Origin: Gammaproteobacteria bacterium
GTDB lineage: Bacteria > Pseudomonadota > Gammaproteobacteria > UBA6429 > Thiohalophilaceae
Length of the DNA stretch: 43,145 bases
Assembly (NCBI GenBank): GCA_030617815.1
Contig: JAUWUS010000010.1
Span: 1 to 43,145, forward strand
Direction: 5' to 3'
Shown here: in pieces, positions 1-43,145 of the stretch
How the letters are laid out: the number at the start of each line of letters is the position of its first letter
Numbering within the stretch: the stretch's first letter is position 1
Position numbers and translations under genes: made by a program
Notes under the pieces: generated by a model
Seen by the model: only the letters and a program-made list of their open reading frames with translations
The model's database searches: none
What the model was told of the DNA's origin: nothing

Positions 1-981
1 AATGCTGGTGTTTTCATTTTAATCTTTTTTGTTTCTCTTGCTACCCTTGGCGGCTTTTATATTCTTTGGGAAAACAAGCAATTAAACACCATTAAACAGC
101 AAAATATTAATCAGGAAATAACAACATTAAAACAACAACAGTCAAAAGTCACAGCACAAAATAAAGAACAAATTAAAAAAATTCATTCCTTTCAGGAAAA
201 TTTACGTCGTAATATGACCAACCTTATTCGTAATAATCAAAATTTACGTAATGACTGGCTAATGGCAGAAGCGGAATATCTTATCCAGTTAGCAAGTCAC
301 CGTTTATTGCTTGAAAAAGACGTGGCAACTGCAGTGATTGCTTTAAAAGCGGCAGATGCTCGACTGGCAGAAGTTGCTGATCCTGCGTTATTAAGTGTTC
401 GAAAAATCCTCAAAAATGATTTACAAATATTAAATAATATTCCAGTAATCGATTTAGCAGGTTTATCCGTTACCCTAAGTGCTTTAAGCAATAACATTCC
501 CAACTTGCCGTTACGTACACCTGATCCAAAAACACACAAATTAAATCAACAGGAAAAAACACAAGCTTCATCAGAAGTAAAAGATATTAGCGATCTACCC
601 GCTGCTATTTGGCAGGATATTAAAAGTCTAGTTGTTATTCGCAATCACCAAAAACCTCTTGAACCTTTACTTGCGCCAAACCAGCATTTTTTCCTGCTAC
701 AAAATCTTGCGCTATTATTAGAACAATCACGATTAGCGCTATTAAATGGACATAATGAAATTTATCAGGAACGTTTACAAACAACTAAGAAATGGATCAA
801 GCAATATTTTGATACCGAACATAATGTTACTCGTAACATGTTAAGCAATATCGGTGAATTACAAAAAATTGATATTAATCCAACACTACCCGATATTTCT
901 TCAACTTTTTCTGCGATTAAAAAATACCGTACCCAGGGGAAACGACCTGAAGTATCGACTTCGAAGGTTAAAGAAAAATAA
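1..981 (+). CDS. hemX: HemX-like protein (uroporphyrinogen-III C-methyltransferase family), 5' end missing
   Basis: The frame is open from base 1, so the N-terminus lies outside the window; about 326 residues are visible. They begin in a hydrophobic helix (roughly residues 3-23), continue into a Gln/Lys/Asn-rich coiled coil (about 24-75), then a helical domain with the family-typical AEAEYLIQLASHRL stretch. The inner-membrane HemX family usually sits after hemC and hemD and before hemY; its enzymatic label is historical and its real role is uncertain. The stop codon overlaps the hemY start by one base (TAATG), indicating translational coupling. Identification rests on the AEAEYL region, the single TM plus coiled-coil plan and the hemY neighbour. 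Confidence 0.88.
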   Translation, partial: NAGVFILIFFVSLATLGGFYILWENKQLNTIKQQNINQEITTLKQQQSKVTAQNKEQIKKIHSFQENLRRNMTNLIRNNQNLRNDWLMAEAEYLIQLASHRLLLEKDVATAVIALKAADARLAEVADPALLSVRKILKNDLQILNNIPVIDLAGLSVTLSALSNNIPNLPLRTPDPKTHKLNQQEKTQASSEVKDISDLPAAIWQDIKSLVVIRNHQKPLEPLLAPNQHFFLLQNLALLLEQSRLALLNGHNEIYQERLQTTKKWIKQYFDTEHNVTRNMLSNIGELQKIDINPTLPDISSTFSAIKKYRTQGKRPEVSTSKVKEK

Positions 982-2171
982 TGAAATATTTATTTAGTTT
1001 TTTTGCCATCATATTTATTGCCGTAAGTGCGGGATTACTTGCACATGATGATTCGGGTTATGTTTTATTTGGCCGTGGCTATACCACCCTGGAAATGAGC
1101 CTGTCACTATTTTTAGTTATCGTTTTTCTTAGCTATATTTTTGGTTACATACTGGTACGTTTTATTATTCAGACCTGGAATATGCCGGAACAAATAAAAC
1201 ACTGGCGTTTTTCACAGCAAGCTAAAAAAGCCCGCAAAACATCCTTGCAGGGTTTAATTAACTTATCACAGGGACAATGGAAAAAAGCTGAACGCCTGTT
1301 AACTCGTGCAGTTAAAAATAGCGACATGCCATTATTAAATTATCTCTCCGCAGCCAAGGCCGCACAAAAACAAAACTCACCTGAGCGTCGCGATCACTAT
1401 CTTGCCCTGGCACATAAAAGCATGCCCGCTGCTGATTTTTCAGTAAAACTAACACAAGCTGAATTACAATTTGCCTATGGTCAAAATGAACAAGCGTTAG
1501 CAACCCTGGTAGACCTGCACAATTTATCACCAAAACATTCTCATATAATGGTGCTATTGAGCCAACTATATAAACAATTAAAAAGTTGGGATGATCTGAG
1601 AAAATTATTACCCCAGCTACACAAGCACAAAGTTTTTTCTGAAAAAAAATTAATTGAAATAGAAAAAGAAACCTATATTGAGCTTATTCAGCTCATTAAA
1701 GTAAACCAGAGCAACAACAAAAATAACACTGACAAGCTACAGCAGCTATGGCAAAACATCTCACGCGAGCTAAAAAAAGATCCCGACTTAATAGAAATTT
1801 ACTGCAACAAACTCATACAGCTTAAAAATAATGATGAAGCAGAACACATTCTTAAGAATACGTTACGTAAAAAATGGCAATCAAATCTTGTTAAACAATA
1901 TGGTCTGGTAAAGTCATCACAGGTTGAAAAACAATTATCTTTTGCTGAATCATTGTCAAAAGAGCATGATAATCACCCTTTATTATTACTCACCCTGGGA
2001 CGTTTATGCATGTATAACGATCTATGGGGTAAAGCACGCGCCTATCTTGAAGCAAGTATTGGTAATAAAGAATTGCCCGAAACGTATAAAGAATTAGGTT
2101 TATTAATGGAATACCTTAATGAACCCGAACTGGCGGCAGAGTATTTCAAGAAAGGTTTGTTTCTTAATTAA
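981..2171 (+). CDS. hemY: HemY, TPR-containing inner-membrane protein of the haem biosynthesis cluster
   Basis: A 396-residue protein with two N-terminal membrane helices (about residues 3-20 and 40-62) followed by an all-helical region with TPR-like repeats, ending in a clear TPR (ETYKELGLLMEYLNEPELAA). This is the usual HemY_N plus TPR plan and length. In proteobacteria it is encoded after hemX and is thought to support late haem synthesis or protoporphyrin handling; its biochemistry is poorly defined, and it is not the Bacillus protoporphyrinogen oxidase also called HemY. Start codon shares a base with the hemX stop. It converges on the sensor kinase gene with only 13 bp between stops. Confidence 0.88.
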   Translation: MKYLFSFFAIIFIAVSAGLLAHDDSGYVLFGRGYTTLEMSLSLFLVIVFLSYIFGYILVRFIIQTWNMPEQIKHWRFSQQAKKARKTSLQGLINLSQGQWKKAERLLTRAVKNSDMPLLNYLSAAKAAQKQNSPERRDHYLALAHKSMPAADFSVKLTQAELQFAYGQNEQALATLVDLHNLSPKHSHIMVLLSQLYKQLKSWDDLRKLLPQLHKHKVFSEKKLIEIEKETYIELIQLIKVNQSNNKNNTDKLQQLWQNISRELKKDPDLIEIYCNKLIQLKNNDEAEHILKNTLRKKWQSNLVKQYGLVKSSQVEKQLSFAESLSKEHDNHPLLLLTLGRLCMYNDLWGKARAYLEASIGNKELPETYKELGLLMEYLNEPELAAEYFKKGLFLN

Positions 2172-2184
2172 GTCTATTGCCACG

Positions 2185-3774
2185 TTAAAGTGGTAGTGTA
2201 ATTTTAAAGGTCGTGCCTTTATCAGCATCAGTTACAAATGTAACATAAGCATTATGTGCCTCAATAATATGCTTAACAATGGCCAGGCCTAAACCTGTTC
2301 CACCAACACGCTGGGTTAACTTTGATTTTGACTGAGCAAACTTATTAAATACCAAAACCTGAAAATCTTTTTCTATCCCTGGTCCATTATCAGAAACACT
2401 TATTATTACTTCAGAATTCTGTCTCGCAACTGTAACTATAACTGTTTCATGTTCAGGTGAATACTTAATCGCATTTGATAGTATATTTGTTAATGCCTGT
2501 TTAATACGGCGAGCATCGACTTTAATATAAACAGCTTCCTCATTGCTTTTCATTTCCAGTTTCACATTGTTCATTAAGCCATACTGAGCATTCATTTCAA
2601 TCGTATTTTTTACCAGGGTAACAATATCTGTTTCTGAAAAATAAAAAGACATTTCACCGGCTTCCATTTTTTGCACATCTAGAATATCGTCTACAATTTC
2701 ACGCATAATCAAAGTATTATCAAATGCACTTTTTGCTAAACTGTTACACTTCTCCGGTGTTTTTTTACATATATCTGTTTCTGTATATATCTCTAAAAAA
2801 CCAAATATAGAATTTAGCGGAGAACGAAGATCATGATTAAAGAGAGAAAACATTTCTTCTTTGGTTTTCTCGGCATTAATCCTTCTTATTTCCGCTCGCA
2901 GTAATAATGTAACCATTAATATGCTTCCCACAATAAAGAAGAATAAAATAGTAAGGCTAAAATTTATAATATTTTGACGGTATTCTGAAAAAAGTATCTT
3001 TTCGTGAAAATCAGTTAAATTCCAAACCGTATTCTCAACTGATACAGAGTGTAAACGTCGTTGCTGTTCTTTTTCTGTCAATCGAAAATCATCACGTTTT
3101 AAATCTATTCTTGTTCCTTTTTCAGTAATCTCAATAAGATTATTGCCTTTGTTAATTAACATTAATTCATGTCGGGGCGTACTTGATAACTCTAATAGAT
3201 GAAACAAAAAATCTGGCTTAAAACTAACAAACAAAAGTCCTCCATTGGCTTCATTTTCTTTAGCGCCATCCACACCCCATGGCACAATTATATCAATATG
3301 ATAGGCATGGTTATTAGAGTGAATACGAATTGGCTGTGATTGACCCTGGGCGTGGCGGTTTAAATCTTCAAGACATAACCCGCCAACAAGACCATCAAAA
3401 TCATCAATAAGCGGAACGCCTTTTCGATTAGAAATCGAAACTGCAAAATAATCCGGGAATGATTCCGCAACTTTTTTATTGAGTTGATTTTTAAACGTTT
3501 CATTATCAGGAGATAAAGCGAGGCGACGAATTAACTTCACTTCATTCCTGGCAAAGATAGCAAGAAGCCGTTGTTGATTTTTAATACGTTTACTTATTTC
3601 GTTTGCAACAATTGTCGTTGTTGATTTAGCAATCCGGTGATGCGCTCGTTCAAATTCATTTATGCGTTGAGCTGCATTCCAGACCACAAAGATACTAACA
3701 ATGATGGGTATCAATACAATATAGGTAATTGACCAGCGTGTAGAAGAAAGGAGTTCATTCATTTTAATATGCAT
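2185..3774 (-). CDS. Membrane-bound sensor histidine kinase (orphan)
   Basis: 529 residues. TM1 is at about residues 14-33, then a ~235-residue periplasmic sensing region (Cache-like in size and position), and TM2 at about 268-290. The cytoplasmic part has a HisKA H-box (FNHDLRSPLNSIF, phospho-acceptor His314), an N-box (NILSNAIKYSPE), G1 (DNGPGIE) and G2 (GGTGLGLAI), so it should be catalytically competent. No HAMP domain is obvious between TM2 and the H-box. No response regulator is encoded nearby, so its partner and signal are unknown. An alternative ATG lies four codons in; neither start has a strong ribosome-binding site. Confidence 0.85.
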   Translation of the reverse strand: MHIKMNELLSSTRWSITYIVLIPIIVSIFVVWNAAQRINEFERAHHRIAKSTTTIVANEISKRIKNQQRLLAIFARNEVKLIRRLALSPDNETFKNQLNKKVAESFPDYFAVSISNRKGVPLIDDFDGLVGGLCLEDLNRHAQGQSQPIRIHSNNHAYHIDIIVPWGVDGAKENEANGGLLFVSFKPDFLFHLLELSSTPRHELMLINKGNNLIEITEKGTRIDLKRDDFRLTEKEQQRRLHSVSVENTVWNLTDFHEKILFSEYRQNIINFSLTILFFFIVGSILMVTLLLRAEIRRINAEKTKEEMFSLFNHDLRSPLNSIFGFLEIYTETDICKKTPEKCNSLAKSAFDNTLIMREIVDDILDVQKMEAGEMSFYFSETDIVTLVKNTIEMNAQYGLMNNVKLEMKSNEEAVYIKVDARRIKQALTNILSNAIKYSPEHETVIVTVARQNSEVIISVSDNGPGIEKDFQVLVFNKFAQSKSKLTQRVGGTGLGLAIVKHIIEAHNAYVTFVTDADKGTTFKITLPL

Positions 3775-3845
3775 TAGCTACATATTAAACTAGTTTTTTG
3801 TAAGGTTATAGCCCCACATAAAGCTGTACCAGCTAAAATAGACAG

Positions 3846-4859
3846 TTAATCTTTCTGATACTCAAACGCATCAGAAAAATAATGCTGCAAATCCAGATTA
3901 TTTTTTATAAACTCATCTCGACCGGCATAAACCATAACAGGTGGCCCCGATGCATAAATTTCATAACTACTTAAATCCGGATAATCTTCCATAATCGCTT
4001 CATGCACATAACCCGTTCGGCCTGTCCAGTTATCATCTTTTTTTGCTGCAGATAGTACAGGCGTATAACGAATAAGTGAATTTTGTTTTGTCCATGACTG
4101 TGCCAGTTCATCCATGTATAAATCTTCTTTGGCACGGACTCCCCAATACAAATGAATCGGACGTTGCAATCCGGTTTTCAAAATATGTTCAATCATTCCT
4201 TTTACCGGCGCAAACCCGGTTCCACCCGCCATTAAAATAATCGGACGTTCGGAATCTTCTCGCAAATAAAAATTACCAAAAGGCCCTTCGATTCGTAGCA
4301 TATCTTTTTCTTTCATTTCATCAAACACTTCGCTGGTAAATTTTCCATCGGGAATATGTCTAATGTGTAACTCTATAAACTTATCATCATGCGGTGCATT
4401 TGCTACTGAGAAACTACGATGCTTACCGTTTTTAAGTAAAAAATTAATGTACTGGCCGGCAAAAAATTGCAACCGTTCTGTTTTTGGTAAAAGAAGTTTT
4501 ATTAAAATCACATCATGATTTAACTGTACTTTTTCGTGCACCCGACACGGTAATATTTTCACCTGGATTTCATTTGTTGCGGATATTTCTTTTGATTTAA
4601 TCAGCAGATCACTATTTGGTACAGCCTGACAAAAAAGTGCATAATTATTGTTATGCTCATTTTCCGATAAAGCATCGGGTAAACCATCAGGATAAGAAAC
4701 TGTGCCTTCAAGTAACTGGCCTTTGCAAGCACCACAGCCACCGCCTCGACAACCATAAGGCAAAGCGATACTTTGATGAAGTGCAGCATCCAATATGGAT
4801 TCCCCTTCATTTACCTGAAAAACATGCTCTGTAGACTCGATACGAACGGAATAACTCAT
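3846..4859 (-). CDS. 2Fe-2S ferredoxin/FAD/NAD(P)H oxidoreductase (CDP-6-deoxyglucoseen reductase-like)
   Basis: An N-terminal plant-type ferredoxin domain carries Cys37, Cys42, Cys45 and Cys77 (GCRGGGCGACKG and ALFCQA). It is followed by a ferredoxin-NADP reductase module with a flavin motif (RSFSVANAP) and a nucleotide-binding motif (GGTGFAPVKGM). The enzyme should pass electrons from NAD(P)H through flavin to the iron-sulfur centre and on to an unknown acceptor. The frame extends to a TTG at 4871, but the ATG at 4859 gives the normal ferredoxin start, so I use 337 residues. In E. coli the related flavin reductase gene fre adjoins ubiD; here ubiD is 2.3 kb upstream on the same strand, so a link to prenylated-flavin supply is possible but only inferred. 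Confidence 0.85.
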   Translation of the reverse strand: MSYSVRIESTEHVFQVNEGESILDAALHQSIALPYGCRGGGCGACKGQLLEGTVSYPDGLPDALSENEHNNNYALFCQAVPNSDLLIKSKEISATNEIQVKILPCRVHEKVQLNHDVILIKLLLPKTERLQFFAGQYINFLLKNGKHRSFSVANAPHDDKFIELHIRHIPDGKFTSEVFDEMKEKDMLRIEGPFGNFYLREDSERPIILMAGGTGFAPVKGMIEHILKTGLQRPIHLYWGVRAKEDLYMDELAQSWTKQNSLIRYTPVLSAAKKDDNWTGRTGYVHEAIMEDYPDLSSYEIYASGPPVMVYAGRDEFIKNNLDLQHYFSDAFEYQKD

Positions 4860-4900
4860 TAAAATACTCAACTTTATTTTGGACGCGGAATTATCCCCTA

Positions 4901-5791
4901 ATGAGTGATAAAGATAAACCTTTTAAGCAGGTGCTTATTATCGGATGCGGCGACATAGGCCACAGAGTCGCTAAAATCTGGCAAAAATCAGGGAATTCGG
5001 TGTCGGGTGTGGTACGCAGCGAAGCCGGTTTAAATACGCTTAAACAACTGAAAATTCATGCCTATCAGGCCGATTTAGATAATCTGAGCAGTCTTCTTGA
5101 TCTACCGTGTAAGCACTCACTACTTTATTATTTTGCCCCGCCACCCGCCAAAGGGGTCCAAGATACTCGTATGACTAACTTTCTTAAAAGTTTAACTCAG
5201 AAAAATGCTCTCCCTCGCCAACTGATTTACATCAGCACTTCTGGTGTCTACGGCGATCAACAAGGCCAGCTCATCAATGAGCAAACTCCGGTAAATCCAC
5301 AAGTGGATCGTGCAAAACGTCGCTATCACGCTGAACAACAATTACAGCAATGGAGCAAAGATAACTCGGTTCCGGTCACCCTTTTACGCGTTGGCGGAAT
5401 TTATGGCCCCGGGCGACTGCCTCTGCAACGATTGAAAGATCACATTCCGATGCTGCATGAAAATCTGGCACCACAAACCAATCGCATTCATGCCGATGAT
5501 TTAGCGCAAGTCTGTGTCGCTGCGGCAACCAAAAAAACTGCTGGGGAAATTTACAATGTGAGTGATGGAAGTAACAGTAATATGACTGAATACTTTAATA
5601 CCATTGCTGACTTTTGTGGCTTAGCGCGTCCGCCACTGGTTGATTGGCAAGAAGCTGAAAAAACCATAAGCAAAGGCATGCTTTCTTATTTAAAAGAATC
5701 AAGAAGAATGGATAACTCGAAAATGATAAAGGAATTGGGCATACAACTTAAATATCCAACATTAAAAGATGGATTAAAAGACAGTCTTTAG
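4901..5791 (+). CDS. NAD(P)-dependent epimerase/dehydratase, YeeZ-like SDR
   Basis: 296 residues with an N-terminal Rossmann fold (LIIGCGDIGHRVAKIW; glycine-rich motif near residues 15-20), the extended-SDR strand YISTSGVYGD and a tyrosine/lysine region around AKRRYHAEQQL. The pattern matches the E. coli YeeZ family of small atypical SDRs of unknown substrate. It is divergent from the ferredoxin reductase with only 41 bp between the two ATGs, so the promoters must overlap. No clear Shine-Dalgarno sequence precedes the ATG. Family assignment is good; substrate cannot be predicted. Confidence 0.8.
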   Translation: MSDKDKPFKQVLIIGCGDIGHRVAKIWQKSGNSVSGVVRSEAGLNTLKQLKIHAYQADLDNLSSLLDLPCKHSLLYYFAPPPAKGVQDTRMTNFLKSLTQKNALPRQLIYISTSGVYGDQQGQLINEQTPVNPQVDRAKRRYHAEQQLQQWSKDNSVPVTLLRVGGIYGPGRLPLQRLKDHIPMLHENLAPQTNRIHADDLAQVCVAAATKKTAGEIYNVSDGSNSNMTEYFNTIADFCGLARPPLVDWQEAEKTISKGMLSYLKESRRMDNSKMIKELGIQLKYPTLKDGLKDSL

Positions 5792-5864
5792 TCTGTTTAT
5801 TTTTTTACTCTGTTCATGCTCGACTTCATAAACGCAGGAGCAGTTGCCGAGAGTCAAACCATCA

Positions 5865-5888
5865 TCCTTCGACAGGCTCAGGACGAAC
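5865..5888. repeat. Interspersed REP-like repeat
   Basis: The 24-bp string reads TCCTTCGACAGGCT followed by CAGGACGAAC. It has TTCG/CGAA ends, and I recognise it as a short interspersed element common in many proteobacterial genomes. It is followed by a tandem 7-bp repeat (ACTTCCG twice, from 5898). It fills the 128-bp gap between the convergent SDR and DUF4136 genes. Short ORFs across it are not genes. Only one copy is visible in the window. Confidence 0.5.
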
Positions 5889-5919
5889 CGATTTCCAACT
5901 TCCGACTTCCGACTTCATA

Positions 5920-6468
5920 TTATTTCGGTGGAAAGTTTTCCAATATTTCTGAAACAAGATCTTTTATCAACCGGCTATACGTTTCAGGTGTTGCACCATC
6001 AACTAAAGTGTAGCCTAAAGAACCTCGCCATATTAACGTATCTGTTTTTGAAGAAATCACATCAATAGTTAAAACAAGTTTATCAATACTACTTGCTTCA
6101 CCAACAGGAACAGCAAAACCAAAACCAATCGCTGAATGACTACTGAATGTGCCAAAACCAACAGAAACATCTGAGTCATCTGTTTCGATTTCCCGCCTAA
6201 TATCAAGATAATACTTTACTGCTAACTCAGCATTATCTTTTAAATATTTAAAACCTTTTTTCGTTAATACCGCATCAAGCTCTTTTGCCACTCGTTCCTG
6301 CATAAATGGGCTGTCTATTCGTGTATCAACAGAAACTCTGACAGGGGTTTTCTCAACATTATATGTTTTAAATGTCTTAAAATTAGCGCCTTTATCGTAA
6401 TCAATATTTACACTTGAAGCACATGCTGAGAGCATTAAAGAAACCAATACAATATTAATAATGCGCAT
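5920..6468 (-). CDS. DUF4136-family lipoprotein
   Basis: 182 residues with a lipoprotein signal (LVSLMLSACASS, lipobox Cys16), so it is expected to be membrane-anchored in the periplasm. The mature part matches the DUF4136 plan: an early 'YDKGANFKTFKTY' stretch, a central region on predicted beta structure, and a C-terminal TYSRLIKDLVSEILENFPP helix. The family is widespread in Gammaproteobacteria and Bacteroidetes and has no assigned function. A good ribosome-binding site (GGAG) lies just before the ATG. It is downstream of the ParA-type gene with 46 bp between them, possibly co-transcribed with ubiD-parA. Confidence 0.8.
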   Translation of the reverse strand: MRIINIVLVSLMLSACASSVNIDYDKGANFKTFKTYNVEKTPVRVSVDTRIDSPFMQERVAKELDAVLTKKGFKYLKDNAELAVKYYLDIRREIETDDSDVSVGFGTFSSHSAIGFGFAVPVGEASSIDKLVLTIDVISSKTDTLIWRGSLGYTLVDGATPETYSRLIKDLVSEILENFPPK

Positions 6469-6514
6469 AATAAATCTCCACTTTAGTACTACTAATATTA
6501 TTATAGTTGATATT

Positions 6515-7156
6515 TCAGGAAGCTCGACTACGTTTACTTCTTAACCATTTAATTAAGGGATCCCACTGCTCCAAATCTTGCCACACTTTTGATGGAGCCA
6601 TTTCAAAAATACCAACACCTTTGTCTTCAGCATGAATATAATTTTGAGTATCGCGTAAAGTAGTAATAAAAGGAATTTTTAAACTTTTAAGAAAGGCATA
6701 TAAAGCATGGTAACTTAAAGTGTTTTCGCGAACACGATTTGCTATGACTGCGATTTTTGTTTCTTTTCGCGAAACCCGGCCACTGGTTAATAATTCTTTT
6801 ATAAATTTTGCCGCGGCACGAATATCTATCGGCGAAGGCAGGACAGGAATAATAATCGTTTCAGCACGTTTAACTAAATTTGCTAACTCACGACCTTCAA
6901 CCCGGGCAGGGACATCCATAATAACAATTTCAGTATCTTTGGAAAAACGCACGGTCTCCTTTACAGCATTTATCCCTGTTATCTCCGGCCATTTACTTGA
7001 GCGTACTTTTAGCCAGTCCAGACTCGATCCCTGGGGATCAAAATCAACCAGGGTAACTTTTTTTTCTTCATAAAAAGCATAATAACTGGCAAGGTTAGTT
7101 GCGATTGTACTTTTCCCGCAACCTCCTTTTGAATTTAATACCATGATCTTGCGCAT
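6515..7156 (-). CDS. ParA/MinD-type P-loop ATPase, single-gene type
   Basis: 213 residues with a deviant Walker A motif (KGGCGKST, residues 10-17, signature Lys included) and a Walker A' / switch region (LVDFDPQGSS). 'VIMDVPAR' fits Walker B. The length and lack of an N-terminal DNA-binding domain place it with the small ParA-like ATPases that position cellular cargo or plasmids. No parB or parS-like partner is seen; the neighbour is ubiD, 13 bp upstream on the same strand. GGAGTG precedes the ATG. A chromosomal ParA-like protein of unknown cargo is the best reading; a plasmid-partition origin is not supported by the context. Confidence 0.85.
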   Translation of the reverse strand: MRKIMVLNSKGGCGKSTIATNLASYYAFYEEKKVTLVDFDPQGSSLDWLKVRSSKWPEITGINAVKETVRFSKDTEIVIMDVPARVEGRELANLVKRAETIIIPVLPSPIDIRAAAKFIKELLTSGRVSRKETKIAVIANRVRENTLSYHALYAFLKSLKIPFITTLRDTQNYIHAEDKGVGIFEMAPSKVWQDLEQWDPLIKWLRSKRSRAS

Positions 7157-7169
7157 GTTTCACTCCGGC

Positions 7170-8648
7170 CTACTGCTTATTATTATCAATACCTAATTCA
7201 TTCCAAATCTCATCAACACGTTTTTTTACATCGTCATCCATCACTATTGGCTCACCCCATTCGCGATCCGTTTCACCTTTCCATTTATTGGTTGCATCGA
7301 ATCCCATCTTACTACCCAAACCTGAAACCGGTGAAGCAAAATCAAGATAATCAATGGGTGTATTTTCTATTATGGTCGTATCACGTGCAGGATCCATACG
7401 TGTTGTCATTGCCCAAATAACATCTTTCCAGTCACGCACATTGATATCATCGTCTGTAACAATAACAAACTTGGTATACATAAATTGGCGTAAGAAAGAC
7501 CACACGCCTAACATTATGCGTTTTGCGTGGCCAGGGTATTGTTTTTTCATACTCACCACTGCCATACGATAAGAGCAACCTTCAGGCGGTAAATAAAAAT
7601 CAACAATTTCCGGAAACTGTTTTTTTAAAATAGGTACAAACACTTCATTCAATGCCAAACCTAGTATCGCAGGCTCATCCGGTGGCCGTCCGGTGTAGGT
7701 TGAATGATAAATGGGATCTTTACAATGAGTAATACGCTCAATGGTAAAAACCGGAAAACGTTCAACTTCATTATAATAACCGGTGTGATCACCAAATGGG
7801 CCTTCGTCTGCTTCTTCACCCGGCATTAAATAACCTTCTAAAACATATTCGGCTGAAGCAGGTACCTGTAAATCTGAACCGATACATTTCACCACTTCTG
7901 TTTTATCACCACGCAACAAACCAGCAAATCCATATTCAGATAAGCTATCTGGCACGGGTGTAACCGCGGCTAAAATGGTTGCCGGATCTGCACCTAGTGC
8001 AACTGCGACAGGAAAAGGTTCACCCGGATGTTTTTCCTGCCAGTCTTTATAATCTAACGCACCACCACGATGTGCCAGCCAACGCATGATCACTTTATTT
8101 TTAGCAATGACTTGTTGGCGATAAATACCGAGGTTTTGTCGCTCTTTATTCGGCCCTTTAGTAACAACAAGTGCCCAGGTAATAAGCGGAGCAACATCAC
8201 CTGGCCAGCAAGTTTGAATTGGTAATTTAGTTAAGTCGACCTCATCGCCTTCCAATACCACTTTCTGACAAGCAGCTTTACCCACCACCTTCGGCGCCAT
8301 ATTTAAAACTTGTTTAAATATCGGTAATTTTTCCCAGGCATCTTTTAAACCTTTAGGCGGCTCGGGTTCTTTTAAAAAAGCCAGTAACTCACCCACTTCG
8401 CGTAATGCTTCAACCGATTCTTCACCCATACCCATGGCAACCCGCTCAGGCGTTCCAAATAAATTAGCTAATACAGGAGTAGAAAAACCTTTGGGATTTT
8501 CAAAAAGAATAGCAGGGCCTCCAGCTTTCAACGTTCGATCGCAAATCTCCGTCATTTCAAGATTAGGATCAACTTCGTGACTAACACGCACAAGTTCGCC
8601 TTTGGCTTCAAGTTGCTTTATAAAATCACGTAAATCTTTATATTTCAT
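7170..8648 (-). CDS. ubiD: UbiD, 4-hydroxy-3-polyprenylbenzoate decarboxylase
   Basis: 492 residues, full family length. Family signatures include [25 protein letters not shown] and the C-terminal [21 protein letters not shown], all characteristic of the ubiquinone-pathway decarboxylase. It removes the carboxyl group from the prenylated ring using prenylated FMN made by UbiX, which is not in this window. It heads a minus-strand run: ubiD, a ParA-type gene 13 bp later, then DUF4136. The upstream gap holds a long inverted repeat (8675-8755). Confidence 0.95.
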
Positions 8649-8674
8649 AATTGCCTATCAATTTAATTTTTTTT

Positions 8675-8755
8675 ACCACAGAGGTCACGGAGGTACACAG
8701 TGAAAACATATTATTTTTATTTAAAACCTCTGTGTACCTCCGTGACCTCTGTGGT
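8675..8755. repeat. Perfect 26-bp inverted repeat (MITE-like palindrome)
   Basis: Left arm 8675-8700 (ACCACAGAGGTCACGG...) and right arm 8730-8755 (...TGACCTCTGTGGT) are exact reverse complements over 26 bp, separated by a 29-bp AT-rich spacer. The element fills most of the 126-bp gap between the TIGR04211-type gene and ubiD. The ACCACAGAGG-type arm resembles palindromic repeats I recognise from many environmental proteobacterial genomes. As RNA it would form a very stable hairpin in the ubiD leader (minus strand). There is no adjacent U-run on either strand good enough to call it a plain terminator. Confidence 0.8.
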
Positions 8756-8774
8756 TCAATTTTTTTGATTTATT

Positions 8775-9569
8775 CTATATCCTAAAACCACCATGACGGC
8801 TACGATATCGGTAATCCATAATAAAATACCCTGCAACAATCCCTGCTAATAAAAGCACAACTAACAAACCCCAGTACCATAAAGGGAACTGTGGTCGAAT
8901 ACTTGCCAGTTCTTCTGCTGTTGGAATACGCTTGCCGCTTAAATGCACTAAAGCGACATCAATTCGTTTTTGCATTATATCATTTTGAATTTTTACATCT
9001 TTTAATTCATTAAAAATCTGTTTCTGATCAATATCTACTTTGGGTTCTGGGGTTTTTTCCAACTCAATAATTTTGAGTTTTAAGGCTTCAACTTCCTGCA
9101 AGGATGCTGTTAATTTCTTTTCCATTTCCGGATCAACAACAACTTTTCCGTCTTTACGCTTTTTTAAATCTTTAATCGTTGTCGTTGCATTAGAAAGCTG
9201 ATCACGTCGAGTTTGCAATTCACGATTTTTTTTTGTGTAATCAATTTTTAACTTATCCAGTTCCTGTGTTGTTTTTTCATATTGCTGCGCTAACACATCA
9301 TATTTTTGTGTTGCGGGTATATCAGTCATCACAAAATCCGAACGCACCCAGCCTTCGGTTCCATCTTTAAGTCTGATTTCACTAAAACCTTCTTCGGTAT
9401 CCAGCACTTCCAGTTCTGTTCCACTCGGTACTGATCTAATCACACTGGTTTTTTCATCTGCACCAACATGTATATCTAATGATATGCGATCAGTAACATA
9501 ACGCTTTTCAGCCAGTACCTGAGTTGTAAGCGACAAAAACAACGTTATAAAAATTATTATTTTCTTCAT
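8775..9569 (-). CDS. TIGR04211-type SH3 domain protein with coiled coil and C-terminal TM
   Basis: 264 residues: signal peptide (about 1-20, ending VLAEK), bacterial SH3 domain (about 22-85, 'SGTELEVLDTEEGFSEIRLKDG' region with GWVRSDF), a long coiled coil (about 90-210) and one C-terminal membrane helix (about 234-254, WGLLVVLLLAGIVAGYFIM) with a basic tail. This is the YgiM/TIGR04211 layout: an inner-membrane protein displaying an SH3 domain in the periplasm, perhaps on the peptidoglycan. Biochemical role is unknown. It lies 45 bp downstream of opdA on the same strand. Confidence 0.85.
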   Translation of the reverse strand: MKKIIIFITLFLSLTTQVLAEKRYVTDRISLDIHVGADEKTSVIRSVPSGTELEVLDTEEGFSEIRLKDGTEGWVRSDFVMTDIPATQKYDVLAQQYEKTTQELDKLKIDYTKKNRELQTRRDQLSNATTTIKDLKKRKDGKVVVDPEMEKKLTASLQEVEALKLKIIELEKTPEPKVDIDQKQIFNELKDVKIQNDIMQKRIDVALVHLSGKRIPTAEELASIRPQFPLWYWGLLVVLLLAGIVAGYFIMDYRYRSRHGGFRI

Positions 9570-9614
9570 TTCAATTCCATTCTTGTAAATACTAATTTAA
9601 AAATTCAGTTTGAT

Positions 9615-11660
9615 TTAAGCAATGCCGCTATGACGCAACAAGGCATCAATTTCAGGCTCTCGTCCGCGGAATTTTTTAAACAATTCCATTGGTTCTTTTG
9701 TTCCACCTTGTTCAAGCACACATTCTAAAAAGGCAGCACCAGTTGCTGAATCAAAAATACCTTTTTCTTCAAATAAAGAAAAAGCATCAGCGGATAATAC
9801 TTCTGCCCATTTATAACTATAATAACCTGCCGCATACCCTCCGGCAAAAATGTGCGAAAAACCATGCTGAAATCGGTTATACGAGGGTGGTCTTATTACT
9901 GCAACTTCACTGCGCACTTCATCTAAAATTTTCTGAATGCTACCCGTTAGCTCAGACTCAGGTTGATACTCGTAATACATACGGAAATCAAACAGCGAAA
10001 ACTCTATTTGACGTACCATTTGCATACCCGCCTGAAAGTTCTTTGCAGCATACATTTTATTAAATAATTCTTCTGGAATTGCGTCACCCGATTGGTAATG
10101 TGCAGCAATTAAATCCAGTGCTTCACGTTCCCAACACCAGTTTTCCATAAACTGACTCGGTAGTTCCACTGCATCCCAGGCAACACCATTAATTCCAGAT
10201 ACACCAATGTACTCAACCCTGGTGAGCATATGATGCAAACCATGACCAAATTCATGAAACAATGTCGTCACTTCATTATGAGTAAATAATGCAGGATCAT
10301 CACCAATAGGCTGAGTTAAGTTACAGGTTAAATAAGCTACCGGAATTTGCAACGAGCCATCAATATTTCGTTTACGTCCAATGCAATCATCCATCCATGC
10401 ACCACCACGTTTTTTATCGCGTGCATAGAGATCGAGATAAAACTGTCCACGCAGTTCATTTTTTTCATCACGAATTTCATAAAAGTGCACATCTTTATGC
10501 CAGGTATCAACACCATCAACTTCATTAATCGAGATGCCATACAAACGTTTAACCACAGCAAACATACCCGGAATAACTTTTGTTTCAGGAAAATAAGGCT
10601 TTAAATCTTCTTCACTAAAATCAAAGGTATGTTGGCGTAACTTTTCGCCATAATACGCAATATCCCAGGCGGATAAATCAGCAACATCATGTTCCTGCCG
10701 TGCGAAACCGGTTAATTCAGACAACTCCTGTTTTGCCATTGATTTAGAGCGTTTCGCCAGATCATGTAAAAAAGATAAAACCTGATCGGGGTCTTCGGCC
10801 ATCTTGGTAACAAGTGATCGTTCTGCATAATTTTGGTATCCCAACAGCAAAGCAAGCTCATGTCGAAGACCAAGAATATTATTCATGATATCGCTGTTAT
10901 CCCACTTGCCTGCATTTGGTCCTTGATCTGAAGCGCGAGTGGAATAAGCCTGATAAATTTCTTCTCGCAAAGCACGATCATCTGCGTAAGTTATCACTGC
11001 ATAATAGGAAGGAAAATTTAAAGTAAACAACCAACCATCCAATTCTTTAGCTTCGGCTGCCTGTTTTGCCATCGCAAGTGCCGAATCAGGTAAACCGGCT
11101 AATTGTTTTTTTTCTGTTATATGTTTAGACCATGCCTGGGTGGCATCTAAAACATTTTCTTCATACTTGCTGGTGAGTTTGGAAAGCTGCTGCTTTATGT
11201 CACGAAAACGTTTTTTCTTTTCTTCCGGTAAATCAATTCCTGATAAATGAAAATCGCGTAACGCATTATTAATAATCTTTTTTTGCGCTTCATCTAATTT
11301 TTTAAATTCAGCCGAATCTTTTATTGCCTGATACGCTTTATATAACTCAACATTTTGCCCCATTTCAGTACCGTATTCACTGAGCTTAGGCAAACAGTTA
11401 TTATAGGCATCACGCAATTCATCACTGTTTACTACCGAGTTCATATGGCTGATCGGAGACCAGGCTCGCCCCAGACGATCGTCCATTTCTTCAATCGGCG
11501 TAACCAGGTTATCCCAGTTATAAGGCTCACTATTGCTTAATATTTTTATTAATTTACTGCGATTTTCTGCCAATAGCTCATCTATAGCCGGCTCAATATG
11601 CACAACTTTAATTTTACTGAACGGAGGTAAGCCTGACATTTCAAGCAGAGGATTAGACAT
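9615..11660 (-). CDS. prlC: Oligopeptidase A (M3 family zinc metallopeptidase)
   Basis: 681 residues, the normal length. The zinc motif HEFGHGLHH begins at His469 (HExxH), with the third ligand Glu in the following helix (near VAWDAVELPSQFMENW). The protein degrades signal peptides and other short peptides in the cytosol. The open frame starts at a TTG (11663), but the next codon is ATG (11660) with AAAGG upstream, so ATG is preferred. Divergent from srkA. Confidence 0.95.
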   Translation of the reverse strand: MSNPLLEMSGLPPFSKIKVVHIEPAIDELLAENRSKLIKILSNSEPYNWDNLVTPIEEMDDRLGRAWSPISHMNSVVNSDELRDAYNNCLPKLSEYGTEMGQNVELYKAYQAIKDSAEFKKLDEAQKKIINNALRDFHLSGIDLPEEKKKRFRDIKQQLSKLTSKYEENVLDATQAWSKHITEKKQLAGLPDSALAMAKQAAEAKELDGWLFTLNFPSYYAVITYADDRALREEIYQAYSTRASDQGPNAGKWDNSDIMNNILGLRHELALLLGYQNYAERSLVTKMAEDPDQVLSFLHDLAKRSKSMAKQELSELTGFARQEHDVADLSAWDIAYYGEKLRQHTFDFSEEDLKPYFPETKVIPGMFAVVKRLYGISINEVDGVDTWHKDVHFYEIRDEKNELRGQFYLDLYARDKKRGGAWMDDCIGRKRNIDGSLQIPVAYLTCNLTQPIGDDPALFTHNEVTTLFHEFGHGLHHMLTRVEYIGVSGINGVAWDAVELPSQFMENWCWEREALDLIAAHYQSGDAIPEELFNKMYAAKNFQAGMQMVRQIEFSLFDFRMYYEYQPESELTGSIQKILDEVRSEVAVIRPPSYNRFQHGFSHIFAGGYAAGYYSYKWAEVLSADAFSLFEEKGIFDSATGAAFLECVLEQGGTKEPMELFKKFRGREPEIDALLRHSGIA

Positions 11661-11766
11661 CAACGTTGTACCTTTAACCTTTAGTCTTATAGACTTTAAA
11701 AATGTTGAAAACCCTAATTTACCACGACAAGAGCACTAACAACAAAATAACCTGTCTGAGTACAAC

Positions 11767-12759
11767 ATGAGCAATAACCCGGCAAAAACACGCCCTTACG
11801 ATAATCTCACACCCGATGTCATTCTCGATGCCATCGAGTCAATGGGTTTTGCGGTTGATGGCAGTCTGTTTCCATTAAACAGTTATGAAAATCGTGTTTA
11901 TCAAATTGGCCTGAATGAGGGTGATGACCTCATTGCCAAATTTTATCGCCCTCTGCGCTGGACAGACGAAGCCATACTCGAAGAGCACCACTTTAGTCAT
12001 GAGCTTGCTGAACAGGAAATCCCGGTTATTGCCCCCCTTAATATTGATGGCCAAAGCCTGTTTATATTTGAAGGATACCGTTTCGCACTTTTCCCCAAGC
12101 GAGGAGGGCGCAGCCCTGAATTAGACAATGAAGAACACCTGGAATGGCTGGGCAGATTCATGGGACGATTGCATGCCGTGGGTCGGACTGCCCGTTTTCA
12201 ACATCGACCAACGCTAACGGTAAAATGTTTAGGTTATGACTCTTATCATTACCTTACCGAAAATCACTTTATTCCTGATTATTTACAGCATAATTATTGT
12301 CTGGTGGTCGAAGAAATTCTGCAAAAAGTCAGCAACCGCTTTGAAGCCTGTGAGGCCAGCAACATTCGCATTCATGGCGATTGCCATCCGGGAAATATCC
12401 TATGGACGCCAAAAGGCCCCCATTTTGTTGATCTGGACGATACCATGATGGGGCCGGCAATACAGGATTTATGGATGTTACTCAGTGGCGATCAGGGACA
12501 AATGGAAAAACAATTCAAAGTCATAATGGAAGGTTACAGCATGTTCTCAAGTTTCGATTCGGCCGAACTGAGCCTGATTGAGCCTCTGCGCGCTTTACGA
12601 CAACTGCATTACAGTGCCTGGCTGGCACGTCGCTGGGACGATCCGGCCTTTCCTCTGCATTTCCCCTGGTTTAATACCCCCCGTTACTGGGAAGATCATC
12701 TCAACGATTTACGTCAACAGAATATGCTTTTAGATGAGCATATTATTAAATACCGATAA
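11767..12759 (+). CDS. srkA: SrkA/YihE-type stress response kinase
   Basis: 330 residues, family length. Catalytic loop RIHGDCHPGNILW (Asp of HGD) and metal-binding HFVDLDD, in the aminoglycoside-phosphotransferase-like kinase fold; the nucleotide-binding start SYENRVYQIG is also typical of YihE. In E. coli the protein is a Ser/Thr kinase that protects against stress-induced death, connected with the Cpx response and MazEF. Here it stands alone, divergent from opdA with about 106 bp between starts. Assignment is strong; regulation cannot be read from the sequence. Confidence 0.92.
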   Translation: MSNNPAKTRPYDNLTPDVILDAIESMGFAVDGSLFPLNSYENRVYQIGLNEGDDLIAKFYRPLRWTDEAILEEHHFSHELAEQEIPVIAPLNIDGQSLFIFEGYRFALFPKRGGRSPELDNEEHLEWLGRFMGRLHAVGRTARFQHRPTLTVKCLGYDSYHYLTENHFIPDYLQHNYCLVVEEILQKVSNRFEACEASNIRIHGDCHPGNILWTPKGPHFVDLDDTMMGPAIQDLWMLLSGDQGQMEKQFKVIMEGYSMFSSFDSAELSLIEPLRALRQLHYSAWLARRWDDPAFPLHFPWFNTPRYWEDHLNDLRQQNMLLDEHIIKYR

Positions 12760-12840
12760 TTTCATTTTGCAATTCGTAGCAAAAATGTAAGAAATTTCCT
12801 ACAACAACCTTGATTTTATTCCGTCCTTTTACTAGATTTG

Positions 12841-12869
12841 TTAACACGGTCACATTAATTTTTTATTAA
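12841..12869 (+). promoter_or_regulatory. Candidate sigma-70 promoter for the PilZ gene
   Basis: TTAACA (12841-12846) and TATTAA (12864-12869) are separated by 17 bp. The -10 box ends 15 bp before the ATG, so the leader would be very short. The match is 5/6 and 4/6 to consensus in an AT-rich background, so support is modest. Confidence 0.3.
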
Positions 12870-12884
12870 ATATAAGGTTGGGTT

Positions 12885-13193
12885 ATGTCAGAGTCTGCTC
12901 ATAAGATGGATCAGCGATGCGCTAAACGGATTGCCATCGGAGAAAAAGTCGATTTTCGTTGCAACAGCGATGAAGATTTTCGTGCCGCAATAATGGTGGA
13001 CTTCAGTGAGTCGGGCATGTTGCTTATGATGGGCGAAGAACACACCGAGGGAACCCAATTTGAAGTTCGGGTTAAAGAAGATGAAGCCATCTACTTTACC
13101 GTTAAATGCATGCGCATCGCTTCTTGCCCTGATGTTGATTCATTTAGCTATGGATGCCAAATTGAAGACCACCGTTTAGAAAGCAGTAAATAA
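12885..13193 (+). CDS. Single-domain PilZ protein (c-di-GMP receptor)
   Basis: 102 residues, one PilZ domain. The RxxxR motif (RCAKR, residues 11-15) and the DxSxxG motif (DFSESG) are both intact, so c-di-GMP binding is expected. The rest is a small beta barrel. Such stand-alone PilZ proteins act as adaptors that relay second-messenger levels to motility, secretion or enzymes. No effector gene is adjacent; the GGDEF-EAL protein at 29.7 kb is one possible source of the signal. AAGG lies upstream of the ATG. Confidence 0.85.
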   Translation: MSESAHKMDQRCAKRIAIGEKVDFRCNSDEDFRAAIMVDFSESGMLLMMGEEHTEGTQFEVRVKEDEAIYFTVKCMRIASCPDVDSFSYGCQIEDHRLESSK

Positions 13194-13710
13194 GTCTGGA
13201 TCAATGTGACACAAAGCCGATCAGTCTTTTATGACTGTTATATTGGCATAATCATTATTTAATAACCTTCAGATACTTACTGAAACTCAGCAGCAGCAAC
13301 CTTCCAACAAAAAACACTCTTCTTACCCGTCAAAAGCACTCTATTGAATCTGTAATACGCTGTATTTCAGCAAAAACAGACGTATATTGTCGACAATAAA
13401 GTATGTAAATAATTGAAATTTAAATGTATTTTGCACCATTTTTATGCATTTTTGTTGCAATGTGACAATTTAATGAAACTTTAGCTATTTTTACATTCAA
13501 ATATTCGATTAATCACATCAAATAAATAGATGCATCTAAAAGAATCATAAACTTAGAAGGTTTATTAAAATTTAATAATATTCTCAACTTATTATTAAGG
13601 TTATTTATTTACATATAAACTTTCTGCATACTAATTCCGCTTTATTAATAATTAAAAAAACGATAAATAAAGTTAACCCCCACGATGATATGTAACCAGA
13701 GGAGAGCACT
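13194..13710. other. 517-bp AT-rich intergenic region upstream of the copper oxidase genes
   Basis: No coding potential was found. It contains a small hairpin after the PilZ stop (CAGTC/GACTG around 13222-13237) and a perfect 14-bp palindrome at 13385-13398. The long leader before the oxidase pair suggests that regulatory signals lie here, but I cannot assign a specific promoter. Confidence 0.6.
13385..13398. promoter_or_regulatory. 14-bp perfect palindrome, possible operator
   Basis: TATTGTCGACAATA is its own reverse complement, about 310 bp upstream of the multicopper oxidase start. A dimeric regulator could bind it; which one is unknown. The distance from the gene and lack of a second copy keep confidence low. 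Confidence 0.3.
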
Positions 13711-14712
13711 GTGGATAGAAGAAATTTCTTGAAATTCAGCAGTGCAGGGATCGCAAGCGCATTACTTGGAAGTACGGGCCTGTTAAGTTGGGCACCGCGT
13801 GCAGAAGCAGCAACCATTTCTAAAACTTTTTATATTACCGAAGGCTTTATCACTCAACCTGATGGCGTTGATGTTTATTTCCGTGGATTTAGCCCAAGTA
13901 CCAATAACCTTACCGTTCCCGGCGCACAAATGATTGTGCAAGAAGGCGATACTGTTCGGATAACCATCGTCAATACGTTAGGCACAAGTCACAGCTTTAA
14001 AATTGATGGTGTAGTGGATAGTGGTCGTATTTATGGCGGGCAAACTAGAACCATAGAATTCCAGGTCAATAAAGCCGGTACCTATATGTACTACGATGCA
14101 CGCAACGCACCTTATAATCGTTTAGTCGGTTTACACGGTGGTTTTGCGGTTATGCCAAAAGGCAGTAGTGATGAAGTTTATGCGGGTAGCCCAAACTTCG
14201 TGCAACAATACTTCTGGTTGTTTCATGATATTGATCCAGTTTGGCATAACTCCATTCGTAATCGCCGTACGCCAGGCACAACTTACAGCCCACGTTATTT
14301 CACCATTAATGGTTTAAGTGGCCGCCCTCCGGGCTCAGCCGGTAGCGGTGATCCTGCCATTGATGCCATGCACGATCCTCTTTCCGCATTGCATGGTCAC
14401 ATTGGTGATCGTACTTTATTGCGCGTATTGAATGCTGGCCAGTGTCAGCAATCTGTTCACACGCATGGCAACCACATGGATTGGCTCACCGATAATGGCC
14501 AAATTCGTGACGAAATATGGTCAAAAGATTGTATATACCTCGAAGGCAACATGGGTAAATTTGACGCCATCTTCCCGTTTGCTCCTCCACCTGATGCACA
14601 TCCACCTGTTACAACAGGCGTATATCCAATGCATCTACACACAGAAATGTCACAAACAGCAGGCGGTGGTCTGTACATGTTTGGCTCACTCACTGACATT
14701 TTCTTTGAATAA
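13711..14712 (+). CDS. Multicopper oxidase-like protein, half A (Tat-exported; motifs I and II)
   Basis: 333 residues from a GTG start with a strong ribosome-binding site (AGAGGAGAG). The N-terminus is a Tat signal (DRRNFLKFSS, twin Arg, hydrophobic stretch, cleavage near AEA-A). The first cupredoxin domain (about 35-150) has no type-1 copper ligands: the usual HCH region reads YYDARNAPYNRL. The second domain (about 160-333) keeps HTH at 250-252 (HTHGNH) and HLH at 308-310 (YPMHLHTEM), matching copper motifs I and II of a trinuclear site, but no type-1 Cys. It is followed 15 bp later by half B, which has motifs III and IV. Periplasmic function as a heteromeric oxidase is inferred; the substrate is unknown. 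Confidence 0.8.
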   Translation: MDRRNFLKFSSAGIASALLGSTGLLSWAPRAEAATISKTFYITEGFITQPDGVDVYFRGFSPSTNNLTVPGAQMIVQEGDTVRITIVNTLGTSHSFKIDGVVDSGRIYGGQTRTIEFQVNKAGTYMYYDARNAPYNRLVGLHGGFAVMPKGSSDEVYAGSPNFVQQYFWLFHDIDPVWHNSIRNRRTPGTTYSPRYFTINGLSGRPPGSAGSGDPAIDAMHDPLSALHGHIGDRTLLRVLNAGQCQQSVHTHGNHMDWLTDNGQIRDEIWSKDCIYLEGNMGKFDAIFPFAPPPDAHPPVTTGVYPMHLHTEMSQTAGGGLYMFGSLTDIFFE

Positions 14713-14727
14713 GAAAGGGGAACAATT

Positions 14728-15771
14728 ATGGGAATGAGAAGAAGAACGACCACAGATGGCGGTGGAATGGACGGCGGTGGTGGAGGCGGCGGCATGGGTG
14801 GTATGGGCGGCAGTTGCTACATTTACCCTGCTACACCTGCAACGCCCGGTTTAACCAATGCCGATGTCACTTTTAACTTAGGCATTGATATGCAAATCCC
14901 CCTCACCATGGACGATGGTAATACCATCAACATGTGGGGCTTCACCGATAACGGTGGCAACATGGGCATGGATGGCGGCGGCATGGGCGGCGGCGGCACT
15001 TTCCCCTCACCGGCAATGCGTGTTACCCAAGGCGATATTATTCACACCAATCTCAATGTCGGCATGATGTGGGTACACACCATTCATCATCACGGCATCG
15101 AACCCGAATATCGCAGTGACGGTGTTGGCCATTTATCGCATGATGTCGCAAACGGCACTTATACCTATCAATGGCGACCCGCACATGCCGGTACCTATTT
15201 TTATCACTGCCATACCAACACCGTATTACACGCCGAAATGGGCATGTACGGCGCGCTGATTGTTGATCCACCCGAAGGCCCAGGTACATTATTTTCGGGC
15301 GGCCCAAGATATGATGTCGAAGCTTTTTGGGTGGTGGATGAAATTGATTCTTCATGGCACACGCTACCTTGGGATGCAGGCACCTGCGGCGGTGATGTGG
15401 GTTTAAATGAACTCAATCCGGATTACTTTGTGATCACCGGTGTTGATGGCAGTGGTGATTCAGCAATGAACACCCCGCCGATATCTGCAACCGTACAACG
15501 CGGCCAAAAATTATTAGCCCGTTATATTTGTGCAGGTTATCACCCACAAAAAATTCGCTTTGGTGGTTTAACCGGAAAGATCTATGCATCCGATGGTCGA
15601 CCATTACCGAAGCCTGTAAGCGTCACAGAAATTCGCGCCTGCTCTGCTGAACGTTATGACATTATCTTTGAACCGACAGAACGCGGAACCTATTTAATTG
15701 AAACTGATATTATCCATTGGGTAACAGGCGACGTACTTGGCACAACACGTACCAGCATAACGGTCGTATAA
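14728..15771 (+). CDS. Multicopper oxidase-like protein, half B (motifs III and IV, type-1 site, no signal peptide)
   Basis: 347 residues, preceded by AAGGGG. The N-terminus is Gly/Met-rich (residues about 11-29) with no signal peptide; a second Gly/Met patch lies near residues 73-92. The first cupredoxin domain holds HTIHHH (His117, His120, His122; HxxHxH, motif III) and HCH at 160-162 with His168 and Met173 (motif IV and type-1 ligands). The H-C-H to His spacing is five residues, longer than the classic three. The second domain (about 190-347) has a cupredoxin look without copper motifs. Half A supplies the missing HxH motifs and the export signal, so the two probably form one complex and may be co-exported. 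Confidence 0.8.
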   Translation: MGMRRRTTTDGGGMDGGGGGGGMGGMGGSCYIYPATPATPGLTNADVTFNLGIDMQIPLTMDDGNTINMWGFTDNGGNMGMDGGGMGGGGTFPSPAMRVTQGDIIHTNLNVGMMWVHTIHHHGIEPEYRSDGVGHLSHDVANGTYTYQWRPAHAGTYFYHCHTNTVLHAEMGMYGALIVDPPEGPGTLFSGGPRYDVEAFWVVDEIDSSWHTLPWDAGTCGGDVGLNELNPDYFVITGVDGSGDSAMNTPPISATVQRGQKLLARYICAGYHPQKIRFGGLTGKIYASDGRPLPKPVSVTEIRACSAERYDIIFEPTERGTYLIETDIIHWVTGDVLGTTRTSITVV

Positions 15772-15816
15772 GAAATATAATAATAACTATAAATAGCGTA
15801 TTTATGCGCAGTATGA

Positions 15817-15853
15817 GGGGGAGAAAAGAAGAAATTCTTTCCCCCTTTTTTTT
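15817..15853 (+). terminator. Rho-independent terminator after the copper oxidase pair
   Basis: GGGGG (15817-15821) and AAAGAA (15825-15830) pair with TTCTTT (15835-15840) and CCCCC (15841-15845), with a GAAA tetraloop, a 3-nt bulge and eight T residues after. It lies between the convergent oxidase and MBL genes. Confidence 0.8.
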
Positions 15854-15862
15854 GCTTAAAAT

Positions 15863-16792
15863 TTATTCCCACTCAATCTCGGTATAAACCTTTAATGCAT
15901 TACGTCCTTTTAAAGATTCATAATTCTTTAAATACTTAAACCTTGTTTGGTTAATTCGACTAATGTCATGTGCACCGCCACCACTTTCAATAAATAACAA
16001 AATGGTATTACGTAAAAACGATAAATAATTTCCGGTATCTTTAATGGCTTTATCTAATGTTGTTGGCGAACCATGCCCGGGGACAAGATGTTTTGGTTTA
16101 AACCCGGCCACACTATTAAATACATGTAGCCAGCTTTTAGAATTAGATTGTTCACCTATACCTAACATTCGTTCGGTATACACAATATCACCGGTAAACA
16201 TAACTTTACTTTGTGGCAACCAAATAAAACTATCACCCGGAGTATGTGCCTGGCCACGAAAATAAATTTCAAATTTCACTCCGCCTAAAGTAAATTTATA
16301 ATTATTTTTAAAAGTGATATCTGCAAATTTTTCTTTCGTCCCTTTAATGCCATCCGCACCGATTAATGTTTCTGACATTGTCCACTGCATACTCAGACGA
16401 GTCTGATGATCTTTTTTGGCAGCCTCACTGGTAATTATTTTCGCTCCCAATGACGCAAAATAATCATTACCAAACCAGCGGTGATCCTGACCACCACTGT
16501 TAATAACATACCTTATCGGTTTATTAGTCACGTTTTTGATTATTTTATGAAGTGCCTTTGCGCCTTTTAGGCTTCCACCAGAATCAATTAGAACAACCCC
16601 TTCATTTGTTACAACAAAACCAAAGGTGGCATTATTTCCCAGATTTTCTTTTGTTCTATTATTTAATGGGCCAACAATAGACCAAACATTTTTTGTGACC
16701 TTTTTAAGCGACAATTTTTGTTCTGTCGCGGCCCACGCGGAAACCTGCAACAAACAAAAAAGCATCATAAATAAACTAACTTTTTTCAACAT
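15863..16792 (-). CDS. Exported metallo-beta-lactamase-fold protein with altered metal site
   Basis: 309 residues from ATG 16792 (GAGAT upstream); the frame is open 12 codons further, but this start gives a clean signal peptide (cleavage near AWA-A). The MBL fold is visible: GVVLIDSGGS, GQAHTPGDSF, VMFTGDIVY and PGHGSPT. The usual HxHxDH motif reads SGGQDH (residues 99-104): two of the three first-site His are replaced by Ser and Gly, while Asp103, His104 and later ligands remain. It is similar in layout to SoxH-like or quinoprotein-linked zinc hydrolases. It may bind a single metal or have a different activity. It converges on the oxidase pair; a functional link is unproven. Confidence 0.8.
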   Translation of the reverse strand: MLKKVSLFMMLFCLLQVSAWAATEQKLSLKKVTKNVWSIVGPLNNRTKENLGNNATFGFVVTNEGVVLIDSGGSLKGAKALHKIIKNVTNKPIRYVINSGGQDHRWFGNDYFASLGAKIITSEAAKKDHQTRLSMQWTMSETLIGADGIKGTKEKFADITFKNNYKFTLGGVKFEIYFRGQAHTPGDSFIWLPQSKVMFTGDIVYTERMLGIGEQSNSKSWLHVFNSVAGFKPKHLVPGHGSPTTLDKAIKDTGNYLSFLRNTILLFIESGGGAHDISRINQTRFKYLKNYESLKGRNALKVYTEIEWE

Positions 16793-16936
16793 ATTAAATA
16801 TCTCGCAATTAACTATAAACCACATCACTTACAAAACATTAGATGATTTTTAGCTATATTGCCCGCTTTTAGTTAAATCAGTTTAAAAAAATTGCAATAT
16901 GAAAATCATGCAATGATAAAAAATACACAAAATGTA

Positions 16937-17266
16937 CTATTCTGGCTTCCAAATTCCCACTGCAGGATCATCCGTTGTCACACTTTTACCCACAACAGCT
17001 GGTGCTTCTTCTTGCTTAGATTGTTTTTGTGCTTTTTGGCTTTTAACTCTATCACCAGATACATGTTTAGTGAAGTCCGCTAATTGGTCTATTAATTCTT
17101 CGCGTTCATCATCCGAACCAGGGTAATCACCCAGCATATAACCTGAAACTGCCGCAAAATATTGCAGTGCCACCATCATATTTTTCTTTGCCGATTCATC
17201 ATGCTGACAAATCACACCGTATAAATTATCAATTAATTGATCCGATAAAGTAATGTCATTACTCAT
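16937..17266 (-). CDS. Small hypothetical protein
   Basis: 109 residues if translation begins at the ATG at 17266 (the frame runs open to 17356, but the upstream part is Cys/Ile-rich and unlike a protein start). AAGGCAG precedes this ATG. The protein is soluble, helical and acidic, with a Lys/Gln-rich linker near residues 72-85 and a Pro/Val-rich tail. I recognise no family. It is divergent from gor by 127 bp, which suggests a shared control region. Confidence 0.6.
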   Translation of the reverse strand: MSNDITLSDQLIDNLYGVICQHDESAKKNMMVALQYFAAVSGYMLGDYPGSDDEREELIDQLADFTKHVSGDRVKSQKAQKQSKQEEAPAVVGKSVTTDDPAVGIWKPE

Positions 17267-17393
17267 TTTTTCTGCCTTTTCTGTATATTTAATTAAGGCG
17301 CAGATTCTACATTCCTTTATAATAAGGTAACAGCAAAATATATCCTGACATTTCATCAGGAAATTAAATGAATTTTAAATTTAAGAGAATATT

Positions 17394-18743
17394 ATGAGCC
17401 AACATTACGAGCTTTTATCTATTGGTGCCGGCAGCGGCGGATTATCAGCATGTGAGCGTGCAGCGGAATATGGTAAAAAAACAGCCGTAATTGAAAACAA
17501 AATCGTCGGTGGCACCTGCGTCAATATTGGCTGTGTACCAAAAAAAGTGATGTGGTTTGCCTCTGAAATTGCTGGCGCACTCGATGATGCAAAAGGCTAT
17601 GGCTTTGATGTCAGCGTAAATGACTTTAGCTGGAAAAAACTGGTTAAGGCGCGCGAAGGTTATATCAAAGGTATTACCGACTGGTATGGCAACTACCTTA
17701 AAGATTCCAATATTGATTACATTCAAGGCACCGCTAAATTCATTGATGCCCAGACTCTTGATGTTGATGGCACTATATACACTGCCGATCACATTGTTAT
17801 TTCACCGGGCGGTTACCCTATTATTCCAGAAGTTCCCGGTGCTGAACATGGCATTACCTCCGATGGTTTTTTTGCCTTACAAGAACAACCAAAACGCGTA
17901 GCCGTCGTCGGCGCGGGTTATATTGCGGTTGAACTTGCAGGTGTTTTAAATGGTTTAGGTAGTGAAGTATCTATGTTGTTACGTCGCGATCATTTTCTTG
18001 GCAGCTTTGACAGCATGTTACGAGAAACCTTAATGGAAGACATGATGAATGCAGGCGTTAATATTATGTCACGCATTAACGTTGAAAAAATCGAAAAAAA
18101 TACAGATGGCACACTCACCGTTCATTGTCAGGGTGGTATTACCATAGAAAAGCTGGACGCATTAGTCTGGGCTATTGGTCGCGCTCCAAACACTAAACCT
18201 CTCGATTTAGATGCCGCAGGCATTAACGCTACTGAACAAGGTTATATTCCAACAAATGAATTTCAGGAAACGAATATAAAAAATATTTACGCTGTTGGCG
18301 ATGTGATTGGTGAAGCGCAACTCACCCCTGTTGCTATTAATGCCGCAAGACGTTTATCTGATCGTTTATTTAATAACATGCCTGATCGCAAACTCGACTA
18401 CACAAATATTCCAACCGTGATGTTTAGTCATCCACCCATAGGAACCATTGGTTTAACCGAAGAACAAGCACGCAAAGAACATGGTGATGCGGTAAAAATT
18501 TATCAAACCAGTTTTACTGCGATGTATCATGCTTTGTGTGAACATAAACAACAAACCGCGATGAAACTCATTTGTGTTGGAGCCGATGAAAAAGTGGTTG
18601 GTCTTCACATTATAGGAAAAGGCGCTGATGAAATGTTACAGGGCTTTGGTGTTGCTATTAAAATGGGCGCAACTAAAAAAGACTTTGATAATGTTGTTGC
18701 AATTCATCCAACCAGCTCAGAAGAACTGGTAACGATGCGATAG
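17394..18743 (+). CDS. gor: Glutathione-disulfide reductase
   Basis: 449 residues, normal length. FAD motif GAGSGG near the N-terminus, redox-active disulfide [18 protein letters not shown] motif [13 protein letters not shown] with the following Arg pair (LLRRDHFL) that favours NADPH, second FAD contact IYAVGDVIG, and the C-terminal dimer motif with catalytic His ([10 protein letters not shown]). It reduces glutathione disulfide in the cytosol using NADPH. The family is close to trypanothione and mercuric reductases, but the C-terminal HPTSSEE and GTCVNIGC pattern is that of Gor. Confidence 0.95.
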
Positions 18744-18750
18744 TTTTTAT

Positions 18751-18790
18751 AAAAAACAGCGGAATAAGTTATTTCGCTGTTTTAATTTTT
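18751..18790. terminator. Rho-independent terminator between gor and the lipoprotein gene
   Basis: AAAACAGCG (18753-18761) pairs with CGCTGTTTT (18775-18783), with an inner AATAA/TTATT extension. T residues follow on the plus strand and A residues precede, so it could serve both convergent genes. Confidence 0.75.
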
Positions 18791-18803
18791 TCGAACTACA
18801 TCC

Positions 18804-19100
18804 CTAATTCTTATTTTTATCAAACTGTGAATTTTTAATAAACCGTCTTGCACGCTTCACTTTATCGATACAATTTGGATACTTGCCAAACTCATATTGA
18901 ATAGCCGCACCGGTTAACAAAGTCGCAGCCTTTGTATATTCAACCGTTCCAGAAAATCCTTTTGCCTTGGCAAAGCTTAATTCTTTATTCGCAATCTTTA
19001 ATCCATCCTGGCATTGGCGTGCGAGCCTGCTTGAAGGATTAGTCGCGCAGCCAGTAATTAAAAACACTAAAAAAAGAAGAGAGAGTGATATTTTTTTCAT
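18804..19100 (-). CDS. Small lipoprotein, unknown function
   Basis: 98 residues with a lipoprotein signal (FLVFLITGCATN, lipobox Cys18). The mature part is about 80 residues, helical and basic (KVKRARRF near the end), with a second and third Cys in CQDG and PNCID that could form a disulfide. The layout is reminiscent of DUF4398-type envelope lipoproteins, but I cannot confirm it. It converges on gor over a terminator. Confidence 0.65.
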   Translation of the reverse strand: MKKISLSLLFLVFLITGCATNPSSRLARQCQDGLKIANKELSFAKAKGFSGTVEYTKAATLLTGAAIQYEFGKYPNCIDKVKRARRFIKNSQFDKNKN

Positions 19101-19531
19101 GTCAGATTCACTTTATTAATAAATATTTCATTAAGTTTAACATTATCCAGTAAAAATAGAGTGGTACCACATCATAAATACATTACAGTTTTTATATAAA
19201 AATAAAATCATTCGTTAAATTAGCAAACATTTATATTATGAACATCTAACTCTAATATATTCATACAATTTTAACCTTATAAATCATATCTATATATAAA
19301 TGAGTGTAGTAGTATCAAACGCGCACTAAAAACAACTTTATAAAAATATATAATAAAAACTTAAAATTGCATTATTATTTTTAATACTATTTAAAAATAA
19401 ATAACATCATTAAATTTGAATAATAATAACTATAAATAAACGTAATTGGGCTCCTTTGGAGCCCGTTTTTTATTCCGCCACTCTCAATAAAAAATAGTAA
19501 TCGCCCATCCTAAATACGCTATAGTCTTTAT
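19101..19531. other. 431-bp very AT-rich intergenic region
   Basis: No gene is seen. It separates two divergent genes (minus-strand lipoprotein and plus-strand gamma-carbonic anhydrase) yet contains a strong plus-strand terminator at 19448-19471 with no annotated plus-strand gene before it. A short untranslated transcript is possible. Confidence 0.6.
19448..19471 (+). terminator. Orphan Rho-independent terminator
   Basis: GGGCTCC (19448-19454), TTT loop, GGAGCCC (19458-19464), then G and six T residues. It is a near-ideal plus-strand terminator with no upstream plus-strand gene before gor (which has its own). The orientation is clear because A residues are not present on the other side. Confidence 0.85.
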
Positions 19532-20059
19532 ATGACTATACGACATTTCGAAAATAAACAACCCGACATTGATACAACAACCTTTGTTGATGACACGGCA
19601 CTGGTTTTAGGTGATGTGCAAATAGGAAAAAATTCTTCTGTCTGGCCACTTACAGTAATCCGCGGCGATGTTAACACCATTCAAATTGGCAACAACACCA
19701 ACATTCAGGATAACTCCGTACTCCATGTTACCCATGATGGTCCTCATAACCCCGGTGGTTTTGCCTTAAAAATAGGCAACAATGTCACCGTCGGGCACAG
19801 AGTCATTCTGCATGGCTGTCAAGTCGGTGATTCATGCCTTATTGGCATGGGAGCAACAATAATGGATGGCGCAGTAATTGAAGCAAACACCCTCATTGGC
19901 GCAGGTTCATTAGTGACGCCAAATAAACACCTCGAATCCGGTTATCTCTGGATAGGCAGTCCGGCACGTAAAGTGCGCAAATTAACCGATGAAGAAATTG
20001 AATCTATAGAATATTCTGCACAACATTATGTACAACTTAAAAATCGGCATCAACAATGA
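19532..20059 (+). CDS. Gamma-carbonic anhydrase family protein (YrdA-like)
   Basis: 175 residues of left-handed beta helix with hexapeptide repeats. Putative zinc ligands lie in VLHVTHDGP, VGHRVILHG (GHxxxxH), as in YrdA/CaiE/PaaY proteins. The trimeric family includes true carbonic anhydrases and metal-binding relatives of uncertain activity. It starts a plus-strand run: the next gene overlaps by 4 bp (ATGA), so the two are translationally coupled. No Shine-Dalgarno is visible before its ATG. Confidence 0.85.
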   Translation: MTIRHFENKQPDIDTTTFVDDTALVLGDVQIGKNSSVWPLTVIRGDVNTIQIGNNTNIQDNSVLHVTHDGPHNPGGFALKIGNNVTVGHRVILHGCQVGDSCLIGMGATIMDGAVIEANTLIGAGSLVTPNKHLESGYLWIGSPARKVRKLTDEEIESIEYSAQHYVQLKNRHQQ

Positions 20060-21048
20060 AAATTAACTTTTTCAGTAGTCAGCCTTATGACATTACTTTT
20101 TTTGAACAAGTGAATAACCACTACCAGCATGAATTAATTTTTCATGAGTACCCACTCAATGAAGATACCGTTGACCTGGTAAAAGACACCAGCTGCATTT
20201 GTGTTTTTGTCAATGACAAGCTAACCGCTTCCGTACTCGAAAAACTTTTTAAAAAAGGTATACGGCTTATTGCTTTACGCTGTGCAGGTTTTAATAATGT
20301 TGATTTAATAACTGCAGATAAACTTGGCATTACCGTAGTACGTGTACCCGCATACTCCCCTGAGTCTGTCGCAGAACACACGATAGGTTTAATGTTAAGT
20401 TTAAGCCGTCACATCCATCGAGCCTATAACCGTGTGCGTGAAAGTAACTTTTCTTTAAATGGTTTATTAGGCTTTGAATTACATCATGCAACCGTCGGTA
20501 TTATAGGAACAGGTCAAATAGGCACAGCGTTAGCAAAAATACTTAAAGGCTTTGGCAGTCATATTATTGCCTGTGATCCCAAGCCGAGTGATGAATGTAT
20601 TTTACTGGGTGTAGATTACGTTGATTTTAAAACGTTATGCCAAAAAGCAGACGTTATTAGTCTACATTGCCCTTTAACACCAGAGACTCAACATTTAATA
20701 AACCACAAAAGCCTGAACGACATGAAACAAGGCGTCATGATTATTAATACCAGCCGTGGTGCGGTTATTGATACCGAAGCAGTGATTAATAGTTTAAAAA
20801 ATAAACATATCGGTTATCTTGGTCTTGATGTTTACGAACAGGAAGAAAATCTGTTTTTTCAGGACTTATCTGATCAAATTATTTCAGATGATCTTTTTGA
20901 ACGCTTACTCACTTTTCCCAATGTACTAATAACGGGGCATCAGGCATTTTTTACCAAACAGGCATTAACTAATATCGCAAAAACAACCCTGACTAACATT
21001 CAACGTTTTGAAAATAATATCGAATGTTTACACTGCTGCCATATTTAA
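20056..21048 (+). CDS. D-2-hydroxyacid dehydrogenase (D-lactate dehydrogenase-like)
   Basis: 330 residues with NAD-binding GIIGTGQIGTAL and the catalytic trio typical of the family: Arg in NTSRGAVID, Glu in LDVYEQEEN and His in ITGHQAFFT. The 'YEQEENLFFQD' and 'GHQAFFT' segments are those of the LdhA type of fermentative D-lactate dehydrogenases, so pyruvate/D-lactate is the likely substrate pair, though others are possible. It overlaps the upstream carbonic anhydrase-like gene by 4 bp. Confidence 0.9.
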   Translation: MKINFFSSQPYDITFFEQVNNHYQHELIFHEYPLNEDTVDLVKDTSCICVFVNDKLTASVLEKLFKKGIRLIALRCAGFNNVDLITADKLGITVVRVPAYSPESVAEHTIGLMLSLSRHIHRAYNRVRESNFSLNGLLGFELHHATVGIIGTGQIGTALAKILKGFGSHIIACDPKPSDECILLGVDYVDFKTLCQKADVISLHCPLTPETQHLINHKSLNDMKQGVMIINTSRGAVIDTEAVINSLKNKHIGYLGLDVYEQEENLFFQDLSDQIISDDLFERLLTFPNVLITGHQAFFTKQALTNIAKTTLTNIQRFENNIECLHCCHI

Positions 21049-21063
21049 AGTTAACATCACATA

Positions 21064-21717
21064 ATGTTATCACCTGACTTTTTCTCCTGCGATGCTTCTC
21101 AGGTCGCGCAGTCTTTGATCGGTAAAGTTATTCGCAGAAAATATAAAAATTACTGGCTTGCTGTACGTATTATCGAAACCGAAGCATATTATCTAACAGA
21201 TAAAGCCAGTCACTCTTCTCTTGGTTATACTGAAAAACGTAAGGCCATGTTCATGCCGCCCGGTACTATTTACATGTATTACGCCAGGGGACACGATTCA
21301 CTAAATATCAGTTGCGGTAATGAAGGTGATGCTGTTTTAATTAAAGCCGCATTTCCTTTTATTGATGAGTTATCGCCTGAAAAAAATATAAAAATTATGC
21401 AGCAACTTAATCCTGCTAAAGATGGCTCATCGCGACCCATTGAAAAACTCTGCGCGGGACAAACTTTATTATGCAAATCACTTAATTTAAAAGTAACAGA
21501 ATGGGATCAACAAAAATTTAATAAAAATAGTTTTTATATTCAGGATATAAATTTGAAGCCTGATACCATTATTCAAACAAGACGTTTAGGTATTCACCAG
21601 GATCGTGATGCGCATTTATTTTATCGTTTTATAGATTATGAATATGCAGCGTGTTGCACCAGTAATCCGTTAACAAAACGAAATTATAATGAAACAGAAG
21701 ATTATTTATTATCTTAA
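21064..21717 (+). CDS. DNA-3-methyladenine glycosylase (AAG/Mpg family)
   Basis: 217 residues matching the AAG family: RIIETEAYYLTDKASHSS (catalytic Glu region), MFMPPGTIYMYYARG and the SRPIEKLCAGQTLLCKSL stretch with DSLNISCG. It removes alkylated and deaminated purines to start base-excision repair. It lies 15 bp downstream of the hydroxyacid dehydrogenase. Its last 4 bp overlap the end of the convergent aroE gene. Confidence 0.92.
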   Translation: MLSPDFFSCDASQVAQSLIGKVIRRKYKNYWLAVRIIETEAYYLTDKASHSSLGYTEKRKAMFMPPGTIYMYYARGHDSLNISCGNEGDAVLIKAAFPFIDELSPEKNIKIMQQLNPAKDGSSRPIEKLCAGQTLLCKSLNLKVTEWDQQKFNKNSFYIQDINLKPDTIIQTRRLGIHQDRDAHLFYRFIDYEYAACCTSNPLTKRNYNETEDYLLS

Positions 21718-22565
21718 GTATTAAGCTCTGCGCGTAACTTTTCAATTACGTTTTTTGTTTCCGGCTTTATATTTCGCCAGATATAAAATGATTCGGCCGC
21801 TTGTTCGACTAACATACCTAAACCATCTAATACTTTTACCGCATTATGTTCTGTTGCCCAAAGCATAAAAGGGGTTGGCTTTGCGGCATACATCATGTCA
21901 TAACAACTGGCGTTATCATTTAATAATGTATCAGGTAAGGGTGGTAACTCACCTTGTAAACTTGCAGCAGTAGCATTAATAACAATATCAAACTTTAACT
22001 CGGCTATTGCATCATATCCGCCACCCTGAACATTACCCACATCAAAAAAATCCAAGGCAAGATCTTTTGCTCTATCAGGTGTGCGATTAACAATAAATAA
22101 AGAAGAAGGATTTTGTTTTAATAATGGAACAAGCACACCACGTGCTGCACCACCTGCACCCATCAATAAAATATTTTTATTTTTTAATTCAATGCCGTGA
22201 TTAATAGTTAAGTCATTAACCAAACCGACACCATCCGTGTTATCACCAAATAACTGATCGTTTTCAATTTTAATGGTATTCACTGCACCGGCACGTTCGG
22301 CACGCTCACTGCGTGAGCTAACTAATTCCCACGCTTCCTGTTTAAACGGTACAGTGATGTTTAAACCTTTACCGCCGCTTGCCACAAAGTTACCCACGGC
22401 TTGTTTAAAACCACCAAGATCAACATGGATTGCCGTATATAAAACAGATTGCTGAGTTTGTTCTGCGAATAAAGTATGTATAGAGGGTGATTTACTATGC
22501 GAGATGGGATTGCCCATCACAGCATAGTCATCAATCTTTTTACCAAAGTCGAAAATATCTTTCAC
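21714..22565 (-). CDS. aroE: Shikimate dehydrogenase
   Basis: 283 residues. NPISHSKSPSIHTLF, NITVPFKQEAWE (catalytic Lys), FGDNTDGVGL (catalytic Asp) and the NADP motif LMGAGGAARGV followed by VNRTPDRA are all present. It reduces 3-dehydroshikimate in aromatic amino acid synthesis. The start codon is GTG, 3 bp after the pit stop, with no clear ribosome-binding site; coupling to pit translation is likely. A slightly longer N-terminus than usual (about 10 residues before DDYAVMGNP) fits that start. Confidence 0.95.
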   Translation of the reverse strand: MKDIFDFGKKIDDYAVMGNPISHSKSPSIHTLFAEQTQQSVLYTAIHVDLGGFKQAVGNFVASGGKGLNITVPFKQEAWELVSSRSERAERAGAVNTIKIENDQLFGDNTDGVGLVNDLTINHGIELKNKNILLMGAGGAARGVLVPLLKQNPSSLFIVNRTPDRAKDLALDFFDVGNVQGGGYDAIAELKFDIVINATAASLQGELPPLPDTLLNDNASCYDMMYAAKPTPFMLWATEHNAVKVLDGLGMLVEQAAESFYIWRNIKPETKNVIEKLRAELNT

Positions 22566-22568
22566 GGT

Positions 22569-23834
22569 TTAGCTAAAGATACCTTTCAGTGTGAAGAAGA
22601 AGAAAATCGACATTAGAGCTCCAGCAGGCAGAGTAACAATCCATGAAAGGAAAATGGTACGCACCACTGTTAAATTAAGTGCTCCAATACCACGCGCCAA
22701 ACCAACACCTAACACTGCACCCACTAAAGTATGTGTAGTTGAAATCGGTAAGCCGGTGCCTGACGCAAATACAACCGTTGTTGCTGCTGCAAGTGTTGCT
22801 GCAAAACCACGACTCGGTGTCAGTTCAGTAATATTTTTTCCAATGGTAGCCATAACGCGACGACCATACATTAATAAACCGGTAACAATACCTGCGCCAC
22901 CTAAAATCAAAACCCAAACAGGTAAAATTGATTTTTGTGCAATCTCACCACCGCTTTGTACAATACCAACAATAGCCGCAACCGGGCCAATCGCATTTGC
23001 TACATCATTCGAACCATGTGCAAATGCCATGGCACAAGCTGTTACTACCATAAGCACACCAAAGACACGTTCTACATTGGCAAAGTGGAAATCTCTGTCG
23101 GCTTCAGGATCTATTTTAAGTTTACGAATGGATACCATACTAATAAACATAATGATTAAACCAAAGGTCAATGCGACGCTATAATTTTGTACAGGAGTAA
23201 GCTCAAGACCAACATGTTTCAAACCTTTAAACATAGTCACTAAAGCAATAATAAAACCGGTGAGAAAAACGTAATAAGGCACAACCTGTTTAGCACTTTC
23301 AAACGGATCATCCCTATTGAGTATAAATTTTTGTACACTGCGGAATAACCAATAAGATACGGCGCCGGCTAAAGCGGGAGAGATCACCCAGCTCATCACA
23401 ATCGTACCAACCTTGCCCCAGTGCACAGCATCAACACCAATGCCCACTGCAGCAAAACCGACTATCGCACCAACAATCGTGTGTGTAGTTGAAACAGGCC
23501 AGCCAAAGCGTGATGCCACCAACAACCAGATGCCCGCAGCGAGCAATGAAGCCAACATACCGTAGACTAATAGTTCTGGTGTTGCTGAAAGCAACTCCGC
23601 ATCAATAATGCCTTTACGAATTGTTTTAGTAACCTGACCACCGGCGAGAAAAGCACCGGCAAATTCAAAAATAGCCGCAATCAATACAGCTTGTTTAATG
23701 GTGATTGCACCTGAGCCTACTGATGTACCCATTGCATTGGCAACATCGTTTGCACCAATACCCCAGGCCATAAATAAACCAAAAATACACGCCAGGATAA
23801 GGAAGATTGTTCCGTATGAAGTAATTAATTCCAC
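22569..23834 (-). CDS. PiT-family inorganic phosphate transporter
   Basis: 421 residues, about ten or more membrane helices. The duplicated family signatures are GANDVANAMGTSVGSGAIT near the N-terminus and HGSNDVANAIGPVAAI in the second half, with matching STTHTIVGAIVG and STTHTLVGAVLG. It is a low-affinity H+ or Na+ coupled phosphate symporter of the inner membrane. GTG start with GGGAGAG upstream. It follows the DUF47 gene by 12 bp, the usual DUF47-pit pairing in which the small protein is thought to control the transporter. Confidence 0.93.
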   Translation of the reverse strand: MELITSYGTIFLILACIFGLFMAWGIGANDVANAMGTSVGSGAITIKQAVLIAAIFEFAGAFLAGGQVTKTIRKGIIDAELLSATPELLVYGMLASLLAAGIWLLVASRFGWPVSTTHTIVGAIVGFAAVGIGVDAVHWGKVGTIVMSWVISPALAGAVSYWLFRSVQKFILNRDDPFESAKQVVPYYVFLTGFIIALVTMFKGLKHVGLELTPVQNYSVALTFGLIIMFISMVSIRKLKIDPEADRDFHFANVERVFGVLMVVTACAMAFAHGSNDVANAIGPVAAIVGIVQSGGEIAQKSILPVWVLILGGAGIVTGLLMYGRRVMATIGKNITELTPSRGFAATLAAATTVVFASGTGLPISTTHTLVGAVLGVGLARGIGALNLTVVRTIFLSWIVTLPAGALMSIFFFFTLKGIFS

Positions 23835-23846
23835 AACTGCTCTCCC

Positions 23847-24524
23847 TTAACGCGCCAGCATGAGTTCTAAACGACTGCCAACACGCTGTGACAAATCCGC
23901 CAGATCTCCAATACCATCAATAATGCGATACATAAACATCACATCTACCGGCGGTAAGTCCTTTTCCTTTTTAAATAGTTCAGCTCGAACTTTTACCTGA
24001 ATCTTATCCGTATCTGATTCGATATCATCTAATTTTTTAATCATTTCCTGAACCAGTTTTACTTCACGACCGCTGAAACCGGTTTCAACCAGTTCATCAA
24101 GTTCATTAATGGCTTTTTGTGCTTGCCTGGAAGCATCAATACAACGCTTAACAAAATCAATGAGTTTTTCACTGACTTCTTTGGGGAAAGTCATTTTGCG
24201 ACCAATGATAATACCCGCGATGTCTTTAGCTTTATTGGCAATTTTATCTTGCATAGTCAAAACTTCGAGTAAGTCGCGTCGAGAGACCGGCATGAATAAA
24301 CTTTTTGGAAGTTGCAGGCGAAGTTTTTTCTTTAACTTGTCTGCTTCATTTTCAAGCTTTGCAATTTTCTTTTGTTGTGCTTTTGCTTCAGTCCAGTCCT
24401 CTTTTAAAACTGCTTTAAAAAAAGGAACAAGCTCTACGATACATTCTTGAACACTTGCCATATGAGATTGCAAAGGAGCGACGGGAGATGAGCCAAATAG
24501 ACTCGAAATGGTTGTGCGTGCCAT
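23847..24524 (-). CDS. DUF47/TIGR00153 PhoU-like protein
   Basis: 225 residues from ATG 24524 (MARTTISSLFGSSP); the frame is open 27 codons further, but the upstream part crosses two hairpins and the ATG has AAGAGG ahead of it. An all-helical PhoU-like protein with acidic metal-binding turns. Such proteins are encoded before pit genes and are believed to regulate phosphate uptake. First gene of the DUF47-pit-aroE operon. Confidence 0.9.
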   Translation of the reverse strand: MARTTISSLFGSSPVAPLQSHMASVQECIVELVPFFKAVLKEDWTEAKAQQKKIAKLENEADKLKKKLRLQLPKSLFMPVSRRDLLEVLTMQDKIANKAKDIAGIIIGRKMTFPKEVSEKLIDFVKRCIDASRQAQKAINELDELVETGFSGREVKLVQEMIKKLDDIESDTDKIQVKVRAELFKKEKDLPPVDVMFMYRIIDGIGDLADLSQRVGSRLELMLAR

Positions 24525-24540
24525 ACATTTTCCTCTTGTT

Positions 24541-24591
24541 TTGGTACTGCCTTCAGTACCAATATTTATACTTCGTATGGCGCGAAGTATA
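24541..24591 (-). promoter_or_regulatory. Twin perfect hairpins in the DUF47-pit leader
   Basis: TTGGTACTG (24541-24549) pairs with CAGTACCAA (24554-24562), 9 bp with a 4-nt loop. TATACTTCG (24567-24575) pairs with CGAAGTATA (24583-24591), 9 bp with a 7-nt loop. Both lie 17-67 bp upstream of the ATG of the DUF47 gene. They could be RNA hairpins in the leader, or operators in DNA; neither has a U-run in the minus-strand direction. Confidence 0.6.
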
Positions 24592-24701
24592 CAAAGAGCC
24601 CACACAATTAAAAACCATTTGTGACAGATTTATGGCAATTAATTTTGTGGTTTAAATTTAGATAATATTATTAATAACTTAAGTAAAACCTGAGTAAATT
24701 A

Positions 24702-25739
<1,038 letters not shown>

Positions 25740-25781
25740 CTAATTTAAGTGATGCTTGTCCTAGTAATATCTTTGCTACTA

Positions 25782-25787
25782 TATAAT
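25782..25787 (+). promoter_or_regulatory. Candidate -10 box upstream of mlaC
   Basis: A perfect TATAAT lies about 70 bp before the chosen mlaC ATG. A TTGTCC is 20 bp upstream, a longer spacing than usual, so only the -10 box is offered. Confidence 0.3.
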
Positions 25788-25856
25788 ATTAGAGACCATT
25801 GCACGAATGCTGCAAAACCAGATAATTACAGTAAAAACACCAAATTGGAGCATATT

Positions 25857-26540
25857 ATGTCCGCTATTCAAACAACAATAAAAAATAGATTATTTTTGTT
25901 TATTTTTAGCCTGCTATTTATCTCGAATAGCCTGGCCACAGCTAATCCTGACATCCAGCCTCCCGATGAAATGATTAAGGCTGCCACACAAGAAATGCTG
26001 CGCTCAATTAACAATAATCGCACTGAAATTCAAAACTCACCCGATAAACTAAAATCATTGGTTGAAGACATTATTCTTCCTCATCTCGATTTTATTGCCG
26101 CATCCAAAATGGTCATGGGTAAATACTGGCGACGTGCAGAAAAACAGCAAAAAATTAGATTTATTCGTCAATTTCGCCTTTTACTTTTACGCTTTTATTC
26201 CTCTGCATTATCGGAATATTTAGATGGAAGTGATAAGGCCTTAAATGAAAACCTTATTCGCTATTTCCCAATTGTTCTTAAAGAGGGTGATAAATCACTC
26301 ACCATAAGGGCCGAAATACAAGTCGACTCTGGTCAGCCCATTCCCATGCGCTATCGCATGCATCTCACTAAAAAAGGCTGGAAGATTTATGATGTCTCCG
26401 TTGAAGGGATTAGCATGATCACCACCTATAAAAATAACTTTGCAACACAATTCAAAACAGAAGGTATTGATGCACTGATTGCTTCGATTGAAGAAAAAAA
26501 CAAACAAATGCTGGTAAACAACGCTAAAAAAACGCAATAA
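25857..26540 (+). CDS. MlaC-family periplasmic phospholipid-binding protein
   Basis: 227 residues from ATG 25857 (TTGGAG upstream); an upstream in-frame ATG (25749) would add an implausible leader. Signal peptide ends near LATA-N. The mature protein matches MlaC/Ttg2D: LVEDIILPHLDFIAASKMVMGKYW, LLLRFYSSALSEY, and YDVSVEGISMITTYKNNF. MlaC carries phospholipids between the outer-membrane MlaA and the inner-membrane MlaFEDB complex. None of its usual partners is adjacent, so this is an isolated copy or a second paralogue. It ends 6 bp before msrB. Confidence 0.88.
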   Translation: MSAIQTTIKNRLFLFIFSLLFISNSLATANPDIQPPDEMIKAATQEMLRSINNNRTEIQNSPDKLKSLVEDIILPHLDFIAASKMVMGKYWRRAEKQQKIRFIRQFRLLLLRFYSSALSEYLDGSDKALNENLIRYFPIVLKEGDKSLTIRAEIQVDSGQPIPMRYRMHLTKKGWKIYDVSVEGISMITTYKNNFATQFKTEGIDALIASIEEKNKQMLVNNAKKTQ

Positions 26541-26546
26541 CAAAAC

Positions 26547-26942
26547 GTGTCAAATAAAACTGAAAAATCAGAACAGGAATGGCAAGGATGCCTCTCTCCC
26601 GAGCAGTATCAAGTAATGCGTCAGCATGGCACTGAACGTCCCTTCAGCGGCAAATATGCAGACTGTAAAACAGAAGGCACGTATGTCTGCGCAGGTTGTG
26701 GCGAAGCTTTGTTTTCGTCAACAACAAAATTTGATTCAGGTACCGGCTGGCCCAGTTATTTTCAGGCCATTAACAAAGATGCCGTAGAAGAAACCACTGA
26801 TAACACACTCGGCATGTCTCGTACTGAAGTACATTGCCAAAATTGTGGCTCTCACCTCGGGCATGTTTTTCCTGACGGCCCGCAACCCACCGGCTTACGC
26901 TATTGCATTAATTCAGTTTGTTTAGATTTAAAAGAATCTTAA
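26547..26942 (+). CDS. msrB: Peptide-methionine (R)-S-oxide reductase MsrB
   Basis: 131 residues. Two zinc CxxC pairs ([10 protein letters not shown] and [13 protein letters not shown]), GTGWPSYF, and the catalytic Cys in [11 protein letters not shown]. It repairs the R form of methionine sulfoxide with thioredoxin. No signal peptide, so cytosolic. Start is GTG only 6 bp after the mlaC stop, with no visible ribosome-binding site, which suggests coupling to mlaC. Confidence 0.93.
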
Positions 26943-27061
26943 ACCTCAAAATTACCATATAACTGAATTGAAATAATAATATTTGAGTTCTCCCTTATAA
27001 AAACTATAATTAAAAATATATAAAACATATTTAATCTTTATAAATAGGGAATGTAACAACA

Positions 27062-27532
27062 ATGCAAATTACTGTAAGTAAATACGCTGTGTTTGTTATC
27101 GTTTTTTCATTACTGTCTATCGATACCTTTTCACCTTCTTTTGCTGAACAAATTTTTTACCCCTGGAAAATAGAAAACTATGCGATTAAGTCACCTTTAG
27201 GTGGCTTTACTGGAAATATTCAACGCGGTCGAAAAATTGTTATTAACAAAGATAAAGGCAACTGTCTTGCCTGTCATAGTCTACCTATTCCTGAAGAATC
27301 TTTTCATGGCACAGTTGGACCGCCATTACAGGGCATAGCTTCTCGATTAAATAAAGGACAAATCCGTTTACGTGTTGCAGATGAACAAAAAATTAATCCA
27401 GTCACTATCATGCCGGGTTTTTATAAAAATCCTAAAGAGAACAATCGGGTTGATGATAATTTCTGGGGCAAACCGGTGTTAACTGCACAAGAAACTGAAG
27501 ATGTCATCGCCTATCTAATGACTCTGAAATAA
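27062..27532 (+). CDS. soxX: SoxX, monohaem c-type cytochrome of the Sox system
   Basis: 156 residues, signal peptide (cleavage near SFA-E), one haem motif CLACHSLP (CxxCH), and the downstream NPVTIMPGFYKNP segment that gives the Met ligand. SoxX pairs with SoxA to attach thiosulfate to the SoxYZ carrier in the periplasm. The gene precedes soxA by 11 bp. AGGGA lies upstream of the ATG. Confidence 0.93.
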   Translation: MQITVSKYAVFVIVFSLLSIDTFSPSFAEQIFYPWKIENYAIKSPLGGFTGNIQRGRKIVINKDKGNCLACHSLPIPEESFHGTVGPPLQGIASRLNKGQIRLRVADEQKINPVTIMPGFYKNPKENNRVDDNFWGKPVLTAQETEDVIAYLMTLK

Positions 27533-27543
27533 GTGAGTAGAAT

Positions 27544-28317
27544 ATGATTAGTCACAAACAATACTTAATATTTATTTTCTTACTTCCAATATTATTTTTT
27601 AACTCAATAAGTGCACGCGAACTAAAATCCGGTTCTGAATACCTAACACCGGCAACACGTGAAATGCAAAATGATGATTTTGCTAACCCAGGTATGACTG
27701 CGGTAGAAGAAGGACGTGTAGAATTTCACAGGGCCGGGGTTAATGATAAAACCTGCGCCACATGTCATGGTGAAAATGGCAGTAAATTTAATCTGAAAAA
27801 AATTGCCAGCTACCCTATTTACAATAAAGAATATGAAAAACCCTTCACTCTGCAAGAACAGGTAAACTTTTGCGGTGAGGAATACCTGGATAATGTTCCC
27901 TATGTTTATGATTGTACTGATCTGGTAGAAATTGAAGCCTTTGTCCGATACCTGGCTCGTGGTGAAAAAGTTAACGTTGATATAACGGGACCACTAAAAC
28001 CTTTTTATGAAAAAGGCAAAAAGCTCTACAACACTCGTTTCGGACAAATGAATATGGCTTGTGCGGTATGTCATGATCAATTTGCCGGGCAGCGATTAAG
28101 AGGACAAGTTCTAAGTCAGGGGCACAGCAATGGATTTCCTTTATATCGACTAGGAAGTGGGAAAATGACTAGTCTGCATGGTCGTTTAGAAGAATGTTTC
28201 CGTTCATTCAGAGCCGAACCTTTCGACAAGGGTTCAGATGAACTCATCAACCTTGAACTTTATCTTCACTCTCGAGGCAATGGCTTATCGATTGAAACAC
28301 CGGCTGTTAGATATTAG
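27544..28317 (+). CDS. soxA: SoxA, dihaem c-type cytochrome, L-cysteine S-thiosulfotransferase subunit
   Basis: 257 residues with signal peptide (near ISA-R). Two haem motifs are present, CATCHGEN and CAVCHDQF, so this is the dihaem form. The active-site Cys ligand is expected in RLEECFRSFRAEPF, and GQVLSQGHSNGFPLYR is the typical SoxA segment. SoxXA joins thiosulfate to the Cys of SoxY. No soxYZ, soxB or soxCD is in the window; they must be elsewhere or absent. Confidence 0.93.
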   Translation: MISHKQYLIFIFLLPILFFNSISARELKSGSEYLTPATREMQNDDFANPGMTAVEEGRVEFHRAGVNDKTCATCHGENGSKFNLKKIASYPIYNKEYEKPFTLQEQVNFCGEEYLDNVPYVYDCTDLVEIEAFVRYLARGEKVNVDITGPLKPFYEKGKKLYNTRFGQMNMACAVCHDQFAGQRLRGQVLSQGHSNGFPLYRLGSGKMTSLHGRLEECFRSFRAEPFDKGSDELINLELYLHSRGNGLSIETPAVRY

Positions 28318-28330
28318 TTTCATTAACAAT

Positions 28331-28370
28331 AAAAAAAGCGGAACCAACTTTATTTTGGTACCGCTTTTTT
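28331..28370. terminator. Bidirectional terminator between soxA and dctP-type gene
   Basis: GCGG-A-ACCAA pairs with TTGGT-A-CCGC across a 7-nt loop, flanked by A-run on the left and T-run on the right. It can end the convergent transcripts from both sides. Confidence 0.85.
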
Positions 28371-28388
28371 ATATCAGTAACGATTAAT

Positions 28389-29501
28389 TTATTTTAAAGT
28401 TCGTGCCCGCATAAAAGCTCTCTCAGAAATCTCATGCCAGTCATTGACCTGCTCACGGTATTTTTTAAACGAAGTATAAATACGTTTTGCTGTTTCATCT
28501 TTACCTGCTAACTCCGCAACCACTTCATCTGAAATTTTCCGTAACTCTTTTAATACATCATCCGGGAAAGCACGCAACTGAACCTTATGCTCATTAACCA
28601 GCGTGTTTAATGCCGCATTATTTCGTGCAGTGTATTCCGCTAACATATCCTGGTTCACTATCTTGCAAGCACTTAATACAATTTCCTGTAAATCTTCTGG
28701 CAAAGCATCAAACGCTTCTTTATTAATGATCGCTTCAAGTGTCGTGCCGGGCTCATGCCAGCCAGGGTAATAATAATATTTCGCTACTTTATAAAAACCA
28801 AAAGCCAGATCATTATAAGGACCAACCCATTCTGTTGCATCCAGAGCACCGGTTTGTAACGCAGTATAAAGTTCACCGCCGGGTAAATTAACCGGCGTAC
28901 CGCCTGCACGCTTAAAGACCTCACCGCCTAAACCGGGGATACGCATTTTTAATCCTTTAAGATCAGCGAGTGAGTTAATTTCTTTATTAAACCAGCCGCC
29001 CATTTGTACACCGGTATTACCTGCCGCTGCCGGTACTAAATTATATTGTGCATACACTTCGGTCCAGAGTTTTAAACCACCACCGTGATATAACCAGCCA
29101 TTCATTTCCTGAGCAGTTAAACCAAAAGGCACGGTTGAGAAAAACTGAATGGCTTCGTTTTTGCCTTTCCAGTAATACGCCGCACCATGTCCCATTTCTG
29201 CGGTACCGCGTGAGACCGCATCAAACACTTCAAAAGCAGGCACTAATTCTTTTGCCCCGTACACTTTTACCGTGATTCGGCCGCCACTCATTTTTGTTAT
29301 CAGTTCGGCAACATTATTTGCGCCCGTTCCAAGCCCGGGAAAGTTTTTTGGCCAGGTCGTTACCATTTTCCACTTATAAATTTTTACCGCCTTTTCTTTT
29401 TCGCTCGTAACCTCATCCTTCTGCGAACAACCGGCTGTTATCACCATGCCAACAAGCAATAAGCTGACGCCCAATTTTTTAACTAAATCACGTTTATTCA
29501 T
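28389..29501 (-). CDS. TRAP transporter substrate-binding lipoprotein (DctP family)
   Basis: 370 residues with a lipoprotein signal (GMVITAGCSQKD, lipobox Cys). Family marks include YKWKMVTTWPKNFPGLG, the PAFEVFDAVSRGTAEMGHGAAYYWKGK region and KMRIPGLGGEVFKRAGGTPVNLPGGELYTAL, which resembles the alpha-keto-acid-binding subgroup of DctP proteins. It would trap a small organic anion for a TRAP transporter. The membrane subunits DctQ and DctM are not adjacent. AGGAAAGG precedes the ATG. Ligand is an inference. Confidence 0.88.
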   Translation of the reverse strand: MNKRDLVKKLGVSLLLVGMVITAGCSQKDEVTSEKEKAVKIYKWKMVTTWPKNFPGLGTGANNVAELITKMSGGRITVKVYGAKELVPAFEVFDAVSRGTAEMGHGAAYYWKGKNEAIQFFSTVPFGLTAQEMNGWLYHGGGLKLWTEVYAQYNLVPAAAGNTGVQMGGWFNKEINSLADLKGLKMRIPGLGGEVFKRAGGTPVNLPGGELYTALQTGALDATEWVGPYNDLAFGFYKVAKYYYYPGWHEPGTTLEAIINKEAFDALPEDLQEIVLSACKIVNQDMLAEYTARNNAALNTLVNEHKVQLRAFPDDVLKELRKISDEVVAELAGKDETAKRIYTSFKKYREQVNDWHEISERAFMRARTLK

Positions 29502-29674
29502 GACCTTTCCTTTTTACAGTTTGATTACATTACTAAACAATAACATTAGTGAATTCTTAAATTGCGAGTTAAGCATTTTTTATATAGAAACAAGACCCTG
29601 ATTCTGACATGATATTACTCAGCTTTAAAAGGGCTTAATTCTTCATTAACTAATAAAAATATAATAATAATAAA

Positions 29675-32554
29675 ATGAAACAGGCACTTTTGCTCATACA
29701 ACGACGATTATTTATTGTCACCCTGCTTAGCTTTGCCTTAACACCTGTCATTGGTTACACCACGGCAGGTTTTTTTGATATGGCCGAACTTAAAAGCCTG
29801 CTAACCGGCGATTCAGGTATTGTTTTAATCGCTATTTATAGCAGCCTGTTGCTGTGGTGCGCCATTCACTTTAAAAGTTTTCTACAACCCGTTATTAAAT
29901 GGAAACTTCAGCATCCTGATAATAACTTTTTGCCTGACGATCTTACCGCGCAATTACAAAGCTTTGGCAACCGCTACTGGATGTTTTTTTTACTCTATGT
30001 TTTAACCATACCCACTGTGCATCACTGGTTTTTACAGGCGTCTGGTCAAATAGTGAGCGTATCAAGTCTGCTGGAGTTCATGTTAATACAGCTCACCATT
30101 ACTATATTAGTTGGCTTGCCAGGTTATCTTGATGGCTTATCGACTCTTGGCAAACTCACACGCTATACCGGTTTATCCCATGTTCAGGTAAGCATGGGCA
30201 GTAAAATGATATTGGTTGGCGCCTATGTTCCGCTTTTAACAACATCCATTTTATTAAAATACTACTGGTGGCAAACCGGTTTTGTTTCACTTGAAGTTGT
30301 TCTTGCCTGGGCGTTAATGGGCTTTGCCGCCATTCTTTCAACCATGGTTGCTTATCGCAGCCTGACGCAATCATTAAAACCGGTCGAAATGGTCGCGGCA
30401 AATACGGGCGCAACCAGCCATCAGGATTTAGCAAAACAATTACAACCACACTCAAATGATGAAATTGGTTTTTTAGTGCAAACTTTAAGTCATTTATTCC
30501 ATCGCTTAGGTGATCAAGACAAGTATGTACAGGCAATCGTTGAGCATGCCGCTGAAGGCATTATTGTTATAAATGAAGAGCAGCAGATTGAAATGTTCAA
30601 CCCTGCCGCTGAACAACTTTTTGCTATTAGCGGCCATGAAATTCTCCATCAAAATTTGTCATGGCTTTTACCTAACGTCACCTTACCAAAAGAAAACCGC
30701 GAGAAAAAAATTAGTCATCAGGAAATTGAAGCATCAAATCGGAAAGGCGATAAATTAATACTCTCCATACGCATTAGCCAAATGCAAATGGATGACGCGC
30801 TTTATTATATTTTGCTTGTTGGTGATATTACTGAACGTAAAGAAACGCAGGTCATGCTACAACAGGCCGAAGAGCGCTATCGTAACCTGGTTGTCACGGC
30901 ACATGATTTAGTCTGGAGTATGGATACCAGGGGGAACTGGACTTACCTTAATGATGCGGTACAACATATCTATGGCTATACAGCTGAAGAACTATTAAAC
31001 AAACCCCTCACTATGCTACAAGCCGATGACTCAAAAGCGCGTGATGAACAAGCGTTTAAGTCTGTCATCAAAGGTAATGAATTACTCGGTTATGAAACAA
31101 GACATGTAGATAAAGATGGTCAAACCCGATACATGAGCTTTAATGCATACCCACATATCGGCCCTGATAAAACAGTTCAATACATAACAGGTACTGCACG
31201 AGACATCACAAAACAAAAAGCCTATGAGAATGAACTTACTTATCAGGCACAACACGATAAGTTAACTGGATTAAAAAATCGCAGTTTTTTTCAGGAAGAA
31301 CTAGAATGTTTAATTCCTCGATTAACCCGTAGCGGCGAAACCTGCGCATTAATTTATCTCGATCTTGATCAGTTTAAATATGTAAACGATACCATTGGCC
31401 ACGCAGCCGGAGACGAGCTTCTGATTGAAGTCAGCCAGTTATTAAAAGATAAATTGCGTGAAGGTGATTCACTGGCACGCTTTGGCGGTGATGAATTTAC
31501 CATTCTTCTTTATGACACTAATAAACAAAATATTGATGTTGTTGCGAATAATTTATTAGGTTTTTTTGAGTCTTATCGCTTCTTCTCAAAGAGCCAGTTA
31601 TTTAATATTACCTGCAGCATGGGTATCACGCTAATCAACGACCAAACCGTATCAGCCGAAAGTGCTTTGTCCCACGCTGATATAGCCTGCAATATTGCCA
31701 AAACAGAAGGGCGAAATTGTTTTCATGTTTATGACCCAGCTAATAAACAACTCGACGACATGGCTGAAGACATGGGCTGGGCAAGCCGTGTTAGAAACGC
31801 CTATGAAAATGATCACTTTTCTTTAGTTTATCAGCCTATTGTCTCCATTAGTGATGGAATCATTAAAGACTATGAAGTGTTATTAAGAATGAATCTGGAT
31901 GATGGTCAACGCATTCTACCCGGTGGTTTTATTCCTGCCGCTGAACGCTTTGGTTTAATTAATCATGTTGATCGCTGGACCGTAAGCCGTTCCATGCATG
32001 CGCTGGTTAAACTGCATGAAGAAAATAAAAATATTTGTTTTTCAATTAATCTTTCCGGTCGCGCCTTCGAAGACAAAGAGCTGCTGCCCATGATACAAGG
32101 CATCCTGGACAACACCGGATTAGAGCCCACCAGTTTAACTTTTGAAATTACTGAAACAGCCGCTATCGCAGATATATCCGCTGCTAAAACATTTATCACA
32201 AAACTAAAAGACATGGGTTGCCAGTTTGCATTAGATGATTTTGGTTCCGGCTTCTGCTCTTTTGCTTACTTAAAAAATCTACCGGTCGACAAACTTAAAA
32301 TTGATGGCTCTTTTGTACAAACACTCGACACCTCAAAAGTTGATCGTGCCATGGTGCAATCCATGAACCAGGTTGCGCATGCACTCGGCAAACAAACCAT
32401 TGCTGAATTTGTGCAAAATGAAAAAACTTTACAGCTACTAAAAAAATACGGTGTTGATTTTGCACAAGGTCATTACCTTGGTAAACCTCAGGCGACTATT
32501 GATAGTAAGAAGATTATTGTTGCGGGTGAGGTTGATGGAATTACCTATAACTAG
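29675..32554 (+). CDS. Membrane PAS-PAS-GGDEF-EAL c-di-GMP regulator
   Basis: 959 residues: five or so N-terminal membrane helices (about 1-230), a HAMP-like linker (about 230-280), PAS 1 (about 285-395), PAS 2 (about 400-520), GGDEF (about 525-690) and EAL (about 710-955). The cyclase keeps GGDEF (ARFGGDEF) and an I-site RxxD (REGD) exactly five residues before it. The EAL signature is EVL (DYEVLLRM), while the other phosphodiesterase residues are kept: INLSG, FEITET, DDFG, and VDKLKID. Both activities are possible. It ends just before a REP element and the accessory island. Confidence 0.93.
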   Translation: MKQALLLIQRRLFIVTLLSFALTPVIGYTTAGFFDMAELKSLLTGDSGIVLIAIYSSLLLWCAIHFKSFLQPVIKWKLQHPDNNFLPDDLTAQLQSFGNRYWMFFLLYVLTIPTVHHWFLQASGQIVSVSSLLEFMLIQLTITILVGLPGYLDGLSTLGKLTRYTGLSHVQVSMGSKMILVGAYVPLLTTSILLKYYWWQTGFVSLEVVLAWALMGFAAILSTMVAYRSLTQSLKPVEMVAANTGATSHQDLAKQLQPHSNDEIGFLVQTLSHLFHRLGDQDKYVQAIVEHAAEGIIVINEEQQIEMFNPAAEQLFAISGHEILHQNLSWLLPNVTLPKENREKKISHQEIEASNRKGDKLILSIRISQMQMDDALYYILLVGDITERKETQVMLQQAEERYRNLVVTAHDLVWSMDTRGNWTYLNDAVQHIYGYTAEELLNKPLTMLQADDSKARDEQAFKSVIKGNELLGYETRHVDKDGQTRYMSFNAYPHIGPDKTVQYITGTARDITKQKAYENELTYQAQHDKLTGLKNRSFFQEELECLIPRLTRSGETCALIYLDLDQFKYVNDTIGHAAGDELLIEVSQLLKDKLREGDSLARFGGDEFTILLYDTNKQNIDVVANNLLGFFESYRFFSKSQLFNITCSMGITLINDQTVSAESALSHADIACNIAKTEGRNCFHVYDPANKQLDDMAEDMGWASRVRNAYENDHFSLVYQPIVSISDGIIKDYEVLLRMNLDDGQRILPGGFIPAAERFGLINHVDRWTVSRSMHALVKLHEENKNICFSINLSGRAFEDKELLPMIQGILDNTGLEPTSLTFEITETAAIADISAAKTFITKLKDMGCQFALDDFGSGFCSFAYLKNLPVDKLKIDGSFVQTLDTSKVDRAMVQSMNQVAHALGKQTIAEFVQNEKTLQLLKKYGVDFAQGHYLGKPQATIDSKKIIVAGEVDGITYN

Positions 32555-32560
32555 AGTTGT

Positions 32561-32584
32561 GTCATTCCCGCGAAAGCGGGAATC
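32561..32584. repeat. REP-like palindrome
   Basis: ATTCCCGC (32564-32571) pairs with GCGGGAAT (32576-32583) around a GAAA loop. The GTCATTCCCGCGAAAGCGGG-type element is common between genes in many proteobacteria. It sits 7 bp after the GGDEF-EAL stop and may stabilise that mRNA's end. Confidence 0.7.
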
Positions 32585-32600
32585 TATTTAAATTTATTAT

Positions 32601-32829
32601 GTCGGTGGTTGACCGACAACAAGTTACTTTTTCTTGCTTGTCCAAGCAAAAGTAACCAAAAAGAAAGACACCCAGAGGCTTGACCTCGTTTTACTCGGTT
32701 ACCCTCGATGCTCGCATGTAATGGGCGCTGCGCAACTCGCGCTATGCTCCGCATTGATCGCGCTCAAACAGTGCTCGCTTAATCCCATTACATACTGTGC
32801 GTCTCGGCTGCGCCAATGGGAATGTTCCA
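32601..32829 (+). repeat. Left copy of ~230-bp island-flanking repeat
   Basis: Matches the reverse complement of 34988-35220 in order. Shared blocks include GGTGG-TGACCG, CTTGCTTGTCCAA.CAAAAG, AAAGAAAGACAC, CGCTGCGC-AACTCG, ATGCTCCGCATT and CTCGGCTGCG. Divergence is visible between blocks, so the copies are old or come from different family members. A 73-codon ORF across it (32634-32855) is not a gene. Confidence 0.6.
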
Positions 32830-32975
32830 CAAACAACTTATGTGCTGAAACATAATTTATATTATTTTTTCCCTTAAATATTTAAATAGTGAGTATTAAA
32901 GGGTGTATATTATAAAAAAATAAGTAGCCTTAGATGGCTTTCTATCAACTAATTATACACAATAAAGAGAATACT

Positions 32976-33527
32976 ATGTTACAACCAGTTTTTGACTTTA
33001 TAGAAAAATTTTCAACTGATTTTACATGGAAAAGACTCGTAATATTTATGAGCCTTATTGTTATATTAATTGTAATATTCTTATTATATGAGTCACAAAC
33101 TGCAACAAATCAACTTTCAAAATATGAAAGATCATTATCTATTCTTAAAGAAGTCGAAATATTAAAATTTTCAGATTCAGAATCAAAAGAAATTAAAAAT
33201 AATATCCTTAAAGGGTTAAAAACTATAACAAACATTGAAAATACTTCTATTTACCTTGGTACAAAACTATCAATAGAATTAAAGCAGGCATTATTAGCAG
33301 CATCACCTTGGTTGTTATTTTGTTTATTTTTTATACCGGCATACTTACGTAAAGATACAGATGCATCAAGTATAGTTGGTGGTACTCTTGCACTTGCGCT
33401 AATAATGGGACTTGGAGGTTACTTTATACCACCATCATGGGGTTCATGGATTGGCTTTGGCTTATTTCCATTTGGAATAAATTTATTAATATTTTTCATA
33501 TTGATGCATTATGGAAATAGAAAATAA
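32976..33527 (+). CDS. Hypothetical membrane protein, cassette gene 1
   Basis: 183 residues from the ATG at 32976, which has AAAGAGA upstream; an earlier ATG at 32934 lacks a good site. One membrane helix near residues 19-37, then a charged helical stretch (about 42-95), then about three helices (near 103-120, 128-150 and 157-178). No family recognised. It is AT-rich, unlike the flanking housekeeping genes. Its stop is 4 bp before an attC-like palindrome, the layout of an integron gene cassette. Confidence 0.6.
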   Translation: MLQPVFDFIEKFSTDFTWKRLVIFMSLIVILIVIFLLYESQTATNQLSKYERSLSILKEVEILKFSDSESKEIKNNILKGLKTITNIENTSIYLGTKLSIELKQALLAASPWLLFCLFFIPAYLRKDTDASSIVGGTLALALIMGLGGYFIPPSWGSWIGFGLFPFGINLLIFFILMHYGNRK

Positions 33528-33531
33528 TTTG

Positions 33532-33607
33532 TATAACAAAGCACTCCTGTTGCCCACCAAAAGCGGCGCTTTGCTTGCTTTTGGGTCAACTGAGCTTAAT
33601 CGTTATA
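33532..33607 (+). repeat. attC-like recombination site (candidate)
   Basis: TATAAC (33532-33537) and GTTATA (33602-33607) are the outer inverted boxes. Inner arms GTTG (33549-33552) and CAAC (33587-33590), and AAAAGC (33559-33564) with GCTTTT (33577-33582), give an imperfect hairpin with unpaired bases. The total length is 76 bp and it directly follows a gene stop. These features fit an integron attC site. The outer box is not a perfect RYYYAAC/GTTRRRY core. Confidence 0.45.
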
Positions 33608-33623
33608 TCGAAATGGAAAATTC

Positions 33624-34367
33624 ATGGGTAAATTAAAAATAAGTGTTGCAATCATAGGTTATATGCCTAGAGAGTTTGATGAACAGGAAATTAAAAACTG
33701 GAAATCAGATATCTTTTCTATTGTCGGAGAAATAGAAAACTACTCTCTCAATATAAACTCTGATACTGATGGATGGGTTTTTAGCGATTCTAGTTTAGAA
33801 AAACAATTACCTAACCAGTTCGAAGGAGATTTTCTGATCTCAATAGTAAATGTACCGCTAGAACAAAATTATTACTCCCGGCGCCTTAGTAATAATAGAG
33901 TTGTTTTTACTTTTCATGAAATGAAAGAAATATTGCATTATTCAAATATACCTCTCAAAAATATAATTCTTCGTCTTTTATACGCATATACATTTTTATA
34001 TAAAAGAAGCAGAGAAAGAATACCATTAAATGAAGAGACCACAAATTTCACCCACGATGAAACTCGTGGTTGTTTATTCGATATGAATGGAATTAAAACT
34101 GATGTTGTATATTCATGTCATGAACCTATAATTTGCCCTAATTGTATAGAGCGATTAAGAAATGAAAAAGTATCTAATGAAATTATAAATAGTGCACAAA
34201 ATGAAATAATACGAATTAAAAAACCACTATCCTTCAGAATATTATCTTTTGTTAAAAAACATCCTATTTGGTCTTTAATAATATCTGCAATCTCCGCAAT
34301 AATCTTAGGTGCAATAGGTTCATATATTGCGACTATAATATTTGAAGCTACTAAAAATGCGGTATAA
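33624..34367 (+). CDS. Hypothetical tail-anchored protein with Cys/His motifs, cassette gene 2
   Basis: 247 residues. The N-terminal ~200 residues look soluble; a single membrane helix lies near residues 216-240, close to the C-terminus, with basic residues before it (KKH), so it is likely tail-anchored with the bulk in the cytosol. A distinctive segment runs from His144 (HDETRGCLFD, with Cys150) to CHEPIICPNC (Cys165, His166, Cys171, Cys174), a plausible metal site. I do not recognise the family. Its stop codon sits in a second TATAAC. Confidence 0.6.
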   Translation: MGKLKISVAIIGYMPREFDEQEIKNWKSDIFSIVGEIENYSLNINSDTDGWVFSDSSLEKQLPNQFEGDFLISIVNVPLEQNYYSRRLSNNRVVFTFHEMKEILHYSNIPLKNIILRLLYAYTFLYKRSRERIPLNEETTNFTHDETRGCLFDMNGIKTDVVYSCHEPIICPNCIERLRNEKVSNEIINSAQNEIIRIKKPLSFRILSFVKKHPIWSLIISAISAIILGAIGSYIATIIFEATKNAV

Positions 34368-34416
34368 CAAGGCATCCCTTAGCTTTATTTTACTAACTTT
34401 CCTCTTAGGTGAAGTC

Positions 34417-34929
34417 ATGGCATCTGAATTTGAAAATGCAATACCAAACAATTTTCAATTGCCATCTGCAGAGAGCGAATATGATAAAAATTTATTTAAG
34501 CAACTAGAAGACGTTGGCTGGCATAATGTGCATATTAATGCCGAAGGTAAACTACCTAGTTTCGCTTTCACAATTGGGCATTTCTATAAATTTAATCATC
34601 CTGAAATTTTAGTTGTTGGTTTAAAGCCGGAAATATCACAACAACTGCTAAATATAGCAGCTATAAAGATAGCTGGAGCAAAAGAAAAAATAGAACCCTA
34701 CAAGAAATACGCCGACATGGCTGAAGGACTTAATATCGCTTTTATTCCTGTTTCACTTGAGTACTATGGAGAGTATTTAGGTTATGCGAGCTGGTTTTAT
34801 GGCTCAATGCAGAAACCTTACCCTGTTCTACAAATGATTTGGCCAGATAAAGCGGGGCTTTTTCCATGGGAAAAAAACTATGATAAAAGTTTTTTAAAGT
34901 TTCAACCAATTCTAGGGAAACTACCCTAA
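34417..34929 (+). CDS. DUF4262 domain protein, cassette gene 3
   Basis: 170 residues from ATG 34417 (AGGTGA upstream). It matches DUF4262: LEDVGWHNVHINAEGKLPSF-AFTIG, FNHPEILVVGL, and a C-terminal Tyr/Trp-rich part (YGEYLGYASWFYGSM). DUF4262 proteins are of unknown role and are often found in variable regions. An upstream ATG at 34357 would add a stretch that reads like a signal peptide and would begin inside gene 2. I prefer the later start, but the choice matters for location. Confidence 0.65.
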   Translation: MASEFENAIPNNFQLPSAESEYDKNLFKQLEDVGWHNVHINAEGKLPSFAFTIGHFYKFNHPEILVVGLKPEISQQLLNIAAIKIAGAKEKIEPYKKYADMAEGLNIAFIPVSLEYYGEYLGYASWFYGSMQKPYPVLQMIWPDKAGLFPWEKNYDKSFLKFQPILGKLP

Positions 34930-34987
34930 CAATAAAATTAACATGGACAAAACCTAACTCCATGAAACTCAAATATACCAACTAAGT

Positions 34988-35220
34988 GGATCAATCTCGT
35001 TAGACGCAGCCGAGCATCAAAAATAAAACAGGATCATAGCAAGCGTTTGTTTGAGGGCGAAATAATGCGGAGCATCACCCGAGTTCGCGCAGCGCCTGTT
35101 TTTCTTTTGATGCGGGGGAATTGGGATTAAAAATCCCAACAAGTCTCCGAGTGTCTTTTTCTTTGGTGCCTTTCTTTTGGACAAGCAAAAGAAAGATACC
35201 TGCTACCGGTCAGCCACCGG
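34988..35220 (-). repeat. Right copy of ~230-bp island-flanking repeat
   Basis: In reverse complement this aligns with 32601-32829. The mirrored blocks are CAGCCACC, TTTGGACAAGCAAAAGAAAG, GTGTCTTTTTCTTT, CGAGTTCGCGCAGCGCC, AATGCGGAGCAT and CGCAGCCGAG. It also extends to 35250 with an ACGGGCATAAC end. The 325-bp gap from 34930 to 35254 holds this and no gene. Confidence 0.6.
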
Positions 35221-35254
35221 TTCGGCCGCCCGTCCGAAAACGGGCATAACAACA

Positions 35255-37432
35255 TTAAACAATCAAATTCGCATATTCCATTACTAACCACTTACTTCCC
35301 AAATCATCAAAGTTAATCTGCACCCGTGCATGGCGACCTTCACCTTCATAATTTAACACGACACCTTCGCCAAATTTTTTATGGCAAACACGTTGCCCGA
35401 GTTGAACTGGCGCAGCCTCTTGCACGGCTTTTGCTTTGGTTACATGAGAATAACTTGCCTGGTAACCTGATACCGGTGTAGCGCTGCCTTGCATACGCAC
35501 TTGCTGGGTAAATTCATCGGGGATTTCTGTGATAAAACGTGACGGAGGTGCATATTTTTCTTCGCCGTATAAACGTCTTTTTTCTGCATGGCTGATGGTG
35601 AGTTTTTCCATTGCCCGGGTCATGCCAACATAACAAAGCCGGCGTTCTTCTTCCAAGCGGCCACTTTCTTCTGATGAACGACTGTGCGGAAATAAGCCTT
35701 CTTCCAGGCCAGATAAAAAAACCTGTTTAAATTCTAATCCTTTAGCGGAATGTAATGTCATAAGTTGTACGCTGTCTTCACCTTCATTCGCCTGACCTTC
35801 ACCGGCTTCTAATGATGCGTGTGATAAAAACGCGGACATCTTATCTAATTCAGATTCTTCCCAATCATCTTGTTCAAAGCTACGACCGGCATTCACCAGC
35901 TCATCCAGATTTTCTATTCGGCTACGACCTTTCTCACCTTTTTCTTTTTCATAATGCGGAATCAATCCGCTATGGTGAATAACGTGTTCAATTTGTTCAA
36001 ACAATTCCATTTTATTTAAATCGACTTCCATCTCTGACATTAAATCAATAAATTGCTGTAACGAGCTTAATGCGCGTGAGGTTATCTCACCTTGCTCTAT
36101 TAATTGTATAGTTGCCTGCCACATTGATATGTCATCAGCACGTGCTTTACTTCTGACTAAATCAACGTTTTTATTACCGATGCCCCTGGTCGGCACATTA
36201 ACAATTCTTTCATAGCATGCATCATCACTTTTGTTTGCTAACAAACGTAAATAAGCCAGAGCATCTTTAATTTCCTGGCGTTCAAAGAATTTTAATCCAC
36301 CATATATACGATAAGGTGTACCGGCCAGCATTAACGCTTCTTCAAGCACGCGCGATTGTGCATTGGAACGATACAAAATAGCATTTTCACTTCGCAATCC
36401 ACCTTGATCAGTCCATGCAGTAATTTTATCGACAATATATCGTGCTTCATCTGTTTCATTAAAGGCACTATAAATTTCAATCAGTTCACCATCGCTGCCA
36501 TCGGTCCACAACTCTTTACCCATACGATCAGTATTATTCGCAATCAGGGCATTGGCTCCACCGAGAATATTTCCGGTTGAACGATAATTTTGTTCTAAAC
36601 GAAAATTAGAGGCATTTTTATAATCTTTTGCAAACTTATAAATATTTTCAATTTGTGCGCCACGCCAGCCATAAATAGATTGATCATCATCACCGACGAC
36701 AAATACATTTGCGTTATTACCGGCAAGAATTTTAATCCATGCATACTGAATAGTATTGGTGTCCTGAAACTCGTCCACCAGAATATTTTGAAAGCGTTGT
36801 TGATAGTGTTGCAATACATCGGGACGTTTTACCCATAACTCATAAGCGCGCAGTAATAACTCGGCAAAATCAAGCGAACCATTACGTCGACACATGGCTT
36901 CGTACTCACGATATATTTCAACCATGTGCCGCAGAAAGGTATCATTTTTATGTTCGATATTGTCCGGGCGCAAGCCTTCGTCTTTACGCGCGTTGATCCA
37001 CCACTGCGCTTCCCGTGGCACCCAACGTTTTTCATCCAGACCCATTTCACGCACGACACGTTTTAAGGCACGATGCTGATCCTCAGAGTCCATAATTTGA
37101 AAGGTTTGCGGTAACTCCGCCTCTTTCCAATGTGCCCGCAATAAACGATGCGCAATGCCATGAAAAGTCCCTACCCATATACCACTTGAAGGCATACCCA
37201 ATAGATTTTCGATGCGACCGCGCATTTCTGCGGCTGCTTTATTGGTAAAGGTCACTGCTAAAATACCGTACGGCGAAACATTTTCCGCTTGCATTAACCA
37301 GGCGATACGATGCACCAGTACGCGGGTTTTACCACTACCGGCACCAGCTAAAACCAGAATATTTGAGAGGGGGGCGCACACCGCTTGCCGCTGTGCATCA
37401 TTTAAGGGGTCAATTATGTAAGAAACATCCAT
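35255..37432 (-). CDS. uvrD: DNA helicase II UvrD
   Basis: 725 residues, close to E. coli UvrD. It begins MDVSYIIDPLNDAQRQAV, with Walker A AGAGSGKTRVLV (about 29-40), TFTNKAAAEM, VDEFQDTN (Walker B), GDDDQSIYGWRGA, LEQNYRST, and late motifs VQLMTLHSAKGLEF and VGMTRA. The C-terminal ~60 residues have the Tudor-like UvrD tail (HKKFGEGVVLNYEGEGRHARVQI region). A 3'-5' SF1 helicase for mismatch and excision repair. Gene order after it is unrelated. Confidence 0.96.
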   Translation of the reverse strand: MDVSYIIDPLNDAQRQAVCAPLSNILVLAGAGSGKTRVLVHRIAWLMQAENVSPYGILAVTFTNKAAAEMRGRIENLLGMPSSGIWVGTFHGIAHRLLRAHWKEAELPQTFQIMDSEDQHRALKRVVREMGLDEKRWVPREAQWWINARKDEGLRPDNIEHKNDTFLRHMVEIYREYEAMCRRNGSLDFAELLLRAYELWVKRPDVLQHYQQRFQNILVDEFQDTNTIQYAWIKILAGNNANVFVVGDDDQSIYGWRGAQIENIYKFAKDYKNASNFRLEQNYRSTGNILGGANALIANNTDRMGKELWTDGSDGELIEIYSAFNETDEARYIVDKITAWTDQGGLRSENAILYRSNAQSRVLEEALMLAGTPYRIYGGLKFFERQEIKDALAYLRLLANKSDDACYERIVNVPTRGIGNKNVDLVRSKARADDISMWQATIQLIEQGEITSRALSSLQQFIDLMSEMEVDLNKMELFEQIEHVIHHSGLIPHYEKEKGEKGRSRIENLDELVNAGRSFEQDDWEESELDKMSAFLSHASLEAGEGQANEGEDSVQLMTLHSAKGLEFKQVFLSGLEEGLFPHSRSSEESGRLEEERRLCYVGMTRAMEKLTISHAEKRRLYGEEKYAPPSRFITEIPDEFTQQVRMQGSATPVSGYQASYSHVTKAKAVQEAAPVQLGQRVCHKKFGEGVVLNYEGEGRHARVQINFDDLGSKWLVMEYANLIV

Positions 37433-37520
37433 TTATCTATTCTAACAAAATCTGACATTGGATTGCGGCTTTAAGTGACAACAACAAAAATTAGACTTCA
37501 TTTTTCTTGCCAATAACAGG

Positions 37521-38678
37521 TTATGCCAAAACCACAGGTAATTCTTTAGTTAACTTTTGTTTATCCGCTATCGCTTCTCCGACCAGTGCAAAACCCTGTA
37601 GCTTTCCATTTTTATCAAAATACTGCGCATTAACGCCCGCCTTATCTTTCTTAATGATCCACTCACCTTCAATACCATTAGCCGGTGGTGCCACAACAAC
37701 TGAACAAGTGGGCGTTTTAACCAATACCGGCATTGCCGGATAAGTGACTTCTGTTTTATCGCCATTTAAACTTTTTGCTAACGCGCGTGCAGAGTGCATT
37801 AAAGGCATAACAAAAGGTAAGAATAAACCTGCGACTTCAGCACAATCACCTAAAGCGAATATATCTTTTTTGTTCGTTTCAAGATTTTTATTAACAACAA
37901 TACCATTATTAACCTCGATCCCTGCTTCTTTTGCCAGTTGACTATTAGGCCTTAAACCAACCGCAGATAAAATAACATCAACTTCAAAGCTTGTGCCATT
38001 TTCTAAATCAACTTTAAAAACTGATTCTGCAAAATTAATTTGTTTCGTTTTTTCTCCCAGCAACCAGTTAACGCCCTGTTTAGCTAATGCGGCTTTCAAA
38101 AATTCACCCGCCTGCTCAGGCAATAATCTATTCAATGGCAAGTCAGCCAGATCCAAAATAGAAACATCATAATCTGATAGCACTAAGTCATTGGCAAACT
38201 CACAACCGATTAATCCAGCTCCGATAATCACCACTTTTTTCTTATTAGCAATGGCTTCTCTAAATTCAGCATAACTGGCAAGATCGTTAACGGTATAAAT
38301 TTTATCAGCGGCATTACCTGCAATGGGTAGCTGTATTGAAGATGCACCCAGTGCGAGTACCAGCTGGCTGTATTCGATAGCTTTGTTATCTGAAGTAAAA
38401 ACAACATGATTTTCCGGATCAATTTTGTTGATGCGGGTATGTTTTAAAATTTTGGCATTTAGATCACCGGCCATTTTTTCAGCATTGGCCATCGGTAACT
38501 CATGCGCCATTTTATTTTTTACCAGCGCATTGGACAGCATCGGTTTGGAATAAAAATCAGCTGCGTCATCCGCAATGATCAGCAACTCTGCGGTTGTATT
38601 TAATTTACGAAATTCACGCGCAACATTGTATCCCGCAAGACCACTACCGATAATAATAATAGGAAAATCAGCTTCCAT
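37521..38678 (-). CDS. Rubredoxin reductase (FAD/NAD-dependent)
   Basis: 385 residues from ATG 38678; the nine codons before it overlap rubredoxin and are not needed. FAD motif IIIIGSGLAGYNVARE, NAD motif VVIIGAGLIGCEFAND, and IFALGDCAEV are present. Homologous to rubredoxin-NAD+ reductases of Pseudomonas and Acinetobacter. The rubredoxin gene is 4 bp upstream on the same strand, which strongly supports the role. Together they pass electrons from NADH to an oxygenase or oxygen-reducing enzyme not visible here. Confidence 0.92.
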   Translation of the reverse strand: MEADFPIIIIGSGLAGYNVAREFRKLNTTAELLIIADDAADFYSKPMLSNALVKNKMAHELPMANAEKMAGDLNAKILKHTRINKIDPENHVVFTSDNKAIEYSQLVLALGASSIQLPIAGNAADKIYTVNDLASYAEFREAIANKKKVVIIGAGLIGCEFANDLVLSDYDVSILDLADLPLNRLLPEQAGEFLKAALAKQGVNWLLGEKTKQINFAESVFKVDLENGTSFEVDVILSAVGLRPNSQLAKEAGIEVNNGIVVNKNLETNKKDIFALGDCAEVAGLFLPFVMPLMHSARALAKSLNGDKTEVTYPAMPVLVKTPTCSVVVAPPANGIEGEWIIKKDKAGVNAQYFDKNGKLQGFALVGEAIADKQKLTKELPVVLA

Positions 38679-38682
38679 ACTA

Positions 38683-38850
38683 TTAATTCGTTTGTTCCAT
38701 TTCAAAATCTGATTTTCCTACACCACAATCAGGACAAACCCAGTCATCCGGGATATCCGCCCAGGCAGTACCTGCAGCAATGCCTTCATCAGGTAAACCT
38801 GCTACTTCATCATAAATAAAACCACACACTACGCATTGCCATTTTTTCAT
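38683..38850 (-). CDS. Rubredoxin
   Basis: A 55-residue protein too short for usual ORF cut-offs. Two Cys pairs bind one iron: CVVCGF (Cys6, Cys9) and CPDCGV (Cys39, Cys42). Between them lie YDEVAG, PDEGI, GTAW, and [10 protein letters not shown], all typical. Start [10 protein letters not shown] with GGAGTAACAA upstream. It is the first gene of a pair with rubredoxin reductase, spacing 4 bp. Confidence 0.95.
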
Positions 38851-38920
38851 TTGTTACTCCCAAAATAAGATAGAATATTGCCTTACCTAAATACTAAGGG
38901 CAAAACATATAATTTCAAAC

Positions 38921-40237
38921 ATGCAAATACATTATTTCTTAAAATTTAAGCTTTTATTCTTTTTAACATTGCTAATAGTAAGTTTTAACCCGCGTTGTAT
39001 TTACGCAGAAGAAACACATACGCTTTCAATAAATACAGATACTGAAATTGAATTTACTATCTATAAAGTCTCTGGTGAGCATAAAAATCAAGCTGATACA
39101 TTATTCCTCTGGCTTTACTCCGAAGCGGGCCCACAAAAAGTTGAGCATGAAATTGCCAAACAGCTTGCTAAAAATAATATTGAAGTCTGGCGTATTGATC
39201 TGTTTGCCGCTCATTTTCTCCCCGTTGCCAGTAGTAGCATGGATCTTATCCCGGACACGGATATTAGTGAGCTCATTGAATACGCATTTAAACAAACAGG
39301 TAAAAAAATTATTCCCGTTACAACCGGGCGAGGCAGCTTGCCTGTTTTAAAAGGCGCTAAACACTGGCAAAGAGAAAATAAAAATGGTCACGCACTTGCC
39401 GGTGTTATTCTCATGAGCCCCAAATTTTTTGTTGCCACGCCTGAGCCCGGTATAAAAGGAAAATTGTTCGATATTGTAAAACAAACTAATTTACCCCTTT
39501 TTATTATGCAACCAAAAAAATCTCCCTGGTACTGGAAACTGGAACAAACTATTCCTGCGCTGGAAAAAAGTGGTAGTGATGTTTTTGTACAAAGAATAAA
39601 AGGTGTGCGTGATCGTTATTATTTTCGACCTGATGCTGATGATTATGAAAATAAAATGAGTACTAAACTTCCTGCTGCATTAAAACGCGCGGCTAAATAT
39701 CTGACATCATTACCTTATAAAAAACGCCAACCAAATAATGTCACTACAAAAAATAATGAAGCAGTAAAAATCACAACAGGAAAAAAAGAACGGAAGTTAA
39801 CACTATTCCGCGGCAATCCAATACCGCCAGAGTTAATACTAAAAAACCTTAATAATAAAGTAGTCGATCTTAAAGCCTTAAAAGGGAAAGTTGTTTTAGT
39901 TAATTTCTGGGCCAGCTGGTGTCCTCCTTGTGTTCATGAAATGCCATCAATGGAACGTCTGCAAAAACGATTTTCAACTAAAACTTTTATGATATTGGGC
40001 GTTAATATGGCTGAGGACAAAAAAACCGTCGAGCATTTTTTAAACTCAAAGGTTCGGGTTAGTTTTCCTATTTTATTTGATGAAAATGGCGATGCTTTAA
40101 AACGCTGGGACGTTTTTGCTTTCCCCACCAGCTATGTTATTGATAAAAAAGGTAAAATTCGTTATGCCTTATTTGGCGGTGTTGACTGGGAAAATCAGGA
40201 TATTTTAAATAAAATTTCAAAATTGGTTCATGAATAA
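38921..40237 (+). CDS. Fusion of an alpha/beta-hydrolase-like domain and a TlpA-type thioredoxin domain
   Basis: 438 residues with signal peptide (cleavage near IYA-E). Residues about 30-265 look like an alpha/beta-hydrolase-type fold (repeated strand/helix, LFLWLYSEAGPQ, GVILMSPKFF, LPLFIMQPKKSPWYW), but the nucleophile-elbow area reads TTGRGSLPV with no GxSxG. After a Lys/Asn-rich linker, residues about 295-438 are a TlpA/ResA-like thioredoxin with WCPPC (Trp333-Cys337) and cis-Pro FAFPTSYVID. It is periplasmic. The C-terminal half should reduce disulfides or serve cytochrome c maturation. The N-terminal role is unknown. Confidence 0.82.
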   Translation: MQIHYFLKFKLLFFLTLLIVSFNPRCIYAEETHTLSINTDTEIEFTIYKVSGEHKNQADTLFLWLYSEAGPQKVEHEIAKQLAKNNIEVWRIDLFAAHFLPVASSSMDLIPDTDISELIEYAFKQTGKKIIPVTTGRGSLPVLKGAKHWQRENKNGHALAGVILMSPKFFVATPEPGIKGKLFDIVKQTNLPLFIMQPKKSPWYWKLEQTIPALEKSGSDVFVQRIKGVRDRYYFRPDADDYENKMSTKLPAALKRAAKYLTSLPYKKRQPNNVTTKNNEAVKITTGKKERKLTLFRGNPIPPELILKNLNNKVVDLKALKGKVVLVNFWASWCPPCVHEMPSMERLQKRFSTKTFMILGVNMAEDKKTVEHFLNSKVRVSFPILFDENGDALKRWDVFAFPTSYVIDKKGKIRYALFGGVDWENQDILNKISKLVHE

Positions 40238-40417
40238 CTAAAGTTAAGCATTATAAAAGAGGTTCTTATCAACATTTCAATACGCTTTTAAATTGTAAGT
40301 ATATATGCTATATTCTTTTAGCAATCTAATAAAGCTCCCCTCTTTTATTAAAGCACGCACTAAATCTGCCGTTATCTATACCTCAACTACTGACACAACA
40401 AAAAACAGGTCTTAAAT

Positions 40418-40858
40418 ATGATTTTTTGGACACATAAATTTACCTCTGCAAAAAAAGAACGATTTTATTTACAGGGCATCATTTTCATACTCTTTTATAT
40501 CAGTGCCTCATTAATATCAATCTCACAAGCTAAAGATCTCTATATAACAGATGATTATCTTCAGGGCCTGTCTGATGAAGTCAACAGCCCCGACTATGTC
40601 GAAAAAGCAAAACAGGAATTACTGGAAACTGAAAAACGTGAACAGTCTCAAACTTCTAACTCTGCCGAAATACAAAAAGCATTAATTTCGATGTACAACT
40701 TTGAAGCATTAATCAGAACAAAATATCCATCAAGTCATGCGATCTATTCCAAGCTCCCCACAAGCGCACGTATTCTTATTTTTGATGAGTTTACAAAGAC
40801 AAAAAAACTTTCTACAGCAAAACGCATAATTATTGAAAAATACAAAAAAATAATATAG
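40418..40858 (+). CDS. Small exported hypothetical protein
   Basis: 146 residues. N-terminal basic region followed by one hydrophobic stretch (about 18-36, LQGIIFILFYISASL) ending in SQAKD, read as a signal peptide or anchor. The rest is helical and charged (KQELLETEKREQSQ), with no Cys. No family recognised. It lies 180 bp downstream of the TlpA fusion and 48 bp before the rhodanese gene, same strand. Confidence 0.6.
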   Translation: MIFWTHKFTSAKKERFYLQGIIFILFYISASLISISQAKDLYITDDYLQGLSDEVNSPDYVEKAKQELLETEKREQSQTSNSAEIQKALISMYNFEALIRTKYPSSHAIYSKLPTSARILIFDEFTKTKKLSTAKRIIIEKYKKII

Positions 40859-40906
40859 TGCAAACGAAAAACAAGAAACACATAACTTACTAAAGAGAAC
40901 GATTAA

Positions 40907-41620
40907 ATGAAAATGAATACAATAAGTTACATTTCAGGAGCATTGATTTCACTTACTCTCCTTACCATAAGCAATACAACTTTAGCGCTTGACGTTAATA
41001 TAACCCAAAAAATGTCTTACGCAGCCGTAGACCACAACGGTAAAACTGTTCGCATCGAGCGCATACAAGATCAAAGCAATCATCTCACCGGTGGATTTAC
41101 AAAAACATCACGACAATGCCCCCCTTTTTGTATTCAGCCAATGATCGTTGCTCCCCGGGTTGAAACTTACGGTGAACTCGAGGTTATTCAATTTATTAAC
41201 GATTACGTCAAAACAAGTAAAGGCGTTTTGATTGATGCCCGCACCCCTTCATGGCATGCAAAAGGGACTATACCGGGCTCTGTTAATATTCCCTTTACCG
41301 TTTTTGCTTTAAGTCGTAATGATAAAAAATTGATCGCAACAATGAAAAAATTGGGCGTAGAAAGACGTAAGATAGCAGTAACCGGATACTGGACTGATTT
41401 AAAAGACCTGTTAGGTATTGAGAAAAAACCTAATCCATTTTGGAATTTCAGCAATGCTAAAGAACTTTTACTCTGGTGTAATGGTATGTGGTGTGGTCAA
41501 TCTCCACGGGCTATTCAGGGCCTGCTTAAACACGGTTACCCGGCAGAAAAACTTCACTACTATCGTGACGGCATGCAAGCATGGCAAATCCTTGGCTTAA
41601 CAGTAACCATTCCTGAATAA
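40907..41620 (+). CDS. Periplasmic rhodanese-like protein with two-Cys active loop
   Basis: 237 residues with signal peptide (near TTLA-L). AAAGAGA precedes the ATG. A first part (about 27-95) has CPPFC. The rhodanese domain (about 95-237) has VLIDARTPSWHAKGTIPGSV and an active loop with Cys191, CNGMWCGQS, followed by PRAIQGLLKHGY. The loop carries Cys196 as a second thiol and is not the classic CxxGxRS. Sulfur transfer in the periplasm is likely. It is followed by a strong terminator. Confidence 0.85.
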   Translation: MKMNTISYISGALISLTLLTISNTTLALDVNITQKMSYAAVDHNGKTVRIERIQDQSNHLTGGFTKTSRQCPPFCIQPMIVAPRVETYGELEVIQFINDYVKTSKGVLIDARTPSWHAKGTIPGSVNIPFTVFALSRNDKKLIATMKKLGVERRKIAVTGYWTDLKDLLGIEKKPNPFWNFSNAKELLLWCNGMWCGQSPRAIQGLLKHGYPAEKLHYYRDGMQAWQILGLTVTIPE

Positions 41621-41644
41621 ATTTAAATTAAAAAAGTATATTTT

Positions 41645-41671
41645 AAAGGCGGCTGTTTAGCCGCCTTTTTT
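41645..41671 (+). terminator. Rho-independent terminator after rhodanese gene
   Basis: AAAGGCGGC (41645-41653) pairs with GCCGCCTTT (41660-41668), 6-nt loop TGTTTA, then further T residues. Strong, plus-strand. Confidence 0.92.
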
Positions 41672-41739
41672 ACTGGCTGATTCAAAATAATCTAAATCCT
41701 GCTAAGTCATTGAATAGACAATAATTAGTATGTTTTAGT

Positions 41740-41768
41740 TTGTTCCGACACACTCACAGGTGTACAAT
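41740..41768 (+). promoter_or_regulatory. Candidate promoter of hslVU
   Basis: TTGTTC (41740-41745) and TACAAT (41763-41768) with 17 bp between them. The -10 box is 5/6, the -35 box only 3/6. It is 56 bp upstream of the hslV TTG. I did not find a convincing sigma-32 pair. Confidence 0.35.
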
Positions 41769-41824
41769 CGGCGACCTCAATTATTTAGCTTTTTCTGCAA
41801 TATTCTCTTTAAGGAGAGTTCATC

Positions 41825-42364
41825 TTGGAACAATATCGAGGTACAACCGTCCTATCTGTTCGACGTGGCAACCAGGTTGTTATTGGTGCGGATGGTCAGG
41901 TCACCCTGGGTGACACCGTAATGAAAGGCAACGCACGCAAAGTACGTCGCTTATATGACAATAAGGTTATCGCGGGTTTTGCCGGCGGTACCGCTGATGC
42001 ATTTACCCTGTTTGAGTATTTTGAAGCAAAGCTGGAAAAACATGCCGGGCAACTGGTTCGTGCTGCCGTCGAAATGGCAAAAGACTGGCGTACAGACCGG
42101 ACTCTGCGACGTTTAGAAGCCTTGCTCGCGGTTGCCGATGAGACGGCGTCGCTCATTATCACCGGCAATGGCGATGTAATAGAACCGGAACAAGGCATTC
42201 TAGCCATTGGTTCTGGCGGCAATTATGCTATATCTGCCGCACGCGCCCTGTATGACAATACCGATTTAAGCGCAAAAGAAATTACTGAAAAAGCCTTGAA
42301 TATTGCCGGCGACATCTGCATCTATACTAATCATAACTTTGTGATGGAAGAGCTGGAATACTAA
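41825..42364 (+). CDS. hslV: HslV, ATP-dependent protease peptidase subunit
   Basis: 179 residues from a TTG start with a strong AAGGAGAG 5-7 bp upstream. A short propeptide (MEQYRG) precedes the catalytic Thr of GTTVLSVRR. Family segments: [55 protein letters not shown]. It forms the proteolytic chamber of HslVU. Followed by hslU 47 bp later. Confidence 0.96.
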
Positions 42365-42411
42365 TCTCCCCACCTTTCTGTCTCATTGCACATTTTTAAA
42401 GCGAAATTATT

Positions 42412-43145
42412 ATGTCCCAAATGACACCCCAGGAAATAGTTCAGGAACTCGATAAACACATTGTTGGTCAGGCGGCGGCAAAACGTGCGGTTGCGATTGC
42501 CTTACGAAATCGCTGGCGTCGTAGCCAGGTAGATGAAAAATTACGCAACGAGATCACACCCAAAAACATTTTAATGATCGGGCCGACCGGTGTCGGTAAA
42601 ACCGAAATTGCACGTCGGCTGGCAAAACTCGCACGCGCACCCTTTTTAAAAATTGAAGCCACTAAATTTACTGAAGTCGGTTATGTAGGCCGTGATGTTG
42701 AATCCATTATCCGTGACTTAATGGACATCTCCATCAAACTCACTCGCGAAACAGCAATGGAGCAAGTACAAAGCCGCGCTGAAGATGCTGCTGAAGAACG
42801 CATCCTTGATATTTTACTGCCTCCAGCACGCGATTTTAGTTCAGATGATGCAGCAGAAGAGCAAAACGAAAATCCTACCCGACAAAAATTTCGTAAAAAA
42901 CTGCGGGAAGGGGATCTTGATGAGAAAGAAATTGAAATCGAAATTGATGCCCCGCAAATAGGTGTTGAAATTATGGCACCTCCTGGCATGGAAGAAATGA
43001 CCAGCCAGCTACAGGGCATGTTTCAAAATCTTGGTAATAACCGCAACAAGCGCACTCGCAAACTACCTATTAAACAAGCCTTTAAATTACTCATTGATGA
43101 AGAAGCGGCAAATTTAATTAACGAAGAAGAAATAAAAGAAGAAGC
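42412..43145 (+). CDS. hslU: HslU, ATPase subunit of HslVU (3' end outside window)
   Basis: About 244 residues are visible before the window ends. It begins [20 protein letters not shown], with Walker [13 protein letters not shown] and [18 protein letters not shown], then the start of the I-domain (about 110 on), which is acidic and coil-like. It unfolds substrates and feeds them to HslV. The second half (Walker B, sensor regions) is beyond the window. Confidence 0.96.

Follow-up and report, generated by a model that had tools for sequence, protein, structure and literature searches.

To our knowledge, in every known class of multicopper oxidase (MCO) the catalytic unit is a monomer or a homo-oligomer encoded by a single gene. 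Two adjacent genes, here called A and B, in a 43,145-nucleotide contig of a member of the Gammaproteobacteria (JAUWUS010000010.1; the whole stretch is referred to below as the window) raise the question whether one oxidase can be made from two different proteins, each holding part of the copper ligands. A sequence-only reading of this locus had described an MCO split into two genes and forming a heteromeric four-domain enzyme with the metal cluster at the subunit interface. From the comparisons and models described below we infer both a complex and an activity: A and B are very likely two obligate subunits of a periplasmic heteromeric MCO with a shared copper site.

The gene pair and the division of its copper ligands

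Both open reading frames have the coordinates given in the sequence-only reading, and the positions it listed for the copper motifs are exact. The parts of the pair are the following (positions in the window).

13711..14712, + strand: gene A, two-domain MCO subunit with the domain-2 half-site only (333 aa, GTG start)
13711..13812, + strand: Tat signal peptide of A (DRRNFLKF...AEA)
13813..14169 (approximate boundary), + strand: A domain 1, cupredoxin without copper ligands; PF07732 match, with the ligand columns of 3g5w replaced
14170..14709 (approximate boundary), + strand: A domain 2, bearing four trinuclear-site His; aligned to 3g5w domain 2
14458..14466, + strand: HTH (A 250-252), trinuclear-site ligands; aligned to HAIHTHGH of 3g5w
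14632..14640, + strand: HLH (A 308-310), trinuclear-site ligands; aligned to IHDHVD of 3g5w
14713..14727, + strand: A-B intergenic stretch of 15 nt, with ribosome-binding site AAAGGGG ahead of B
14728..15771, + strand: gene B, two-domain MCO subunit holding the type 1 copper ligands and one half of the trinuclear site (347 aa, ATG start)
14728..14814, + strand: N-terminal tail of B, Gly/Met-rich (MGMRRRTTTDGGGMDGGGGGGGMGGMGG) and of low hydrophobicity; a low-confidence segment in the A+B model
15076..15093, + strand: HTIHHH (B 117-122), with H117 for type 1 copper and H120 and H122 for the trinuclear site
15205..15213, + strand: HCH (B 160-162), with H160 and H162 for the trinuclear site and C161 for type 1 copper
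15229..15246, + strand: B H168 and M173, type 1 copper ligands
15277..15768 (approximate boundary), + strand: B domain 2, cupredoxin without copper ligands; HxHG and HDH of 3g5w replaced (QKIRFGG, IETDII)
15815..15853, + strand: terminator-like hairpin followed by T8, closing the two-gene unit (-16.7 kcal/mol; z -1.64, which is modest)

The GTG at 13711 was left as the start of A because a stop codon lies upstream of it and AGGAGAG occupies 13700-13706. The Tat signal proposed for A is matched by PF10518 (TAT_signal, E 2.4e-4) and by TIGR01409 above its cut-off, and Pfam Cu-oxidase_3 matches both chains (A 8.8e-10, B 2e-13). No RNA family was found in the window, and a scan of the window for promoters and terminators returned no excess of sites. 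A small PilZ-domain protein (12885-13193) is encoded upstream of A, and nothing tied it to the two-gene unit. Convergent with B is a metallo-beta-lactamase-fold protein with a signal-like N-terminus (15863-16828, minus strand), which is also close to A-B in a few near relatives. Synteny around the pair is conserved among close relatives only, and it pointed to no functional partner besides A and B.

Type C two-domain MCOs are trimers in which the trinuclear site lies between neighbouring like protomers (PMC13151041). For comparison we used the blue copper oxidase of Nitrosomonas europaea (3g5w), a metagenomic laccase (2zwn) and the one-gene relatives L118-L126. The A profile matches both domains of 3g5w (7.7e-27, residues 3-284), and the A+B profile matches both domains across B (1.4e-27). 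The B fold superposes on 3g5w at 2.2 A (Z 25.1), and the A fold of a relative, taken from a low-confidence model, does so with Z 22.5. In these alignments A His 250, 252, 308 and 310 map onto HAIHTHG and IHDHVD of 3g5w domain 2, and the HTIHWHG and HCH positions of domain 1 are replaced in A. B keeps the domain-1 HTIHHHG, HCH, H168 and M173. Together the retained His of A and B cover all eight trinuclear positions of 3g5w, and what each chain has lost is kept in its partner.

The pair resembles type C oxidases in having two cupredoxin domains per chain, with HxxHxHG, HCH, HxHG and HxH at the same places. Type 1 copper in the N-terminal domain is true of the pair (through B) and not of each chain. 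In type C oxidases, however, all ligands are encoded by one gene, whereas here each paralogue has a half-site and each chain is incomplete alone. Since no A or B chain has both half-sites, the pair is classed as a derived variant of type C and not as a plain member. By alignment, A-B would work like a type C two-domain MCO, but without the family feature of both half-sites in every chain.

Conservation among relatives follows this division. Among the 13 His of A, invariance across about 45 relatives is limited to five (250, 252, 255, 308 and 310); H250 and H252 are present in 45/45 and H308 and H310 in 44/45, the exception being the disrupted gene L023. Seven of the 14 His of B (117, 120, 122, 160, 162, 168 and 211) are invariant, each in 44/44 or 45/45, as are Cys161 (46/46) and Met173 (47/47). 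Type 1 ligands in the N-terminal domain are thus a feature of B (H117, C161, H168 and M173 all invariant) and not of A. Conservation of the motifs in A and B is far above chance. Two further invariant residues, A His255 (14473-14475) and B His211 (15358-15360), lie outside the expected copper ligands.

The copper-free cupredoxin domain that had been proposed in each half was confirmed as A domain 1 and B domain 2. A complete half-site in these domains was found in none of 22 A and none of 21 B chains, and the trinuclear His pairs are likewise absent. No chain carries both trinuclear halves (0/22 A, 0/21 B), compared with 9/9 of the one-gene relatives. The sequence-only reading had named relatives with a complete B as a refuting condition, and none of the 21 B chains is complete on its own. 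The claim that neither half is complete and that the cluster would lie at the subunit interface is therefore backed by the complementary ligand sets over 41 pairs, by the 3g5w positions and by the A+B model. The word "split", taken as history, did not survive. Each chain is a complete two-domain protein and the erasures are opposite, so A and B appear to be duplicated subunits (paralogues) with complementary half-site losses rather than one broken gene. The motifs had also been likened to motifs I and II (A) and III and IV (B); the ligands are real, but A corresponds to domain 2 and B to domain 1 of a type C oxidase, and not literally to those motifs of three-domain laccases.

Three-domain MCOs (CopA/CueO/laccase) were tried as a family assignment and rejected. 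For TIGR01480, B scores 77 bits where the cut-off is 479, and the scores for NF008205 and TIGR03389 are far under the cut-offs. Neither A nor B reached the cut-off of any curated NCBIfam oxidase or nitrite reductase model; for the copper nitrite reductase model TIGR02376 (cut-off 296.3 bits) A scores 32.3 and B 31.2.

Copper nitrite reductases contain just one type 2 copper, held by three His. These weak TIGR02376 scores and the presence of nitrite reductases among the nearest folds would be expected if A and B were two-domain enzymes of that kind, not oxidases. That identity is very unlikely, as both chains fall far under the cut-off, all eight oxidase trinuclear His are retained between them, and the best profile and fold match of the subunits is the oxidase 3g5w. 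Copper-free proteins of the MCO fold also exist, for example factor V (PMC3600357), and two of the four domains of A-B are copper-free. It is nevertheless exceedingly improbable that A-B is a catalytically retired complex with a binding or structural role, in the way that coagulation factor V relates to ceruloplasmin, since the full ligand set is maintained at one interface with hardly any loss.

Pairing across genomes and export

Pairs were gathered from whole genomes and a contig collection. Within the Gammaproteobacteria there are 41 distinct adjacent A-B pairs, in the order A then B in 41/41, and the lone A or lone B genes among the checked hits lie at contig ends. The A and B trees covary (r 0.87 for all pairs and 0.72 for the core set), and 0/2000 permutations gave a value as high. 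B relatives at E <= 1e-25 occur in 23 of 369 genomes of the class. No strong B (1e-40) besides the window's own was found in 398 sampled genomes of the phylum Pseudomonadota, which indicates a sporadic distribution of the pair. In the source genome (93% complete) no Cu-oxidase_3 protein other than A and B was found. Outside the Gammaproteobacteria, pairs are present in Alphaproteobacteria and Actinomycetota. Indioceanicola profundi has pairs on two plasmids, on one of which A is annotated "hypothetical protein"; the A subunit DOL89_RS25210 carries this annotation. Tandem arrangements may bear on stoichiometry: one genome has A-B-A-B (L044), and another has two tandem B genes with A on a different contig (L067/L116).

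In the window A and B lie in the same reading frame, and a single TAA separates them. This is what would be seen if they were one gene in life, either a fused four-domain protein made by read-through or a single gene divided by a sequencing error or a recent nonsense mutation. Across the pairs, however, a shared frame occurs in 14 of 41, as chance would give (one-third); the stop codon and the spacing differ from pair to pair, and most B genes have a ribosome-binding site and a start of their own. The sequence-only reading had proposed a search for pairs and single-chain fusions; against the 41 pairs, an intact single-chain A+B was found in 0/369 class genomes. The chance-level frame sharing and the separate start and ribosome sites of B make a one-gene origin of either kind extremely unlikely, and we continue to treat A and B as two genes.

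Some plasmid loci depart from the regular pair. An Arthrobacter sp. FW305-BF8 plasmid has an A-B pair that is apparently frame-disrupted (L129/L130, 19963-22310): the A frame continues into the beginning of a B-like domain, with the rest of B in another frame. This locus resembles a frameshifted fusion, hinting at a fused ancestor, and no intact A-B fusion was found in the plasmid collection. It is adjoined by an Nramp transporter and a metal-dependent regulator. On Paenarthrobacter aurescens pTC1 (L131/L134), an A-like "Tat domain protein" lies near mntH and a broken B remnant about 7 kb away. Retention of A with a mere remnant of B on this plasmid is a counterpoint to obligate pairing.

The signal peptides of A and B are also divided. 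In the window the B frame opens at the stop codon of A, so no signal peptide is possible on B, and the tail (MGMRRRTTTDGGGMDGGGGGGGMGG) lacks hydrophobic character. Where A bears a Tat signal, its partner B almost always has no signal peptide. Peak 12-residue hydropathy is <=1.2 in nearly all B of such pairs, versus 2.4-2.7 in B with a Sec signal. In the L024/L028/L117 group A has a Sec-type or lipoprotein-type signal and B a Sec-type signal. Exceptions are L021 and one B of genome G036, which seem to bear a Tat-lipoprotein signal of their own. With a Tat signal on A and none on B, the folded pair is probably exported together through Tat, with B as the passenger. The Tat/no-signal pattern probably goes back to one evolutionary change and is counted as a single observation.

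Complexes in which one protein hitchhikes on the Tat signal of another include Ni-Fe hydrogenases and molybdoenzymes. A-B is like these in having a twin-arginine signal on one partner (A) and none on the other (B). It differs in being a multicopper oxidase whose co-export is predicted from sequence. One hitchhiker example is the periplasmic enzyme complex of Rodrigue et al. (1999), as cited in PMC4148689. We found no description of a Tat hitchhiker MCO in the literature searched.

Structure models and one-, two- and three-gene relatives

Because A and B lie in one frame, they can be folded as a single read-through chain. The window was translated with the TAA as a residue, and an alignment of 54 rows from related loci was used. 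The AF2 model of this A+B chain, a prediction the sequence-only reading had called for, is confident (pTM 0.87, pLDDT 84.7) and has a disordered linker. It overlays residues 2-697 (domains 1-4) of human ceruloplasmin over 503 residues at 4.1 A (Z 23.8), and its top Foldseek ranks are a factor V relative, MnxG and ceruloplasmin. A repeat with the L065 pair and 21 rows was poor (pLDDT 61.6, pTM 0.64) and did not reproduce the docking; its listed matches were mainly to the A half, with 3g5w first, and ceruloplasmin was not among the matches listed. The sole confident model of the complex is that of the read-through-linked chain, and A-B docking is to be read as predicted.

Failure of the docking with the shallower alignment is compatible with separate roles for the two proteins, in which B would carry electrons as a type 1 blue-copper protein (perhaps homotrimeric), A would be a copper-binding protein or chaperone, and the linkage would be regulatory only. 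Each chain is a complete two-domain unit able to trimerise alone, and B keeps a full type 1 site. Such roles would leave H120, H122, H160 and H162 needless in a mere electron carrier; yet across 41 pairs B retains these trinuclear His and A has just the four that B lacks, and the strict pairing and covarying trees also speak against independence. We regard separate roles as unlikely and retain the heteromeric oxidase as the preferred reading.

Bacterial and algal six-domain MCOs have a single trinuclear site at the interface of domains 2 and 3 (PMC3600357). Ceruloplasmin (4enz), bacterial MnxG (9bxa) and algal Fox1 served as the comparison set. Reading A then B, the pair is like the bacterial and algal enzymes in having one trinuclear site between domains "2" and "3". 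It is unlike six-domain MCOs in consisting of separate polypeptides (two genes, two domains each) with four domains instead of six. Type 1 copper is in domain "3" of A-B, compared with domain 2 of the bacterial six-domain enzymes and domains 2, 4 and 6 of ceruloplasmin. In the model, the contact of A domain 2 with B domain 1 would be the equivalent of the six-domain 2/3 interface, and through pseudo-threefold symmetry it can be inferred to correspond to the 6/1 interface of ceruloplasmin.

A class profile search and the fetched loci revealed loci of three kinds: single genes that hold every ligand (L118-L126), A-B pairs, and trios. The trios (L071, L107-L115) always run B, A, C; in two of them C is truncated or absent at the end of the contig. 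A B-A-C operon is also present on the Cupriavidus metallidurans CH34 megaplasmid (L132, 1339010-1349900). In the trios B has the type 1 and domain-1 sets, A has the domain-2 set (mostly HPFHxHG, plus HSH), and C has neither. C often lies within very large open reading frames of 800 to 2,800 aa (835 to 2,790 aa in the operons listed here), and these large proteins are perhaps surface-exposed. A search for C gave matches in 10 of 369 class genomes, at a threshold that also picks up a few A/B relatives. Like the A-B pair, the B-A-C operons divide the ligands between an A-like and a B-like subunit; unlike the pair, they have the order B-A-C, Sec-type signals on the inspected subunits, and a copper-free third subunit.

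These trios and the ceruloplasmin overlay bear on the four-domain heteromer of the sequence-only reading. Its heteromeric part is supported, whereas "four-domain" is doubtful: both the trios and the modelled overlay point to a ring of six domains, in which a further subunit, perhaps another copy of A or B, would take the third place. The source genome, 93% complete, yielded no C subunit. Four domains would not close a ring of six, and with no third subunit found the stoichiometry may be A2B or AB2 in a closed ring, or AB in an open one.

In an unrooted tree of 80 chains, the six kinds of chain form six clades, with pair and trio subunits in separate clades. A-like chains (pair A, trio A and trio C) are separated from B-like and one-gene chains with support 96. 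A single clade of pair A and pair B was not rejected (p 0.29), a result compatible both with one shared duplication for pairs and trios and with separate ones.

In the usual scheme for six-domain oxidases, a symmetric two-domain assembly lost all trinuclear sites but one (PMC3600357). The one-, two- and three-gene relatives appear from their sequences to be a series leading from homotrimeric two-domain towards six-domain oxidases. We give an even chance to a more specific proposal, that A-B and B-A-C are surviving unfused intermediates between homotrimeric two-domain oxidases, whose active site is repeated, and six-domain enzymes such as ceruloplasmin and MnxG, in which one site is left and the others have decayed. 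They would form asymmetric heteromeric rings in which duplication has confined the active site to one A-B interface, and in the lineage of the window the pair would be exported preassembled through Tat.

Proposed mechanism and significance

In the proposed mechanism the folded A-B pair would cross the membrane via Tat, B being carried by A. A domain 2, with its four His, would dock on B domain 1, which has four His and the type 1 set Cys161, His117, His168 and Met173. Electrons from the substrate would enter the type 1 copper of B and pass along Cys161-His160/162 to a trinuclear cluster held by B 120, 122, 160 and 162 and A 250, 252, 308 and 310, where O2 would be reduced to water. The remaining two domains (A domain 1 and B domain 2), having lost copper, may act as structural fillers. 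Ligands were assigned from the 3g5w alignment and established MCO chemistry.

Our guess at the substrate is a metal ion, Cu(I) or Mn(II). Copper is suggested by the Met/Gly-rich tail of B, and manganese by the location of the Arthrobacter and Paenarthrobacter A genes near Nramp/mntH transporters.

No description of a heteromeric MCO was found in the literature searched, where coverage of subscription journals and preprints is thin, and one may exist elsewhere. The finding also carries a warning for annotation, as A may be called "hypothetical protein" and half of an oxidase thereby overlooked. If B does ride on A through Tat, co-export would be extended to a copper enzyme whose site spans both partners. 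The one-, two- and three-gene series would provide living systems in which six-domain symmetry breaking can be tested without gene fusion. If the reading is true, an obligate heteromer whose ligands are parted between two paralogues would add a new architecture to the multicopper oxidases.
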